This document shows, in pieces, positions 1 through 64,000 of a DNA stretch of 64,000 nucleotides. The position numbers and the translations under genes were made by a program. The notes beneath the pieces are model-generated. The model was not told the DNA's origin, ran no database searches, and worked only from the letters and a program-made list of their open reading frames with translations. Positions within the stretch are counted from its first letter, which is position 1, and each line of letters opens with the position of its first letter. The stretch lies in assembly GCA_004299845.1 (NCBI GenBank), contig CP036201.1, positions 3,472,001 to 3,536,000 of the forward strand. The letters are read 5' to 3'. The stretch is from Verrucomicrobia bacterium S94. GTDB lineage: Bacteria; Verrucomicrobiota; Kiritimatiellia; Kiritimatiellales; Pontiellaceae.

Positions 1-2
1 TT

Positions 3-164
3 ACGGCGGGCCTGCTTTATCCGCGGCCGATCGGTCAGGAAAAAACGTTCTACACTCGCAAGGGCAATGTGGTCGGTAAAACGGGGCTGATCGGCGGCAT
101 CGGCGTACTTGTCATTCTGCGCGGCGGTATTCGTATAAAGCGGCGGAAAAATGAAGCTGAATAA
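3..164 (+). CDS. C-terminal fragment of an unrecognised membrane protein
   Basis: The window opens inside a gene whose last 53 residues are visible before a TAA. The fragment has a short hydrophobic stretch rich in Gly, Ile and Val (residues 32-43 of the fragment), followed by a strongly basic tail with Arg and Lys clusters. This fits a final membrane helix with a cytoplasmic end. I do not recognise the family, and 53 residues are too few to assign a function. It lies upstream of prfB in the same direction. Confidence 0.45.
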   Translation, partial: TAGLLYPRPIGQEKTFYTRKGNVVGKTGLIGGIGVLVILRGGIRIKRRKNEAE

Positions 165-277
165 GAGCCGGTTCTTTTTGATGCGCCGGTGTGTTTTCCG
201 AACTTTTCTTTATTGGGAGGTTTAGAACCGGGAGCGGTTCGGCTATATTTATGAGTTCCAACGATTGGAAGAATTTT

Positions 278-1368
278 ATGCAGGATGAACTGAAAACTAA
301 AATTGCGGCCTTTCGGGAACAGCTGTCCGAAATGGAGGGCTATCTGGAAATTGCCGCTAAACGTGAAGAGCTGGCAAAACTGGAGGCGGTGGCGGCGGAG
401 CCGGATTTCTGGAATGACCAGCAGAAGGCGCAGAAAAATATTGCGGCCACAAAGTCGCTGAAAATGGTGCTTGATCCGTTTGATACGATCAGTGCCGGTT
501 TGGATGATGCCGAGATCATGCTGGAGCTGGCGGAGGCCGGTGAAGCGGAGGCGGTTGAGGAGGCGGCGACAGAGCTCGAAAAGGTGGAGAGCGGTTTCCA
601 GTCTCTGGAAATGCAGTCGCTGCTCGGCAATGAGTTTGATGGAAACAGTGCCTATCTCACACTGCATGCCGGTGCGGGCGGCACGGAGAGCTGTGACTGG
701 GCGGATATGCTTTACCGCATGTTTACGCGGTATGCGGAGAAAAAGGATTTCAAGGTTCAGGTTCTTGATTATCAGTCGGGCGAAGAGGCGGGTATTAAAA
801 GTGTGTCGCTGCTGATTCAGGGGCGTATGCCTACGGCCTGCTGAAGTCGGAGCGCGGGGTGCATCGTCTGGTGCGCATCAGCCCGTTCGATTCGCAGTCG
901 CGCCGTCACACATCGTTTGTTGCGGCGGATGTTACGCCGGAGATTGATGATGATATCGATATTGAAATTGTGGAATCCGATCTGCGTATTGATACCTACC
1001 GGGCGCAGGGTGCCGGCGGGCAGCATGTGAATACAACGGATTCGGCGGTGCGGATTGTGCATCTGCCGACCGGCGTGGTGGTGCAGTGTCAGGCGGAACG
1101 GTCGCAGCATAAAAATAAAGCCGCGGCGATGAAGATGCTGAAAGCGCGTCTTTATGAACGGGAACAGGACCTGAAACGTCAGGCCGTGGATCAGCTTTAT
1201 GGCGATAAAGGCGAGATTGCCTGGGGTTCGCAGATCCGGTCGTATGTGATGCAGCCATACACGATGGTGAAAGACCATCGCACCGATGTGCAGGTGGGGA
1301 ATGTGCAGGGTGTGCTCGACGGAAATATTGATCCTTTTATTGAAGCCTATTTGAAAAAGAACCGGTAA
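278..1368 (+). CDS. prfB: Peptide chain release factor 2, reading frame interrupted by a one-base deletion
   Basis: RF2 recognises UGA and UAA stop codons and triggers peptide release on the ribosome. Both hallmarks are present: the SPF anticodon-like tripeptide (880-888) and the catalytic GGQ (1015-1023). The ATG at 278 is chosen because GGAAG lies six bases upstream; an ATG at 251 has no such site. The frame breaks near 821-826, just before the expected Tyr-Ala-Tyr-Gly; one added base gives 364 codons, the normal RF2 length. The usual autoregulatory +1 frameshift with an in-frame TGA, near codon 25, is absent: that region reads straight through (Glu-Gly-Tyr-Leu-Glu). Because the gene is essential, a sequence error is the likeliest cause of the break. 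The family assignment is certain. Confidence 0.93.
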
Positions 1369-1391
1369 GCCGTTTACTTAGGAGTGTTGTG

Positions 1392-1907
1392 ATGATCAGA
1401 AAAACAGTTATTGCTGTGATGTTCGTATGTTTTGGTCTGACGGCCTTTGCTGAAAAAGACCTTCCCGAGATCAAAGTGAGAGATCTGGAGCTGGAAGGGC
1501 TGATGGTCAAAAACGGACCGCTGTCGTTGATTGCGACCTTTGATGTAAGAAAAGAGGCCATCGTTGATGATCTTGTATTTGATTTTTATCTGTGGCTTGA
1601 GCCCCGCAATGATGATTATCCTGCCCAGTATTTCCATTGCCGAACGGTGCACCGCTTTCTAGAGGAGCAAAGCAATTATATCAGTGCAGTTGAGCTGAAT
1701 GCAATGGCACTGAAAATCATCAGTCCACGCAGGAGTAAATATGCGCTGGTCGTCAGTTATAAAGGCGAAGAGGTGGCTGTTGAAAATTCCGAAAACGAAA
1801 AGCGTTGGTGGGAAGAGCCTTCGATGGGGACTCCTATTGAAAACATGTTGAGTCGCAGTTCAACGGCACCCATTGTCCGGATATGGGAGAGCGCAGGAAA
1901 TCAGTAG
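1392..1907 (+). CDS. Small exported protein, possibly the Amuc_1102-like member of the pilus locus
   Basis: This encodes about 171 residues with an N-terminal signal peptide (basic start, hydrophobic core, cleavage near Ala-Phe-Ala). AGGAG seven bases upstream supports the ATG at 1392 over the GTG at 1389. The mature part has alternating beta-type hydrophobicity and no enzyme motif. In Akkermansia, a small Ig-fold protein (Amuc_1102) accompanies the PilM/PilO/secretin genes. Position and size here suggest an equivalent, although trpC lies between it and the other four genes. Its stop is one base from the trpC start, so the two are co-transcribed. The family link is inferred from context. Confidence 0.55.
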   Translation: MIRKTVIAVMFVCFGLTAFAEKDLPEIKVRDLELEGLMVKNGPLSLIATFDVRKEAIVDDLVFDFYLWLEPRNDDYPAQYFHCRTVHRFLEEQSNYISAVELNAMALKIISPRRSKYALVVSYKGEEVAVENSENEKRWWEEPSMGTPIENMLSRSSTAPIVRIWESAGNQ

Positions 1908-1908
1908 T

Positions 1909-2688
1909 ATGAATATTCTCGAACAGATCTGTGCGGATAAGCGTATTGAGATTGAAGAGCGGAAAAAGGTTCAGCCTTTGGAAGAACTGCAGGCAAAACT
2001 TTCTGCGCTTGGCAACTGTCCGGATTTTACAGCGTCGTTGCGGTCAATGCCGATGGGGCTGATTGCGGAAGTAAAGCGTAAATCGCCTTCGGCGGGGCTG
2101 ATTCGCGAACCGTTCAGTCCATCTGAAATTGCAAAAGGGTATGAAGTGAACGGGGCGAGTGCGGTTTCGTGCCTGATGGATCATAAATATTTCGGCGGCG
2201 GAGACTCGGATTTTTCCGAGGTCCGGAATGCGATTGAACTTCCGATGCTCTATAAAGAGTTCGTAGTGGATTCCTGGCAGATTACGCATGCCCGAGCCAT
2301 GGGGGCGTCGGCTGTGCTGCTGATTGTCGGGGCGTTGAACGACGCCGAGTTGAGGGGTTTCATCGGAGAGATCCGCACACTGGGACTTCAGCCGCTGGTG
2401 GAGGTGCATGATCGCGAGGAAATGCTGCGTGCGATTGATGCGGGGGCCGACTGTATCGGGATCAATAACCGGAATCTCAAGACCTTTGTGACTACGTTGG
2501 AGACGACCTTTGAGCTGGCGGCGATGGCCCCGGAAGGCTGTACGCTGGTGAGCGAGAGTGGCATCAAAACACCGGAAGATGTGGTTGAGCTGAAGGCGGC
2601 CGGGGCGCATGCCATTCTGGTGGGCGAAAGTCTCCTGCGCGCAGCGGATCCGGGGAAAGCCGCGGCGGACCTGCTGAGCCTGATTTAG
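1909..2688 (+). CDS. trpC: Indole-3-glycerol phosphate synthase
   Basis: This catalyses ring closure of carboxyphenylamino-deoxyribulose phosphate to indole-3-glycerol phosphate, the fourth step from chorismate in tryptophan synthesis. The 259-residue protein has the usual (beta/alpha)8 landmarks: N-terminal ADKRIEIEERK, the catalytic-lysine strand IAEVKRKSPSAG, DHKYFGG, LVEVHDREE, INNRNLKT, SESGI and the phosphate-binding ILVGESLL. The start at 1909 follows AGGAA and lies one base after the preceding stop. No other trp genes are nearby. Its place between two pilus-type genes looks like an accident of operon assembly. Confidence 0.96.
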   Translation: MNILEQICADKRIEIEERKKVQPLEELQAKLSALGNCPDFTASLRSMPMGLIAEVKRKSPSAGLIREPFSPSEIAKGYEVNGASAVSCLMDHKYFGGGDSDFSEVRNAIELPMLYKEFVVDSWQITHARAMGASAVLLIVGALNDAELRGFIGEIRTLGLQPLVEVHDREEMLRAIDAGADCIGINNRNLKTFVTTLETTFELAAMAPEGCTLVSESGIKTPEDVVELKAAGAHAILVGESLLRAADPGKAAADLLSLI

Positions 2689-2757
2689 TTTCTTTTTTCT
2701 TTTTTATATCTGCCTTTGATTGCAGGATTTCCAATTACGGAACGAAGGATTGGAATC

Positions 2758-4080
2758 GTGAAGGCAGACCGGATACTCACTCTCGATATTGGTACGGACG
2801 GCATTCGTATGGCCGTGGTGGCCGATGGGGCAACGGGTTCGCCGCGTATACTGGATTCCGGGTTCGCCGCTTTTGATGCATCGTTGTCGCTGCCCAGAGA
2901 GGCCGTTACGGCAATAACGCTGAAACAATTGCTGGATGAAAAGAAGCCGGCGGTTAAAAACGCGGTACTTTCGGTTGAGGGACAGGCGGTTTTTTCGCGG
3001 CTGGTGAAACTTCCGAAGGTTGGAGCAGAGCGGGTACAACAGACGATTCGGCATGAGGCGGTGCAGAACATACCGTTTCCGATTGATGAGGTTGTGTGGG
3101 ATGCGCATGTGGTCGGTCCGGATCCGGACGAACCGGAAGTGCTGCTGGTGGCTGTGAAGTCGGATCTGGTTGACGGTCTGGTGCATGCTGTGAAGGCGAA
3201 CGGACTTTCTATTGAGCGGATAACTGCGGCACCGGTTGCGCTGGCGAATCTGGCTTATGTATTCTGCAGAGCATCCGAGGGGGTGTTGCTGGTCGATGCG
3301 GAAGAAGAGTCCACCAATCTGATTTTTGTTGATGACCGGCGTGTATTTTTTCGGTCACTGCCGATTCCGGAATCCGATGAAGTGCGCAGGCAGCAGGAGA
3401 TAGAACGCTCTATTTCATTTTATACCGGCCAGCAGGGCGGTCGGGTGCCGGCACAGATTGTTGAAGGGATTCCGGGAATCGACAGGGGTTTTGCTGTATG
3501 CGTCGGGCTGGCCTGTGCCCCCGTGGTCGGGATTGAGCTGGTACCGGCGGCTTTGGCGAATGAACGCGGGCTGAGACAGCGTTTTCCACTGTGGCTGGCG
3601 TCGGCGGTAGTGCTGATGCTGATTCTCGGGGTATGGATTTTTGCGTTGGGACGGCGTGCTGATCAGATCCGTCTGGACGCGGAATCAATGGCAGCGACAG
3701 TTTCCGGTCTACAGAATTTTGAACGGCAGCTTAAGCCTATGGAAGCGGAGATTGACGTTTTGCGAGAACAGGCGGCCGAATACCGGCGTGTGGCCGAGTC
3801 GCGAACGCAATGGATTGAAATGCTGGCGGAGATGAACCGGCTGCTGCCTGAGGGGATGTTTCTGAGGGAGAGTGAACCGATTGAAGGCGGCATGCGGATT
3901 TCGGTGGTGAGTTATCTGGATAAAGAGACACCCGGGCAGGATTCGGTCAAACTGTTGCGGGATGCTTTGCGGGCGAGTCCGTTGTTCGGTGCAGAGACAA
4001 AGGTGCAAAGCCGTCCGTCGAAAAAGGAATTTGCACGTGGTTTTGTGCTGGATGTCTATTTTGAGGGGGACCGGTCGTGA
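2758..4080 (+). CDS. PilM-PilN fusion protein (Amuc_1101-type pilus complex)
   Basis: The protein of about 440 residues has an actin-like PilM/GspL cytoplasmic domain (opening strand LTLDIGTDGIRMA, then an SHS2-like region) followed by one transmembrane helix near residues 277-297. A coiled-coil and a PilN-like periplasmic domain follow. PilM and PilN are usually separate proteins linking the cytoplasmic side of type IV pilus or type II secretion machines to PilO; here they are one chain. The GTG at 2758 is preferred: AAGGA lies eight bases upstream and it starts right at the PilM fold. The next gene overlaps its stop (GTGA), so translation is coupled. Confidence 0.8.
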   Translation: MKADRILTLDIGTDGIRMAVVADGATGSPRILDSGFAAFDASLSLPREAVTAITLKQLLDEKKPAVKNAVLSVEGQAVFSRLVKLPKVGAERVQQTIRHEAVQNIPFPIDEVVWDAHVVGPDPDEPEVLLVAVKSDLVDGLVHAVKANGLSIERITAAPVALANLAYVFCRASEGVLLVDAEEESTNLIFVDDRRVFFRSLPIPESDEVRRQQEIERSISFYTGQQGGRVPAQIVEGIPGIDRGFAVCVGLACAPVVGIELVPAALANERGLRQRFPLWLASAVVLMLILGVWIFALGRRADQIRLDAESMAATVSGLQNFERQLKPMEAEIDVLREQAAEYRRVAESRTQWIEMLAEMNRLLPEGMFLRESEPIEGGMRISVVSYLDKETPGQDSVKLLRDALRASPLFGAETKVQSRPSKKEFARGFVLDVYFEGDRS

Positions 4081-5042
4081 GTCTGCGGACAAATAAACTG
4101 TTGATGACCGTCGGGGGAATCTGTTGTGTGATTCTAGTGGTGGAAGTTGTGCTGCTGGTGATACAGGGTGTTCGGTTGTCCGCAGCACGGAAGGGTTATG
4201 CAGCGCTTTGCAGAAGCCGTGAACGGCTGGTACAGCGTGATCCTTATCCTTCGGCCGGGAATGTGAGGCGGGTTGAAGAGCATCTGGATGATCTTTCATA
4301 TTACATTGGGGAGCTGGCCGGAGAACTGAATGGAGATCCGTTTCCGGCGGAGGCGATAGAGGCGGCGGAGTTTTCGGCGCGGACGCAGGGGGTGATTGAG
4401 CGTTTTCGGAAAAAGGCGGTACAGGCCGGCGTAGAATTACCCGAAAAGTTTGAGGTGGGGTTCAGTCGCTATGCAAGTGGCGGTGCTGTACCTGAAATGG
4501 ATTATGTACTGCGTCTGACGCGGCAGCTCTATTCGGTTGAACGGGTGGCGGATGTTCTGGTGCAAAGCGGGGTGCATTCCATTACGGCGATGACGCGTGA
4601 TGTTTTTGAGGTGGCTGACCCGGATACTCCTCGCCGTCGCCGGTCGCGGAACCTTCCTGCAGCGAGAAAGCTGACACAGGAATCTGCGGCTTCCTGGACG
4701 GGACCCGGCGGATTGTATTATGTGGAGCAGATCCGTGTAACTTTTACCGCGGATGAGAAGGGCGTCTGGCGGGTTTTGCAGGGCTTTTCCCGGGCACCGC
4801 ATTTTATGCGGATTTCGGCGTTTGGACACCGGACGCTCACGGATATTATGCAATACAGTCCGACTGCCGTGAAACGGGGTGGAGAAAGTGATGATGAGGC
4901 ACTGAAATATCTTGCTGAAGGGATTCTTTCCGGAGAAAACGCGTTATCACGTCCGGAGCGGATTATTGCAGGGAATGATCGGGTAGCGGTTGAGCTGGCG
5001 GTTGATGTTTATCATTTTAATCCGGAAGGGATGGATGAATGA
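4077..5042 (+). CDS. PilO-like membrane protein, Amuc_1100 family
   Basis: This encodes 321 residues with a single N-terminal transmembrane helix (about 9-30), a helical segment (about 35-130) and a mixed alpha/beta periplasmic part. That is the topology of PilO/GspM. Size, position after the PilM/PilN fusion and position before the secretin match Amuc_1100 of Akkermansia muciniphila (about 317 residues), known there as an outer-surface protein that acts on TLR2. The GTG start overlaps the preceding stop and the gene ends in an ATGA overlap with the next. The assignment rests on gene order, size and topology; sequence identity could not be measured. Confidence 0.7.
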   Translation: MSLRTNKLLMTVGGICCVILVVEVVLLVIQGVRLSAARKGYAALCRSRERLVQRDPYPSAGNVRRVEEHLDDLSYYIGELAGELNGDPFPAEAIEAAEFSARTQGVIERFRKKAVQAGVELPEKFEVGFSRYASGGAVPEMDYVLRLTRQLYSVERVADVLVQSGVHSITAMTRDVFEVADPDTPRRRRSRNLPAARKLTQESAASWTGPGGLYYVEQIRVTFTADEKGVWRVLQGFSRAPHFMRISAFGHRTLTDIMQYSPTAVKRGGESDDEALKYLAEGILSGENALSRPERIIAGNDRVAVELAVDVYHFNPEGMDE

Positions 5043-5965
5043 ATACGCCACAGCGGAAAAAGCGTAATATTGATTTGTTGTTGCTGGTTGTTTTGCTGGT
5101 TGTGCTGCTGCTTTCATGTATTTTTGCATTCAGGCAGGGTCCGGTCGAAATTCCTGAGGTAGTTGAGCGGGAGGCGGTATTGTTAAAATTCAAGTCCCCG
5201 GAAATCAGAGAGGCCGTAATGGATGGTGTCCGGGATCTGTTCACCGGGCCGCTGCGGGTTGTTGCTGTGGGGAGTGCGTATCCGATTCCGTATGAGGCGG
5301 CGATCTGCCCTTTTTCCGGGTTCCCGCAACCCGGGCTGGATCAACTGGACCGTGATGGCGACGGTATGACCGATGACTGGGAGATGGAGTTCGGGCTGGA
5401 TCGGTATAATAAGGCCGATGCCGGGGCTGATGCAGACGGTGACGGCTTTTCGAATCTGGAGGAATTTCGGGCTTCAACCGATCCGCTTCACGCGGAATTA
5501 CACCCTCCTTATGCAGAAAAATTACGCTTTGTTGAACGAAAAGAGATTGTTTTCCCTCTTGTTTTTCAAGGCTACATGGAGCGCTCGGACGGGAAGATGA
5601 TGTTTCAACTGAATAATCCGAACACCGGAAAAACTCATTTTGCAGCAGTTGGCGAGGCTGTGGAAGGCGTTGTTTTACAACGATTTAAAATTGATGAGAA
5701 CGGTCGCGATCACCGACTTTATGTGATGCGTGGCGGTGTTGAAATAGAATTGCTGCGAGGTGAAATTGCGTTGGATCCAGAAAGTACAGCTGAGTTGATT
5801 AATATACTTGATCACACCCCGATAATAGTTACTATGGGCACGTTATTATCTTTGCATAATGATAAGTATACCGTTCTTGGTGTGCATGCGGACAGGGTAG
5901 TCCTGAAAGATGTTGCATCGGGAAAAGTGTACGACATTGTCGGTTTTGCCGATGGAGATCAGTAA
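5039..5965 (+). CDS. Amuc_1099-type pilus system protein with calcium-binding repeats
   Basis: A 308-residue protein with one N-terminal transmembrane helix (about 11-30). Residues 101-150 contain two Asp-rich thrombospondin type-3-like motifs (DRDGDGMTDDWE and DADGDGFSNLEEF), which bind Ca2+ in that family. The rest (about 150-308) is beta-rich and may be periplasmic. It sits between the PilO-like and secretin genes, where PilP would be expected, so it may connect inner-membrane parts to the secretin. The calcium motifs suggest ion-dependent folding or assembly. It has an ATGA overlap with the previous gene. Confidence 0.65.
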   Translation: MNTPQRKKRNIDLLLLVVLLVVLLLSCIFAFRQGPVEIPEVVEREAVLLKFKSPEIREAVMDGVRDLFTGPLRVVAVGSAYPIPYEAAICPFSGFPQPGLDQLDRDGDGMTDDWEMEFGLDRYNKADAGADADGDGFSNLEEFRASTDPLHAELHPPYAEKLRFVERKEIVFPLVFQGYMERSDGKMMFQLNNPNTGKTHFAAVGEAVEGVVLQRFKIDENGRDHRLYVMRGGVEIELLRGEIALDPESTAELINILDHTPIIVTMGTLLSLHNDKYTVLGVHADRVVLKDVASGKVYDIVGFADGDQ

Positions 5966-6083
5966 TGGTTTCCGGAGGAAATGTTATAGGGTGACTGTTT
6001 GTTGGTAAATGCTCTCCGTGGACCCTGGTGAACTTGCGGGTAAAGTGGCATTTGTATGTATGAGAAGTAGAGGGGAAGGAAAA

Positions 6084-8264
6084 ATGAATAAAACCTATAT
6101 CTCGTCTCTATTGGTTGCGTTGGTAGCAACACAATCAATCCGAGCCCAGGAAAGCCTGGATGACGTATTCGCGCAGTTGGACGCGGCTCAGGGAGGGACT
6201 GAGCAGGCTGCACCCGCAACACAAGCACCTGCGGTAGCTCCGGCACCTGCGGCCGCTCCGGCAACAGCTACTGTTGAAACTGCACCGCCTGCAACGGTTC
6301 AATCTGCACCAGTTGCGGTTCCGGCACCGGAAGCAAATTCGGCAGAAGAAGATCTGTTCACGAAAGGTATGAACGCTTACAAAGCGGGCGATCTGGTACT
6401 GGCAGAAGCGATCTTCGAGCGTGTGCTGGACGAAGATCCTTATGATCGTCGTGCCATGGAATACCTCAAGCGAACTGCACAGAAGATTTCTGCGAATGAG
6501 CGGGCTCTTCAGCGTGCAACCCGTGCACAGGCTCTGTCTGATGTGGAGGAAGCGTGGAATCCGGATGTGAAAATTCCGAAAGTGGGTATTCCGGATGAAG
6601 GAGATTCGGATCAGGATCCCAAAGCAGCAGCTATTGCTGCAATGACTGCAAAACTGGAACAGATCACGATTCCCAGTCTTGATTTCCGTGAAGCGAATAT
6701 CAAAGACGTAGTTCTTTTCCTCACTGAAACTGCACGTCGTCAGGATCCGGCAAAACAGGGTGTAAATATTCTCCTGATGGGCATGGAGGATTCTATGATG
6801 GCTGATGCGAATAACATCACCATTTCCATCCGTGACATGAGTTTACTGGAATCTTTGCAGTACATCGTGGAAATGGCATCGCTGAAGTTTGATGTCCGGG
6901 AGAAAGCGGTAGCCATTATGCCGGTAAACTTTGTTCCTGCTGAAGATCTCAAACTGGTTATCTATGATGTCATTCCTGAAGTAGGTGCTGAGCTTGAATC
7001 CATGGCCGGTGGCGGCGGTGGTGGCGTGGATGATCTCTTCGGGGATGCATCCGCAGCAGAATCCACTGGTCCTACTGATGTGGCTGAATTTTTCTCTATC
7101 GTTAATTGGCCGGAAGGTTCTTCCGCAGTCTATCAGCCGAACTTCCACAAGCTGTTTGTTAAGAATACGCCGAAAAATCTGGAAGCCGTTGAAGAAATCC
7201 TCAACGACCTCGAAGACGAAGCGATTAACAAACGTTCGCAGCAGGTTTCCATCGAAGCCAAATTTGTTGAATACAACGAAGGCGCGCTGGAAGAACTTGG
7301 CTTTAACTGGACGCTCTATGACGACGGTACTTTTGCCGGTCTCAGCTTTGCTGACGACAGCAATCAGACCTTCTACCAGCCGGGACAGGGGCTGACGTCC
7401 TCTACGACCCTGCCGGGAGGCGGTACCCTCTACAGTGATCCGACTACAGGATACACTGCAATCAACAGCACTACTGGTGTCGGACAGAGTCTGTTCGGTT
7501 CCAATCAGCGCAATAACAGCACGGCTTTTGAAGTTATGCAGTCCGGTATTCTGTCTACCATGGGTGGTGCTCCGGCTGAAATGATTCTGAGTAACACTTC
7601 CAGTTTCCCGTTCGACCTCGCGATCACCGCGATGGAACAGGAAGGTACAGCTGACGTACTGAATGCGCCGAAAGTGACCACTAAATCCGGTAATCCGGCG
7701 GTTATTCGTGTCGTTGAAGTTCACCGTTATCCGCAGGACTACGATGTGGAAACCGGTCAGCGTACTGCTCCGGTTGTAAAACCGCAGGACTGGGAAGAGT
7801 ACGACCTGGGTGTTGTTCTCAGTGTCACTCCCGTTGTTGATGCGGAAGCCAATACCATCGACCTTGATCTTCAGCCGGAAATCAAAGAGTTTGTTGGTTA
7901 TGACAGCTACATTGCCGGTTATAACTCCTATGAATCCGGGGATAGCAATACCAGTGAAATCTATGGTAACAGCGCTCCGTTGCTGATTGAGATGCCCTAC
8001 TTTGAAACCCGTGCGATTGAAACACAGGTTACTGTTGCTGATGGTCAGACCATCGTTATGGGCGGTCTTGTAAGCGAGCAGACGGATACCTTCCGCGATC
8101 AGGTTCCGTTCCTGGGTGATATCCCGTATATTGGACGTCTGTTCCGTTCAGAAGGTTCCCGTACCTCCAAGAAAAATCTCATCATCTCTGTTAAAGCTAC
8201 GATGGTTGACGATAAAGGTATGACTCGCGAACAGCGTGAACTGGCCCGTCAGGCTGCTAACTAA
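6084..8264 (+). CDS. Secretin (PilQ/GspD type) of the pilus-like system
   Basis: The outer-membrane ring through which a pilus or exported substrate passes. The 726-residue protein has a signal peptide (1 to about 22), a linker rich in Ala, Pro and Thr (about 40-100), a short TPR-like segment and N-domains with secretin-N features. The C-terminal secretin core contains the VTVADGQTIVMGGL and VPFLGDIPYIGRLFR motifs typical of the family. The ATG at 6084 follows AGGGGAAGGA; the ATG-rich stretch upstream lacks a signal sequence. A strong terminator follows, closing the operon. No pilus ATPase or pilin gene lies in the window. Confidence 0.93.
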   Translation: MNKTYISSLLVALVATQSIRAQESLDDVFAQLDAAQGGTEQAAPATQAPAVAPAPAAAPATATVETAPPATVQSAPVAVPAPEANSAEEDLFTKGMNAYKAGDLVLAEAIFERVLDEDPYDRRAMEYLKRTAQKISANERALQRATRAQALSDVEEAWNPDVKIPKVGIPDEGDSDQDPKAAAIAAMTAKLEQITIPSLDFREANIKDVVLFLTETARRQDPAKQGVNILLMGMEDSMMADANNITISIRDMSLLESLQYIVEMASLKFDVREKAVAIMPVNFVPAEDLKLVIYDVIPEVGAELESMAGGGGGGVDDLFGDASAAESTGPTDVAEFFSIVNWPEGSSAVYQPNFHKLFVKNTPKNLEAVEEILNDLEDEAINKRSQQVSIEAKFVEYNEGALEELGFNWTLYDDGTFAGLSFADDSNQTFYQPGQGLTSSTTLPGGGTLYSDPTTGYTAINSTTGVGQSLFGSNQRNNSTAFEVMQSGILSTMGGAPAEMILSNTSSFPFDLAITAMEQEGTADVLNAPKVTTKSGNPAVIRVVEVHRYPQDYDVETGQRTAPVVKPQDWEEYDLGVVLSVTPVVDAEANTIDLDLQPEIKEFVGYDSYIAGYNSYESGDSNTSEIYGNSAPLLIEMPYFETRAIETQVTVADGQTIVMGGLVSEQTDTFRDQVPFLGDIPYIGRLFRSEGSRTSKKNLIISVKATMVDDKGMTREQRELARQAAN

Positions 8265-8288
8265 TCAGTGGTTCTGATGAACTGAAAG

Positions 8289-8318
8289 ACCCGCCCGGTT
8301 TTCCTGGGCGGGTTTTTT
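8289..8318 (+). terminator. Rho-independent terminator after the secretin gene
   Basis: An 8-bp stem (ACCCGCCC with GGGCGGGT) around a 9-base loop is followed by a run of six T. It lies 25 bases after the secretin stop and before the DnaQ-like gene. Confidence 0.9.
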
Positions 8319-8368
8319 GTTGTCCTTTTGCATCGAAAATTTGAGTATGATCCTTTAAGGGTATAACC

Positions 8369-8980
8369 ATGAAATTTGTTGCATTTGATTTGGAAACAAC
8401 GGGGACGAAGCCTACTGAGGATATGATTGTTGAAGTAGGTGCGGTAATGTTCGATGGGAATCGGGCTGTGAAAGGTTATGGTGCTCTTGTGGATCCGGGG
8501 ATTCCGATTCCTGCGGAAGCTTCTGCGGTGAACGGGATTACGGATGACATGCTCAAGGGGAAACCGAAGATCGTTGATGTGTTGAAGGAGTTTGCCGAGT
8601 TTTGCGGGGATCTTCCTCTGGTGGCGCACAATGCGCCGTTCGATTATAAATTTCTTCTGGAAGATGTGAAGCTGCACAAGTCAGTGGCTCCCGGCGGTGT
8701 TGTTCTTGATACGCTTCCGCTGGCCCGCAAAGTCTTTCCCGGGCTTCCAAATTATAAACTATGGACGCTTACCCGTCATTTTAATTTTCCAAGCGGAACC
8801 TTCCACCGTGCGGAAGAGGACAGTTCGTATTGCGGTCTTCTTTTTGCAAAAATTGTGGAAACGCTGGAAATGCGTGGCGAACCTTGTGGAGAATCGGATC
8901 TGGTTAAGCTGATGGGAAACAAGGAGGAAATGCGGTTTCCGGAATTCAAAGCTGAGGTTGATCAGCTCGATCTCTTTTAG
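8369..8980 (+). CDS. DnaQ-like 3'-5' exonuclease (DEDDh)
   Basis: A 203-residue exonuclease of the epsilon/RNase T fold. The acidic residues that bind two metal ions are visible: Asp and Glu in AFDLETTG (Exo I), Asp in the NAPFDYKF segment (Exo II), and His and Asp in FHRAEEDS (Exo III). It is about the length of the exonuclease domain alone and lacks the C-terminal part that ties epsilon to the polymerase. It could act in proofreading, repair or RNA trimming; sequence alone does not decide. Its last four bases overlap the convergent HNH gene. Confidence 0.85.
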   Translation: MKFVAFDLETTGTKPTEDMIVEVGAVMFDGNRAVKGYGALVDPGIPIPAEASAVNGITDDMLKGKPKIVDVLKEFAEFCGDLPLVAHNAPFDYKFLLEDVKLHKSVAPGGVVLDTLPLARKVFPGLPNYKLWTLTRHFNFPSGTFHRAEEDSSYCGLLFAKIVETLEMRGEPCGESDLVKLMGNKEEMRFPEFKAEVDQLDLF

Positions 8981-9291
8981 GGACTGTCCGGGTTTTCCTG
9001 TTCGAGTTCGCGCATGATGAGCTCGGCCGGTGTCAAATATTTTTTGTTGTTATTACATTCTTTGCAACATACAACGCAGTTGCTTTTGGTGCTTTTGCCA
9101 CCGCGAACTACGGGAAGAATATGATCCATGGTCAATTCGTCCGGATCAAAATGTCCGCCGCAATAATGACAGCTACCGCTTGCAAGCTGCTGTTTCCACC
9201 AGGCACTTTTCCGTAGCTCTTTGGCCCGGGCCCTTTCACGTTTTACGTGAGCAGGGTCCTTTTTAATATCTATCCAGTCATCGTTCATCAT
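8977..9291 (-). CDS. HNH endonuclease family protein
   Basis: About 104 residues. A zinc-binding CHYCGG knuckle is followed by the HNH core, with catalytic Asp-His in LTMDHILP and the Asn of KSNCVVC, and a closing CxxCN. Small stand-alone HNH proteins of this type are common in bacteria, with roles from restriction and DNA repair to selfish elements. The N-terminus is basic. The ATG at 9291 is taken as start; a GTG four codons earlier is also possible. It converges on and overlaps the exonuclease gene by four bases. I see no partner that fixes its role. Confidence 0.8.
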   Translation of the reverse strand: MMNDDWIDIKKDPAHVKRERARAKELRKSAWWKQQLASGSCHYCGGHFDPDELTMDHILPVVRGGKSTKSNCVVCCKECNNNKKYLTPAELIMRELEQENPDSP

Positions 9292-9423
9292 ATTTCCGAT
9301 CACTGAAAACTAGTTATGTAGGGCCTTTGTTTCAATCCAAAGCTTCCTCTGTTTTGAAAAGTGGATTAGATTGCAATTGAACAGAAAGCAGACTCTTTTG
9401 GTCTTTTATGGCGGAGGCGCATC

Positions 9424-9927
9424 ATGAACATTCAAAATATTCTGTTGTTCGTAATCGGAATGACGGTGACTGCCTGTGCGGAAAAGGAGGTATCGGCCGT
9501 GAAAACAGATCCTGATAAAGTGGTAAAAACCGAGGCTGAATGGAAGGCTCAGCTTGATGAAATGCAGTATTATGTGACCCGTCAGAAGGGGACGGAGCGT
9601 GCGTTTACCGGAGAATACTGGAATCATAAAGAGTTTGGTGTTTATTCCTGTGTCTGTTGCGGTACGGACCTTTTTCTGTCGGACACTAAATTTGATTCCG
9701 GCTGTGGCTGGCCCAGTTATTTTAAACCGGTTAACGATAAAGTGATCACAGAACACCGTGATACATCGCACGGCATGGTTCGGACCGAGGTGGTCTGTTC
9801 CAAGTGCGATGCCCATCTGGGTCATGTTTTTCCTGACGGTCCGCCGCCGACCGGTCTTCGTTATTGCATTAATTCGGCTTCGATCCGTTTCCGGGCGGCT
9901 GAAACTTCCGGAAAATCAGAAGAATAG
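9424..9927 (+). CDS. msrB: Peptide-methionine (R)-S-oxide reductase, predicted lipoprotein
   Basis: Reduces the R-epimer of methionine sulfoxide in proteins. The 167-residue chain has the SelR fold: a CxxC zinc pair near [12 protein letters not shown], the second zinc CxxC with [12 protein letters not shown], and the catalytic Cys in RYCINS. A 17-residue hydrophobic leader ends in Val-Thr-Ala-Cys, a lipobox, so it is probably lipid-anchored and acts in the periplasm on oxidised envelope proteins. The start at 9424 gives this leader directly. Confidence 0.92.
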
Positions 9928-10007
9928 ATCGCTGTTTCAGTCGGAATTTCCGGATCTTTCTGATCCGGCTATTCCGTGGTTTTTATGTAAACATTGTGTG
10001 AGGTAAG

Positions 10008-10580
10008 ATGTCTGACTCCAAGTTGGAGCTATCGGAGGCCTGGGTGGATGAGCATGGAGATGCTCTGTTCAGCTATGCTTTAAGCCGGCTTCAAAACCGT
10101 GCTTCGGCTGAGGATGCGGTGCAGGAAACGTTTTTGGCGGCCATACGCATACAGGATCAATTCTCTGGTAAATCTTCGATTCGGACCTGGCTTATCGGGA
10201 TTCTGAAGCATAAAATTGTGGACCTCATCCGCAAAGAGAATCGAGAGCAACCTTTGGATGATACAGAATCTATAGAGGTGGCGACTGAACTTTTTTTTGA
10301 TCGTAAAGGGCGGTGGCGGGTTAAACCCCCTGAATGGAACTCCCATCCTGGCCGGTTGTTAGAACAGAAAGAGTTTATGGCGGTGTTACACCAGTGCCTG
10401 ATGCATTTGCCCGGCCGGCTTCACCGGCTGTTTGTTTTACGGGAACTTGAATGCATGGATTCGGAAGAAATCTGTAAGGATATGGGCATAACTTCGACCA
10501 ACCTATGGGTCATGCTTTACCGCGCCCGCATGCAATTGCGGGATTGTCTGACCCGGAACTGGTTTGAAGAGAGGAGCTGA
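10008..10580 (+). CDS. ECF-type RNA polymerase sigma factor
   Basis: A 190-residue sigma-70-family protein with region 2 (residues about 15-75, including ASAEDAVQETFL and the promoter-melting segment with RTWLIGILKHKIVD) and region 4 (about 125-180, a helix-turn-helix with LPGRLHRLFVLRELE). There is no region 1 or 3, as in ECF factors. An insert of about 40 residues separates the domains. Two bases separate it from a zinc-binding anti-sigma gene, so the two form a regulatory pair. They lie directly upstream of the arsenosugar-type genes and probably control them. Confidence 0.9.
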   Translation: MSDSKLELSEAWVDEHGDALFSYALSRLQNRASAEDAVQETFLAAIRIQDQFSGKSSIRTWLIGILKHKIVDLIRKENREQPLDDTESIEVATELFFDRKGRWRVKPPEWNSHPGRLLEQKEFMAVLHQCLMHLPGRLHRLFVLRELECMDSEEICKDMGITSTNLWVMLYRARMQLRDCLTRNWFEERS

Positions 10581-10581
10581 C

Positions 10582-10839
10582 ATGCTCTCGTGCAAAGAAG
10601 TATCCAGACTGATATCTGAGTCACTGGACCGCAAACTGCCGTTCCGGCAGCGTATCGGTGTGCGGATGCATCTGATGATGTGTTCGCTGTGCCGAAGGTA
10701 CAGGGCGCAGGCTGTATATCTCCGGTATCTGTTTACTCATATCGCTGGAGATGACAGGAAGGGAACATTTCCGGAGGAGCGGCTTTCTGAGCCGGCGCGT
10801 GAACGCATTAAACAGATACTCCGAAACAACCGGAATTAG
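10582..10839 (+). CDS. Putative zinc-binding anti-sigma factor (ZAS-like)
   Basis: A soluble protein of about 85 residues with an H-x3-C-x2-C motif (His-Leu-Met-Met-Cys-Ser-Leu-Cys), the zinc signature of anti-sigma factors such as RsrA/ChrR. GAGGAG five bases upstream supports the ATG at 10582. It has no transmembrane segment, so it would sense a cytoplasmic signal, such as oxidation or a thiol-reactive metalloid, through the Cys/His site. That signal is inferred; a link to arsenic fits the downstream genes. Confidence 0.75.
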   Translation: MLSCKEVSRLISESLDRKLPFRQRIGVRMHLMMCSLCRRYRAQAVYLRYLFTHIAGDDRKGTFPEERLSEPARERIKQILRNNRN

Positions 10840-10939
10840 ATTTCTGTGGTAAAGTTATCTTTTTTTGTAAGGCCGGGTGCGTTGAAACGACTACGGATTG
10901 CCGGGGGCAGTAATTCCGGCCAAACAAAAAAGGATAGGT

Positions 10940-11668
10940 ATGAAAATCACGGTTGTTTTATGGATGCTGGCTGGAAGCTGGTTTATTCCCGCAGTTCATG
11001 CATTTGATCATACGTATGAATCGTATAATCAGATGCTAACGGATTATGTGGAAGCGGGTTCTGTACATTATGCAGGGCTGAAAGCCGATCCGGAGTTGCT
11101 GCAGGATGTGCTGGAGAAAATGGGGCATGTGAAAAAGACAGAATTCAATCAATGGAGCATGAAGCATCAACTCGCTTATCTGATTAATCTCTACAATGTA
11201 TCAACACTGCAGCTGGTGACTCTGCATTATCCGGTTAAATCCATTAAGGATATCGGTAGCTTTTTTAAAGGACCATGGGATCAAAAGATTGTGCCGTTAT
11301 TCGGTGAAATGATCACACTTAATACCCTGGAGCATAAAATTATCCGCCGTTGGTATAGAGAACCCCGCGTACACATGGCGCTGGTCTGTGCGGCCAGGGG
11401 GTGCCCGCCGCTTCGTTCCGAAGCTTATACCGCTGTATTGCTGGATGCGCAGCTGGATGATCAAAGCCGTACGTATCTTTCTTCACCGGAGGGATTGGTG
11501 ATCGATCGTGTGCAGGGTGTGGTTTATCTCTCGGCTATTTTCAAATGGTACGGGGACGATTTCGAATCCGTTGAAGGTTTTGTTGAGCAGTATGGGCGGC
11601 ATGCCTTAACAAATCTAAAAATCACCTATATCGATTATGACTGGTCGCTGAACAAACAGGAGGATTGA
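10940..11668 (+). CDS. Exported DUF547 protein
   Basis: A 242-residue protein with a signal peptide (cleavage near Val-His-Ala-Phe). The DUF547 core (about 60-200) includes the conserved HQLAYLINLYN, the LEHKIIR segment and VHMALVCAARGCPPL with its invariant Cys. DUF547 has no firmly assigned reaction, though its Cys/His pattern suggests catalysis. Such genes often occur beside TVP38/TMEM64, MerA-like and arsenosugar glycosyltransferase genes, as here. The ATG follows AGGAT, and the stop abuts the radical SAM start. Confidence 0.85.
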   Translation: MKITVVLWMLAGSWFIPAVHAFDHTYESYNQMLTDYVEAGSVHYAGLKADPELLQDVLEKMGHVKKTEFNQWSMKHQLAYLINLYNVSTLQLVTLHYPVKSIKDIGSFFKGPWDQKIVPLFGEMITLNTLEHKIIRRWYREPRVHMALVCAARGCPPLRSEAYTAVLLDAQLDDQSRTYLSSPEGLVIDRVQGVVYLSAIFKWYGDDFESVEGFVEQYGRHALTNLKITYIDYDWSLNKQED

Positions 11669-12601
11669 ATGGAACCAGTAAATGATGTCGTTATCCATCG
11701 GGATTTCAGCCGCTGGAACGTTACTCCGACCGGCGAACCGCGCGGCTATATTCAGCCGAAAGTGCTTGATGAGCTCTGGTTCCACACCGGGACGATCTGC
11801 AACCTGAGCTGTCCGTTCTGCCTTGAAGGTTCGAAACCGGGAGATAATCGACTTAATCCAATAACGTTGGATGATGTGAAACCATTTATTGACGAAGCGC
11901 TGAGTATGGGCGTGGAGCAGTTTTCTTTCACCGGGGGAGAGCCGTTCATTATTCCGGAAATTATTGAGATCCTCGATTATGCGCTCAATTTTAAACCCTG
12001 CTTGGTGTTGACGAATGCTACGGAACCACTGGTCAATCGCCTGGGTCGGCTTATTTCTTTGACGACGAAACCGCATCCGCTCAGTCTGCGCGTCAGCCTG
12101 GATTATCCTGATCCGGAAAAACATGATGCCGGGCGCGGACGCGGCAATTTCAATTTGGCGCTTAAAACCATGAAGCAGGTTCACCGGTTCGGATTCAGGA
12201 TATCTATTGCGCGTCAGCGTTCAGAAAATGAAAACGTCGAAGCTGTTAATCAGGCCTACCGTCCCTTCTTTGAGAAAGCCGGTCTCCCGGCAGATACCCA
12301 TATTGTGGTTTTCCCCGAATTTCATGAACCGGGCTCTCATCCTGGCGTTCCGCATATTACGGAATCGTGCATGACAACCTATAAAACGGCTGCAGAGCGT
12401 GACCGGTTTATGTGCAGTTTCAGTAAAATGGTGGTAAAGCAGGCCGGGCGTATGCGTGTTTATGCCTGCACGTTGGTTGATGACGACGAGGATTATGATC
12501 TTGGCGGCAGTCTGTCGGAAGCGATGCAGGTTCGAGTGATGCTCAAGCACCACCGTTGTTATACCTGCTTTGCCGCCGGTGCTTCTTGCAGTGAATTATA
12601 G
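11669..12601 (+). CDS. Radical SAM protein of an arsenosugar-type cluster
   Basis: A 310-residue radical SAM enzyme. The CxxxCxxC motif that holds the 4Fe-4S cluster is CNLSCPFC (about residues 44-51), and FTGGEP is the SAM-binding loop. Five further Cys lie in the C-terminal 75 residues, enough for an auxiliary cluster. In arsenosugar synthesis, ArsM methylates arsenite and the radical SAM ArsS adds a 5'-deoxyadenosyl group to dimethylarsenic. This protein sits where ArsS would, immediately before arsM, but it is not clearly the ArsS subfamily. A good ribosome site (AGGAGG) overlaps the preceding gene. Confidence 0.75.
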   Translation: MEPVNDVVIHRDFSRWNVTPTGEPRGYIQPKVLDELWFHTGTICNLSCPFCLEGSKPGDNRLNPITLDDVKPFIDEALSMGVEQFSFTGGEPFIIPEIIEILDYALNFKPCLVLTNATEPLVNRLGRLISLTTKPHPLSLRVSLDYPDPEKHDAGRGRGNFNLALKTMKQVHRFGFRISIARQRSENENVEAVNQAYRPFFEKAGLPADTHIVVFPEFHEPGSHPGVPHITESCMTTYKTAAERDRFMCSFSKMVVKQAGRMRVYACTLVDDDEDYDLGGSLSEAMQVRVMLKHHRCYTCFAAGASCSEL

Positions 12602-12614
12602 AAAGGGAATACCG

Positions 12615-13556
12615 ATGAATGGAATTGCCAAAACAGATAAGCATGATGAAGTCAGCCGTTACTATGGAAAAACGCTGCAACATTCAGATGATCTTAAAAC
12701 GAATGCCTGTTGTACAATTCAAGCATATCCTGACTATATCCAGACTCCGCTTAGTATGATTCATGAAGAGGTAAGCGCCAAATATTATGGCTGTGGTCTG
12801 ACACTTCCTTTCGAGCTGGAGAATTGTCGTATTCTCGATTTGGGTTCCGGTTCCGGCCGAGACTGCTTTATTGCGTCGTACCTCACTGGTCCGGAAGGTT
12901 ATGTCGTAGGCATCGATATGACAGATGAGCAACTGGAAGTGGCCAATCGTCACATTGATTATCAGATGAATCGATTCGGTTACGATCATCCGAATGTGGA
13001 ATTTCGTAAAGGATTGATTGAGAAACTGGATGAGGCCGGACTGGAGGACGAGTCCTTCGATATTGTGATTTCAAATTGTGTGATCAATCTCTGTCCTGAT
13101 AAAGAAGCGGCCCTGCGTGAGATTTACCGCGTACTTAAGCCCGGTGGTGAATTCTATTTCTCTGATGTCTATGCGGACCGCCGTATTCCGCCGAATCTGA
13201 GCGATGATCCAGTACTTTACGGGGAATGTCTCAGTGGTGCGTTGTATGAGCACGATTTCATCCGTCTTGCTCGACGGCAAGGTTTCAACGATCCGCGTGA
13301 AGTGACTCGTGATCCAATTCGCATCGAAAACAACCATATCCAAGATCGGGTAGGCCATATTCGTTTCGGTTCCATTACCTATCGACTCTTCAAACTCTCC
13401 GAGTTGGAGGACGCTTGCGAGAACTATGGGCAGGCGGTTCGCTACAACGGAACGCTGCTTTATTCACCAGATATTTTTGAGCTGGATGCCAGGAATCGCT
13501 TTGAAAAAGGCCGGATGTACCAAGTCTGTGGGAACACCTTCAACATGCTGGTGTTT
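12615..13556 (+). pseudogene. arsM: arsM, arsenite S-adenosylmethionine methyltransferase, 5' part, split by an IS
   Basis: Residues 1-314 of an ArsM-type methyltransferase, which methylates arsenite stepwise using SAM. The N-terminal YYGK and the Ala-Cys-Cys pair match ArsM. The SAM-binding motif is LDLGSGSGRD, and NCVINLCPDK holds one arsenic-binding Cys; the region with VYADRR follows. The final Cys motif of the family, VCGNT, is still present just before the break. The chain then runs into IS sequence after Met-Leu-Val-Phe. The ATG at 12615 follows GAAAGGGA. The 3' end lies beyond the IS at 14925. Confidence 0.9.
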
Positions 13557-13590
13557 TGCCTCAGATGGAATTGGACAAAACCTTCGTTCA
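13557..13590 (+). repeat. Left terminal inverted repeat of the IS
   Basis: Begins TGCCTCAGAT, then GGAATTGGAC and AAAACCT. It pairs imperfectly with the right end (about 20 of 32 positions). Confidence 0.7.
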
Positions 13591-13617
13591 AGTTAGATAG
13601 TACGAATGGAGGACAGA

Positions 13618-13923
13618 ATGCCAAAGAGAAGACACTTCACGGCCGAACAGAAGGCCGACATTGTTATGAGTCACCTGGTCGACCAGGTGCCGGTTTCCGA
13701 TATCTGTGTAAAGCATGATATTCAGCCGAATATGTTTTACCGATGGCAGGCCGAATTCAGAGCGAATGCCTCTGCCGCCTTCGAGAAAACGGACACGCGT
13801 AAACAGAAGGCCCGGCGAAGACAGACCGAGCAGCTCGAAGTGCAATTGCAGAAGAAAGACAGCATTATTGCCTATGTGACAACAGAGCTGATGAAATCAA
13901 AAAAAAAGAATGGGGAGATTTAA
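13618..13923 (+). CDS. IS3-family OrfA
   Basis: A 101-residue DNA-binding protein with an N-terminal helix-turn-helix (RRHFTAEQKADIV start, then DQVPVSDICVKHDI) and a C-terminal leucine-zipper-like helix. GGAGGA five bases upstream supports the ATG at 13618. The 3' end holds nine A followed by G (13899-13908), a classic -1 slippery heptamer that would make the OrfAB transposase. Confidence 0.9.
   Translation: MPKRRHFTAEQKADIVMSHLVDQVPVSDICVKHDIQPNMFYRWQAEFRANASAAFEKTDTRKQKARRRQTEQLEVQLQKKDSIIAYVTTELMKSKKKNGEI
13899..13908 (+). promoter_or_regulatory. Programmed -1 frameshift site (A9G) between OrfA and OrfB
   Basis: The run contains A-AAA-AAG. A -1 slip here takes the ribosome from OrfA into Glu-Trp-Gly-Asp-Leu-Lys and on into OrfB without a stop, as expected for IS3 elements. 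Confidence 0.8.
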
Positions 13924-13931
13924 AAGGTTGG

Positions 13932-14888
13932 GTGGAGCCGGATCTGCGGGATCGAATTATTGATGACGTATTTGAAATCCGGGAACAGACCGGGCTGGCC
14001 CTGAGCTGGCTTCTTGCTAAAGCATCTCTTGGTAAAAGCCGGTTTTATGACTGGCGTAAACGATACGGAAAACTCAATGAGCACAATGGTAAAATACCTC
14101 GGGACAACTGGTTGCTGGCGAATGAAACCGAAAAGATTGTTAACTGGTATAAAGAGCATCCGTTTGATGGATATCGCAGGTGCTGCTATATGATGATGGA
14201 TGCGGATGTTGTTGCGGTCAGTCCGGCCACGGTGTACAGAGTCCTTTCAAAAGCAGGGATGCTGAACAATCGGAACGTACGCCCGTCCAGGAAGGGAACC
14301 GGCTTCACTCAGCCATTAAAAGCCCATGCTCATTGGCATATTGATATTTCCTACATCAACTGTGGCGGCACCTTTTATTATCTGTGCACGGTACTCGATG
14401 GATTCAGCCGGTTGATCGTTCACTATGAGCTCAAGGAACAGATGAAAGAGGCCGACGTAGAGCTGATTCTTCAGCGTGCGAGAGAAAAATATCCTGATGC
14501 GGCTCCGAGAATTATAAGTGATAACGGCCCGCAGTTCATCGCCCGGGATTTCAAGGAGTTTATTCGTCTGACAGGCATGACGCATGTGAGAACCAGCCCG
14601 TATTATCCGCAGAGCAACGGTAAGCTTGAGCGTTATCATAAAAGTCTGAAAACCGAATGCATTCGTCCCAGAAGTGCAGAAACTCAGGATGAAGCTCGTC
14701 GGAATATTGATGAATATGTTACCTATTACAACACGATCCGCTTACACAGTTCGCTTGGATTTATCACACCCGGGCAAATGCTGGATGGGAAGCAGAAAGA
14801 AATATTTGAAGAGCGGGAAATGAAGTTATCGAAAGCCCGGGAAGAGCGCCGAATAAAGCGGAGCAAAATCCGGGAGTTAACCAACTAA
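13932..14888 (+). CDS. IS3-family OrfB, DDE transposase
   Basis: The catalytic half of the transposase, 318 residues from the GTG, although its functional form is probably the OrfAB fusion reading from about 13908. The DDE triad is visible: Asp in HWHIDISYI, Asp in IISDNGPQF, and Glu in NGKLERYHKSLK, with the usual D-D-35-E spacing. The HTH_21 region (about 45-105) precedes the integrase core. It reads through without interruption. Confidence 0.95.
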   Translation: MEPDLRDRIIDDVFEIREQTGLALSWLLAKASLGKSRFYDWRKRYGKLNEHNGKIPRDNWLLANETEKIVNWYKEHPFDGYRRCCYMMMDADVVAVSPATVYRVLSKAGMLNNRNVRPSRKGTGFTQPLKAHAHWHIDISYINCGGTFYYLCTVLDGFSRLIVHYELKEQMKEADVELILQRAREKYPDAAPRIISDNGPQFIARDFKEFIRLTGMTHVRTSPYYPQSNGKLERYHKSLKTECIRPRSAETQDEARRNIDEYVTYYNTIRLHSSLGFITPGQMLDGKQKEIFEEREMKLSKAREERRIKRSKIRELTN

Positions 14889-14924
14889 AATCGAACCGAG
14901 GTTTTTCCAATTCCCGGTGAACCA

Positions 14925-15058
14925 TTACACTGGCAAAGACACGCTTTGCCAAACACTTTGATTATTTTGGTGACGGATCGGTTCATCTGGGTCGTATGGC
15001 TGACTGCGCACAGGAAGCAGTGTCCGATTGTACTTCTGATGCGCATTGCAGTTGCTGA
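14925..15058 (+). pseudogene. arsM: arsM, 3' part beyond the IS
   Basis: After the IS, the frame continues Thr-Leu-Ala-Lys then TRFAKHFDYFGDGSVHLG, the conserved ArsM C-terminus, and ends with a Cys-rich tail (Cys-x10-Cys-x6-Cys-x-Cys pattern) at TGA 15056-15058. Joining Phe encoded at 13554-13556 to Thr at 14927 restores an intact protein of about 357 residues. The fragment has no start of its own. Confidence 0.88.
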
Positions 15059-15072
15059 AAGACGGGTAAATT

Positions 15073-15765
15073 ATGAAGTGGATTAAGCCTCTAATGGGCA
15101 TTATGGCAATTATCGCGATATTGTTTCTGGGCGCAAAATATTCAGGTTTGCAACAATGGTTGGCAGATGCTCTGGCATGGACCGGGGAACTGGGTCCAGT
15201 GGGCATGGGCATTTTCCTGCTGCTCTATATAACAGCCTGTGTCTTCTTTATTCCCGGTTCATTACTGACACTGGGTGCTGGTGCTATTTACGGCCTTGCA
15301 GTGGGATCGGTTTTAGTTTCGGTTTCATCAACACTGGGGGCAACAGCGGCCTTTTTGATCGGGCGCTATTTTGCACGCGACTGGATTGTCAGAAAAATTG
15401 AAGGGAATCGACGGTTCACTGCGATTGATGATGCGGTGGCAGAAGAGGGGTGGCGCATTGTCGGGCTTACCCGGTTGTCGCCGGTGTTTTCGTTCAACTT
15501 GTTGAATTATGCCTATGGCCTAACGCGGGTTTCTTTGCGCGAGTATGTATTGGCCTCCTGGATTGGTATGATGCCCGGAACTGTGATGTATGTGTATATC
15601 GGTTCATTGGCCGGTGATCTTGCAGGCCTTGGTGCGGAAACCGCAGAAGCCCCTTCGGGGGTTCAATGGGCAATCAATCTTGTGGCCTTTCTGGCTACCA
15701 TACTCGTTACGGTTTATGTCACGAAAATTGCGAAAAAGAGTCTGTCGGAGAAAATTGATGCGTGA
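15073..15765 (+). CDS. TVP38/TMEM64 (VTT/DedA-like) membrane protein
   Basis: A 230-residue inner-membrane protein with about five hydrophobic helices. The VTT domain carries the FIPGSLLTLGAGAIYG and GRYFARDW motifs, the GLTRLSPVFSFNLLNYAYGL re-entrant segment and a PGTVMYVYIG segment. Members may act as lipid scramblases or ion-coupled transporters. In clusters like this one it accompanies a MerA-like flavoprotein and arsenosugar glycosyltransferases; export of an arsenolipid or its precursor is possible but unproven. It overlaps the next gene by eight bases. Confidence 0.9.
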   Translation: MKWIKPLMGIMAIIAILFLGAKYSGLQQWLADALAWTGELGPVGMGIFLLLYITACVFFIPGSLLTLGAGAIYGLAVGSVLVSVSSTLGATAAFLIGRYFARDWIVRKIEGNRRFTAIDDAVAEEGWRIVGLTRLSPVFSFNLLNYAYGLTRVSLREYVLASWIGMMPGTVMYVYIGSLAGDLAGLGAETAEAPSGVQWAINLVAFLATILVTVYVTKIAKKSLSEKIDA

Positions 15766-17284
15766 AGAATGGAATATTCAGCCCGAACCAAAGGATCAGT
15801 ATAATAAACGTTTGATTGAAAATGTGCATCCGCTGAACTGGCGGAATCCGGTTCCGGACGGGATCTATAATCTTGTTGTGGTCGGTGCCGGTACAGCTGG
15901 ACTGATTTCGGCCATCGGCACTGCTGGTCTTGGCGGGAAGGTGGCTTTGATTGAGCGGCACCTGATGGGCGGTGATTGCCTTAATATCGGCTGTGTGCCT
16001 TCTAAAGCATTGATTGCACCTTCGCACCTTGCCGCAAAAATGCGTCGGGCTGCGGAGTTTGGTTTGACAGCTTCTGAAGTTTCTGAGGGTGATTTCCCGA
16101 AGGTGATGGAGCGCCTCCGTAAAATTCGCGCTGAGATCAGTGTCAACGATTCTGCGCAGCGCTATTCCGGTAAAGGCGTCGATCTGTTTTTCGGCGAAGG
16201 GAAATTTACCGGGCGCAATACCATTGAGGTCAATGGGCAAACGCTTACCTTCAGGAAAGCGGTCATTGCCACCGGTGCCCGTGCACGGCATCCTGAAATT
16301 GTTGGTTTAGATGACGCTGGATTTTTGACCAACGAAACCGTTTTTAATCTGACAGAACGGCCGGAGCACCTGATCGTAATTGGCGGAGGACCGATTGGCT
16401 GTGAGCTGGCACAGGCCTTTCGTCGTCTGGGATCGCAGGTGACAATCATTGAAAAATCGCGGTTTCTGCCGCGCGAGGATCCCGAGGCATCAGCTATTCT
16501 GGCGGAATCGTTCCGCCGGGATGGTATAGAAGTCCTGCCGGACTCGGAGGTGACCGGCGTTTCACAAGAAGGTGGAAATAAAAGAATACATCTCATCCGG
16601 AACGGAACAGCATCGACGTTGGAAGGAGATCAGATTTTAATCGGAGCTGGACGGGTTCCGAATGTTAAAAATCTTGGGCTGGAAAAAGCCGGTATTGCGT
16701 TTGATGAACGTGTCGGGATAAAAGTAAACGATTATTTACGCACAACCAATCCGCGGGTATTTGCGGCGGGCGACTGCTGTATGTCGTGGAAATTCACCCA
16801 TGCTGCTGATGTTGCTGCACAAATGGTGATTCAGAATGCACTCTTCGGCGGGCGGAAAAAATGGTCCGATGTCAACATGGTCTGGTGCACGTATACCGAT
16901 CCTGAAATTGCTCATGTTGGAATGTACGAACACGAAGCTGAAAAGAAGGGAATTAAAACCGGTTCGTATAAATTCGAAATGGCAGAAAATGATCGTGCGC
17001 AGGCAGAAGGTGAGACGGTCGGGTTTGTGAAGGTCGTCGTAAAAAAAGGAACCGATAAAATTCTGGGAGCGACTATTGTGGCCGCACATGCGGGCGAAAT
17101 GATCAGCGAAATATCGGTTGCGATGGCTGCCGGAATGGGCCTTGGAAAAATTGGCCGCGTTATCCATCCTTATCCGACACAGTCGGAAGCAATCAAGCGG
17201 GTCGCCGGTCTCTACAATCAGACCCGTCTAACCCCGACCCTTACAAAATTGATGCGGGTATGGTTCAGGTTTGCGCGGCGATGA
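15758..17284 (+). CDS. MerA-like FAD/NAD(P)-dependent disulfide oxidoreductase
   Basis: A 508-residue class I pyridine nucleotide-disulfide reductase. It has an FAD-binding VVVGAGTAGL, the redox-active CLNIGC pair followed by VPSK, an NAD(P)-binding VIGGGPIGCE, a second FAD motif VFAAGDC, and the C-terminal dimerisation domain with the catalytic HPYPTQSE. It lacks the N-terminal metal-binding domain and the C-terminal Cys pair of true mercuric reductase, so mercury reduction is unlikely. It probably supplies thiol reduction for the arsenic pathway. The ATG at 15758 is in the 3' end of the previous gene. Confidence 0.88.
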   Translation: MREEWNIQPEPKDQYNKRLIENVHPLNWRNPVPDGIYNLVVVGAGTAGLISAIGTAGLGGKVALIERHLMGGDCLNIGCVPSKALIAPSHLAAKMRRAAEFGLTASEVSEGDFPKVMERLRKIRAEISVNDSAQRYSGKGVDLFFGEGKFTGRNTIEVNGQTLTFRKAVIATGARARHPEIVGLDDAGFLTNETVFNLTERPEHLIVIGGGPIGCELAQAFRRLGSQVTIIEKSRFLPREDPEASAILAESFRRDGIEVLPDSEVTGVSQEGGNKRIHLIRNGTASTLEGDQILIGAGRVPNVKNLGLEKAGIAFDERVGIKVNDYLRTTNPRVFAAGDCCMSWKFTHAADVAAQMVIQNALFGGRKKWSDVNMVWCTYTDPEIAHVGMYEHEAEKKGIKTGSYKFEMAENDRAQAEGETVGFVKVVVKKGTDKILGATIVAAHAGEMISEISVAMAAGMGLGKIGRVIHPYPTQSEAIKRVAGLYNQTRLTPTLTKLMRVWFRFARR

Positions 17285-18519
17285 ATCTTCGGCTGATTAT
17301 TTTCACCCGGTTTCCAGTACCCGGAAAAACAAAGACACGGCTGATTTCTTCCATTGGAAAAGATGCGGCGGCAGTGCTGCAACGTGAAATGACGGAGCAC
17401 ACGGTTCGGCAGGCCCGTAAAACCGGTGTTGAGATTGAAATTCGTTATACCGGGGGAACGGTGGAGCAGATGCGCCATTGGCTGGGTGCTGACCTGATCT
17501 ATACGGAGCAGGGCGAAGGGGATTTGGGTGAGCGGATGCAACGTGCCTGTGAAGATGCTTTTAGCGAAGGGTTGAGCAAGGCAGTTATCGTTGGTTCAGA
17601 CTGTCCTTTCAATGACGGAAAGAATCTAAACGATGCATTCCGCTCATTGGAAAGCCATGAACTGGTCATTGGACCGGCAAATGATGGGGGCTATTATCTG
17701 ATCGGGTTGGATCGGGCAGTTGCGATGACGCCGCTGTTTAAAAACATTGAGTGGGGCGGGGAATATGTTTTTGCGCAAACCATGAGGGCTGCGTCCGGGT
17801 TGTCAGTCTATCAGCTTCCAAAACGGAACGATGTGGATCGCGTTGAAGATATTCCTCCGAAGATTTCCGTTATCGTTCCGACGCTGAACGAAGAGGCCCA
17901 TCTTTCTCCAACCCTGGAAAAAGTTCGTGAAGGGTTCGGTGTGGAAATCATTGTGGTGGACGGCGGCAGTTCGGATGGTACGCGGTCGATTTTTCCGAAT
18001 ACGATCGAATGTAAGAGCGGACGGGCCGCACAGCAGAATTTTGGGGCGGAAAAAGCTTCCGGTGATATCCTGTTATTTCTGCATGCCGATACGATTCTCC
18101 CCGACGCATGGGACCGGCTGGTGCGGGAAACTCTGGCGGATGCATCGGTTGCAGTCGGAGCGTTCCGTTTTAAAGTCAGGGAAACTTTTCCTGGACAGAA
18201 ATTTATTGAAGATACGGCAAACTGGCGCTCTGTAAAGGGCGGACTTCCCTTCGGTGATCAGGGGTTGTTTCTGCGAAAAGAGACCTTTGAAGCGGTTGGC
18301 GGATTCCCGGATATGCCCATTATGGAGGACTATGCTTTTGTACGCAGCCTTCGTCATGTCGGAGCGGTTGTCACCCGTCCGGAGGCAGCGATCACCTCCG
18401 GTCGGCGCTGGCAGCAGCATGGAGTTTTAAAAGTAACTCTGGTCAATAAGCTGATGATCCTTGGTTATCGGCTGGGCATTTCTCCAGAACGGCTGGCGCG
18501 GTTTTATCGAGGCAGATAA
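17281..18519 (+). CDS. DUF2064-GT2 fusion, arsenosugar-type glycosyltransferase
   Basis: A 412-residue two-domain protein. Residues 1-200 are a DUF2064 (CofC-like) nucleotidyltransferase fold with TRFPVPGKTKTRL and VIVGSDCP. Residues 205-412 are a GT2 glycosyltransferase with SVIVPTLNEE, VVDGGSSDGT and LHADT. The two halves correspond to the families TIGR04282 and TIGR04283, named for arsenosugar biosynthesis and often separate genes. They may activate and attach a sugar to the arseno-ribose product. The start overlaps the preceding stop (ATGA). It is the last gene of the cluster. Confidence 0.87.
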   Translation: MNLRLIIFTRFPVPGKTKTRLISSIGKDAAAVLQREMTEHTVRQARKTGVEIEIRYTGGTVEQMRHWLGADLIYTEQGEGDLGERMQRACEDAFSEGLSKAVIVGSDCPFNDGKNLNDAFRSLESHELVIGPANDGGYYLIGLDRAVAMTPLFKNIEWGGEYVFAQTMRAASGLSVYQLPKRNDVDRVEDIPPKISVIVPTLNEEAHLSPTLEKVREGFGVEIIVVDGGSSDGTRSIFPNTIECKSGRAAQQNFGAEKASGDILLFLHADTILPDAWDRLVRETLADASVAVGAFRFKVRETFPGQKFIEDTANWRSVKGGLPFGDQGLFLRKETFEAVGGFPDMPIMEDYAFVRSLRHVGAVVTRPEAAITSGRRWQQHGVLKVTLVNKLMILGYRLGISPERLARFYRGR

Positions 18520-18540
18520 AAGGGGCGATTCAGCGTTTGG

Positions 18541-19641
18541 CTAGTGTGTATTCAGAGCGGTCTGCCATTTGATCCAGAGGGATTGCAGTTCGCCGGGGTT
18601 TTCGAGCCCGATGCCATTTACGGCAGATTTAAACAATCCTTTTCCGGATTGGCTGAATGCAGGATCTTTTTCGATAATTTTTGAGGAGAGACCGAGATTT
18701 TCAGATACCATTTTGTTTCCGGCTAAAAGATTTCTTCCTTTGATATCCATATCGGGCTCGCGGTCTTTTTCAGCAGAAAAACCTACCAGCCCCTTTTCAT
18801 TGTCCGCGATAATGTTGTTTTCGACTTTCAGTTTTGCGGTATCGGCAATGGCCAGTCCGGCATGGCTGGAACGAATAATGACGTTATGCTCAATTCCCAG
18901 CTTTGAGAGGACAAAGACACTGATTCCGGTGCCGTTGTCGACGATCAGATTATTGCTGAGTTCGCCGGTTGCTGAGCGGTTTCCGATATAAAATCCTCGG
19001 TTTTTATTTTGAATCACGAGATTGGAGTCCGCCTCAATTTTGCCGCCGGTGCAGCGGATGCCGTGATACCGTGAACCGGCCACGATATTATGTTTCAGTT
19101 CAGCACTTGATCCATGGCCGATGGTGATGCCGCAATGGCCCGGATTCATGATAAGGCAGTTTTCAATGTCACCTTCGGCTCCGTTCCAGATCTGAATGGT
19201 ATATTCAAAACCGTCGAACCGGCAGTTGCGGATGTTCACTTCGGATTTATCCCGGGCTGAAACGGCTCCGGGAGATGCGGTACTGTTGTCCAGAGCTTCG
19301 AAGACACAGTTTTTAATTTCAATTTCTCCATTCCGGATGAAGACGGCATAGGGGGTGTCGCTCTTTTTCGGTTTATGTGCTGTTTTATAACGAAAGGTTA
19401 TTCCTTCAAGAAGTACCGGTTTATGGGTATTAATCAGAATGGCCGGTTGGTTGGATTCCACTTCGAGCACCGCATTCTCTCCTGAGAGGGTCAGGCCCTG
19501 CTTGATTTGAATCGGAGTGCGATAGGTTCCTGCCGGAATGGAAATAACGGTTCCGGGTTTTGAGGTGTCGATGGCTTCCTGAATATCAAAGTCAGCGTAG
19601 GTTGCGGTTGCGCCGAGCAGTGCGAGGTATACGTGTTTCAT
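18541..19641 (-). CDS. Secreted right-handed beta-helix repeat protein
   Basis: A 366-residue protein with a signal peptide and many parallel beta-helix repeats (about 30-330), rich in Asn ladders such as IENCLI, VENNIIADN and LSNNLIVDNG. The opening pattern, IPAGTYRTPI and then LSGENAVL, is typical of pectate-lyase-like folds. Such proteins bind or cleave polysaccharides, but I see no clear lyase residues. It is divergent from the TPR/ExbB operon and probably extracellular or periplasmic. Confidence 0.82.
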   Translation of the reverse strand: MKHVYLALLGATATYADFDIQEAIDTSKPGTVISIPAGTYRTPIQIKQGLTLSGENAVLEVESNQPAILINTHKPVLLEGITFRYKTAHKPKKSDTPYAVFIRNGEIEIKNCVFEALDNSTASPGAVSARDKSEVNIRNCRFDGFEYTIQIWNGAEGDIENCLIMNPGHCGITIGHGSSAELKHNIVAGSRYHGIRCTGGKIEADSNLVIQNKNRGFYIGNRSATGELSNNLIVDNGTGISVFVLSKLGIEHNVIIRSSHAGLAIADTAKLKVENNIIADNEKGLVGFSAEKDREPDMDIKGRNLLAGNKMVSENLGLSSKIIEKDPAFSQSGKGLFKSAVNGIGLENPGELQSLWIKWQTALNTH

Positions 19642-19871
19642 AATCAGGCTCCTTGTGTTGTCTTGGTGCGGGTATGGATATGATCAGGATGAACGCCGTT
19701 TTCTCCATGAGAGCCGGCAGTTTGGGCTCTCTTCAATCGTTTGATTCAGTTGTTTGTTTAATAATTTTCTATGGAATCGTAATCTGAAACAATCTACGGA
19801 ATGTACTTCGAATATACAAGTCGGATAGAAACGATAATTGACCATCTTTGAAAGAATGATATTATAAAATA

Positions 19872-21842
19872 ATGAATGTGCGACTGTTTCTGGGGATGCT
19901 GCTATCCGGCATGCTGTGCCGGGGAGAGACCTATGAGCAGTTGAGCTCGCAGCTTAAAAATGCCGTTGAAAAACAGGAGATTCACCGGTTGAAATCACAG
20001 ATTGCCGGTGCTGCGATTGGGCGACTGGAAACCGGAACCCTTTCGAAGAAGGATAAGAAGAAACTGCGTGCACAGATTAAGGACTGCTGCGCTGATGTGC
20101 AGCTGGGATCTATGGATGTGTGGTACGGTGAAAGTGTTGTAACCTGGGGACGTCTGCTGCTGCTTGACGGGAAGTGGAAAGAGGCGCGTATGCAGTTGCT
20201 GGATCAGGCTGAAGTGCTGCAGAATATAGAGCGGAATCTGAAAGCCAACGCCATTCCGGTATCCTCGATCAGTCCCGTCGCCGGATGCCGGTATATACTG
20301 GGTGAAACCTATCGTGAAGAATACGAAAGGTTTCAGACCTTGGAATCGGCCGTTGAAGCTTTCCGTCATTTCTACAATGTATACATCAAATACAGTGACG
20401 GTCCCTGGGGAGAAAAGGCTCAGGCCGCTGCCGAAGCGATGCAGGCCGAACTGGAGCGACATGGTAAACAGGTGCGGATTGACCTCGGTTCGCATAAAGA
20501 TTCATTTATCGCCGCTCAATTCAGACTGGGATCAAGACGAATGGCGGAGGAACGATATGCCGATGCCGTGGAAGCGATCGAAACCGCCATCAACTATTTT
20601 CCGGAGACGGTGAAATCAGTGCAGGCACTGCGTAATCTGGCGGTCTGTAAACAGGAGCTCGGGCGGCCTGATGAGGTCTATATGATTGCTGAATACTGCT
20701 GTGAACGTTTTGCTGCTGATACCAACGCTCCGATAGGGATTCTGAGTCTGGGCCGTCGTGCAGTGGATGCCGGGAATGAAGAGTTGGGCGAACAGCTGTT
20801 TCAGCTTTATCTAACCACTTTTCCGGAACATGAAAAGCGGGCCGATATTCTTTCATGGTTTGCATGGCGTGCTTATGAGGCAGAAGAGATGGAAGAGGCC
20901 ATGTCTTTTTTTCAGTTGCTGGAAAGCGAACTGCGCCGTTTCGGGGAGGCCGGGGAACGACTGGAAAAAGTAGTTTACCTTCAGGCGACTATGCTGTCCG
21001 ATCTGGAAAAGCTGGACGATTTTCTGGTGGAATTTCCCCGTTCGAAATGGGCGGCACAGGCCATGAGTGAAAAGGCGCAGGCTCTTTTGGTGGCGGGGGA
21101 TTTTGAAGCTGCGTTTCAGACGCTGGAAACACTGGAAGAGGATTTCCCGGAAGCAGCGGCGTCAAAAAAAGCACTGGCCGGACTGATTGTTGCGGCAGTT
21201 GATGCGGGGCGTTTCAACGTTGCTGAACAGGTGCTTGGCCGGATGCTCGAAGATCAGGATGCCTATGGTCACGACGTTTATCTTGCAACGGGTGAAGGCC
21301 TGTTGTCGGCTGAACAGTTTGCGTTGGCGGAAAAGGCTTTTGCGGCAGTGCCCGATGATGAGCGTGCTGTGTTCGGTGCGGCGGCCTGTAAATTCGGTAT
21401 CGCAGATTTTGAGGGAAGTTTCCGGACATTGGAAGCACTGCTCGAGGACTATCCGGACACGGGGAGATTTTATGATGCGCGGCTGATGCAGGCACGCTGT
21501 CTGGTTGAACTGGGTCGGACAAATGCAGCGGTTGCGGCCTATTCGGAAGCTGCCCGTGAAAATTATGCGGTGACGCTGGAGATGGCCGGTGTGTTAAGCG
21601 ATCCGGAAGAAAAGCTGTCGGCCTATCAGCGGGTGGCGTTGCTGGCCGACCCGGAGCATGCGGAACATCAGCCGCTGATTGCTGAGAGTATTATGCAGAG
21701 TCTGCCGCTTTGCATGGAGCTGGGTAAATATGAACTGGTGCTTGACGCGTGTGACCAGTTCACTGCGCTTTTTCCGGAGCATAAGCAGAGTCAGGTTGTC
21801 AGGAAATACCGGAAGGAGGCGGAGCGTGCGCTGGCGGATTAA
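19872..21842 (+). CDS. Exported TPR-repeat protein
   Basis: A 656-residue protein with a signal peptide (1 to about 19) and tandem TPR-type helical repeats across most of its length, for example in the blocks beginning FRLGSRRMAEERYADAVEAI and FQTLETLEEDFPEA. TPR proteins in this position of ExbB/TolQ loci are thought to be periplasmic or outer-membrane scaffolds. No clear ribosome site precedes the ATG. The following gene begins inside its 3' end, so it heads the operon running to 25605. Confidence 0.8.
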   Translation: MNVRLFLGMLLSGMLCRGETYEQLSSQLKNAVEKQEIHRLKSQIAGAAIGRLETGTLSKKDKKKLRAQIKDCCADVQLGSMDVWYGESVVTWGRLLLLDGKWKEARMQLLDQAEVLQNIERNLKANAIPVSSISPVAGCRYILGETYREEYERFQTLESAVEAFRHFYNVYIKYSDGPWGEKAQAAAEAMQAELERHGKQVRIDLGSHKDSFIAAQFRLGSRRMAEERYADAVEAIETAINYFPETVKSVQALRNLAVCKQELGRPDEVYMIAEYCCERFAADTNAPIGILSLGRRAVDAGNEELGEQLFQLYLTTFPEHEKRADILSWFAWRAYEAEEMEEAMSFFQLLESELRRFGEAGERLEKVVYLQATMLSDLEKLDDFLVEFPRSKWAAQAMSEKAQALLVAGDFEAAFQTLETLEEDFPEAAASKKALAGLIVAAVDAGRFNVAEQVLGRMLEDQDAYGHDVYLATGEGLLSAEQFALAEKAFAAVPDDERAVFGAAACKFGIADFEGSFRTLEALLEDYPDTGRFYDARLMQARCLVELGRTNAAVAAYSEAARENYAVTLEMAGVLSDPEEKLSAYQRVALLADPEHAEHQPLIAESIMQSLPLCMELGKYELVLDACDQFTALFPEHKQSQVVRKYRKEAERALAD

Positions 21843-22485
21843 TGTTGTTTTGCTGCTGTGCAGTTCGGTGCATGCGGCCTATGTGGTGAATAATGCCGGC
21901 CGGCAGATTAACGGGACAGAAATTTCCGCTGCGGCTGACGGCCGGATTACACTGAAGACGGCGGGAGGTCAGTTGATGGAGTTTCAGAAGGGTCAGTATA
22001 AACACGCGGTGGCGGATCGTCCAAAGGAGCTTGATATTGCGAGGCAGCTGATCGAAACGGGGCAGGGTGAAAAAGCGGTTCCTTACTTGAAGCTGGCAAA
22101 AAAGAAGTGCCGGTTTCTGAAATGGGATCAGGAGGCGGTTCAACTGCTGGCCGATTATTATTTTGCGGCAGAACAGTATGATCTCGCGGTTGAGGCGTTT
22201 CTGGAATTGGAAGATCAGTCGGTTCCGCAGAACCGACAACGTCTGCTTCAAGCGATGGTGAAAAGCGGAGAGGTGGAAAATGCGCTGCATATGCTGGACG
22301 AGGACATCCGCTCCGGTTCCCGGGCAGCTGCGGCGCAGGCTTATCTGCTGCGGGGGAAGCTGAAAGCGGGACAGGGGGATCCGGCCGGAGCGCGGCGGGA
22401 CCGGCAGAAGGTGGCGATGTTTTTCAGAGCGCAGAAAGCGCTTGCTGAAGAGGCCGGAAATTTATTGAAGGAGACTGAGGAATGA
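21826..22485 (+). CDS. Exported TPR-like protein
   Basis: About 219 residues with a short signal peptide (VVLLLCSSVHA), a beta-hairpin-like domain (about 20-55, GRITLKTAGGQLMEF) and helical TPR-like repeats (70-205). The GTG at 21826 is preceded by GGAAGGAGG and lies inside the end of the previous gene. It may be a second envelope scaffold for the ExbB/ExbD complex. Not recognised more precisely. Confidence 0.72.
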   Translation: MRWRINVVLLLCSSVHAAYVVNNAGRQINGTEISAAADGRITLKTAGGQLMEFQKGQYKHAVADRPKELDIARQLIETGQGEKAVPYLKLAKKKCRFLKWDQEAVQLLADYYFAAEQYDLAVEAFLELEDQSVPQNRQRLLQAMVKSGEVENALHMLDEDIRSGSRAAAAQAYLLRGKLKAGQGDPAGARRDRQKVAMFFRAQKALAEEAGNLLKETEE

Positions 22486-23228
22486 AGCGGTGGATTATGG
22501 TTTTACTGATTGCCGGAAGTGCGGTTTTTGCGGAAGAGGCGGAAATCGTAAAAAGTGAAGCGGTGCAGGCGGCGGAGGCCGCGCCGGAAGAGGTTTCGGG
22601 TTTTCTGGATGTAGTGAAGGGCGGCGGGGCTTTCGGCATGGTGTTATGGATCGGGCTGGCAGGGCTTTCGCTGGCGGCCGGGTCACTGATTATCGACTCA
22701 CTGCTGAATATTCAGGAAAAAAAGATTATTCCGAAAACGCTGGTTTCGCTGGTCCGTGAGGCGATTGAAGAGGGGAGTCTTAAAAAAGCGGCACAACGGT
22801 GCCGGGATGTTCCCGGCCCCTATTCCAATATTCTGCTGGCTGGATTTGAAAATGTTGAGGATGGTTTTGATGCGGCGCAGGAAGCCATTGGTATCGCGGC
22901 CGATATGGAGAGCGAGAAGATGCTGCAGCGGGTGAACTATCTGAATGTGGTGGGGAATCTTGCGCCGATGCTCGGGCTGCTGGGCACTGTGCAGGGGATG
23001 ATTCTGGCTTTTGCCACGCTGGGCACGACATCGGGGGCGGCCAAAAATGCGCTGCTGGCCATTAATATTTCGCAGGCGCTTTATACGACAGCCGCCGGGC
23101 TCGTCATTGCCGTTCCGGCGATCGGGGCCTACTTCTTTTTCCGTAATCGTGCGGCCAAGGTGATTCTGACCATGGAAAGTCTGACCATGGAAGTGATGAA
23201 GGGGCTGAAGAGCCGGAAACCGGATTAA
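22482..23228 (+). CDS. ExbB/TolQ-family proton channel protein
   Basis: A 248-residue MotA/TolQ/ExbB protein. A signal-like N-terminal hydrophobic segment is followed by three transmembrane helices (about 48-70, 150-178, 190-215). The family-typical LAPMLGLLGTVQGMI and the ISQALYTTAAGLVIAVPA segment form the proton path with ExbD. It would use proton motive force to drive the TonB-like protein encoded two genes downstream of the ExbD pair. It overlaps the previous stop (ATGA) and the next start (TAATG). Confidence 0.93.
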   Translation: MKRWIMVLLIAGSAVFAEEAEIVKSEAVQAAEAAPEEVSGFLDVVKGGGAFGMVLWIGLAGLSLAAGSLIIDSLLNIQEKKIIPKTLVSLVREAIEEGSLKKAAQRCRDVPGPYSNILLAGFENVEDGFDAAQEAIGIAADMESEKMLQRVNYLNVVGNLAPMLGLLGTVQGMILAFATLGTTSGAAKNALLAINISQALYTTAAGLVIAVPAIGAYFFFRNRAAKVILTMESLTMEVMKGLKSRKPD

Positions 23229-23665
23229 TGGCGAGGCGTACGTTCCAGAAAAACAAAGCCGGCGGTATCAACATGACCCCGATGATTGATGTGGTTTTCC
23301 AGATGATTATTTTTTTCGTCTGTACCGCACAGCTCGAACGGGAACAGTTTTCGGAGTGGATTAACCTGCCCGATTCTCCGAACGCTCCGGAAATGGCACA
23401 GGAGAAGGATCCGCGTACTATCACGATTGAAGTCGATGATCAGGGAAAAATCATGATCGGGCGAACGCCGCTGTCGGTTTCCAGACTCCGGAAGATTCTG
23501 AAGAAGACGGTTGCCGACTATGGGGTGTATGGACCGTCGATTCCGATCCGGATTCGGGCGGATGCCGCGTCGCAGCATTCCAATGTCCGGAAAGTCATGG
23601 ATGTGTGCACCGAATCAGGGCTCTATAAAATTGCATTTATTGCTGTCAAAGACCGTGTTGATTAA
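23228..23665 (+). CDS. ExbD/TolR-family protein, first copy
   Basis: A 145-residue ExbD/TolR protein with one transmembrane helix near residues 18-38. The helix carries the conserved Asp in NMTPMIDVVFQ, the proton-binding residue, and is followed by a periplasmic domain. A second, different ExbD follows, as in loci that use heterodimeric ExbD. Confidence 0.92.
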   Translation: MARRTFQKNKAGGINMTPMIDVVFQMIIFFVCTAQLEREQFSEWINLPDSPNAPEMAQEKDPRTITIEVDDQGKIMIGRTPLSVSRLRKILKKTVADYGVYGPSIPIRIRADAASQHSNVRKVMDVCTESGLYKIAFIAVKDRVD

Positions 23666-23682
23666 TCGCGAAAGAACGCAGG

Positions 23683-24099
23683 ATGAGAAGAACGAAGACA
23701 GGTAGATTTGCAGGAACGGAGGTCGAGGTTGAGGTGTCGATGACGCCGATGATTGATGTGGTGTTTCAGTTGCTGATCTATTTTCTGGTGACGTTCAGTG
23801 CGGCGGAGGTGCTGTCGTTTCTGGATATTTCACGGCCTGCGCCGGATGCTGCCCAGGCGCAGCCGTCTTCTGCGGATATGATCAGAATCGGGGTACGTGG
23901 CGATGGATTTGCGATCAACAGCCGCAAGGTGAGTGATGAGGAATTAAGCCGTCTGATCCGACGGCTGGCTGCAGTGAGTACACAGCAGACCGTCCTGGTG
24001 AACTGCTCTGATGAGTCGCTGCATGGCCGCCTGATCAGCGTGCTGGATCTCTGTGCTGAAAACGGGCTGACGCAGATTGCGGTGATGAGCGGAAAATAA
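23683..24099 (+). CDS. ExbD/TolR-family protein, second copy
   Basis: A 138-residue ExbD with the same proton-carrying Asp motif (SMTPMIDVVFQL) and a periplasmic domain distinct from the first copy. The two copies probably form one ExbB-ExbD motor. It ends immediately before the start of the toroid protein. Confidence 0.92.
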   Translation: MRRTKTGRFAGTEVEVEVSMTPMIDVVFQLLIYFLVTFSAAEVLSFLDISRPAPDAAQAQPSSADMIRIGVRGDGFAINSRKVSDEELSRLIRRLAAVSTQQTVLVNCSDESLHGRLISVLDLCAENGLTQIAVMSGK

Positions 24100-25605
24100 A
24101 TGAAAGATGGATTGAACAGAAAACGGGGAAAAGTGCGGATCAGCGGGGCACTGCTTTCTGTGCTGCTCCATACGGGCATCATCATTTTGCTCGTGAAGGT
24201 ACTGGTTTTCCGGTCGCCGGTTGAAGAGCGGGCGATTGATGTCCGGGTGGTGGAGGAACAGGTTCGGAAGGCGGACCCCCTTGAAAAGGAGAAGCCGGTT
24301 GAAGAGCAGGCGGGCGAGGAGGAATTTCCGGAAGTATCGGAGGAGCCGGCGGAAGTGCTGCCTGAAGATGTATTGGCGGAGGATTCCATGCTGGAATCGG
24401 AGCTGGATCTGAGTGGGCTTGATGCGGTGGCGACTCTGGAAAGTCCGCTGGTGCTGAAAGGATTGATGGTGGGCCGATCGGAAGCGGGGCGGAAAAAAAT
24501 GCTCCGTGAATTCGGGGGAAGATATGGCGGTCAGGTGGAGAAGGCTGTGCTTAAAGGTCTGGACTGGCTGCAGAAAAATCAGCGGGAGGACGGGGCCTGG
24601 GGCGTGGGGAACAGTCGAAGTATGACGGCGAAACAGGAGCGGGCGCGGCTGACCGGTCTGGCGTTGTTGTGCTATCTGGCGCATGGCGAAACGGGGCAGT
24701 CGGAAAGGTACGGGGAAACGGTGCGGCAGGCCATCCGGTATCTGCTCGAACAGCAGGATGAAAAGAGCGGCAGTTTTGTGCCGTTTTCAAAGACGGTGGG
24801 ATCGCACGATGATATCGGGGTTTACGGGCATGCGATTTCCACGTATGCGCTTTGCGAGGCGTATGCCATGACCCGCATGCCGATGTTGAAGGAACCGGTG
24901 GAAAAGGCGGTGCAGCTGATTATCGATGGACAGCAGAAAAAAGGTGGATGGGATCACCGGTATCAGCATGAAAAGTGGAGCGATTTATCGGTCGGAGGCT
25001 GGCAGGTGCAGGCATTGAAGGCGGCGGAGGCCGCCGGGGTTCAGAAAGAAGGGATTGTTCCGGCATTGAAGAAGTCTGTGCCGTTTGTTCAGGGTATGCA
25101 TGCCGGCGAGGGGAAGTTTTATTATCGGTTGGGTAACAAGATGCCGAATGGAGATCTGGATTATATGACGGGTGTGGCAGTGCTCTGTATGCAGCTGGCG
25201 GGCAGCAACGAAGTGGCGGAGGTGAAGGCCGGGCTGGACTATCTGAAAGACGTTGAGTGTACCGACTGGGATGAGGGCTGGGAGAAGACGGGAAAAAACA
25301 AAAGCTTCAATATTGCCTATGAGTGGTACTACAACACGCAGGCAATTTTTCAGAAAGGCGGTTCGAAATGGCAGAGCTGGAACAATAAATTTGCGCCGAT
25401 GCTCATCAAGGCACAGGATGTTTCCGGAGCCTGGAAGCCGCCATCCGAAACGGATGAAGCGTTGACCAAAGATATCATTTACACGACTGAATTCTGCTGT
25501 CTTTCTCTGCAGGTCTACTATCGAATTCTGCCTTCCTTCAAAAAGGCCGCCCGGAATGAGCGGCCTTTTGAATTTGAAGATGATGTTAAGATTGTTGTCT
25601 ATTAA
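24100..25605 (+). CDS. TonB-like protein fused to a squalene-cyclase-type alpha/alpha-toroid domain
   Basis: A 501-residue protein. The N-terminal transmembrane helix (about 14-36) holds Ser20-x3-His24, the S-x3-H pattern by which TonB and TolA couple to ExbB/ExbD. A Glu/Pro-rich linker (40-95) would cross part of the periplasm. Residues 140-480 are prenyltransferase/squalene-oxidase-type repeats with QW-like motifs such as QREDGAWG and QQKKGGWD. No DxDD terpene-cyclase acid motif is evident, so catalysis is doubtful and the toroid may bind a protein or glycan. Co-location with ExbB and two ExbD genes makes it the likely output of the motor. Confidence 0.75.
   Translation: MKDGLNRKRGKVRISGALLSVLLHTGIIILLVKVLVFRSPVEERAIDVRVVEEQVRKADPLEKEKPVEEQAGEEEFPEVSEEPAEVLPEDVLAEDSMLESELDLSGLDAVATLESPLVLKGLMVGRSEAGRKKMLREFGGRYGGQVEKAVLKGLDWLQKNQREDGAWGVGNSRSMTAKQERARLTGLALLCYLAHGETGQSERYGETVRQAIRYLLEQQDEKSGSFVPFSKTVGSHDDIGVYGHAISTYALCEAYAMTRMPMLKEPVEKAVQLIIDGQQKKGGWDHRYQHEKWSDLSVGGWQVQALKAAEAAGVQKEGIVPALKKSVPFVQGMHAGEGKFYYRLGNKMPNGDLDYMTGVAVLCMQLAGSNEVAEVKAGLDYLKDVECTDWDEGWEKTGKNKSFNIAYEWYYNTQAIFQKGGSKWQSWNNKFAPMLIKAQDVSGAWKPPSETDEALTKDIIYTTEFCCLSLQVYYRILPSFKKAARNERPFEFEDDVKIVVY
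25541..25569 (-). terminator. Terminator-like hairpin for the purine permease operon, inside the convergent gene
   Basis: A perfect 10-bp inverted repeat (AAAAGGCCGC with GCGGCCTTTT, 9-base loop) is followed by T residues on the minus strand. It lies 33 bases beyond the permease stop, yet within the last codons of the toroid gene. Confidence 0.7.
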
Positions 25606-26896
25606 TGTGCCATACTGACGAAGAGGTTGATCGCAGAGAGCAGACCGACGACCCACATGACCGGAGAGATTTTTTTTAAGTCGCCGCAACAGACCGTGAT
25701 CAGAATGTAGGAAAGAAATCCAACGGTCAGGCCGGTGGCGATGCTGAACGTGAGCGGCATCAGGATCATAGTCAGGAACGAAGGTACGGCCACCTTGAGG
25801 TCGGAAAAGTCGATTTCCCGGATGTTACGGAACATATAAACGCCGACGATGATCAGGGCCGGAGCGGTTGCAAAAGACGGAACAATCTTGATGAGCGGTG
25901 CCAGGAAGAGGGCCAGCAGAAAAAGGGCTCCGGTGACTACGGAGGCCAGACCGGTGCGCGCGCCGTCACCGATGCCGGACGCGGATTCGATGTAGGTTGT
26001 GGTGGTGGACGTGCCGAGTAGTGAGCCGGCAATGGTGGCTACGGCGTCGGCTTCAAGTACTTTGTCGATTTTCTGAATGGTTCCGTCGGGTTCCACATAA
26101 CCCGCTTCGTAGGAGCAGGCCACGATGGTGCCGATGGAGTCGAACAGGTCGACAAACATGAAGGAGAAAATGGCACCGAGGAGTCCGAATTGCAGAGCGG
26201 CCACGATGTTGAGCTTGAAAGCAATCGGGCAATGCTCGGCGGGGCCGAGACCCATTTTTCAGGCAGGCTGACCTCACCGAACAGGGCGCCGACAATGGTT
26301 GCAAAAATGATGCCGATCAGAATGCCGCCTTTGATTTTGCGGGCTTCAAGTACGGTGATCAGCAGCAGGGCGGCCAGACCGATCAGCACCGGTTTGGTCA
26401 GCGGTCCGATGGAAACCAGCGTGGCCGGGTTGTCGACAATCAGCCCGAGGTTTTTCATGCCGATGAAAGTAATGAACAGGCCGATGCCGGCGGCGGTGGC
26501 AATCCGCAATCCGACCGGAATGGCGGTGACCACTTTTTCTCGGATGCCGACTACGGTCAGGACCAAAAAGGCGATACCGGAAATAAAGACCACGCCCAGC
26601 GCAGTCTGCCAGTCGAGGCCCTGACCCATCACCAGCGTGTAGGTGAAAAAAGCGTTAAGTCCCATGCCCGGGGCCATGGCAAACGGAACGTTTGCCCAGA
26701 GGCCGACGAGAAAGGTGCCGAGCGCCGCCGCCAGGCAGGTGACGGTGATCAGGGCGGGTTTATCCATGCCGGCTGCACTCAGAATCATAGGATTCACGAA
26801 GATGATATAGGCCATGGTCAGGAAGGTGGTTAACCCTCCGATGATTTCGGTTTTTGTATCGGTACCGTGTTCTTTGAGTTTGAAAAAGCCGGTCAT
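25602..26896 (-). CDS. NCS2/AzgA-family purine permease, frame interrupted by a one-base deletion
   Basis: A xanthine/uracil-type permease for guanine, hypoxanthine or adenine, with 12-14 membrane helices. AzgA-family motifs are present: MAYIIFVNP near the start, MAPGMGLNAFFTYT, VDLFDSIGT and the GTSTTTTYIESASGI loop. The frame changes at the G-run 26227-26229; one added base gives 432 codons (431 residues), the normal length, and joins PPSIA to PIAFKLN. GGGAG upstream supports the ATG at 26896. The Tsx-like porin gene lies 20 bases upstream, so the two form an uptake operon. A sequence error is more likely than a true pseudogene. Confidence 0.9.
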
Positions 26897-26916
26897 GGTG
26901 TTCTCCCGTTAGACGA

Positions 26917-27687
26917 TTAGAAGTGATACTGCACGATACCGCTGGCAGCGAATTGGTCGGTTTTGAATCCTGAGGAATCCTTGATGCCGTATTTGTTGGT
27001 CCAGTAGTCGAGTTCGGTACCGGCCAGCAGAGAGCCGGCTTCCATATTGAAAAAGACACCGATATCAAATTTGAACTGGGGGCAGACGTGCAGGTTTTTT
27101 TCATAGGCGCCGTCGCTGTTGACTACCCAGTCAATGAAGCCGTCGCAGATCAGTGAAGATTGACCCATGGGGAACGATATTTTCCAGACCGGAGTGATCT
27201 GAACAGTGTCGCCGTCGCCTGAGCCTGCAAAGCGCTGATAGACATTCAGCTGGAAAAAATCGAAGCCCGGGATATCGAGATCTACGCCGGCACCGATGAG
27301 ATAATTGTCACCAAAGGCATCGCCGTTAAGCCAGCGGCCATATTCGTAGCAGGTGGCTACGAGTACATCCTTGACGAAGAGAACAGACAGGTCCTGATTC
27401 AGCATTTTGCCAAAACTGAAGCGCGGCGCAATTTCACCATAGTAGGAGGAACTGTCATCGGCACTGCTTTGGTCTCCGTTGAAATAGATAAAATCATTAA
27501 AGAAGAAGAAATCGCCGTATTTCCAGCCGTTGGCATGTTCGATGGTCAGCGTGGTCTGGTCTTCCGGATCAACTTCGAAACCGGAGCCTTCCAGTACTGT
27601 CAGACTGGTATCGGTCCATTGAATAAAATCTCCGCCGAAGGTGAGAGATGCGGTGAATGCCAGAGCGGCAGTCAGTGTACGTTTCAT
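26917..27687 (-). CDS. Tsx-like outer-membrane channel
   Basis: A 256-residue protein with a signal peptide and a beta-barrel pattern of alternating hydrophobic residues ending in Tyr-His-Phe, the C-terminal Phe signal for outer-membrane insertion. Its openings (DFIQWTDTSLTVLEG, FFFFNDFIYF) resemble the Tsx/OmpK nucleoside-channel family. Together with the permease it would bring nucleosides or bases across both membranes. AAGGGG precedes the ATG. Confidence 0.75.
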   Translation of the reverse strand: MKRTLTAALAFTASLTFGGDFIQWTDTSLTVLEGSGFEVDPEDQTTLTIEHANGWKYGDFFFFNDFIYFNGDQSSADDSSSYYGEIAPRFSFGKMLNQDLSVLFVKDVLVATCYEYGRWLNGDAFGDNYLIGAGVDLDIPGFDFFQLNVYQRFAGSGDGDTVQITPVWKISFPMGQSSLICDGFIDWVVNSDGAYEKNLHVCPQFKFDIGVFFNMEAGSLLAGTELDYWTNKYGIKDSSGFKTDQFAASGIVQYHF

Positions 27688-28023
27688 GTATTTGCCCCTT
27701 AAGTTTGTAACGCTGTTTTTTATCTGCGCCGTATGTTTCAGTTAACGCGGGGAACCATATGCTCATATTCGGGGTCCTCCAAAGCACATAGTAAAAAATA
27801 TTATTACGGTATACCGGCATAATATTATATGCCATTACGTCGCGAAAAAGGGTGGATCGTACACCGCGATTAAAGGAGGAAAAAGCTGTCAAGCAGAGCA
27901 CAAGAACTCTGAGAAACGGTGTTATTTTTTATAATACAAACTCTGCAATACAGTTCCTTCATTGTTGTCGAAGGTGTTGTATTTGCCGAGTTGGTATGCA
28001 GTCGTTCCGGGCTCTGGAAATAT
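27688..28023. other. Intergenic region upstream of the Tsx/purine operon
   Basis: No gene or terminator is seen in these 336 bases. The part nearest tsx is AT-rich and holds two palindromes described separately. The remainder, beyond the stop of the fusion gene, shows nothing convincing. Confidence 0.6.
27807..27833. promoter_or_regulatory. Adjacent palindromes upstream of the Tsx/purine operon
   Basis: CGGTATACCG (27807-27816) is a perfect palindrome. It abuts GGCATA-ATATTA-TATGCC (27816-27833), an inverted repeat of six bases. They lie about 120-145 bases upstream of the tsx start and could be operators. No purine riboswitch core was found. Confidence 0.4.
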
Positions 28024-31000
28024 TCAGACTTTTTCCACCACAGCCGCACCAAAGGTGAAACCGCCGCCGAAGGCGGTCGCACCGATCTTGGCTCCTTTTT
28101 CAAGGGTCGGAACCAGTTCGCAGAGGGCAATCGGAATTGTGTTCGAAGAGGTGTTTCCATATTTGCGGATATGGTTGAACATTTTTTCCGGCGGGAATTT
28201 GATGGTTTTCCGAATGGCTTCGATAATGCGTTCGTTGGCCTGATGCGGCACCACCTTGTCGAGGGCCTCCAGCGGAATGCCACGTTCCTGACAGGCACTG
28301 TCGAGCACATCGATCATTTTACGGACCGCCAGCTTGAAGACGGTGAGCCCTTCCATTTCAATGACTTCGCCGCTGCCCATGTTCGGAACATAAAGCACTT
28401 TCTGATCGACACCGGTAGCGGAGAGGAACGGACGGTTCAGTTTTACTTCAATATTGCCCGGTCGGCGTTCGCAGCTCACCAGCGAAGCTGTCGCGGCATC
28501 GCCGAACAGGGCCATGGTTTTCTGATCATCCATGTTGACCATCGGCGAAAGCGTTTCGGCGGTGATGACGATCACCTTTTTATCCGGCGCATTGGTCAGG
28601 AAATCGAAGGCTGACTGCAGGGCATACATATAGCCCGAGCAGGCGGCATTCACATCGTGCGCCTGCATCAGCACTTCGCCTTTAGCCGGGCTGAGTGCAT
28701 GCAGCACCTGACAGGCCAGTGAAGGTGTCATGGTTTTCGGGGTTCCGGTGGAGCAGATAATGGCTCCGATATCAGAAATCGTGAGGTTTTCCTTTTCCAG
28801 CAGCTGGCGGGTGGCATTCACCGCTAGGCTGAGCACATCTTCGTCGCCGTCGATCCAGTAGCGTTCTTCAATGCCGGTCCGTTTCCGAATGGCATCGGAA
28901 TCCCATTCGTGGCGGCCCTGCAGCAGTTCCTCGTTGGTAATATGGCGGGAACCGAATACTTTGGTGATGTTGGAAATATAGATCGGTTTCTGTTCAATGG
29001 CCGGGGCTATGGGGGCGACCTTAGGCCCGCCCGAACTGCGCCTCCGCTCCATAACCGGTGTGCCGGGATCTTCTTTCGTGATCGGTTTGAGCTGGGCGGC
29101 TTCATCCGACGCGATGCGCAGCATCGGCGTTCCAACCGTCAGGGTATCTCCTTCTTCAACCAGCACTTCTGATATTTTTCCGGAAACCGGTGCAGAGATA
29201 TCCATGGAGGCTTTATCGGCTTCGACGGAGGCAATCAGGTCGCCTTCTTTGATTTCCTCTCCTTCAGCGACCAGCAGGTCGGCGACGGTGATGGTTTCAT
29301 CAGAGGGGCTTGACCCGATGGCTTTAACGGTGATGATGCCGGCTTCGTCTTCAACGGGTTTATTCCAGTGAATATCGATGTCGAGCATCTCGCAGCATTT
29401 TTCGAGCGTACGTTTGAATGACGGCAGTACCTCGATCTGGCAGGAGAAATCGTAGGGAATATAGGTGTCCGGACGGGTGATGCGGGCCACCTGTACTTCG
29501 GCACCGGCTTTTTCCGCAATTTCGGCGGCGACTTCCGCGCCCATGCCCGAGGTTTTATTGTCTTCGTGGACGACAACAAGTTTTCCGGTCTTTCGGGCCG
29601 AAGAGAGCACGGTTTCTTCATCCCACGGGAAGATGGTGCGCAAATCGATCACTTCGGCATTGATTCCGACTTCCTTCAGAGCTTCGGCGGTGCGTTCAAC
29701 CACCGGCATGGAGCCGCCCCAGCTGACGAGCGTGATATCCTGGCCAACGCGGGTAACGCGGGCCTTTCCAATCGGGACATAGTGTTTATCGATGTCGGCC
29801 GAGGTGGTATTGGAGCGGTCGTTGATCAGGCTTTTCGGGAAGAGAAAAACCGACGGCCGGCCGGATTCGGCTATGGCATTCAGCAACCCGGCGGCATCCG
29901 CGGCGGTGGACGGCATAAAGACGTCAACACCGGGAATATGTGCACAGATCGATTCCATGGTCTGGGCATGATACGGCCCGAGCCCTGGCCGGTAGCCGCC
30001 GGAAATGGACATGATCAGAACCGGAGCTTCCCATTGACCATTAGTACGCCAGTACATGGCTCCGATTTCAGAAAGAATGTGGTTATACGCCACCGGCATA
30101 AAGTCGGCAAACTGCATGAAGGCCACCGGTTTTCCGCCGGCGAGGGCCTGACCGGTGGAGACACCGAGAATGGTGTTTTCCGCCAGTGCTGCGTTGCTGA
30201 CCTGTTCCGGGAATGTCCGGGAAAGACCCCGGGTCAAGCCGAAAACATCGCCTTTGGGGTCTTCGATATCCTGACCGAGCAGGGTGGTTTTCCGATCGTT
30301 GGAAAGCCGGTGTTTCAGCGCCTCGCGCATGGCTTCGAGCATGCTGAGTGTTCGGTTGTCTTCGGTTCCACGATATTCCTGTCGCGGTTCCGGAAGCGGT
30401 TTTTTGGCAGTAAGATCGGCTTTCGGTGCCGTTCCGCCGCGTGCCGTCTGGAAGGCGGCATCCACCTGGATTTTTACATCATCTTCGATGGCTTTGATGG
30501 CAGCGGCATCGATGCCGTTGGCCAGCAGGTAATCGCGGAGCTTGGCGCAGGGGTCGGCATTTTCCAGCGCAGCTTTCAGTTCGGCCTCGGTACGGTAAAC
30601 GGACTGGTCGTCGGCATTGGTGTGGCTTTCGAGGCGCTCAACATTCATGACGACGATCCGGGGTTCGCGGGTTTCCCGGATTTCGGAAACCGCTTGGCCG
30701 AATGTGTTGAAGGTGGCAATCGTGTCGGAGCCGTCGACCCGCTGGATCGGAAGGCCGAGGAAGGAATCGGCTTCGCCGTCCGGCAGAGAATAAAACGTGT
30801 TTCCTTTGGTCGGTGTGGAGAGGGCAAAGCGGTTGTCTTCAATCAGGAAGAGGACCGGCAGATTGGCGCGAACGGCTTCGGCCACGGCTTCATAGAAATC
30901 GCCCTGCTGGGTGGCGCCGTCGCCGACGGAAACCACCACGAAGGGATTGTCCGGCTCATTTTTAAGCATTGTTGCTGCGCCCACGGCCTGGAGCACATTG

Positions 31001-31356
31001 CTGCCGACGAGGGTCGGGGTGCTCATAATGTTGAGGGTCGGATCACACGGGAAGGCGGGCATACGGCGTCCGGCAGAGTTGGATTCCTCTTTCGAGAAGA
31101 GGCCGTAAAAGACGGTTTCGTAGGAAACTCCCCGGGCGTAGGCCAGTGCACGATCACGGTAATGGAGATGCAGCCAGTCGCTTTCGATCATATGCGGTGC
31201 CAGCGCGGCGGCGGCCTCGTGACCGGAGGAGGGGATGTAAAAAAAGACTTCGCCCCGCTGAGCCGCGGCGGATTGAAGCTGGTCCGTGTAGCGCGAGGCC
31301 ACCATCGGGCGATAAAGTTCGAGCAGTTGTTCGACTGAAGGTGTGTTCATTTTCAT
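28024..31356 (-). CDS. Four-domain fusion: 2-oxo acid dehydrogenase E1-alpha, E1-beta, lipoyl domain, ketoacyl-ACP synthase III
   Basis: An 1110-residue protein. E1-alpha (about 10-300) has the thiamine diphosphate motif GDGATQQGDF (145-154) and Asn175. E1-beta (about 335-660) has the PEQVSNAALAE segment with its catalytic Glu. A lipoyl domain (about 680-750) carries Lys715 in EADKASM. A FabH-like domain (about 790-1110) has RKRTGIEER, catalytic Cys906 in NAACSGYMYAL, His1038 in PHQAN and Asn1068 in GNTSSNT. Known complexes pass the acyl group from E1 to lipoyl-E2, then to CoA; no E2 acyltransferase domain is present here. The fusion may therefore decarboxylate a branched-chain 2-oxo acid and hand the acyl group to the synthase to start fatty acid synthesis, directly or through CoA. 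It stands alone and is divergent from ptsP. Confidence 0.92.
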   Translation of the reverse strand: MKMNTPSVEQLLELYRPMVASRYTDQLQSAAAQRGEVFFYIPSSGHEAAAALAPHMIESDWLHLHYRDRALAYARGVSYETVFYGLFSKEESNSAGRRMPAFPCDPTLNIMSTPTLVGSNVLQAVGAATMLKNEPDNPFVVVSVGDGATQQGDFYEAVAEAVRANLPVLFLIEDNRFALSTPTKGNTFYSLPDGEADSFLGLPIQRVDGSDTIATFNTFGQAVSEIRETREPRIVVMNVERLESHTNADDQSVYRTEAELKAALENADPCAKLRDYLLANGIDAAAIKAIEDDVKIQVDAAFQTARGGTAPKADLTAKKPLPEPRQEYRGTEDNRTLSMLEAMREALKHRLSNDRKTTLLGQDIEDPKGDVFGLTRGLSRTFPEQVSNAALAENTILGVSTGQALAGGKPVAFMQFADFMPVAYNHILSEIGAMYWRTNGQWEAPVLIMSISGGYRPGLGPYHAQTMESICAHIPGVDVFMPSTAADAAGLLNAIAESGRPSVFLFPKSLINDRSNTTSADIDKHYVPIGKARVTRVGQDITLVSWGGSMPVVERTAEALKEVGINAEVIDLRTIFPWDEETVLSSARKTGKLVVVHEDNKTSGMGAEVAAEIAEKAGAEVQVARITRPDTYIPYDFSCQIEVLPSFKRTLEKCCEMLDIDIHWNKPVEDEAGIITVKAIGSSPSDETITVADLLVAEGEEIKEGDLIASVEADKASMDISAPVSGKISEVLVEEGDTLTVGTPMLRIASDEAAQLKPITKEDPGTPVMERRRSSGGPKVAPIAPAIEQKPIYISNITKVFGSRHITNEELLQGRHEWDSDAIRKRTGIEERYWIDGDEDVLSLAVNATRQLLEKENLTISDIGAIICSTGTPKTMTPSLACQVLHALSPAKGEVLMQAHDVNAACSGYMYALQSAFDFLTNAPDKKVIVITAETLSPMVNMDDQKTMALFGDAATASLVSCERRPGNIEVKLNRPFLSATGVDQKVLYVPNMGSGEVIEMEGLTVFKLAVRKMIDVLDSACQERGIPLEALDKVVPHQANERIIEAIRKTIKFPPEKMFNHIRKYGNTSSNTIPIALCELVPTLEKGAKIGATAFGGGFTFGAAVVEKV

Positions 31357-31480
31357 GGCTTTCCAATTGAAGAAAAATATTACGAAAGGGCCCGGGCGTG
31401 GGCGAGGGTTAAATTGGATTATCTGTTACCTTTGACTATCTGCATTCCGGCGGATATGTTCCAACTTTAGGAAGTAGTTT

Positions 31481-33766
31481 ATGCCTATGATGAAAAAAAG
31501 AAATGTAGATCTGGTTTGCGACATTGCGGAATTGATATCGCTGGCTGAGGGAGGACGCGACCGGCGTGAGCTGCTGCAGCAGGTGGTGACGTCTGTGGCG
31601 TCGCATATGCAGGCGGATGTCTGTTCGATCTATATTTATGATGAAGAGGACAAGGAGCTGACGCTGCGGGCGACGCAGGGGCTGGATGAGCGGGCCATTG
31701 GTACCGTGAAGCTGAAGCTTGGTGAGGGAATTACCGGCCGGGCGGTTCGTGAGCTACGGCCGATCTGTGTCGGAACAGCTTCGCAGAGTGATTCTTACAA
31801 ATTTTTCCCGGGCATTCATGAAGAGGAGTATGAAGCCTTTCTGGCGGTTCCTATTCTGCGCGGACTGCGTCGGATCGGTGCTCTTGTGGTGCAGGCGGAT
31901 GAGGCAAACTATTTCACACCGAATGATGTGAAGGCGCTGCGGGCGATTGCCGCACAACTGGCGACGATGATTGAAAATGTGCAGCTGCTCAGTGAAGCGC
32001 GTGTTGAAGCGGCTTCGCAGGAGGCGGCCGCGCCGAAAAAGGTGATTACCGATTCGCTGATCAAAGGGCGGTCGGCCAGTTCGGGAACGGCACGCGGTAG
32101 AGCCTTTCCGCTGGATTCCGGGAAAAGCGACTCCTGTGTGCTGCCTGATCCCGATGCGGAGCCGCATACGCTCGAGGATTTTGAGCTGGCGGTGGAAAAA
32201 ACGGCGGAACAGATCAACCGGCTTCAGCGGCAGACCAGCGAGGAGCTGGCGGATGTGGCTGTACTTATTTTCAGTGCCCATCTGCTTATTCTGGAAGATG
32301 ATCAGTTTACAGGGCGGATTAAGAACCTGATTGTAGAGGGCTGCGAGCCCGTCAAGGCCATTGCTACGGTCGTGGATGAATATGTGGCGGTTTTTTCGAA
32401 GAGCAAAATGCCGCTCATCCGCGAAAAAGTGCTCGATGTGAAGGATCTGGGGAACCGGCTGACGCGCAATCTCCTGAACGAGGAAGCCGATGAGGCCGAC
32501 TATCGAGGACAGATCATTATTGCTCATGAGCTGCTGCCTTCGGACATTCTGAAGCTTTCTGCGGAAAATGTGGAAGGTTTCATTGTGAGCAGTGGGGTGA
32601 CCTCGCACAATGCGATTATTTCCCGGTCGCTGGGCATTCCGATGGTGGCGATCAGTCGCGAGCAGGCCGATGCTATTCCGGATGGCGAAGAGATGCTGAT
32701 GGATGCGGAGCAGGGGATTATTTATCTGCGTCCCGGCCCGGAAGTGTATGCAAAATACCGCGATCTTGATCAGGCCTGGATCGCGCTGCATGACGCGTCG
32801 GACATGAAAGATGAAACGCTGACGAAATGCGGTCAGCGCGTCAGTATTTTCGCCAATATCAACCTGCTGAGCGATCTCAAGCCGGCGCGAAAATTTAAAG
32901 TTGAAGGGGTCGGGCTCTATCGCTCCGAGTTTCCGTTTATTGTGCGGAATGATTTCCCGACGGAAGAAGAGCAGTATGTAATTTATAAAAAGCTGGTTGA
33001 TCAGATGGAAGGGCGCATGGTGACCTTCCGGACTCTGGATATCGGCGGCGATAAGATGCTCTCCTATTATTCCAATGTGAACGAGGCGAATCCTTTTCTC
33101 GGGATGCGGGCCATTCGTTTTTCGCTGCAGAACAAAGATATTTTCGCGCAGCAGCTCCGTGCCTTTCTGCGGGCCGGTGCCGAAGCGGATACCCGGATCA
33201 TGTTTCCGCTGGTTTCCTCGGTGGACGACTTTCTTGCGGCGCGGAATATTGCCTATGAGTGCATGAGCAGCCTGGATGCAGAGGGTGTTGCTTTTAATCC
33301 GGATACAAAATTCGGGGTTATGATGGAGCTGCCTTCTGCTGTCGAGGTGGTTGATGAGCTGGCGCAGGAAGCGGACTTTCTGTCGATTGGTTCAAACGAT
33401 CTGATTCAGTATATGCTGGCGGTTGACCGGACCAATGAAATGGTTTCGAGTCTGTATCTGGCTCACCATCCCGCGATCCTGCGTGCTATCAACCGTATCG
33501 TTTCGGCGGGGCTGACACATGGAAAAGAAGTGTCCATTTGCGGAGATCTTTCGGCGGATCCGCGTATGCTGCCTTTCCTGCTTGGTGTGGGACTGCGAAA
33601 ATTCAGTATTGACAGTGTCCATGCTCCAACGGTTCAGCGGCTGGTGAATGCCATGGATCTGGCTGAGGCCGAAAAGATTGCCAATGCGATGCTGAATTTT
33701 GGACGGATCAGCGAAGTAGAGGCCTTTCTGCTTGAGCAGAATCTCACCCCGGAGAACGAGGCCTGA
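31481..33766 (+). CDS. ptsP: PEP-protein phosphotransferase EI-Ntr with GAF domain
   Basis: A 761-residue protein with an N-terminal GAF domain (about 15-170) and a full enzyme I. The swivelling phospho-His is His376 in SGVTSHN; the PEP-binding barrel includes RTLDIGGDK and the proton-donor Cys in SICGDLSADP. EI-Ntr starts the nitrogen PTS relay to NPr and EIIA-Ntr, with GAF sensing a signal such as glutamine in other bacteria. No other PTS gene lies in the window. AGGAAG precedes the ATG. The next genes are amt and glnB/K, which suits a nitrogen role. Confidence 0.93.
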   Translation: MPMMKKRNVDLVCDIAELISLAEGGRDRRELLQQVVTSVASHMQADVCSIYIYDEEDKELTLRATQGLDERAIGTVKLKLGEGITGRAVRELRPICVGTASQSDSYKFFPGIHEEEYEAFLAVPILRGLRRIGALVVQADEANYFTPNDVKALRAIAAQLATMIENVQLLSEARVEAASQEAAAPKKVITDSLIKGRSASSGTARGRAFPLDSGKSDSCVLPDPDAEPHTLEDFELAVEKTAEQINRLQRQTSEELADVAVLIFSAHLLILEDDQFTGRIKNLIVEGCEPVKAIATVVDEYVAVFSKSKMPLIREKVLDVKDLGNRLTRNLLNEEADEADYRGQIIIAHELLPSDILKLSAENVEGFIVSSGVTSHNAIISRSLGIPMVAISREQADAIPDGEEMLMDAEQGIIYLRPGPEVYAKYRDLDQAWIALHDASDMKDETLTKCGQRVSIFANINLLSDLKPARKFKVEGVGLYRSEFPFIVRNDFPTEEEQYVIYKKLVDQMEGRMVTFRTLDIGGDKMLSYYSNVNEANPFLGMRAIRFSLQNKDIFAQQLRAFLRAGAEADTRIMFPLVSSVDDFLAARNIAYECMSSLDAEGVAFNPDTKFGVMMELPSAVEVVDELAQEADFLSIGSNDLIQYMLAVDRTNEMVSSLYLAHHPAILRAINRIVSAGLTHGKEVSICGDLSADPRMLPFLLGVGLRKFSIDSVHAPTVQRLVNAMDLAEAEKIANAMLNFGRISEVEAFLLEQNLTPENEA

Positions 33767-34217
33767 TTTCCGGTCTGTTGATCTGAGAACAATACGTGCG
33801 CCGTGGTCGGTCTGCAGGCATCGGTGCGGAACCGGGAATGCGCCTGAAGTCAGTCGGTAATCACTGTTTTATAGCCGGAATGGGGCGCTGTGTTTTTTTA
33901 TGAAAATGTCGGCTTCACCTTTTATTGCTGGAGCATTGCCGCATTTGATTGTTCCGTTGGGGTCCGCCAAAAATGTTTCAATCGTCGGATAACAGTTTTT
34001 CCGAGTGTATTTGCCAACAATAATGTCGAAAAATCACATATTAAGACAGAATTGTTTTAAATTATCAAAATACAAATTTGTTATGTCATATGTTATATTT
34101 TGTTTATAAACGGGTTACGGCATCTTCAGTTCGATGGCATACCTTGTGCAAATAGGAGGAACTCGGTTTCAAAGGCCGATGTAATGTTTGAAGTCAACGA
34201 ATGAGAGGATGCAAAAG
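33767..34217 (+). other. Long leader/intergenic region upstream of amt
   Basis: A 451-base gap between ptsP and amt. It becomes AT-rich after about 33,900, as expected of a promoter region, and ends with a sigma-54-type site. An AGGAGG at 34155-34160 and short ATG frames follow, but none is long enough to call a gene. No terminator for ptsP was recognised. Confidence 0.6.
34135..34150 (+). promoter_or_regulatory. Sigma-54 (RpoN)-type promoter upstream of amt
   Basis: TGGCATACCTTGTGCA matches the -24/-12 consensus: GG and GC are spaced exactly ten bases apart, with TGGCA on the left and TGCA on the right. Transcription would begin near 34162, about 55 bases before the amt start. Ammonium transporter operons are commonly RpoN-dependent. 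The activator was not found in this window. Confidence 0.7.
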
Positions 34218-35561
34218 ATGTATAAACTGAAAAAGTACGCGATGTTCGCTTTCGCGCTCGGAGCTTTGGCGGCGGTACCCGTCATGGCAGGAGAAGCGCC
34301 GGAAGTGACAGCGGCAGATGCCTTGGCAGCGGCGGATAATGCTTTGTTTACTGCCAATAATGTTTGGATGATGGTGGCCACGTTCCTTGTGTTCATTATG
34401 CATCTGGGCTTTGCCATGGTCGAAACGGGCCTGACCCGGGCAAAAAACTCGGTAAATATTCTGTTTAAAAATACGGCTATTCCGGCCATCGGGCTGCTGA
34501 CCTATGCGCTGGTCGGCTTTAATCTGATGTATCCTGGTTTTGCCGAGGATTCCGCCGGTCTCTTCGGCTTTGGCGGATTCGGTATTTCTTCTCCGGAAGG
34601 TGCTGCGGGGCTGATTGCCTATGCAGACGGCGGTTATGCCTACTGGACCGATTTCCTGTTCCAGGGCATGTTTGCCGCAACGGCGGCCACCATTGTTTCG
34701 GGAGCGGTTGCAGGGCGTGTTAAACTTGGTCCGTTCCTGATTTTTTCGACGGTTTACGTCGGTCTCGTCTATCCGTGGGTCGGTTCCTGGAAATGGGGCG
34801 GCGGCTGGCTTGACGGGATTGGATTCTACGATTTCGCCGGCTCTACGCTGGTGCACTCCGTCGGTGGATGGGGCGCTCTGGCCGGGATCATTCTGCTCGG
34901 GCCGCGCCTGGGTAAATATGTAAACGGCAAAGTGAAGGCCATTCAGGGCCACAATATGCCGTTGCTGACTATCGGTGTGTTTCTCCTGTGGCTCGGCTGG
35001 TTCGGGTTCAACGGCGGTTCGGTACTGTCGGCCGATCCGGGACTGGTGTCCTATGTTCTCGTAACCACTTCTCTTGCTGCGGCGGCTGGTATTATCGGTT
35101 CCATGGCGGCGTCGTGGACAATTCAGAAACATCCGGACCTCACCATGGTTCTCAACGGGTGTCTGGCCGGTCTTGTGGGGATCACTGCAGGTGCGGATGT
35201 ACTTTCCATTCCGTGGGCGGTTGTGGTCGGGCTGGTCTGTGGTTCCATTGCAGTAGTTTCCGTCATGATTTTTGACCGCTTTAAACTGGATGACCCGGTG
35301 GGTGCCACTACGGTCCATCTGGTCTGTGGTATTCTCGGTACCCTGTTTGTTGCCCTCAGTCCGGAGCATACGATTGTACCGCAGCTGATCGGCATCGTGT
35401 CCTACGCGGTGGTCTGTTTCCCGGCCGCCTTCATTATCTTTCTGGTTCTGAAGCTTACCGTGGGTATCCGCGTGAGCAAAGAAGAGGAAATGAAGGGGCT
35501 CGATCTGGGCGAACACGGTATGGAAGCCTATCATGGATTCCAGTTCTTTACGAACGTCTAA
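34218..35561 (+). CDS. amt: Ammonium transporter
   Basis: A 447-residue Amt/Rh channel with a cleavable signal peptide (cleavage near Val-Met-Ala-Gly) and eleven membrane helices. Family motifs include FLVFIMHLGFAMVETGL, the DFAGSTLVHSVGGWGAL segment holding a pore His, and LGWFGFNGGS. GAGAGGA supports the ATG at 34218; an ATG nine bases upstream lacks one. It brings ammonium across the inner membrane and is regulated by the P-II protein encoded 17 bases downstream. Confidence 0.95.
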   Translation: MYKLKKYAMFAFALGALAAVPVMAGEAPEVTAADALAAADNALFTANNVWMMVATFLVFIMHLGFAMVETGLTRAKNSVNILFKNTAIPAIGLLTYALVGFNLMYPGFAEDSAGLFGFGGFGISSPEGAAGLIAYADGGYAYWTDFLFQGMFAATAATIVSGAVAGRVKLGPFLIFSTVYVGLVYPWVGSWKWGGGWLDGIGFYDFAGSTLVHSVGGWGALAGIILLGPRLGKYVNGKVKAIQGHNMPLLTIGVFLLWLGWFGFNGGSVLSADPGLVSYVLVTTSLAAAAGIIGSMAASWTIQKHPDLTMVLNGCLAGLVGITAGADVLSIPWAVVVGLVCGSIAVVSVMIFDRFKLDDPVGATTVHLVCGILGTLFVALSPEHTIVPQLIGIVSYAVVCFPAAFIIFLVLKLTVGIRVSKEEEMKGLDLGEHGMEAYHGFQFFTNV

Positions 35562-35578
35562 TCTGAAAGGACACGGTT

Positions 35579-35920
35579 ATGAAATTACTTATTGCATACA
35601 TTCAGCCCGAAGCACTTAACGACGTGAAGCAGTCTCTATATGATGCTGAAGTCTACAAAATGTCTGTCACCAACGCGATGGGATGCGGGCAGCAGAAGGG
35701 TTATCACGAAACCTATCGCGGCGCGGATATCGAAGTGAACCTCCTAAAGAAGGTTCGCATTGAAATCGCTGTGAATGATGAATTTGTCGAAGCCACCACC
35801 GATGCGATTATCAAAGGTGCACGTACAGGAAATATCGGTGACGGAAAAATCTTCGTCCTCGACCTTCCGGCGTGCATTCGGATCCGCACCGGGGAAAAAG
35901 GCCCGGAGGCTGTGGGTTAG
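35579..35920 (+). CDS. P-II nitrogen regulatory protein
   Basis: A 113-residue P-II trimer subunit that blocks Amt when nitrogen is plentiful. It carries the [14 protein letters not shown] lead into the T-loop, [14 protein letters not shown] and IRIRTGE. Residue 51, the uridylylated Tyr of E. coli GlnB/GlnK, is Ile here, so control by uridylylation is unlikely and ligand binding alone may set its state. Pairing with amt suggests a GlnK role. Confidence 0.93.
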
Positions 35921-35963
35921 ACCTGAATCTCTCTCCTCCCAGCACCCTGCAACGGGGTGCGAT

Positions 35964-35998
35964 GTACCCGACCGTCGCGAGACGGGCGGGTATTTTTT
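35964..35998 (+). terminator. Rho-independent terminator after the P-II gene
   Basis: TACCCGaCCGTC pairs with GACGGgCGGGTA around a GCGA loop, followed by seven T. A smaller hairpin (GCACCC with GGGTGC) lies just upstream at about 35942-35960. Confidence 0.85.
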
Positions 35999-36058
35999 TG
36001 ACTGCATATTTTCATTTTCAACTTTAAAGTCCTTCTAAAAGAAGGGGTGTGACAATTG

Positions 36059-37595
36059 ATGAATAAAACGGCAATGAAAAAACGGTGATCGCGGGAGCGG
36101 CTTTGCTGTCGGCTGCGGCCGGTGCCGCACTGGACGATCGAGGGTTTCCGGATACGCGTGCCGTTGGTATGGGCGGGGCCGATTCCGCCGTCATTGAGGG
36201 TTCCGCTGCCGTGATTGCCAATCCGGCTGCGCTGGGTTTCATGTCGCGGTCCAACAATAACGAAAAGGTGGACAATCTGTTGTACGCCCGGCAGAAGTTC
36301 GGCTGGAGCGGGTTCGATGCCGGACTTTCGGCAAGCCTGACCGGAGAGCTCGGGACCTATCTGCAACGGCTCGCTGATGTGGATTTCGCCCGTTTTGAAT
36401 CGTCCACGCTGCAGGAGCCGGAAAACATCCGATCGCTGCTCACGCTGGCCGGAACCATCGGCAATATCAATGACAAGGATACCATTGTGGTCAGTGCAAA
36501 CGTTGCGACGACTATGCAGATCGGTCATTTCGGAACCGGGTTCCGCATGTATGGACAGGTTGGCGGGTGGATCAACGACCTGGACCTGAAAAATCTCGGG
36601 CTGCAGCTGGCTGCTGCTGAAATCGTCAATGAGCTGGAGGATGCACTTGCGTCCGACCTCGGCTTTAATCCTGCGGGATACCAGTTGCAGACCTTTGATA
36701 GCGCGAATGTGGACAAGCTCAGGGAGGCCTTCGGGCCGGAGTGCTTTCTGACGATGCTTTGGCTTATCTCGATTATAAGTCCACGGAGCTGCTGGACGAC
36801 CGGGAATTCAATCGCGATCAGATCAGTGCTGCTGTCGAAACATTGGCTTCCATGGTGGCGGCGTCCGACATCGGTGATGCGCTGACCAACAACACTTCCT
36901 CTATAACCGGGCGCGGTTTTCTGGCGGCGGAAATCCCTTTCAGCTACGGTCATGCACTCAATGATCATTTTTCGGTGGGTATAACGGTTCGTGCTATTTT
37001 CGGCCGCGTATACGGAACCCAGATCTGGGCGTTTAATGAGGATAATGAAGAAATTATTGAAGAGTCGCTCGATTCTTCGGCCGACAGCTTCAATATCGGG
37101 CTCGATGCCGCCGTGATGTATCGTCTATCGCACGTGCAGTTTGCGCTTACCGGCTCGAATCTGAATGCTCCGACGTTTGATGGGTATGAACAGGACGTGC
37201 AGATCAACGGTACGTCCCGGACCATTGATGTGCCCAGTGTGCGGATTGATCCGCAGCTGACGCTGGGCGGGGCGTGGATTCCGTTCCGGCGGCTTATGCT
37301 CGTTACCGATATTGAGTTGCTTGAAACCGGAACATTGCTGAACAGCTATGATGTTCAGCGGGTTTCCTTCGGTTCTGAAGTGGATCTGTCTCTGGTGCAG
37401 CTGCGGCTGGGAACCTATAAAAATATTGCGGAATCAGATATTGGCTGGGTGCTGACTGCCGGCCTCGGTTTTCAGCTCTGGGCGCTGTCGGCAGAGCTGG
37501 CGGCCGCCGTTTCCATTGATGATACTGTGGAATACGACGGGGTGGATTATCCGCGTACCGCCCGCCTGAATTTCGGCGTTTCGATGGATTTCTAG
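36059..37595 (+). CDS. Outer-membrane TraF-like (PF13729-type) barrel protein, two frame errors
   Basis: The coding region opens with an ATG at 36059 but stops after nine codons unless one A is added to the A6 run at 36077-36082. With that A it gives a signal peptide and then LDDRGFPDTRAVGMGGADSA, the start typical of the TraF_2/FadL-like family. A second missing G near 36739-36741 rejoins Gly-Pro-Glu to LSDDALAYLDY. Both corrections together give 513 codons. The C-terminus ends in Ser-Met-Asp-Phe, an outer-membrane insertion signal. Despite the family name it need not be conjugative; a long-chain lipid or hydrophobic-compound channel is an alternative. No conjugation genes are nearby. Confidence 0.72.
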
Positions 37596-37610
37596 CGAGG
37601 GAGGCCTGCG

Positions 37611-38474
37611 CTATAATTCACCCGCCAGTTTCCATATGGCTTTCGCTGCCGGGCGTTTCAGGTTGCGTTCATTTGAAACCAGGCCCACAACATAGGGTTT
37701 CAGTTTCGGGGTATTCCGGATAACGGTTACCTCATCGCGGAACGGGCTGCGTTCGAGTACAAGTTTCGGAACCACGCCGATTCCGGTACCCAGCCGTACC
37801 ATGGCAATCAGGGCCTCGTTGCCTGAAACCTCCAGAGCGATGTTCGGGTTCAGTCCGTTCGCCCTGAACCATTCGTCCAGCCGGTTGCGGGCGGTGCCGG
37901 ACTGGGGAACGACGAGCGGTTCCTGTCCGGTGAATGTTCCCGTTTTCGGAGGTGCGGACTGTTTTGACCGAATGAATACCAGCGGAGTTTCAGCCAGCGG
38001 CATGAATTCAAGCCGCTGGAGTTTGCGGTCGGGCAGAGCGGCAACGGCCAGATCGATTTCGCCATTGAGAACCTGTTCAATCGCCTGTTCCGCCGCACCG
38101 GTGCGCAGCCCGAGATGGACGTTCGGAAATTTGGTGCGGTACGCCTCCAGCAGTTCCGGAAGCAGGCTGTAAACGGCTGTGATCGAGGCATAGATGGATA
38201 TGGTGCCGGAAACCGATGCCTCAATGGCCAGTTCTTCGCGGAAACGATTCCACTCGTGCACGGCTTTGCGGGCATAATTGAGCAGCTGATAGCCCGCCTC
38301 TGTCAGTGCCACGCTGCGGTTATCCCGCAGAAACAGGGGCTGTCCGATCTCCTCTTCCAGTCGCTGAATGGTTCTTGTGAGTGCCGACGGACTCAGGTTG
38401 CAGGCCCGGCTCGCCCGACCGAAATGCAGCAGTTCCGCAGTTTTGATGAATGTGGTGAGCGCTTCTGTATCCAT
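37611..38474 (-). CDS. LysR-family regulator, IlvY-like
   Basis: A 287-residue LysR regulator. The winged helix-turn-helix (about 1-60) includes FGRASRACNLSPSALTRTI and the substrate-binding domain follows (90-285). It is transcribed divergently from ilvC, the arrangement of E. coli ilvY-ilvC, and its HTH resembles IlvY. It probably activates ilvC when acetolactate or acetohydroxybutyrate accumulates. The ATG at 38474 begins Met-Asp-Thr-Glu-Ala-Leu; a longer frame upstream is improbable. Confidence 0.82.
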   Translation of the reverse strand: MDTEALTTFIKTAELLHFGRASRACNLSPSALTRTIQRLEEEIGQPLFLRDNRSVALTEAGYQLLNYARKAVHEWNRFREELAIEASVSGTISIYASITAVYSLLPELLEAYRTKFPNVHLGLRTGAAEQAIEQVLNGEIDLAVAALPDRKLQRLEFMPLAETPLVFIRSKQSAPPKTGTFTGQEPLVVPQSGTARNRLDEWFRANGLNPNIALEVSGNEALIAMVRLGTGIGVVPKLVLERSPFRDEVTVIRNTPKLKPYVVGLVSNERNLKRPAAKAIWKLAGEL

Positions 38475-38549
38475 GGTCGCTATACTTTCTTTTACCGATA
38501 CGGCCTGTTCCGCATTAAAACTGCAGGAGTTCCTTGTCTTGTATTCCTT

Positions 38550-38583
38550 AAATTGCAATATAGTATGCCGAACAATTCAATTT
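38550..38583. promoter_or_regulatory. Candidate IlvY-type operator between the regulator and ilvC
   Basis: AAATTG (38550-38555) and CAATTT (38578-38583) form an inverted repeat, and AATTG/CAATT a second with 17 bases between. LysR regulators bind such spaced dyads between divergent genes. Confidence 0.4.
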
Positions 38584-38644
38584 ACGCAACGTACTTATTC
38601 CGATAGGTTTCGCGGACTTTTTAAACCAACAAGGAGATCAGACC

Positions 38645-40117
38645 ATGGGTCAGAATTATTTCAACTCGCTTACGATGAAGCAGAAACTCGCGGAAATCGG
38701 TACCTGCCGGTTTATGGATGCGTCGGAATTTGCCAACGGTATTGAAGCCGCTAAAGGCAAGAAAATCGTTATCGTCGGTTGCGGAGCTCAGGGGCTCAAT
38801 CAGGGGCTGAACATGCGCGACAGTGGACTTGATGTATCCTATACGCTCCGCGCTTCGGCCATTGAAGAGAAGCGTCAGTCTTATCTGAACGCCACCGAAA
38901 ACGGTTTCAAAGTAGGAACCTATGAAGAAATGCTTCCGACGGCAGACATCGTGATGAACCTTGCGCCCGATAAACAGCACACCAATGTTTGCGAAACGGT
39001 TATTCCGCTGATGAAGAAAGGGGCCACATTCTGCTATGCCCATGGGTTCAACATTGTGGAAGAAGGTATGCAGATCCGCAAAGACCTGACGGTGATCATG
39101 GTGGCTCCGAAATCTCCGGGTTCCGAAGTGCGCGAAGAGTACAAACGCGGATTCGGTGTTCCGACGCTGATTGCCTGCCATGTGGCCAACGACCCGAACG
39201 GGGATGGCATAGAAACGGCGAAAGCACTTGCGGTTGCACAGGGCGGTCATCATGCCGGTGTACTGGAATCCAACTTTGTGGCGGAAGTAAAATCCGACCT
39301 TATGGGTGAGCAGACTATCCTCTGCGGGTTGCTGCAGGCCGGCTCGCTGCTCTGTTTTGACAAAATGGTCGAAAAAGGCATCGATCCCGGTTATGCCTCC
39401 AAGCTTATTCAGTATGGCTGGGAAACCATCACCGAAGGTTTGAAACAGGGCGGTATCACCAACATGATGGATCGCCTCTCCAATCCGGCTAAACTGAAGG
39501 CATTCGAACTGGCCGAGGATCTGAAGCTGATCATGCGTCCGTTGTTTGAAAAACATATGGACGATATCATCACCGGCGAGTTTTCCAAAACCATGATGGA
39601 AGACTGGGCAAACGATGACGAAAAGCTGCTGACCTGGCGTGCTGAAACTGCGGAAACGGCCTTTGAAAAGACTCCGGCCGCTGATGTTGAAATCACTGAA
39701 CAGGAATACTACGACAAGGGTATTCTGATGGTGGCGATGGTGAAGGCCGGTGTTGAGCTTGCTTTCGAAGAAATGGTGGATGTCGGTATCAAACCCGAAT
39801 CCGCCTATTATGAATCGCTGCATGAAACCCCGCTTATCGCCAATACCATTGCACGTAAAAAACTGTTCGAAATGAACCGTGTGATTTCCGATACGGCGGA
39901 ATACGGCTGCTATCTGTTCTCTCACGCCTGTGTGCCGCTGCTGCAGGATTTCATGAAGGGCATTGATACCGATGTCATCGGTAAAGGACTTGAGCTGAAA
40001 GATAACGGAGTCGATAACAAGACTCTGGTTGCGGTTAATGCCGAGATCCGTTATCACGAAGTGGAAATTGTCGGAGAAGAGCTGCGTGCCGCCATGAGCA
40101 ATATGAAACCGCTCTAG
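38645..40117 (+). CDS. ilvC: Ketol-acid reductoisomerase, long class II form
   Basis: Catalyses the NADPH-dependent isomerisation and reduction of acetolactate in isoleucine and valine synthesis. At 490 residues it is the long E. coli-type enzyme with a duplicated knotted domain; most bacteria have about 335 residues. It has the Rossmann loop [17 protein letters not shown] and [13 protein letters not shown], and the metal-binding segment [17 protein letters not shown] lies before the ATG at 38645. No other ilv genes are adjacent. Confidence 0.97.
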
Positions 40118-40141
40118 GTTTTTCTCCCATTGGATATGCTG

Positions 40142-40172
40142 AACGCCCCGCTGATTGCAGCGGGGCGTTTTT
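40142..40172 (+). terminator. Rho-independent terminator after ilvC
   Basis: ACGCCCCGCTG pairs with CAGCGGGGCGT around ATTG, followed by five T. Confidence 0.92.
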
Positions 40173-40221
40173 GGTGAAAGCCATTGACATCAACCGCAGA
40201 ACGTCGCTCCATAGATGCATT

Positions 40222-40569
40222 ATGAAAATTTATACCTATAAGAAATGCAGCACCTGTCGTAAGGCCGTTAAATGGCTGAAGGAACAAAAGCTCGATGTTG
40301 AGGAAATTCCGATTCGTGAAACGCCGCCGAGCGTTGAAGAACTGCGGCAGATGCTGGAGTATGTCGGCGATCTGAAAAAGTTATTCAATGCCTCCGGACA
40401 GGATTACCGCGCTCTTGGAATGAAAGATAAACTGCCCGGCATGGATACTGAAGAAGCTTTGAAACTGTTGGCTTCCAACGGAAATCTGATTAAACGACCG
40501 TTTCTGATCGGTTCGGATAAAGGAGCAACCGGGTTCAAAGAAGAAGTCTGGGAAGCTTTGCTGAAATAG
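40222..40569 (+). CDS. ArsC/Spx-family thioredoxin-fold protein
   Basis: A 115-residue protein of the ArsC/Spx/MgsR group with a Cys-x-x-Cys near the start (KKCSTCRKAVKWL, residues about 9-12) and the conserved RPFLI segment near residue 93. True ArsC reduces arsenate by glutathione/glutaredoxin; Spx proteins bind RNA polymerase; YffB-like members have unclear roles. The CSTC motif is closer to the Spx/YffB side. The arsenosugar cluster is 22 kb away, so a shared role is doubtful. Confidence 0.85.
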   Translation: MKIYTYKKCSTCRKAVKWLKEQKLDVEEIPIRETPPSVEELRQMLEYVGDLKKLFNASGQDYRALGMKDKLPGMDTEEALKLLASNGNLIKRPFLIGSDKGATGFKEEVWEALLK

Positions 40570-41026
40570 CCTGTGGTTTTCGCACATTGAATGTGCGAGC
40601 CGTGTGATTGAGAGCGAATAGCGATCAGTTTCGCGAAGACCACGAAGTTTTTTCTCAGTTGAAAACAAGGTCGGAAACGTCTGGTCTTAGGCGTCCGCCG
40701 GGTTGGGGACCCGGCTATAGAATCAGTTTTCTGAATGGGCGCAGGCCCGATGTCTCATCGGGCTTTTTTGTTTGGATGTCCCTGAAAACGGAAATTTTTG
40801 TCAGCGTTTCTGTAATCTTCTTTTAATCATCGGGTTGTATCTGTACTTGTGCTGAGAAGCGTTCCGTTCCGACATTTTTTTCCATACGCCGCAAATATGG
40901 ATAATATTGTAACCCTTTGACATAAGGCGGGTTCTGCAGAGTCTGAATGCTGGCACACCTTGTGATATAGAAGAGAGGTATGTTTTTTTAGGGGAAGTTA
41001 AACCGTAATTCCAAGGAGAAAGACCT
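40570..41026 (+). other. Structured intergenic region with hairpins
   Basis: A 457-base gap. Its first 200 bases hold a GC-rich hairpin (GCCGGGT-TGGGG-ACCCGGC, 40697-40715) and then a terminator-type hairpin (40745-40769), an arrangement suggesting a small RNA or an extended trailer for the preceding gene. The second half is AT-richer and leads to the Nif11-like gene. I could not match it to SRP RNA, 6S RNA, tmRNA or any riboswitch I know. Confidence 0.5.
40745..40769 (+). terminator. Rho-independent terminator in the intergenic region
   Basis: GCCCGAT pairs with ATCGGGC around GTCTC, followed by six T. Confidence 0.85.
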
Positions 41027-41248
41027 ATGTCAAAAAAAGAAGTAGAGCGTCTGCTCATCGATGGTGGAGACAGCCGCGAACTGAGACTGAAATATGATAC
41101 ACTGGAACCGAAGTCCGCCTTTGTGGCTGAAGCCAATAAAGACGGCTATGATTTTACGGAAGAGGAGCTTGACGAAGTACTGCGGGAATCCGGAGACGAT
41201 TTTGCCTCGTTCGGCAATCCGCGGAAACGCGCCATCTGGTGGTATTAA
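41027..41248 (+). CDS. Small Nif11-like protein
   Basis: A 73-residue acidic protein. The middle (AEANKDGYDFTEEELDEVL) has the Ala-x-x-x-Gly-Tyr-x-Phe-Thr-x-Glu-Glu-Leu pattern of the Nif11/nitrile-hydratase-like leader domain, which precedes RiPP natural-product cores. The C-terminus turns basic and aromatic (RKRAIWWY). No RiPP-modifying enzyme is adjacent, so it may be a stand-alone Nif11 protein. AAGGAG seven to eight bases upstream supports the start, and a terminator follows. Confidence 0.65.
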   Translation: MSKKEVERLLIDGGDSRELRLKYDTLEPKSAFVAEANKDGYDFTEEELDEVLRESGDDFASFGNPRKRAIWWY

Positions 41249-41260
41249 TTTAGAGCGGAT

Positions 41261-41293
41261 AACAGGAAGTTCAGGGCCTGATCCTGTTTTTTT
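41261..41293 (+). terminator. Terminator after the Nif11-like gene
   Basis: AACAGGA pairs with TCCTGTT around a 14-base loop with its own weak pairing, followed by seven T. It may serve the convergent bcp gene as well. Confidence 0.7.
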
Positions 41294-41311
41294 CCTGTTA
41301 TCCGGTCAGCA

Positions 41312-41779
41312 TTATAGGTTCCGGAGAAATTCCAGGACTTTGGCGGGATGTGCTTCCGCCTTTGTGACTTTTTTCCAGTGTTTGATGACCTTGCCCTTTT
41401 CATCGACGATCACGGTGGAGCGGATGCAGCCGATGGATTTTTTGCCGTAGAGCACCTTTTCGCCCCAGGCGCCGTATTTTTCCATCATTTTCGTTTCCGG
41501 ATCGGAAAGCAGGGTGAAAGGCAGGTTGAATTTTTCAATAAATTTATCGTGTGAGGCGAGACTGTCTTTGCTGACGCCGAGCACCACGGTGTTGAGATCG
41601 CTGATTTCCTGATTTATATCCCGGAAACCGCACGATTCTTTGGTGCAGCCGGGGGTGTTGTCGCGCGGGTAGAAATAAATGACCACGCGTTTTCCGAGAT
41701 AATCCTCAATAGAATGCTTTTTCCCGTCGCTGCCCTCCAGCGTAAATGCCGGGGCCTTTTTTCCTTCAAGTGAATCCAT
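41312..41779 (-). CDS. bcp: Thiol peroxidase, Bcp/peroxiredoxin Q type
   Basis: A 155-residue peroxiredoxin reducing hydrogen and organic peroxides. The peroxidatic Cys lies in YFYPRDNTPGCTKESC and a resolving Cys five residues later, the pattern of the Bcp/PrxQ class. SKDSLASHDKFIEKFNLPF and IRSTVIVDEKG are also conserved. AAGGAC precedes the ATG at 41779; five residues upstream in the same frame are unlikely to be used. Confidence 0.95.
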   Translation of the reverse strand: MDSLEGKKAPAFTLEGSDGKKHSIEDYLGKRVVIYFYPRDNTPGCTKESCGFRDINQEISDLNTVVLGVSKDSLASHDKFIEKFNLPFTLLSDPETKMMEKYGAWGEKVLYGKKSIGCIRSTVIVDEKGKVIKHWKKVTKAEAHPAKVLEFLRNL

Positions 41780-41909
41780 AATCCGTCCTTTCATTCAATA
41801 GGGAGGGATTATAGGAGTAAAACAGTGCTGTTGAAACTGTAATTTATTTTTTAAACAGTGCGGTACGTTATTTTAATGTATGGTATTAATATTGCTTAGT
41901 TTACAGGTT

Positions 41910-42272
41910 ATGAATGATATCAAAACGTTAATTGAGTCTGCAGGGGATGACCGGGAACTTGCCGTGGATCTGCTGGAATTATTTAAAGAGCAGGCGATAG
42001 AGGGAATCGCCGCCTTAAGTGATGCGGTGCAAAAAGAGGATTCCAAAGAGGCTGTACATTTGGCCCATAAGCTGGTCGGATCTGCCATTGCGTGTGGTTT
42101 TATTGATTTATCGCAGGAATTGCGGTTTATCGAAACGGAATGCCAGCGCGAAGTTCCTGACGATATCGAGCAGCGGTTACAGACTGTCAGTCAGTTGCTC
42201 GAACGGGGCTGCAATGAAATGGGTCGGGTGCTGGCAGATGAGAAATTGTATGAAAAAGGTGCTTATAATTGA
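41910..42272 (+). CDS. HPt domain phosphotransfer protein
   Basis: A 120-residue four-helix HPt protein with the phosphorylatable His in VHLAHKLVGSA (about residue 51). It passes phosphate between a hybrid sensor kinase and a response regulator. The next gene, overlapping its 3' end by 23 bases, is a receiver protein, so the two likely work together. The ATG at 41910 gives the usual HPt length. Confidence 0.82.
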   Translation: MNDIKTLIESAGDDRELAVDLLELFKEQAIEGIAALSDAVQKEDSKEAVHLAHKLVGSAIACGFIDLSQELRFIETECQREVPDDIEQRLQTVSQLLERGCNEMGRVLADEKLYEKGAYN

Positions 42273-43026
42273 TGATGATGTTTTTTTAACCGGGCTCTAT
42301 GAAAAACTGCTCAGGAAGGAAGGGCTTGATGTTGCAGTTGCCAACTCAGGTTCAGCGGGTATCGAACAGATTGCCCGTTATCTCCCCGACCTGGTTATTC
42401 TGGATCTGCATATGCCCGATATGCACGGATCTGATGTTCTAAAGACCGTTAGAAATGATCTCAGACTGCATCATATCCGCGTGATCGTATTTGCGACGGG
42501 ATATATTCAGAAGCTGGCCGATGCTGTGGCGGATCTGGGGGCCTATAAAGTGCTTTCAAAAATGAAGTGCAAGCCACGGGATCTTGTCCAGGAAGTGCTG
42601 CAGTCCCTGAACGATACAACGCACATTCCGGAAGCTCCGGCGGAACAGGAACATTTCAGTTCCCTTGAGGACGGCGCGGCAAAGTTGGATGATCCGGGGA
42701 TTGATAAACTGCCGCTATGGATCGAACGTCTGGAGACTGATTCTCGGGATGAGGCCCGCCGCGTTTGTCTGATCCATCTGTACCGCATGATTCAGGACAA
42801 TATCGATTTTGCGCTGAATTTTGATAAAATGTCGGCCGAATATAAACTGAGTACCACACTCAAAAAGCTGATGCAGGATTTGTTTGATCATCCGCAGCTG
42901 GTGAGCGGGTCCTCGGTAAAATCGCTCGAAGAAGCTATTGAAAAACTGTTGCATCTCACCCAGAAACACCGTGAAACCGAGAGGGATCTCGAAGCCGAGC
43001 TACAGCAGCTTCTGAAGAAACTTTAA
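42250..43026 (+). CDS. Response regulator with a non-standard helical C-terminal domain
   Basis: A 258-residue protein. The receiver domain (1-120) has the acidic pair DDD near residue 9 and the phosphorylated Asp in LVILDLHMPDMHG; the Lys of VLSKMK completes the active site. The C-terminal 130 residues (about 130-258) are largely helical and charged, with a Glu/Lys-rich coiled end; they resemble no DNA-binding output I recognise. It may act by protein contact. It is paired with the HPt gene upstream. Confidence 0.78.
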   Translation: MKKVLIIDDDVFLTGLYEKLLRKEGLDVAVANSGSAGIEQIARYLPDLVILDLHMPDMHGSDVLKTVRNDLRLHHIRVIVFATGYIQKLADAVADLGAYKVLSKMKCKPRDLVQEVLQSLNDTTHIPEAPAEQEHFSSLEDGAAKLDDPGIDKLPLWIERLETDSRDEARRVCLIHLYRMIQDNIDFALNFDKMSAEYKLSTTLKKLMQDLFDHPQLVSGSSVKSLEEAIEKLLHLTQKHRETERDLEAELQQLLKKL

Positions 43027-43031
43027 GCGGC

Positions 43032-43519
43032 CTACACTTTCGGGTTCCGAGTGAACGTGAAGTCCGTCATGACATATTTTTTAATCAGATTCACTGTCTG
43101 CTGAATTTTTAGGATATTGTCATCGATGCTCTGCAGTTTTTCCCGGGGAGCATTAGCGATTCATGGTCATCCAGCCTGACTGTAATGCGGTCGATGAGGT
43201 TGACAAACTGATCGATGGAAAGACCGAAAGGGGCGGAAACCGGCATGGTTTCGTATTCAACATCAAGATTGCCGGCCACATGAGCCAGTAAGGGATAGGC
43301 CTGCTGGAAGGCTTCCCGGCAGTCGGGCCAGGCTTCTTCAATATCGATGGGCTGCATAAAGTGAATGGTTGGAGATCGAACCACTTTTTTCTGACGGAAA
43401 CCTCGGATTTCGAGCAGCGATACACGGATGCTGTCCAGATGCTCTTCGAGCAGCTTGAGATTTATTGTTTCCAGTTTTCTTTTTCCTGACTTTTTAAGTT
43501 TTCGTAACTTGCGAAGCAT
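43032..43519 (-). CDS. Hypothetical protein, frame interrupted by a one-base deletion
   Basis: The first frame reads 43519 to about 43148 and then a poor 10-residue tail. Adding one G to the G4 run at 43145-43148 continues instead into Arg-Glu-KLQSIDDNILKIQQTVN and stops at 43032, giving 163 codons. The corrected protein has a basic N-terminus, a long helix with a Leu pattern and an amphipathic C-terminal helix. I do not recognise it. Confidence 0.6.
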
Positions 43520-43624
43520 GATGTCCTACCTTTTCTTAATAATACGGACTTTTAGTACGTATTTGAGCACAGTTGATCCGGTAAGTAAAACCCAATTTAA
43601 TGCGGCACAGGCCGGGCAATGGAG

Positions 43625-43846
43625 TCAGCGTAAGCGATCGAACAGGTGTTCAAGTCCGTTGGCTTTGACGACATAGACGGTTTCGAGCTGCTGTCCGAGT
43701 TTGCCGTTGGGAAAGCCTTTCTGCCTGAACCAAACCACATAGGGCTCAGGGAGGTCAATCAGCAGACGGCCTTTATATTTGCCGAACGGCATGCGGGCTT
43801 CAGCGAGTTCGAAAAAGGCTTCGGGATCGGGGGTCAGTTCTTCCAT
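43625..43846 (-). CDS. DUF3820 protein
   Basis: A 73-residue protein matching DUF3820: MPFGKYKGRLLIDLPEPYVVWF, then GFPNGKLGQQLE. The family is small and of unknown biochemistry; some members were called quorum-sensing-regulated virulence factors. Its stop lies 105 bases from the start of the preceding minus-strand gene's neighbour. No partner is suggested. Confidence 0.85.
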   Translation of the reverse strand: MEELTPDPEAFFELAEARMPFGKYKGRLLIDLPEPYVVWFRQKGFPNGKLGQQLETVYVVKANGLEHLFDRLR

Positions 43847-43895
43847 GGAGAGAGACGATTAACGTTTCGCGGGTCATTGTAAAATATTTTCCGCC

Positions 43896-45050
43896 TCAGG
43901 TCTGCAGCTCCAGTTCGTTGAGCATGAGCTGGTGAATATGCTGAATTTTCGTGATGGATTCGGGAATCGGGCGGTTGGAGGAAAGCGAAGCCTTGGAATC
44001 GGGATCTACGGGATCAAAACCGTGCATGCCGGCGCAGGGTTTGATGCTCATGAAGCTCGGGGCAATCTGTATGCCGGAATTCATCAGGAAAATCAGTTCG
44101 CCATACTGGCTGTTTTCAAAAAAGACGCCGTACTGTTTTAATTCCTTTTCGGTAAGAATCCGGCCCAGCGGATGGTTTTCCAGATATTGGGAAATTTGAG
44201 TGCGCGCGTTTTCATGCTTAAACCAGAAGCGGGCCATGGTGGAATCGTAAAAGGCGCAATAGTCGCTATTCCACTGGAGTTTCAGGGATTGGATATCCGA
44301 CATGAGATCGTATGAGCCGGTGACGTTGTGCATGCCGTGATCGGTGAAAATATACCAGACGACTTCGTCGTAGTTGTTTTCGGCGGCGGCGAACAGTTTG
44401 CGGAATTCGGTGTCATACCAGTTCATCAGTTTTTCAATATCCGGATGGGTGCTGCCTTTGGCGTGCATCAGGCCGTCGAGTTTGCCGAAAGAGCAGTAGG
44501 CAAAATCGATGTTCCGGTTTTCGATGTGCTGCCGGAGGTTTTCCATTCGGGCTTCATCGGGCAGATTGCTGTCGTGGACATAGTAGGGAATGCCCAGTCG
44601 GCTCATCCGGTCAAAGATGGAGGTTCCGCAGGGCAGTCCGCCGGGTTCCCAGATGCGTTTCTGTTCGGCATAATTGAAGAGAGGAAGTTGGCTGAAGGGA
44701 ACGGCGAAGAGCTGGAAATAGCCGGTGAAACCGCATTTTTTTTTGATCCATCGGCTGAGGCGGCCGCGGATGCGGCCGCGATTGAATATAAAACCGGGCA
44801 GGAGGCTCAACGGTTTAGTCCATCTGAACGGGGAATGTTCCGGGTCGTAGTAGTAGGATGACCAGAGTCCGTGTTCGGAAGGGGTTAGGCCGGAGATGAT
44901 CGAGGGATCGCAGGCGGAGGAATAGCCGAGTATGGTTTCCAGCGGTTTGCTGTCGAGAATCAGGTCGTTGAGAAAATCGGGGTTACGCTGTTTGACTTCC
45001 CATCCGAAAGCATCGATGAAAAGAAAGAGGCTGAGCTTTTTCTTTTTCAC
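43896..45050 (-). CDS. Type I phosphodiesterase/nucleotide pyrophosphatase-family protein
   Basis: A 384-residue alkaline-phosphatase-superfamily enzyme. Metal-binding and nucleophile positions are suggested by FLFIDAFGWE, YSSACDPSIISG, FTDHGMHN and GMHGFDP, as in NPP-type phosphodiesterases. There is no signal peptide, so it is cytoplasmic. The GTG start shares one base with the stop of the nucleotidyltransferase gene upstream, so the two are translationally coupled and probably act on one substrate. Confidence 0.82.
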   Translation of the reverse strand: MKKKKLSLFLFIDAFGWEVKQRNPDFLNDLILDSKPLETILGYSSACDPSIISGLTPSEHGLWSSYYYDPEHSPFRWTKPLSLLPGFIFNRGRIRGRLSRWIKKKCGFTGYFQLFAVPFSQLPLFNYAEQKRIWEPGGLPCGTSIFDRMSRLGIPYYVHDSNLPDEARMENLRQHIENRNIDFAYCSFGKLDGLMHAKGSTHPDIEKLMNWYDTEFRKLFAAAENNYDEVVWYIFTDHGMHNVTGSYDLMSDIQSLKLQWNSDYCAFYDSTMARFWFKHENARTQISQYLENHPLGRILTEKELKQYGVFFENSQYGELIFLMNSGIQIAPSFMSIKPCAGMHGFDPVDPDSKASLSSNRPIPESITKIQHIHQLMLNELELQT

Positions 45051-46027
45051 TATGAAAATCTCCGCTGGAGCTCGTAGAAGCGTTCGTGCGACATGTCTGA
45101 TTTATCCTGAAGCAGTTCTCCGAGGGCGTCGTAGAGGGCTTCGCGCGGGTGGCGTGTTGAAAAGCGTTTATTCCATACGGCATTGAGGGCGATGGCTTTG
45201 GGAATGGAGCATTCGCGCATATCGTACTGCTTTCGGTACCAGGGAAGAAAGCGGCAGAAGACGTCGATGGTTTTCCGGGTCTGTTCTTCAATATCGAGGG
45301 CCTGGAGGGCGTGGTAGTCGCCCCACTCCTTGAGGTCGACGGCGCACATATAGCCGGCAATAATGAAGTCGCGGTCGGGCGGGTCTCCAATTTTTGAAAT
45401 CCGGGTTTTCTTCATTTCATAGGAGATATCGTAGAGTCCGGCCGCAAGCAGGGCGCAGTCACCGAAGGCGAGGAGCACTTTGGCGATGAATTTAATGAAA
45501 CGGATACGTTCTTCTTCGCTGAAGGGTCTGGCAGTGGCGAGCCGCCGTTTAATGTCAAGCAGCAGTTTTCCGCGGTTCATGAGCAGGCGGGTGCCTTCGG
45601 AGAGCGGAATGGCCTGTGTGCGGTAGACGGGCATGGCATCGAGGATATTTTCGTTGCCCCAGATCACCATATGGTTGTGTTTCATTTCATAATTGAGCAG
45701 AGAAAACTCGCAGGTCGGCAGTTTATGCCGTGCATAGGGAAAGAGGTCGACACGCAGGCCGACGGCCTCTGTGAGCTGTGTTTCGAGCTGCTGGAAATGG
45801 GCTTTTATTACACTGTTTACCCTGTCAACAATGACGATTATATCGTAATCGTTGAACGGTTCCTGCGATCCATCGGCTTTAATGAAGGGGGTTCCTTCGC
45901 CACGTCCATAGCCGCCGAGCAGAATGCCGGCCTCACAATGAGGGGCCGCAACCCGGCGGATCAGCTCAAGATCATCATCGATCCGGGCGTCGAGCTCCTC
46001 CGATCCTCTTATAGTGTATTTGGCCAT
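45050..46027 (-). CDS. Nucleotidyltransferase-domain protein
   Basis: A 325-residue protein with the polymerase-beta-type nucleotidyltransferase core: GGYGRGEGTPF followed by NDYDIIVIVD with the two catalytic Asp, and a third acidic strand near LRVDLFP. The C-terminal 170 residues are helical. Such proteins transfer AMP or another nucleotide to a small molecule, RNA or protein. The coupled phosphodiesterase could reverse that transfer. The ATG at 46027 is preferred though its ribosome site is weak. Confidence 0.78.
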   Translation of the reverse strand: MAKYTIRGSEELDARIDDDLELIRRVAAPHCEAGILLGGYGRGEGTPFIKADGSQEPFNDYDIIVIVDRVNSVIKAHFQQLETQLTEAVGLRVDLFPYARHKLPTCEFSLLNYEMKHNHMVIWGNENILDAMPVYRTQAIPLSEGTRLLMNRGKLLLDIKRRLATARPFSEEERIRFIKFIAKVLLAFGDCALLAAGLYDISYEMKKTRISKIGDPPDRDFIIAGYMCAVDLKEWGDYHALQALDIEEQTRKTIDVFCRFLPWYRKQYDMRECSIPKAIALNAVWNKRFSTRHPREALYDALGELLQDKSDMSHERFYELQRRFS

Positions 46028-46371
46028 GCCGCGTTGCTCTGCCGTAAAAGAGCAGGCACTTTGCAGGAAAAGGCTGAACAATTCAAGGTTGCGGTTGCGA
46101 TACCGGGCGAAAGCAGGCCGTATGGCTATAAATCGGCGGTTATGCAGCAATGTGTCGGTCCAAATGCATGACGAAGGCCGGAGTAAGATGTACGAACCGG
46201 TGCGCCGGCTATGCCGCGAGCCTGATCCATTCCGGGGAACCGTTTTGTACCGCAGGGTTCATGTGTTTCAGAGCGACGTTGAATACAGGGTGTACCTCCT
46301 GTCTGCTTTTTCGGATGGTGTCATCTATTTCTGGATAGACTTGTCATAAGATCTGTACCTATAGTGAAACT
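46028..46371. other. Divergent promoter region between nucleotidyltransferase and carbamoyltransferase
   Basis: 344 bases with no convincing gene. It must contain promoters for both directions; no clear operator or hairpin was found. Confidence 0.55.
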
Positions 46372-48060
46372 ATGAACATTCTTGGTATCAATTATTTCTA
46401 TCATGATTCCACGGCCTGTATTGTGGTTGACGGTAAACTGGTGACCGCCATTGAAGAGGAGCGTCTGACGCGGCAGAAGCATACGGATGAATTTCCGGTG
46501 CATGCGATTGAGCGCTGCATGAAAATTGCCGGACTCGAGGATAAGGATATTGATGCGGTGGCCGTTTCAATTAAACCTTCGATGCACTGGCGGAAAAAAG
46601 CCGTGTATGCGTTGGGCATCGGCAAAGGGATTAAACCGTTTCTCGGGCACGAAGTCGGTACCTCGCGCTACCGCCAGGATCAGTTCTGGAGCTGGTATCT
46701 GAGCTGTTGGCCGAAAGGGTCAAAACAGCCGCCGGTTCACTGGGTGTCGCACCATCTGGCGCACATTGCAGGGAGTTTTTATGTTTCACCGTATGAAGAA
46801 GCGGCTCTGCTTTCGATCGACGGTTCGGGCGAGTGGGCGACGTCGTTTGTCGGTTATGGCAAAGGCACTCAGATTGAGCAGTATAACGAGAGCTATTTCC
46901 CGAATTCATTCGGTTCCTTCTATGAAGCGGCGACCGAATTCTGCGGATTCCGCCCGAATTATGATGAAGGTAAAACCATGGGACTGGCTCCGTTCGGGGA
47001 TCCGGAGATTTTTAAAGACAAGGTGTCCGAGATTATTTCGATCGGTGAAGACGGATCGATTACGGTGGATACCTCGATGTTTAATTTTCAGTACTGGCGG
47101 CGACCGTACTGCAATCGTAAATTCTATGAAACCTTCGGTGCACCGCGTCGTCACGGCGAGGAATTTCAGAAACATCATGAAGATGTGGCTGCAGCCTTTC
47201 AGTATGTGCTTGAGGAATCGGCGCTGAAGATCTGCCGGGATCTGAAAAAGAAGACGGGAGCAAAGCATCTGGTGATTGCGGGCGGGGTTTCGCTGAACAG
47301 TGTGATGAACGGGCGGATTGTCCGGGAATCGGGTTTTGAGGATCTTTATGTCATGCCGGCGGCCGGCGATAACGGTACGGCCATCGGCGCAGCGTTTTAT
47401 GTCTGGAACGGCATTCACGGAAAAGAACGCAGCTTTGTGCATATGAATCCGTATGTCGGAACGAGCTACAGTGACGCGGACTATCAGGCGATCATTAAAG
47501 AGTGCAAACTGAATGCCGAACACCATGAGCATATTGAAGAGGTAACGGCCCGGCTGCTTGCGGAAGGGCATATTGTCGGCTGGTATCAGGGAGCGATGGA
47601 GATCGGACCGCGGGCGCTGGGCAACCGGAGTATTCTGGCGGATCCTTCAAAACCGGATATGAAGGATAAGATCAACGCGGATGTAAAACACCGCGAGGCC
47701 TACCGTCCGTTTGCGCCTTCGGTACCGGTGGAGCATGCAAAGGATTATTTTGATATCGAGGTTGAAGCGCCGTTTATGCTGAAAGTGTGTGATGTTTTTC
47801 CGGATAAACGCGATTGTGTTCCGGCGATTACCCATGTGGACGGCAGTGCCCGGGTGCAGACGGTTCGCAGGGAGACCAATCCGCGGTATCATAAGCTGAT
47901 GATGGAGCTGGGGAAAATCACCGGTGTGCCGGTGGTGCTGAACACCAGCTTTAATGTGATGGGTGAGCCGATTGTGGAATCGCCGATGGATGCCATCCGC
48001 TGTTTCTTTTCCACCGGGCTGGATAAGCTGGTGATCGGGAACTATCTGATCGGGAAATAA
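46372..48060 (+). CDS. NodU/CmcH-family carbamoyltransferase
   Basis: A 562-residue enzyme that transfers a carbamoyl group from carbamoyl phosphate, via carbamoyl-AMP, to a hydroxyl of a sugar or natural product. The N-terminal Kae1/YrdC-like domain has the metal-binding HHLAH motif and SIDGSGEW; later come IAGGVSLNSVMNG, GALEIGPRALGNRS-like (here QGAMEIGPRALGNRS) and VLNTSFNVMGEPI, typical of the family. Its acceptor is unknown. It is followed closely by aat, an unrelated housekeeping gene. Confidence 0.94.
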   Translation: MNILGINYFYHDSTACIVVDGKLVTAIEEERLTRQKHTDEFPVHAIERCMKIAGLEDKDIDAVAVSIKPSMHWRKKAVYALGIGKGIKPFLGHEVGTSRYRQDQFWSWYLSCWPKGSKQPPVHWVSHHLAHIAGSFYVSPYEEAALLSIDGSGEWATSFVGYGKGTQIEQYNESYFPNSFGSFYEAATEFCGFRPNYDEGKTMGLAPFGDPEIFKDKVSEIISIGEDGSITVDTSMFNFQYWRRPYCNRKFYETFGAPRRHGEEFQKHHEDVAAAFQYVLEESALKICRDLKKKTGAKHLVIAGGVSLNSVMNGRIVRESGFEDLYVMPAAGDNGTAIGAAFYVWNGIHGKERSFVHMNPYVGTSYSDADYQAIIKECKLNAEHHEHIEEVTARLLAEGHIVGWYQGAMEIGPRALGNRSILADPSKPDMKDKINADVKHREAYRPFAPSVPVEHAKDYFDIEVEAPFMLKVCDVFPDKRDCVPAITHVDGSARVQTVRRETNPRYHKLMMELGKITGVPVVLNTSFNVMGEPIVESPMDAIRCFFSTGLDKLVIGNYLIGK

Positions 48061-48062
48061 GT

Positions 48063-48926
48063 GTGGAACCGCCAGGCTCAAAACCCAGTTATTTGCAGAA
48101 GCTTTATAAGCGGCTGGATAAACATCCCCGGTTGCGGAAACTGTATGAACAGCTGGTTGAGGCTCAGGTTTTTTATCAGAGTAAAATCTTCCGCCCGCCT
48201 CCGAAAGGAAAGTTTCCGCCGATCTGGATGTCGTATCGCGAGCCGTTCTGCGGTTTGCTGGCGTACGGCGGTGAAATGACGGCGGACAGCCTGCTTTATG
48301 CCTATTCCAAAGGCATTTATCCGCTTTATGACAAGCATCCCATTGAGTGGTATTCGTGTGATCCGCGCATGGTGCTTTTTCTGGAAAAGATGAAGCTGAA
48401 GAAGGGGCTGCGTCCGCTGATCAAATCGGGGAAATATACGGTTACGTTTGATACGGCTTTTGAACGCGTCGTGCACGAGTGCGGAAAGGGTGGTGATCGC
48501 GATGAGTGGACCTGGATTATTCCCGAGCGGATTGCGGTGGCGCTGGAACTGCATGAAAAGGGGCGGAATCATTCTGTAGAGGTCTGGAATGCGGACGGCG
48601 ATCTTGTCGGCGGCCTGTTCGGGATGGATATGGGAAAGATGTTTCTGTCTGAGTCGGCTTTTCATCATGAACCGAATGCGAGCAAGGTGGCGGTGGCCGT
48701 TTTGAACTGTCATCTGCAGCACTGGGGTTTTGTGATGAATGACATTCAATGGTTCTGGGAGCATTACCGTCGGCTCGGCTATGAAAATATTTCGCGTAAA
48801 GAATATCTGAGTCGGCTGAAGACGTTAGTGACGGAGCCGGAACGTCTTGGAAAATGGACGGTGGATGAACGGCTTGATGTTGGAAACTGGGTGCCGTCCG
48901 AACCGGGCAGCCAGGTCCGGACATAA
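48063..48926 (+). CDS. aat: Leucyl/phenylalanyl-tRNA--protein transferase with N-terminal extension
   Basis: Transfers Leu or Phe from aminoacyl-tRNA to N-terminal Arg or Lys, marking proteins for ClpAP by the N-end rule. The 287 residues include the core YREPFCGLLAYGGEMTADSL, SKGIYPLYDK, WYSCDPRMVLF and GGLFGMDMGKMFLSES. The first 57 residues, basic and helical, precede the usual E. coli start and look like an added segment. The GTG lies two bases after the carbamoyltransferase stop, so both share a transcript. Confidence 0.9.
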   Translation: MEPPGSKPSYLQKLYKRLDKHPRLRKLYEQLVEAQVFYQSKIFRPPPKGKFPPIWMSYREPFCGLLAYGGEMTADSLLYAYSKGIYPLYDKHPIEWYSCDPRMVLFLEKMKLKKGLRPLIKSGKYTVTFDTAFERVVHECGKGGDRDEWTWIIPERIAVALELHEKGRNHSVEVWNADGDLVGGLFGMDMGKMFLSESAFHHEPNASKVAVAVLNCHLQHWGFVMNDIQWFWEHYRRLGYENISRKEYLSRLKTLVTEPERLGKWTVDERLDVGNWVPSEPGSQVRT

Positions 48927-48938
48927 CGGTTTTCGCAT

Positions 48939-49643
48939 TCAGATCCGTTTGAGTTTTCTCCGGAAAATTCTCAGATAGTGGAAAAAATAGTCGGCAACCA
49001 GTGGCAGCGAGGGTAGGCTGTCGAGATTGACCAGACAGTAATCGAAAGGCTCTCCGGTACCTTCCCAGTTCTCGGTGGTGTGCAGGATTTCGCAGGAAGC
49101 ACGGTAGGCCAGCAGGCGGGAGAGTCCGTGCCGTTTTCTGACATAGGCGACAAAATAGCGGTAACCGATACTTTTCAGGAGGGTGTTGGTTTCGTGAATC
49201 AGAAATTCAAGGGTTTTGATGGAGCGATGCTCTTTTAAAATGGCCAGGCTGGAGATATAAAAAATTTCGTCCTGATGCTCCCGGATAAATTCATTTTCTT
49301 TCAGTGCCCGTGCGGAGTTTTCTTCGCAGATATGCCGGCCGGTAATATAGCCGATGGGCGTCCGGTCATCATAGAGAATCATCCCGGAGCCGAACTCGTC
49401 GTCAAGAAAGTCTTCAAAATCGCTCTGCTCCTCCTGCATCAGCATGGGAAAACAGGCTTTTTCCAGTTCAACCAGAATGGGAATCTGCCTTTTATCTGTG
49501 ATCAGTTCCGCAAACAGATTAAGGGGATATCGATACGCATTTTTCTGGTTTTTTCTCTGCTTTGCGGCTACGGAGGCGGGGGAGCAAACTGCACTATTAC
49601 GGTTGCTTTCAGGCTTATTTTTATGGTTAGCATCCTCGCGCAT
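48939..49643 (-). CDS. GNAT-like acyltransferase-fold protein
   Basis: A 234-residue protein with an N-terminal low-complexity region (1-40). The rest resembles a GNAT fold, with GYITGRHI as strand 4 and IFYISSLAILKEHRSIKTL in the place of the acyl-CoA loop. It lacks the classical R/Q-x-x-G-x-G/A motif, so acyl-CoA binding is uncertain. The assignment is tentative. Confidence 0.5.
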   Translation of the reverse strand: MREDANHKNKPESNRNSAVCSPASVAAKQRKNQKNAYRYPLNLFAELITDKRQIPILVELEKACFPMLMQEEQSDFEDFLDDEFGSGMILYDDRTPIGYITGRHICEENSARALKENEFIREHQDEIFYISSLAILKEHRSIKTLEFLIHETNTLLKSIGYRYFVAYVRKRHGLSRLLAYRASCEILHTTENWEGTGEPFDYCLVNLDSLPSLPLVADYFFHYLRIFRRKLKRI

Positions 49644-49698
49644 GCAGGCATGTTAGTTAAATCAAACGATAAATAACAAGAAAAGAAGGAGTTGCTGG

Positions 49699-50559
49699 AT
49701 GAATTTAAAGTTCTTCACACTCGTAACCGTATTGGCGGCCACAGCGGCTCAGGCTCAGACGGTCGTGATTGATTCGCTGGATAGTAATGGAATCTTAACG
49801 GCCACGCTACCGTCGAACTCCGTGTACACTATTGAGTGGAAGGGCGCGCTGGACGGGCCGGGTGACTGGAAGGACAGCTGGTTTCAGCACCGGGATGTAT
49901 TGAGCACAAACGGTACGATTGAAGTCGAGGTTCCGATGTTTTTCCGTCTGACTTGCCGGACCAACAATGCGCTCATTCATGTTCCGGTCGGCCGGACTTA
50001 TCACTATCACGTCACGAATCAGGATCCCGGAAGTGATTTCTGGAGAAGGGATGTCCATATTATGGGGGACACCTATATGCCCCATCTGACCAATAACTAC
50101 CGCACCATCTGGACCGAGGATTGGTATTCTGCGCCGAATGTCATTCCGGTCGGAGCTCAGGCCAGGAGTTCGTCCTATCTGCGTGTAGACGAAAATGGAG
50201 TATATGTACTCGATTCCGAGTTCGATCGCGGCCCGATGCAGGAGGATCTTCTCTGGTCTAACGGAACTGTGGGAACCACGTGGTCGTATGCGGCTTCAAC
50301 GCCTCACACGACGATTCAGTCGGAGATTGTTGCCACGAACGTTACTGTCACGATAGGCACCACCAACTATACCGGTTGTATTCAGATCGAAAGTATCGGC
50401 GTGGATCAGACATGGCTTTCGGATTATCCGGATCGCAGATATATTGAGTGGATTCAGCCTAATGGTTATCTGGTCCGGAGTGAGAATTACTGGGTTGAAG
50501 AACAGTATACGAACCTGACTCCGATCGTCACCGAGCTTCAGGGCTGGACCGACGAATAA
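49699..50559 (+). CDS. Secreted hypothetical protein
   Basis: A 286-residue protein with a clear signal peptide (cleavage after Ala-Gln-Ala) and a beta-rich, Thr/Asn-rich mature part with Trp and Tyr, typical of a secreted carbohydrate- or adhesion-type domain. No catalytic motif is visible. AAGGAG upstream supports the ATG at 49699. It precedes an ABC exporter but is separated from it by a terminator-like hairpin. Confidence 0.7.
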   Translation: MNLKFFTLVTVLAATAAQAQTVVIDSLDSNGILTATLPSNSVYTIEWKGALDGPGDWKDSWFQHRDVLSTNGTIEVEVPMFFRLTCRTNNALIHVPVGRTYHYHVTNQDPGSDFWRRDVHIMGDTYMPHLTNNYRTIWTEDWYSAPNVIPVGAQARSSSYLRVDENGVYVLDSEFDRGPMQEDLLWSNGTVGTTWSYAASTPHTTIQSEIVATNVTVTIGTTNYTGCIQIESIGVDQTWLSDYPDRRYIEWIQPNGYLVRSENYWVEEQYTNLTPIVTELQGWTDE

Positions 50560-50576
50560 CCTGATTTTGTTAGAAG

Positions 50577-50608
50577 GGCGGCAGGGTTTATGCTCTGCGG
50601 CCTTTTTG
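50577..50608 (+). terminator. Terminator-like hairpin before the ABC exporter gene
   Basis: GGCGGCAGGG pairs imperfectly with CTCTGCGGCC around a short loop, followed by five T. It ends one base before the ABC ATG. Confidence 0.65.
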
Positions 50609-50609
50609 T

Positions 50610-52370
50610 ATGACCGACGAATCACATACCGTTTCGACAGATCGATTCCAGCTTCTGGGAAAGCTTCGGATTATATTCGAGCTTCTTGATGCGGCTGATC
50701 GACGTAAATTATTGCTGATCTTCATCCTTTCTCTGATGAACGGTGTGGTAAATGCCGTGGGGATTGCATCGATCCTTCCGTTCATCGGCCTGATCTCCGA
50801 TCCGGCGATTCTGGAAACCAACAAATATGTGCTGTATTTTAAAGAACTGACCGGCATCACAGGTTATGCCGGCGTGGTGGTTTCGTTCGGATTTATCTCG
50901 TTAGGGATGCTGATTCTGAGCAATTCCATTTCAGCGGTTGAAACCTGGCAGGGCGTCTGGTTCAGCGCGGATAAAACCAAGGATCTTTCTGCACGGCTGC
51001 TCAGTAATTATCTGAATATCGATGTGCTCGAATTTGAGAAAAAACAGAGCGCAGAGCGGGCCAAGGAGGTGCTGACGGATGTCAGTCGGGTCGTGATCGG
51101 TACCCTGTTTGCAACGCTCGACCTCATATCAGATATCATTGTTTCTCTGTGTATTGTAGTGTTGCTGCTCTGGATTGACTGGAAGGTCACGCTGGTGGTG
51201 GCGGCGGTACTGGTTTTTGTTCACTTTTTAATCAACCTTGTAACCACCGGCCGGCTGGATCATCTGGGGAAACGCTATGCCTCACTGCAGGCTTCGCTCT
51301 ACAGCCATGTGCTGGAAGCGCTGAAGCTGAATAAGGAAATCAAGATGAACAGTCTGGCTTCCTATTTTGTGAACCGTTTTTCCGTGACGGCCGGTGAAAT
51401 GGCGAGAAATACGGTACGCAGTTCGATGATCAGTCAGCTTCCGCAACAGGCGCTTGAGGTGATGGCGTTTGCGGTCATTATGTCTGTGGCACTTTATTTT
51501 GCGGTGTTTTCCGGAGATGGCGGACAGCCGGTAACAATTATCGGCATGTATGCCGTTGCCGCATATCGGCTGATTCCCACGGTCAACAGCATTTTCCGGA
51601 AGGTGAAGGATATCTGGTACGATACCGCCATTCTGGAAAATGTGGCCGGTTCTCTGCAACTGTCGGAACCCGAGGCCGAGTGCTGGGATGCCGCCCGTTG
51701 GCCGAAGGAAAGCATCGCACTGGACCATGTACAGTTTTCCTATTCTACAGACGGACCGCTTCTGCTCGACGGCATGAACCTGGAATTCGGCATCGGGCAG
51801 TTTACCTGCATAAAGGGGCAGACCGGGTGTGGGAAATCCACGGTAATGCATCTCATTGCGGGACTTTTCCGTCCTTCCGGCGGACGGATCTGTGCGGATG
51901 GGGTGGAGGTGGATGCCTACAGCAGCAGGGAATGGAAAAAGCAGATCGGTCTGGTGCCGGCGGATGTGAATATTATCCAGGCCAGTTTATATGAAAATAT
52001 TGCGCTGGGACTTGAGCCCGATGAAATCAACCGCGATCTGGTTCATGAAGTCTGCCGTATGGTGGAGTTGCATGACCTGTTCATCGGGCTGCCGGCCGGC
52101 TATGAAACCGTCTATGGAGATGAGGGACTTCGCTTCAGCAGTGGACAGGTGCTGAAGGTCGGTATTGCCCGGGCACTTTACCGTCGGCCGGCCCTTCTGC
52201 TGCTGGATGAAAGTACTGATGCATTTGATCTGGCTACGGAAAGCCGGATTCTGAATAATCTCAAGGCCATTCATAATCTGACTATCATTTTTATATCGCA
52301 TCGGCCGTCGGTGATGGATCACGCCGACCGGGTGATCGATCTTGAAGATTTACTGGGGAGAGGGGCTTGA
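50610..52370 (+). CDS. ABC transporter, fused permease and ATPase, flippase-like
   Basis: A 586-residue type I exporter half-transporter. Six membrane helices (about 30-320) precede an ATPase with Walker A GQTGCGKST, a signature FSSGQ in place of LSGGQ, Walker B LLLLDEST and the switch His in ISHRP. PglK/MsbA-type exporters flip lipid-linked glycans or lipids. The neighbouring FemAB-like and glycosyltransferase genes favour a glycan or polymer cargo. It lacks an obvious ribosome site, and the next gene starts on its last bases. Confidence 0.9.
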   Translation: MTDESHTVSTDRFQLLGKLRIIFELLDAADRRKLLLIFILSLMNGVVNAVGIASILPFIGLISDPAILETNKYVLYFKELTGITGYAGVVVSFGFISLGMLILSNSISAVETWQGVWFSADKTKDLSARLLSNYLNIDVLEFEKKQSAERAKEVLTDVSRVVIGTLFATLDLISDIIVSLCIVVLLLWIDWKVTLVVAAVLVFVHFLINLVTTGRLDHLGKRYASLQASLYSHVLEALKLNKEIKMNSLASYFVNRFSVTAGEMARNTVRSSMISQLPQQALEVMAFAVIMSVALYFAVFSGDGGQPVTIIGMYAVAAYRLIPTVNSIFRKVKDIWYDTAILENVAGSLQLSEPEAECWDAARWPKESIALDHVQFSYSTDGPLLLDGMNLEFGIGQFTCIKGQTGCGKSTVMHLIAGLFRPSGGRICADGVEVDAYSSREWKKQIGLVPADVNIIQASLYENIALGLEPDEINRDLVHEVCRMVELHDLFIGLPAGYETVYGDEGLRFSSGQVLKVGIARALYRRPALLLLDESTDAFDLATESRILNNLKAIHNLTIIFISHRPSVMDHADRVIDLEDLLGRGA

Positions 52371-53470
52371 GTAAACGGATCTATGTGGAAAAGCGTAACC
52401 ACGATGCATCGGTTGCCGGGCTGGAAGAGATCTGGGAGCAGTTACTGCAGGAAAGTGTGCGGCCGACGCTGTTTGCCTCGTTTGATTATGTGCAGATTTC
52501 TATCCGGCATCTGAACCGGGGCGAAGAGGTATTTTATCTTCTGATGCGGGAAGAGGATAACGATGGCCGGCTGCTGGCCATTTTCCCGCTCTGTATCCGG
52601 AAGCGGAAAGAGCATGGCGTCAGGCTGAACGTCGTCATGCATGCCTTGCCGCCCCAGACAACTGAAGTGGATAAACCCTGCCCGATTATACATAAGGACT
52701 ATGAAGCGGCCTGCTGGGAAGCCTTCGCCGACTATATGAAGAAAGAGTTTCGGGCGTGGGACATTATTGATCTTGAAGAACTTATTGCGGGCTCCTATTT
52801 CCCGAAGCATGTGAACGCGCTGTTTAAAATGCCCACGGCGTTGCCACGCGTAAAAAAGGGGCCCGATTCACCGATGGTTGATCTTTCCGTTTCATGGGAG
52901 GATTTCTGGGGGCACCACCGGAAGCTGCGGAAAAAATGCGGCCGGCTGGAACGTAGGATTGAACAGTTGCGCCATGAAATCACCAATGATTCCAAAGACA
53001 TCATCCGCTGTCTGGAAAACTATATTGAAGTGGAGAACATCAGCTGGAAAGAGGGGGAAATGGTGGCGTATCACCGTGATTTTTATGCGGATCTGCTACC
53101 AAAGCTGGCGGAAAAGGGCCGGGTTTGGTTTTCCACGCTCTATGATGGCGATACGCTGGTTTCACTGGAAATGGCCTACACGTATCTGGATCGGGTCTAT
53201 TTCTGCCATGGTACGTATGCACCCGATTATGCCGTGCATTCCCCGGGAATGGTGAATTCCAGCTGGTTTATCCGCCATTTTTGTGGAGGAGCATATGCTG
53301 AGGGTGATTATCTGGCCGGGTTTGCCTCCTACGTGGATCCATGGGCATACCGGCAGGAGCATACCAGACAGGTTGTGGTCTACCGGACGGGGTGGAAGCT
53401 GGGGGCGCTTCTGCTTTTTCATGCGGCCAGAAAGGTGAAGTTTTTCATCAAAAAGGTGAGAAAGAAATAG
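52367..53470 (+). CDS. FemAB/BioF2-like GNAT acyltransferase
   Basis: A 367-residue protein of the BioF2_like/FemAB GNAT superfamily (two GNAT-like lobes), with WEDFWGHHRKLRKKCGRLERR between them. Such enzymes add amino acids or acyl groups to cell-wall or polysaccharide units. It begins at TTG, overlapping the ABC gene's stop (TTGA), which implies coupled translation. Its acceptor is not predictable. Confidence 0.68.
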   Translation: MSKRIYVEKRNHDASVAGLEEIWEQLLQESVRPTLFASFDYVQISIRHLNRGEEVFYLLMREEDNDGRLLAIFPLCIRKRKEHGVRLNVVMHALPPQTTEVDKPCPIIHKDYEAACWEAFADYMKKEFRAWDIIDLEELIAGSYFPKHVNALFKMPTALPRVKKGPDSPMVDLSVSWEDFWGHHRKLRKKCGRLERRIEQLRHEITNDSKDIIRCLENYIEVENISWKEGEMVAYHRDFYADLLPKLAEKGRVWFSTLYDGDTLVSLEMAYTYLDRVYFCHGTYAPDYAVHSPGMVNSSWFIRHFCGGAYAEGDYLAGFASYVDPWAYRQEHTRQVVVYRTGWKLGALLLFHAARKVKFFIKKVRKK

Positions 53471-53524
53471 ACAGATATTTGTTATTATATCACCGTCGAT
53501 TTCCAGAGTGGTACCTAAAATGCT

Positions 53525-54484
53525 ATGAGTGTATCCAAACAGGAGCGCCAGGCAGGCAGAATGATCATCAATACAGAGAAAAAAGGATATGCATCGCGGG
53601 CGTATGCGGAATCGCTGTCGGAATTCGGTGAGGTCGTACATCTGAAGCACAGTAATGGATATCTGCTGAAGAAGCCGGTTCCCGGGTGTGCCGGCTATTT
53701 TGATGCAATCGGGCTTTATCCGCTTTTTTTCTGTTCCGACTGGTCGCTGCTTCATAAAGATTTCAAGGAACTTCCGGACAACATTATCAGCGTCGGGCTG
53801 GTGGCTGATCCTTTCGGGAATTTTACGGAGGAACTGCTCAACGATACGTTTGATGTTGTGAACCCTTATAAAAAGCACTTTACCGTGGATATCACCCGCG
53901 ATATCACCGAAATCGGGAGCCGTCATCATCGGCGTGAGGCCCGGAAAGCCTATCGTTCCCTGAGTGTTCAGGTATGCCCGAATCCGGTTGAATTTGTCGA
54001 TATATGGGAAGGGCTGTATAAAACCCTGCGCCGCCGCTATTCCATTCAGGGGATCCGCGGTTTTTCGCATGAGGCTTTTCAGAAACAGCTTGCGATGCCT
54101 GAAATTGTTGTACATCAGGCTGTTTATGAAGACCGGATTATCGGGGCGCAGCTGTTTTATCAACAGGATACGGTGGTTCATTGCCATCTGGGAGCGGTCA
54201 GCCCGATCGGCTATGAACTCAATGCGTTTTACGCACTCGATCAGTTTTCGTTCCGCTATTTTTCGGATAAAGCTGAAAAACTGGATCTGGGTGGCGGAAT
54301 CGGCCTTAATTCCGGCGGCAATGACGGCTTGAGCTATTACAAAAGAGGCTGGTCTTCGGATCTGCAGCAGGTTTATTTCTGTGGTCGGATTATTAATTCC
54401 GAAATGTACGAAATAATGGCCGGCAAAGCGAAACAGATCCATTCCACTTATTTCCCGACGTATCGCGCCGGCGAATATATTTAA
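53525..54484 (+). CDS. Second FemAB/BioF2-like GNAT acyltransferase
   Basis: A 319-residue relative of the preceding protein, with the HHRREARKAYRSL basic helix, ALDQFSFRYFSDKAEKLDLGGG and GLSYYKRGWSS typical of BioF2-like GNATs. It follows the first after 54 bases and probably belongs to the same pathway. An ATG at 53561 with a better-placed purine run could be the true start. Confidence 0.65.
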   Translation: MSVSKQERQAGRMIINTEKKGYASRAYAESLSEFGEVVHLKHSNGYLLKKPVPGCAGYFDAIGLYPLFFCSDWSLLHKDFKELPDNIISVGLVADPFGNFTEELLNDTFDVVNPYKKHFTVDITRDITEIGSRHHRREARKAYRSLSVQVCPNPVEFVDIWEGLYKTLRRRYSIQGIRGFSHEAFQKQLAMPEIVVHQAVYEDRIIGAQLFYQQDTVVHCHLGAVSPIGYELNAFYALDQFSFRYFSDKAEKLDLGGGIGLNSGGNDGLSYYKRGWSSDLQQVYFCGRIINSEMYEIMAGKAKQIHSTYFPTYRAGEYI

Positions 54485-54486
54485 AT

Positions 54487-55296
54487 TCAGCGGGCGTCTT
54501 TGTGCCCCCGGTAAACCGCCCGGTGAATCGTCAGCCGATAGGCTACGTTGTAGGGGATACTCAGCAGACGGAACCGGATAACCGCATAGGCGAGATCACG
54601 GATAACTTCCCGCAGGCAATGCTCCAGCTGTTTTCCGAAGGAAGGAATCTGGTTGGAAACAAGTGCCTGACGATAACGTTTCTGAAAGAGTGCGGGCAGC
54701 GAATAATTATGTGAATGCTCCACAACCGATTCCTCAAGCAACTGGAAACGGGCCCCTTTTTCAGTATGTTCCCGCGCCCAGCGCGCATCCTCGGCATAGC
54801 CGGATTCAGGAAACGGATATGTTGCCCACAGACTCCGTTTAAATGCACAGGCCACGGCCGAAAAAAAGCCGGGCTCGAGGTTTTTGCACCGGTAGGCCCG
54901 TTCATAATCGTATTTGACGATAAATGCAGCGTCCGGACGGGCGATCTGTCTGCTGAACGTGGCGTCGGCCTCGTTTCCAAGGATGGGCGCAATCAGTTTT
55001 TCCAGCCAGTCATCTTGCTGCGGAACGGCATCGGCATTGAGCAGTACGATGATTTCATGGCGGGTCCGGGCAATGGCATGGTTCAGTACGCGGCCGGGCA
55101 CATATTCATCCGGAGAAATCCGCTGCAGGCTGCATCCTGATTTTTCCAGGGCCTGGAAGGTTCCGTCGGTTGAGCCGGAATCGACGGCAAAAAGATCAAA
55201 AGTGCGAAAAGTCTGCTGTTCAAGCATGTTCAGTGCCTGCTCGACATACGGCATTTCGTTTTTGGCCCGCATGATGATGGCAACAGAAGGCGGCAT
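54487..55296 (-). CDS. GT2-family glycosyltransferase
   Basis: A 269-residue inverting GT-A enzyme with AIIMRAKNE near the start, the nucleotide-sugar DxD-like VLLNADAVP and VDSGSTDGT. It is rhamnosyl-transferase-like in size. Its stop lies two bases beyond the convergent GNAT gene, and it follows the two response regulators on the minus strand. It may act in a surface polysaccharide under their control. Confidence 0.85.
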   Translation of the reverse strand: MPPSVAIIMRAKNEMPYVEQALNMLEQQTFRTFDLFAVDSGSTDGTFQALEKSGCSLQRISPDEYVPGRVLNHAIARTRHEIIVLLNADAVPQQDDWLEKLIAPILGNEADATFSRQIARPDAAFIVKYDYERAYRCKNLEPGFFSAVACAFKRSLWATYPFPESGYAEDARWAREHTEKGARFQLLEESVVEHSHNYSLPALFQKRYRQALVSNQIPSFGKQLEHCLREVIRDLAYAVIRFRLLSIPYNVAYRLTIHRAVYRGHKDAR

Positions 55297-55301
55297 GGTG
55301 T

Positions 55302-55919
55302 TTACTCAATCAGGTCCGGGTCTTCATCCACCAGATCCGGGGATTTAAACTTCGGCGGGCGGCCCAGTTCGGCGAGCAGGTCATTGATCATCCGTTTGAG
55401 CTCAATGATGCGGCGCTCGCGTCCCATGGCCATTTTGTTGAAGCGCGACATTTCCTCGATTTTATCGGTGAGCTCTTTGGTTCTGCGCTCAACCTCCTGC
55501 TCCAGTTTTTCCTGATATTCCTGATTGCGGGTTAATGCGCGGGAGCGCTCGAGCACCTGCTGAATCGTGTGTTCGAGAATGTTCAGATCGGGAATCGGTT
55601 TCAGGATATAATCCCAGGCTCCGAGGTGCAGTGCTTCCACGGCATCGGTAATATTTCCGGTTCCGGAAACCACAATAAGAGGAGTTGCAGGCGACTGTTC
55701 GGATAGACGCTGCATAACCTCGTGTCCGTTCATCCGGGGCATACGCAGGTCGAGAATCACCACATCGGGCTTAAAACGCTCAAACAGAGAGAGACCTTCA
55801 TTGCCGTCTTCGGCCTCCGCCACCCGGTAATTTAGATCTTCCAGAAAAAGGCGGAAGCTTTCACGGACCGGCCGCTCATCTTCCATAATGAGTATTTTAA
55901 TGGGGGGATCCTGACTCAT
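55302..55919 (-). CDS. Response regulator with coiled-coil C-terminus
   Basis: A 205-residue protein. The receiver (about 8-125) has the acidic pair MEDE, phospho-Asp in VVILDLRMPRMNG, Thr/Ser of VVSGTG and Lys of LKPIP. From about 130 to 190 the sequence is a charged coiled coil (LEQEVERRTKELTDKIEEM), followed by an acidic tail. It lacks an NtrC AAA or HTH output and may dimerise to contact a partner. It overlaps the next regulator by four bases. Confidence 0.85.
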   Translation of the reverse strand: MSQDPPIKILIMEDERPVRESFRLFLEDLNYRVAEAEDGNEGLSLFERFKPDVVILDLRMPRMNGHEVMQRLSEQSPATPLIVVSGTGNITDAVEALHLGAWDYILKPIPDLNILEHTIQQVLERSRALTRNQEYQEKLEQEVERRTKELTDKIEEMSRFNKMAMGRERRIIELKRMINDLLAELGRPPKFKSPDLVDEDPDLIE

Positions 55920-56311
55920 ATGTTCAGTTTTTCGGCCGCCAGTTCTTTAATGCATTTAACGAGCAGCGACAGGACGCGGACCGGTTTGAGGAATACATGC
56001 TCGGGGCGCATGCCCAGTTCTTTGAGCTGTTCTGAAAGATTATAAGAGATCGAGCCGGTGTAAATGATGTGACGCTGTTCCGGGTAGCGTTTGCGGGCGG
56101 CAATAATCAGATCTTCGCCGCTCATTCCCGGCAGGCGCATATCAACGATGCAGACATCATAGACATTGTTTTCCATCAGTTCCAGCGCCTCCTCCGCACT
56201 TTCTGCCGCGGATGCGCGGAAACCGTAATCCTCAAGAAAAGCTGTAAGGCTCGTACAGATGGCGGGCTCGTCATCAATAACCAAAACACGAATAGAAGAG
56301 TAGTCCGACAT
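55916..56311 (-). CDS. Single-domain response regulator
   Basis: A 131-residue CheY-type receiver with VLVIDDEPA, phospho-Asp in CIVDMRLPGMSG and Lys of LKPVR. It has no output domain, so it may serve as a phosphate sink or relay for the large sensor kinase upstream and the coiled-coil regulator downstream. Confidence 0.88.
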   Translation of the reverse strand: MSDYSSIRVLVIDDEPAICTSLTAFLEDYGFRASAAESAEEALELMENNVYDVCIVDMRLPGMSGEDLIIAARKRYPEQRHIIYTGSISYNLSEQLKELGMRPEHVFLKPVRVLSLLVKCIKELAAEKLNI

Positions 56312-56424
56312 AGTTAATCCTTAGATGAAAACCGGATCTTATAATGTTCGCTTACCGGAACCCAAGCCGAATATGAGCGGGAAACCTGAATTTCCCCGGA
56401 GGAACTGCCGGTTTCGCTCCGCAT

Positions 56425-59400
56425 TTAAAGCCGCAATCCCCACCGTTCCTTACGGTGTTCATAGGGGATTCGTATGCTGAAACGTGCACCCATGCCCGGG
56501 GCGGACACCAGATTCATGGTTCCGCCATGATTTTCGGTGATGATGAAATATGACACGGAAAGGCCCAGTCCGGTTCCGTGTCCGACATCCTTGGTGGTGA
56601 AAAACGGTTCAAACACACGTTTCCGTGTTTCGGCATCCATGCCGGGGCCGTTGTCCTCCACTTCAATGAGCACCATTTCATCCTCGAGTTTCAGGCGGAT
56701 AATGATCTGTGGATTTTGCTGCTGCTCATTTGCGGCCATAGCCTGGGCGCTGTTGCTCAGCAGATTCAGCAGTACCTGCTGAATCTGACTGCCTTCACAT
56801 GCAATTTCAGGAACGTTTTCATATTCGCGGACAATGCTGATGTGGCGGAAATCGAACCGTTTTTTAAGGTTATAATCGTTGGAAGCCAGTTCAATGCTGC
56901 GTTCAATAATACTCACCAGATCATTCGGGAGGAAATGGGCCTCATCCTTGCGGCTGAAACTGAGCATGTTGTCCACAATTTTAGCAGCCCGCCGCCCGGC
57001 CTCGGACACGCTGTCCATCATCTGCAGAATACCCCGCTCCTCCATATAGGTGTGGATGGCTTCGAACGATGTGCCGGCTTTCGCGGCGGCCTCGGTATTG
57101 CGTTCGGTTGCATCCGAGACACGGTTTTTCATTACCTGCAGATTCTGCAGAATTCCGGCCAGGGGGTTGTTGATTTCGTGGGCCATACCGGCGGCGAGCC
57201 CGCCGACGGACATCATTTTCTCCGACTGCACCATCATCTCCTCAATCCGTACGCGGTCGGTAACATCGTCGATCCGGATCACAGCGCCTTCGGAGCCGTC
57301 GGAGGTAATCGGGTACACTGTTACATCAATAATGCGCTGTTCTCCCTGAATAGTGCAGTGCACATGTTCATGCCGCTGAATATCCTGCTGATGCATGGCT
57401 TTAAATACCGCATTCATATCATTTCCAAGGTCAGGAAAAACATGAAGAATCGGCTGGTCATGCGCCTGCTCCGCATCGATGCCGGTCAGTTTTTCAGCCT
57501 GTGCATTCCATTGCATCACATGGCCTTCCGAGTCGATGCCGATGATGATGGACGGCATGGAATTAATGATGTTTTCAAGCAGGTTGCGCAGGGCAACCAG
57601 CTCTTTGGTCGCCTGAAGCCGCTCAAGTTCCGCCGCTGTACGGCCGGCAAATACCTGAAGAATCGAGGTGGCAAAATCAACCTGCTCAACCGGTTTCCGG
57701 TAAAGCGCCACCATGACCCCGAGTGCCCGATTTTCGGAATCCATCAGCGGAATGCCGATGAAACTCCGGATGCCCATGTCCTGCAGGAGTTTGATCTTCG
57801 GGAACATATCGGGGGCTTCGGTAAAGTGGACGCAGTGATCGCCCCGGAGTACCGCTTCGCATGGAGTGCCCTGAAGTTCATAGTCGAAATTTCCCCCCGA
57901 TTCACCAGCAACAGAAACCGCGATGGTGCGCATGGTTTCCCGGGAATCATCGATGAATTCACTGATGTAGGTCAGATCAGCACCCAGGGTTTTGGCCAGC
58001 TGGTCCACCATTGAACTGAAGAAACTCCGGCCTACTGCGGAAACACCTTCAACAATGTTACGGATGCTGTCTTCGATCATCACACGGTCGGTAACATCGT
58101 CCACCCGGATCACCGCGCCCTCTTCGCGGCCTTCAAGCAACGGATATACGGTGATGTCCTGATAACGCGTTCGGCCGCCGCGCTGTACCGGAATGCGTTC
58201 TTCCTTCTGGGTTCTGCGCTCGCGGATCGCCCGTTCCACTTTGGTCATCTCTTTGCTGAGTTCCGGATAAACCTTGTGCAGCGGTGCGCCGAGGGTATCG
58301 ATCGGCAGCAGTCCGGTCTGTTCCACAGCCTGGCGGTTCCATTGCATGACCCGACCGATGGCATCAACGCCGATCAGAACAGACGGCATGGAATCAATGG
58401 TATTACTCAGCAGTGCCCGCAGCTGCCGCAGCTGTTCTTCCGCTAATTTACGATAGGTGATATTCCATGAAGTACCGAAGGTGCCGATTACCTTGCCCTC
58501 CTCATCATAACGGGGAACTTTCGTGGTCAGATACCAGCGATCGCCATCGGCCGTGGTGGCCATTTCCTCTTTCTGAATCGGTTCCCGGGTACGCATCACT
58601 TCCTGTTCATCTTCGAAACGGATACGGGCCTGCTCTTCCGGGAAATAGTCGAAGTCAGTCCGCCCGATCAAATCCTCCGGCGCAAGGCGAAGCTCTTCCG
58701 CTTTTGCAGCATTCACTTCAATAAAGCGGCCTTCAGTGTCCTTAAAATAGATGAGATCCGGGGCATGCTGCATAAAGGATCGGAACAGATTGCGTTCAAA
58801 TTCAAGCTGTTTTTCCGCCTTCACGCGGTCGGTGATATCGCGGCTGATGCCGCGGTAGCCCAGAATCTTCCAATCACCGTCATAAAAAGGAACGGCACTG
58901 GTTTCCAGCATGACTGTCCGTCCATCCTTGTGACGGTTTGTGGTGATCAAAGAATGTGCCGAAGCTCCCCGGGCCAGGGCCTCCTCAAACCGGGCGGTGA
59001 TTTTGAGACTGTCCTCCGGCGACATCAGGTTGGTGAAATGCTGTCCGAGCAGTTCATCGGCGGTATAGCCGAGCAGCTCTGCGGCCTGCGGGCTGGCATA
59101 CTGGTAGCGGCCTTCGGTATCAATTTCCCAGATCCAGTCCGATGTGGTCTCCACCAGATTCCTGAACCGTTCCTCACTCTGACGGAGTGCATTTTCGTTT
59201 TTGATTCGTTCGGTGATATCGCGGGAAACGCCCCGGAATCCGGCGAGTTGTCCGTTGGCATCGGCAAAGGCGCGGCCGCTGGATTCGAGCATCACGCGAT
59301 GTCCGTCTTTATGCAGATAGGTATTCACTTCGCAATCAATGATCGAATGCACTGTACGGGTCCGCAGCGCTTCCATATTGCGGGCGGAATCCGGCTGGAT

Positions 59401-60570
59401 CATTAGGGAAAGTGAGTTCCGGCCCTGCAGCTCTGCCGGCGTATAACCCAGGATATCTCTGACTTTCGGACTGACATAAAGGTAGGCCCCGTAGAGATCC
59501 ATCTCCCAGATGATGTCGTTGGACGATTCCACCAGCATCCGGAAGCGCTCTTCACTTTCGCCCAGCGCCCGCGAGGTCTGTTCGTGGCGTTGCCGTACCT
59601 GGCCGAGTTCCGTCGAATGCCGGGTCACCTCTTTGCGGAGTGTCCGGTTCCGGAATATAATGGAGCCGATAACCAGCAACGTAATCATCAGTGCACCGCC
59701 GATTATTTTAAGGTAGAAATCCCGTGAAAAATGCACGTGGTCGTCCAGCGTGATCCACCGTTTTTTGATGGTTTCGCGCTGCGCGGCATCGATGGTGGCC
59801 AGCGCTTTGTTCAGGATGCTGTTGAGCCGCGGCCAGTCCCTGCGCGAGGCCATGCAGAGAGTCCAGGGATAATCAATATTTCCGGCCACCCGCAGGTTCG
59901 AAATGCCCAGCTGCTCCATGGTGTATGAAGCCACGCCAATGTCCGCCACCATGGCATCGACCTCGTTAAAGGAAACCATGCGGAAACCGATGGGCGCATT
60001 ACTCACTGGAATCAGCTGGTATTCCGGATGTTTTTCACGGATGTAGTCAAACGTGGCGGAGCCGTCGACCACGGCAATACTCATATTCTGCAGGGTATCG
60101 AGTGAAAAGCGGCCTTTCCGGGTTTTGCGCGTGAGGATCACATTTTCTACACTCTGGTAGGGTGCTGTGAAGCGGAGAAACTCCCGGCGTTCACGGGTGT
60201 TCTGAATGGAACCGACCATATCAATTTCGCGGTTTTTGAGTTTTTCGATGATCTCTTTCCAGCTGCTGCACCGCACTTCAATGAAGTCTACTCCGATTCT
60301 TCGCTCAATTTCGCGGATATAGTCCGAGGTCAGCCCCTGATGTTCACCGTTTGCATCAATGTAGTCCAGCGGCGGGGAGTCGGGCAGGGGGGCATAGCGG
60401 ATATGGTCTCCGTGTTTTTTCAGCCACAGAAATTCCTGACGGGTCAGCTCCACTTCGGCCGGTGCTCGCGGAAGTTCCAGATAAACCAAGGCCGCCGCCG
60501 TAACCATTGATGCCGCGATGACTATCCAGATCAGGAGCTTTGTGATTACTTTCATATGTTTCAACCGCAA
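56425..60570 (-). CDS. Sensor histidine kinase with periplasmic binding-protein domain, five PAS and a GAF domain
   Basis: A 1381-residue kinase. An N-terminal helix (about 10-32) is followed by an SBP_bac_3-type solute-binding domain (about 45-275), a second membrane helix (about 286-306), then PAS domains near 335-455, 460-580, 590-710, 715-830 and 1000-1110, with a GAF-like domain at about 840-995. The dimerisation box has phospho-His1131 in MAHEINNPL, and the ATPase has VEDNGPGMD and GTGLGLS. It would sense a small ligand, perhaps an amino acid, and several cytoplasmic signals. Its partners are probably the two regulators downstream; the GT4 stop lies two bases upstream. Confidence 0.9.
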   Translation of the reverse strand: MRLKHMKVITKLLIWIVIAASMVTAAALVYLELPRAPAEVELTRQEFLWLKKHGDHIRYAPLPDSPPLDYIDANGEHQGLTSDYIREIERRIGVDFIEVRCSSWKEIIEKLKNREIDMVGSIQNTRERREFLRFTAPYQSVENVILTRKTRKGRFSLDTLQNMSIAVVDGSATFDYIREKHPEYQLIPVSNAPIGFRMVSFNEVDAMVADIGVASYTMEQLGISNLRVAGNIDYPWTLCMASRRDWPRLNSILNKALATIDAAQRETIKKRWITLDDHVHFSRDFYLKIIGGALMITLLVIGSIIFRNRTLRKEVTRHSTELGQVRQRHEQTSRALGESEERFRMLVESSNDIIWEMDLYGAYLYVSPKVRDILGYTPAELQGRNSLSLMIQPDSARNMEALRTRTVHSIIDCEVNTYLHKDGHRVMLESSGRAFADANGQLAGFRGVSRDITERIKNENALRQSEERFRNLVETTSDWIWEIDTEGRYQYASPQAAELLGYTADELLGQHFTNLMSPEDSLKITARFEEALARGASAHSLITTNRHKDGRTVMLETSAVPFYDGDWKILGYRGISRDITDRVKAEKQLEFERNLFRSFMQHAPDLIYFKDTEGRFIEVNAAKAEELRLAPEDLIGRTDFDYFPEEQARIRFEDEQEVMRTREPIQKEEMATTADGDRWYLTTKVPRYDEEGKVIGTFGTSWNITYRKLAEEQLRQLRALLSNTIDSMPSVLIGVDAIGRVMQWNRQAVEQTGLLPIDTLGAPLHKVYPELSKEMTKVERAIRERRTQKEERIPVQRGGRTRYQDITVYPLLEGREEGAVIRVDDVTDRVMIEDSIRNIVEGVSAVGRSFFSSMVDQLAKTLGADLTYISEFIDDSRETMRTIAVSVAGESGGNFDYELQGTPCEAVLRGDHCVHFTEAPDMFPKIKLLQDMGIRSFIGIPLMDSENRALGVMVALYRKPVEQVDFATSILQVFAGRTAAELERLQATKELVALRNLLENIINSMPSIIIGIDSEGHVMQWNAQAEKLTGIDAEQAHDQPILHVFPDLGNDMNAVFKAMHQQDIQRHEHVHCTIQGEQRIIDVTVYPITSDGSEGAVIRIDDVTDRVRIEEMMVQSEKMMSVGGLAAGMAHEINNPLAGILQNLQVMKNRVSDATERNTEAAAKAGTSFEAIHTYMEERGILQMMDSVSEAGRRAAKIVDNMLSFSRKDEAHFLPNDLVSIIERSIELASNDYNLKKRFDFRHISIVREYENVPEIACEGSQIQQVLLNLLSNSAQAMAANEQQQNPQIIIRLKLEDEMVLIEVEDNGPGMDAETRKRVFEPFFTTKDVGHGTGLGLSVSYFIITENHGGTMNLVSAPGMGARFSIRIPYEHRKERWGLRL

Positions 60571-60572
60571 GC

Positions 60573-61694
60573 TCAGTAGACCGACCTGTAAATCTCCACA
60601 ACCCGTTCCGCCGTCGTCCGCCAGTCAAAGGTTTTCGCATAGGCCATGCCTTCGGCCCGTTTCTGCTCTGTCCAGTCTTTGGAAAGTGTATTTTCCAGGG
60701 TATGGAAAATCGACTCCGGGCTCTCGGGGTCAAAGGTCGGGATGAGATCCCCGGCCAGTTCTTTCATGGAGGATGTGTTTGAACAGATCACCGGAGCTCC
60801 GCACGCAAGGGCTTCAATAATCGGCAGGCCGAAACCTTCAAACAGCGAAGGAAAAATCATCAGGTCGCAGGCGGAATAGAGCAGCGTCAGCGATTTAATC
60901 GGCACATAGCCCGCAAACAGAATATCGTCTTTCACCGGACTTTCCGCAGCCCGGTTTTTGATTGTGCCGGCGCCGGTCCAGTCGGCTCCCGCCAGAATCA
61001 GTTGGTGCGCACTGTCGTTTTCCAGTTTGAAGCGCTCGAAGGCTTCAATCAGCCGGATATGGTTTTTACCCGGATGCTCCAGGCGGGAAACATATATGAA
61101 AAACGGTTTTTCAAAACCGTGCAGCAGTTCGAGACGTTCGCGAGCCTCCTGTTTGTCAAGCGGCTGGAGAAAATCGAGGTTGATCCCGGGATAAATTACG
61201 GAGATTTTTTCGGCGGGATAGCGGACGTACCGTATGAGATCGTTTTTAGTGGATTCACTGACCGTAATCACGTGGTCGGCATTACGGATCATCGCCGGAA
61301 TCAGTTTCCGGTTGAAGAGCATGCGTGCGGGATCGTATTTTCCGTCAATGGCAAAAGCCGCCAGGTCATGTACCGTGGCCACCACGCGGCTTTTTTTCAG
61401 CAGGGGAATGCGCCGGGCCGTCGGAATATGCACAACATCATATTTTCCAATGCGGGGAAGCGCGGTATTGTGCCAGATGATATTCAGCAGCGCCCGTTCC
61501 GTATACGAAGAAAAGATCCGCTTGGTGAAATGGGGGTTGGTAAGCGGTATCAGATCTTCATCTTTTCGCGACATCAGCAGTTCATACCGGTTTTCCGTAT
61601 CCGACAACTGCAGAAAGCGGATCAGCTCGCGGATATAGGTTGAAATTCCGGATCTGCCTCCGGCCAGAACGAAAGTGGAAAATCCAATATTCAT
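60573..61694 (-). CDS. GT4-family glycosyltransferase
   Basis: A 373-residue GT-B enzyme, retaining. It has the GGRSGISTYIREL donor loop region, the YVSRLEHPGKNH segment and the EGFGLPIIEALACGAPVICSN UDP-sugar binding signature (Glu-x7-Glu). It probably builds a surface polysaccharide or glycolipid. It is the first gene of the minus-strand run ending with the GT2 gene. The start at 61694 (Met-Asn-Ile-Gly-Phe-Ser) is taken over an upstream one. Confidence 0.88.
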   Translation of the reverse strand: MNIGFSTFVLAGGRSGISTYIRELIRFLQLSDTENRYELLMSRKDEDLIPLTNPHFTKRIFSSYTERALLNIIWHNTALPRIGKYDVVHIPTARRIPLLKKSRVVATVHDLAAFAIDGKYDPARMLFNRKLIPAMIRNADHVITVSESTKNDLIRYVRYPAEKISVIYPGINLDFLQPLDKQEARERLELLHGFEKPFFIYVSRLEHPGKNHIRLIEAFERFKLENDSAHQLILAGADWTGAGTIKNRAAESPVKDDILFAGYVPIKSLTLLYSACDLMIFPSLFEGFGLPIIEALACGAPVICSNTSSMKELAGDLIPTFDPESPESIFHTLENTLSKDWTEQKRAEGMAYAKTFDWRTTAERVVEIYRSVY

Positions 61695-61795
61695 GATGCC
61701 GCAGTCTGGAGCTTCCAAAGGCTGGAAACAAGGCTGAATGTGCGGCTTAGGGCGGTCGCGGTAAGCGGGTGCTGCCCGGCATTCCGGAACATGGA

Positions 61796-61821
61796 AAAAG
61801 CCGGCGAAAGAACCGGCTTTT
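61796..61821 (-). terminator. Terminator after galM
   Basis: AAAAGCCGG pairs with CCGGCTTTT around an eight-base loop, with T residues on the minus strand. It lies 29 bases past the galM stop and is symmetrical enough to work both ways. Confidence 0.75.
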
Positions 61822-61849
61822 CATGCTGTAGCGTCAGAAAATTCATCTC

Positions 61850-62881
61850 TTATTCGAGACCGAATTTATAGATACTGGTCTGTTGGTAGACTTCTCCGGG
61901 AGCGAGTTCCGTGGAGGGGAATTCCGGATGATTCGGGCTGTCGGGCCAATGCTGGGCCTCCAGGCAGAAGCTTTCCTGAATATTATAAACGGCACCGCCT
62001 TTGCCGGGCACATTTTCGACATAGTTAGCGGCATAAAACTGCACGCCGGGTTCGGTGGTCCAGCATTCCATGCGCCGGCCGCTGCGCGGATCGGTGACCT
62101 CTGCCGCCAGGGTGAGTGCTCCGGCTTCAGACTGATTGATACAGTAATTGTGGTCGTAACCGCGGCCCTGTACTTCGGCAATTCTTTTCCCGATCGGAGT
62201 CGGTACGGTCAGATCCATTTCGGTTCCGGCCACAGGAAGGATTCTTCCGGTGGGCGTGGCGTTGTCGTCCACTTCGGTATAATGATCGGCATGGATTCGG
62301 ATCATCTGATCATGAACTGAGCCGCTGTTGTGGCCGCCGAGGTTGAAATAGCTGTGGTTGGTGAGGTTCAGAACGGTTTTTTTGTCGGTGGAAGCCTCAT
62401 AGTCGAGCCGGAGTTCTCCGGCTGCGCTCAGGCTGTAGGTCAGATGAACCGTCAGTGTTCCGGGATAACCTTCTTCACCGTCGGGACTGACGAGTGTCAT
62501 TCTGACGGCATCGCCGACGATTTCCGCGTCCCAGACTTTTTTATCGAATCCAGCGAGGCCGCCGTGCAGTGCGTTCGGAGGATTATTGACGGTGAGGGCA
62601 TATTCTTTGCCGTCCAGCGTGAAACTGCCCTGTGCAATACGGTTTGCATAGCGGCCGCAGCAGGCGCCGAAATAGGGGTTGATATCGCTCTGATATTCGC
62701 CCAGCGAATCGAAACCGCATACTACATCCGCCGGATTTCCGTCGCGGTCCGGACATTCAATGGAGAGAATGGTGGCCCCGTAGTTCATGATTCTGGCTTT
62801 AACGGAGCCGTGTTCAAGGGTGAATGCAGTGACTTCCTGCCCCTCGCGGGTTGTTCCGAAATGTGCTGTTGTGATTGTCAT
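61850..62881 (-). CDS. galM: Aldose 1-epimerase (mutarotase)
   Basis: Interconverts the alpha and beta anomers of galactose and glucose before GalK. The 343-residue protein has NPPNALHGGLAGFDKKVW, NLTNHSYFNLGG with a catalytic His, and VQFYAANYVE near the catalytic Glu. The ATG at 62881 begins Met-Thr-Ile-Thr; seven residues upstream in the frame are unlikely. It stands apart from other sugar genes, so it may be general rather than pathway-bound. Confidence 0.94.
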   Translation of the reverse strand: MTITTAHFGTTREGQEVTAFTLEHGSVKARIMNYGATILSIECPDRDGNPADVVCGFDSLGEYQSDINPYFGACCGRYANRIAQGSFTLDGKEYALTVNNPPNALHGGLAGFDKKVWDAEIVGDAVRMTLVSPDGEEGYPGTLTVHLTYSLSAAGELRLDYEASTDKKTVLNLTNHSYFNLGGHNSGSVHDQMIRIHADHYTEVDDNATPTGRILPVAGTEMDLTVPTPIGKRIAEVQGRGYDHNYCINQSEAGALTLAAEVTDPRSGRRMECWTTEPGVQFYAANYVENVPGKGGAVYNIQESFCLEAQHWPDSPNHPEFPSTELAPGEVYQQTSIYKFGLE

Positions 62882-62973
62882 GTTTAGATTCCTTTTATAC
62901 ACGAAGAGCGCATAATCCTTAAAAAAGGAGCGGCTGAAAAGCCAAAATACGGGATAACGTGCCCGGAATCGTA

Positions 62974-63711
62974 TTAAATGGGTTGAACCAGTTTCTGCAG
63001 ATTTTTCACCGCACTGTTTTTGATCGGCAGCGGTTCGGCAATGCCCCTGAGCCAGAGCAGAGCTTTGCGTTCTCTGACCTCCAGCCGGTCAAGGCTGTCA
63101 ATATTGATCAACTGCTGGCGGCTTATCCGGGCAAAAAGGTCGGGTGGCAATTGCTGCTCCCATGCGGTCATGGTTTTTTTCATGACAAACCGTTTTTCAA
63201 GGGAGCAGATGATGTGGGTGTAGTTTTCGTCACTCAGAATGGCGCGGATTTCTGAAACGCGGATAAAATAGCGGTATTTATTCCGGCAGATCACCACCAG
63301 ATCATCTTTTTTCAAGGCCGGCAGTTTTTCGGTTTCGTCGGCCGGAGGAGCTTCCAGCCGGTCGAGGGCCAGTCGCAGCCGTTCGATGGAGATGGGTTTC
63401 TGGATATAGTCCAGTGCATTGACTTCGAAAGCGCTCAGGGCATATTTTTCGTGTCCGGTGATAAAGAGCAGTTTCGGAAGCTGATTAAAGCGGCTGATGA
63501 TATCGAAGCAGGTGCCGTCGGCCAGTTCCACATCGAGAATAAGCAGGTCGGCCTCCGGATGGTCGCGGATCAGCTGTACGCCATCCTCGACATCAGCGGC
63601 TTCGCCGATCACTTCGATATTTCCGATCTCCTGGAGGAGCCCTTTGAGCTGAACCAGTGCGACCGCTTCGTCTTCTATCAGTAAACATTTCACAGTCTGA
63701 AGTGATAGCAC
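62974..63711 (-). CDS. LytTR-family response regulator
   Basis: A 245-residue protein. The receiver (about 8-125) has LLIEDEAVA, phospho-Asp in LLILDVELADGT and Lys of IQKPIS; the LytTR DNA-binding domain (about 140-240) has the FVMKKTMTAWEQQL segment and FARISRQQLINIDSL. Such regulators usually pair with a LytS-type kinase, which is not in view. Two GTG starts are possible, at 63711 and 63693; neither has a good ribosome site. Confidence 0.88.
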   Translation of the reverse strand: MLSLQTVKCLLIEDEAVALVQLKGLLQEIGNIEVIGEAADVEDGVQLIRDHPEADLLILDVELADGTCFDIISRFNQLPKLLFITGHEKYALSAFEVNALDYIQKPISIERLRLALDRLEAPPADETEKLPALKKDDLVVICRNKYRYFIRVSEIRAILSDENYTHIICSLEKRFVMKKTMTAWEQQLPPDLFARISRQQLINIDSLDRLEVRERKALLWLRGIAEPLPIKNSAVKNLQKLVQPI

Positions 63712-63861
63712 GAACAGCGAGGTGGCTGAAACAGGTTAATTGCTTTTAGTTTATCCCCGCCGAACTGCCGTTCATCCACCAAAAAAAGCAGTTCATCATT
63801 CCGGCGTGGCTGAGGGGAGGGTTATTCCGTAGAAAACTACCTGTTATTAAAGGAGCTAAGT

Positions 63862-64000
63862 ATGTGTCCGGAATTAATTAAAAAGCGAATTGTTTCAGGA
63901 CTTATCGGCTGTGCAGCGGTGCTGACTGTTGCCGTTGCCGCATATTTTCATTTCAGTACCGGAGCGGATGCCGCCGAATTCAACAGTGGCTGGCGTGCAG
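63862..64000 (+). CDS. Start of an exported protein, cut by the window end
   Basis: An ATG with AAGGAG seven to eight bases upstream opens a frame of 46 residues running past the window end. The first residues are basic, then a membrane or signal segment (GLIGCAAVLTVAVAAYFHF) follows, and the remainder (TGADAAEFNSGW) is probably periplasmic. No family can be named. Confidence 0.65.
   Translation, partial: MCPELIKKRIVSGLIGCAAVLTVAVAAYFHFSTGADAAEFNSGWRA

Follow-up and report, generated by a model that had tools for sequence, protein, structure and literature searches.

A four-domain fusion protein conserved in Kiritimatiellales probably primes branched-chain fatty acids without going through acyl-CoA

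Introduction

In its textbook form, bacterial branched-chain fatty acid synthesis requires E1, E2, E3, free acyl-CoA and FabH. In the 64,000-nucleotide stretch of DNA from Verrucomicrobia bacterium S94 analysed here (the window), which is part of a 4.1-Mb genome consisting of a single contig, one minus-strand open reading frame (31356→28024; 1110 aa) encodes E1α, E1β, lipoyl and KAS III domains together. This arrangement raises the question of what becomes of the acyl group on the lipoyl arm. A sequence-only reading of the locus had suggested that the arm passes it straight to the KAS III cysteine or, alternatively, that a separate E2 uses the arm. Here, we address this question by analysing the domains of the protein, its relatives, its CoA site and the other enzymes of the genome.

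Results

Domain organisation of the fusion protein

The fusion gene (28024..31356, minus strand) is a single stop-free frame of 1110 codons in which Pfam and NCBIfam models identify all four domains, as originally read, the strand being the only addition. The E1alpha-like TPP-binding domain (aa 16-307; 30436..31311, minus strand) matches E1_dh (PF00676, 1.8e-43) and carries the GDG..N thiamine motif at aa 145-175. The E1beta-like domains (29449..30348, minus strand) comprise Transket_pyr (PF02779, aa 337-511, 1.4e-22) and Transketolase_C (PF02780, aa 530-636, 6.7e-31) with the catalytic residues Glu393 and His463. Together, E1_dh, Transket_pyr, Transketolase_C, the TPP motif and the catalytic Glu/His meet the criteria for an alpha2beta2-type E1. 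These domains are followed by a lipoyl domain (aa 690-748; 29113..29289, minus strand; PF00364 Biotin_lipoyl, 1.5e-17), in which the modifiable lysine of the DKA motif is present as Lys715 in EADKA; lipoylation itself is inferred. The KAS III domain (aa 793-1108; 28030..28980, minus strand) scores above the cut-off of the NCBIfam KAS 3 model NF006829 (271 vs 249 bits), matches ACP_syn_III (aa 901-967, 2.2e-18) and ACP_syn_III_C (aa 1022-1108, 9.8e-26), and has the KAS III fold with its Cys-His-Asn triad (Cys906, His1038 and Asn1068). The thiamine motif, the lipoyl-lysine and the triad all lie at the positions first assigned to them.

Using Pfam, no match to 2-oxoacid_dh (E2 catalytic, PF00198), E3_binding (PF02817) or Pyr_redox was detected in the fusion protein, in agreement with the initial observation that the polypeptide contains neither an E2 acyltransferase nor an E3 domain; by contrast, PF02817 was detected in AceF.

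The lipoyl and KAS III domains are connected by a flexible linker (about aa 753-793; 28981..29101, minus strand). In an AlphaFold model of the fusion (mean pLDDT 81.7, pTM 0.66), the domains are confident while the linkers are of low confidence, with pLDDT <50 at residues 756-762 and 773-788; therefore, the Lys715-Cys906 distance in the monomer was not used. Across the fusion family, the lipoyl-KAS linker varies from 36 to 52 residues, and a segment that is variable in length and predicted to be disordered would be as a swinging arm needs.

Distribution and descent of the fusion

The fusion is deeply conserved as one polypeptide. Each of the 22 near-complete genomes of the order has it at full length, as do 41 of the 43 genomes overall, the two without a match being only 72% and 84% complete. 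Within the class, 60/346 genomes have it, and it was also detected in three families that belong to the phylum but not to this class (f48, f41 and f37). Named relatives at about 85% identity belong to Pontiellaceae, Kiritimatiellota; whole-length matches have 44-92% identity and an intact frame, and partial matches stem from fragmented contigs. Cys906, His1038, Asn1068, Lys715, Glu393 and His463 are invariant in 37/37 full-length members, and so are the residues of the thiamine motif except Asp146, which is Glu in one of them. Because the intact frame and the four-domain order recur in dozens of independently assembled genomes, the fusion is the result of neither chance nor mis-assembly, and a chimera or frameshift artefact, which would have refuted the sequence-only reading, was rejected. 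In two loci, L018 (genome G081) and L021 (genome G007), a long open frame extends upstream of the fusion match, giving 1521 and 1339 codons in all; its coding status is not established.

In a quick tree of KAS domains, a fully supported branch separates the fusions from free FabHs. Similarly, the fusion E1 halves form one clade in a quick E1 tree, in which the only unfused rows (L004 and L054) are both contig-end truncations; the clade is fused throughout, and homologues encoded by separate genes, which would also have counted against the initial proposal, did not appear in it. Both trees broadly track family relationships, consistent with a fusion that arose once and was inherited mostly vertically. 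A contig from a Thiotrichales MAG encodes the first three domains and ends just inside KAS III; this copy hints at some horizontal transfer. The contig scan returned close relatives only, and the distribution beyond the phylum is poorly sampled. In a plasmid collection, no record covered 80% of the fusion protein.

The fusion gene is a stand-alone, single-copy gene. The genes around it are conserved only among close relatives, supporting that the fusion acts as a stand-alone unit, and an operon-based function was rejected for the same reason. Here, the flanking genes encode a Tsx-like channel, an NCS2 permease and a GAF-type PEP-utilising protein; none of those examined encodes a PKS or NRPS. 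The NCS2-type (xanthine/uracil) permease (25602-26896, minus strand) is present as two overlapping frames of 217 and 285 aa, while in relatives it is one frame of about 435 aa; the split is a frameshift or sequencing error.

The CoA site of the KAS III domain

In FabH, the adenine of CoA forms a hydrogen bond with Thr28 and is sandwiched by Trp32 and Arg151, and the pantetheine is gripped by Arg36 and two asparagines, as derived from Yersinia FabH superposed on E. coli FabH-CoA (PMC4606726). We compared 48 fusion KAS domains with 32 free FabHs (31 from the same class and E. coli FabH). The adenine contacts Thr28, Trp32 and Arg151 were present in 32/32 free FabHs and in 0/48 fusions. In the S94 protein, Ala822, Gln945 and Thr877 stand for Trp32, Arg151 and Phe87 of E. 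coli FabH. The free FabHs share 53 invariant columns, of which 12 have been lost throughout the 48 fusions, and these 12 include all three adenine contacts, which would occur by chance with p of about 0.01 (hypergeometric, C(12,3)/C(53,3)). Cys112, His244, Asn274, Asn247, Gly209 and Arg249 (FabH numbering) are retained in every fusion and Arg36 in 44/48; most of the pantetheine tunnel is kept, as is the ACP-facing Arg249, which corresponds to Arg1043 of the fusion.

Two further substitutions were observed. A Trp occupies the Thr28 position, one helical turn upstream of Trp32, in 41/48 fusions, the most divergent, deepest-branching ones being without it, and might partly substitute for Trp32. 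Moreover, the acyl-pocket residue Phe87 is replaced by Thr in 48/48 fusions, a change that we infer suits a larger acyl group. As far as aligned residues can tell, the loss of the three adenine contacts in all fusions argues against CoA dependence. With the adenine-gripping residues lost, branched fatty acids are probably primed without the usual acyl-CoA intermediate.

Other enzymes of the genome and fatty acids of relatives

What is said below about the whole genome is based on family searches. The genome contains one E2 catalytic domain, that of AceF; this protein combines an E3-binding domain with two lipoyl domains and is encoded directly downstream of an AceE-type E1. No dedicated E2 partner for the fusion was found in the genome, the only PF00198 copy being AceF. 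Thus, an E2 gene does exist elsewhere in the genome, and the idea that a separate E2 uses the arm is weakened because this only E2 adjoins AceE. In 25 fusion-bearing genomes, one to three E2 copies were found per genome.

The searches revealed no other αβ-type E1; the one other Transket_pyr protein is inferred from its 679-aa frame to be DXS. Since the only E2 is AceF with AceE and there is no other αβ-type E1, the genome encodes no conventional branched-chain dehydrogenase complex besides the fusion. It encodes one other KAS III, a normal FabH with an intact CoA site, as well as a free lipoamide dehydrogenase (E3) that scores above the curated cut-off. Ferredoxin-type 2-oxoacid oxidoreductases are also present and cannot be excluded as an alternative source of acyl-CoA. 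A pyridine nucleotide-disulphide oxidoreductase of 564 aa (15590-17284, plus strand) is a second E3-like candidate for re-oxidising the lipoyl arm, although its 388.6 bits do not reach the cut-off for lipoamide dehydrogenase (408.8 bits).

Even-numbered iso chains derive from an isobutyryl starter, i.e. from 2-oxoisovalerate. C18:0 and iso-even acids (ranging from i-C12 to i-C18) are the major fatty acids of cultured Pontiella and Tichowtungia strains, those of Pontiella being C18:0 together with i-C12, i-C14, i-C16, i-C18 and i-C20:0, and Kiritimatiella glycovorans likewise produces i-C14:0 (PMC10880615). Because cultured relatives make the iso-even series, an isobutyryl starter is implied; this match rests on the relatives, the profile of the sequenced strain itself being unreported. 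The window also encodes a ketol-acid reductoisomerase (38645-40117, plus strand), an enzyme on the pathway to 2-oxoisovalerate, the proposed substrate of the fusion; its gene and the fusion gene are about 7 kb apart and do not share an operon.

Proposed reaction and alternatives

We propose, with a probability of roughly 0.6, that the fusion is a dedicated, self-contained initiator of branched-chain fatty acid synthesis that carries isobutyryl via TPP and the lipoyl group straight to the KAS III cysteine, without free acyl-CoA. On thiamine diphosphate bound by the E1alpha and E1beta halves, a branched 2-oxo acid (most likely 2-oxoisovalerate) would be decarboxylated, and the acyl group would be moved reductively onto lipoamide at Lys715. 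The lipoyl arm would then swing on the disordered linker to KAS III and deliver isobutyryl directly to Cys906, replacing the E2-to-CoA step, and KAS III would condense it with malonyl-ACP to 4-methyl-3-oxopentanoyl-ACP, the first iso-even intermediate. Finally, the free dihydrolipoamide dehydrogenase of the genome would re-oxidise the arm; as no E3-binding domain was detected in the fusion, this step must work without docking. There is no biochemistry behind this reaction: the activity is inferred, and so are the identity of the substrate, the direct transfer and the re-oxidation by a stand-alone E3. Slightly more firmly, we hold that one polypeptide starts fatty acid synthesis independently of CoA, from thiamine to lipoamide to the ketosynthase Cys to malonyl-ACP, with KAS III taking the acceptor role of E2 and CoA.

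The same fusion with the same direct transfer could use pyruvate or a range of 2-oxo acids, in which case acetyl-lipoyl would prime straight chains and bypass PDH and acetyl-CoA. No sequence test of specificity is decisive here: the NCBIfam matches of the E1 part are pyruvate dehydrogenase E1 models, all below cut-off, and pyruvate remains possible. However, the Thermus branched-chain E1 is the nearest or nearly nearest likeness for both E1alpha and E1beta, the best fold match of the E1beta part being 1um9_B, the Thermus branched-chain 2-oxo acid E1 beta chain. It is also the structure closest to the E1alpha part, which is not decisive for the substrate and suggestive only. Moreover, the genome already encodes AceE/AceF as well as a free FabH whose CoA site is normal, iso-even fatty acids require an isobutyryl starter yet no other alpha-beta-type E1 was found, and the Thr in place of Phe87 is common to all fusions. 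We consider priming from pyruvate unlikely.

It is less likely still that the fusion merely channels, i.e. that AceF serves its lipoyl arm and makes isobutyryl-CoA, which the fused KAS III then uses normally. This option was raised in the sequence-only reading; the genome does encode an E2, and acyl-CoA is the substrate of free FabHs. Nevertheless, the sole E2 is paired with AceE, one to three E2s are encoded by other genomes that carry the fusion, none of the 48 fusion KAS domains has any of the CoA adenine contacts, and fusing KAS to the arm would be unnecessary.

We give little credence to a product other than a membrane fatty acid, in which case the 2-oxo acid would supply the starter unit of a specialised lipid or polyketide. 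Secondary metabolism does have many KAS III enzymes whose donors are altered, and E1-lipoyl-E2-ACP loading modules occur in a Streptomyces PKS/NRPS plasmid cluster (see below); on the other hand, the fusion gene is stand-alone and single-copy, its neighbours are not conserved, those examined include no PKS or NRPS, and it is universal in the order, as primary metabolism would predict. Finally, an assembly artefact or a decayed fusion without joint function can be dismissed, given the intact frame and conserved catalytic residues in dozens of genomes and no evidence found in its support.

Discussion

The proposed reaction resembles the iso/anteiso route of Bacillus and Staphylococcus, in which a branched-chain 2-oxo acid dehydrogenase complex and FabH carry out the same chemistry up to acyl-lipoyl and the same KAS III condensation. 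In that route, however, E1, E2, E3 and FabH are separate and the intermediate is free acyl-CoA, whereas the fusion has E1, lipoyl and KAS III in one chain, no E2 acyltransferase and no CoA adenine contacts.

Fusions of the type E1alpha-E1beta-lipoyl-E2 occur in several other Verrucomicrobiota families (L028, L029-L037), with open frames of about 1020-1550 aa, three of them Pfam-confirmed. L028, L030 and L037 share the first three domains with the fusion described here, with about 35% identity over the E1 part, but have a terminal 2-oxoacid_dh acyltransferase where this fusion has KAS III. This suggests that KAS III stands in the place of the acyltransferase, taking the acyl group from the arm.

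On the Streptomyces plasmid NZ_CP109590, an E1 and a lipoyl arm feed an acyl carrier route beside a ketosynthase, apparently loading a starter derived from a 2-oxo acid; unlike the fusion, this system has a separate E1 gene, an E2 acyltransferase domain, an ACP and a PKS-type ketosynthase. There, a fused E1alpha-beta gene is followed by a gene for a protein that starts with lipoyl-E2-ACP-KS (L116:7941-18518), which is a probable 2-oxo-acid starter loading module; the module adjoins pabB, chorismate mutase and other aromatic amino acid genes. NapB/NapD of the naphthyridinomycin pathway and their relatives DinS/DinU are two-component transketolases with an ACP and a KAS III encoded nearby and, like the route proposed for the fusion, transfer a TPP-bound C2 unit to ACP without free CoA (PMC7570522). 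They differ from the fusion in that the hydroxyethyl unit comes from a ketose phosphate, in belonging to secondary metabolism and in being separate proteins. The Streptomyces plasmid cluster and NapB/NapD are the closest known cases in which units derived from TPP are passed to a carrier protein.

In the open-access literature, which leaves most subscription journals outside the scope, we found no description of the four-domain architecture or of direct lipoyl-to-KAS III transfer. The domains are all known; as far as can be told, what is new is that they are combined, that the CoA site has been lost and that priming without CoA is implied. With the fusion, direct acyl transfer from lipoamide to a ketosynthase could be tested with one gene in one tube, and the engineering of branched lipids would gain a compact starter module. 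If the proposal is true, the first half of the branched-chain pathway has been collapsed into one enzyme and the acyl-CoA pool removed, which would explain the unusual iso-even membrane lipids across an order of marine bacteria without a branched-chain E2.
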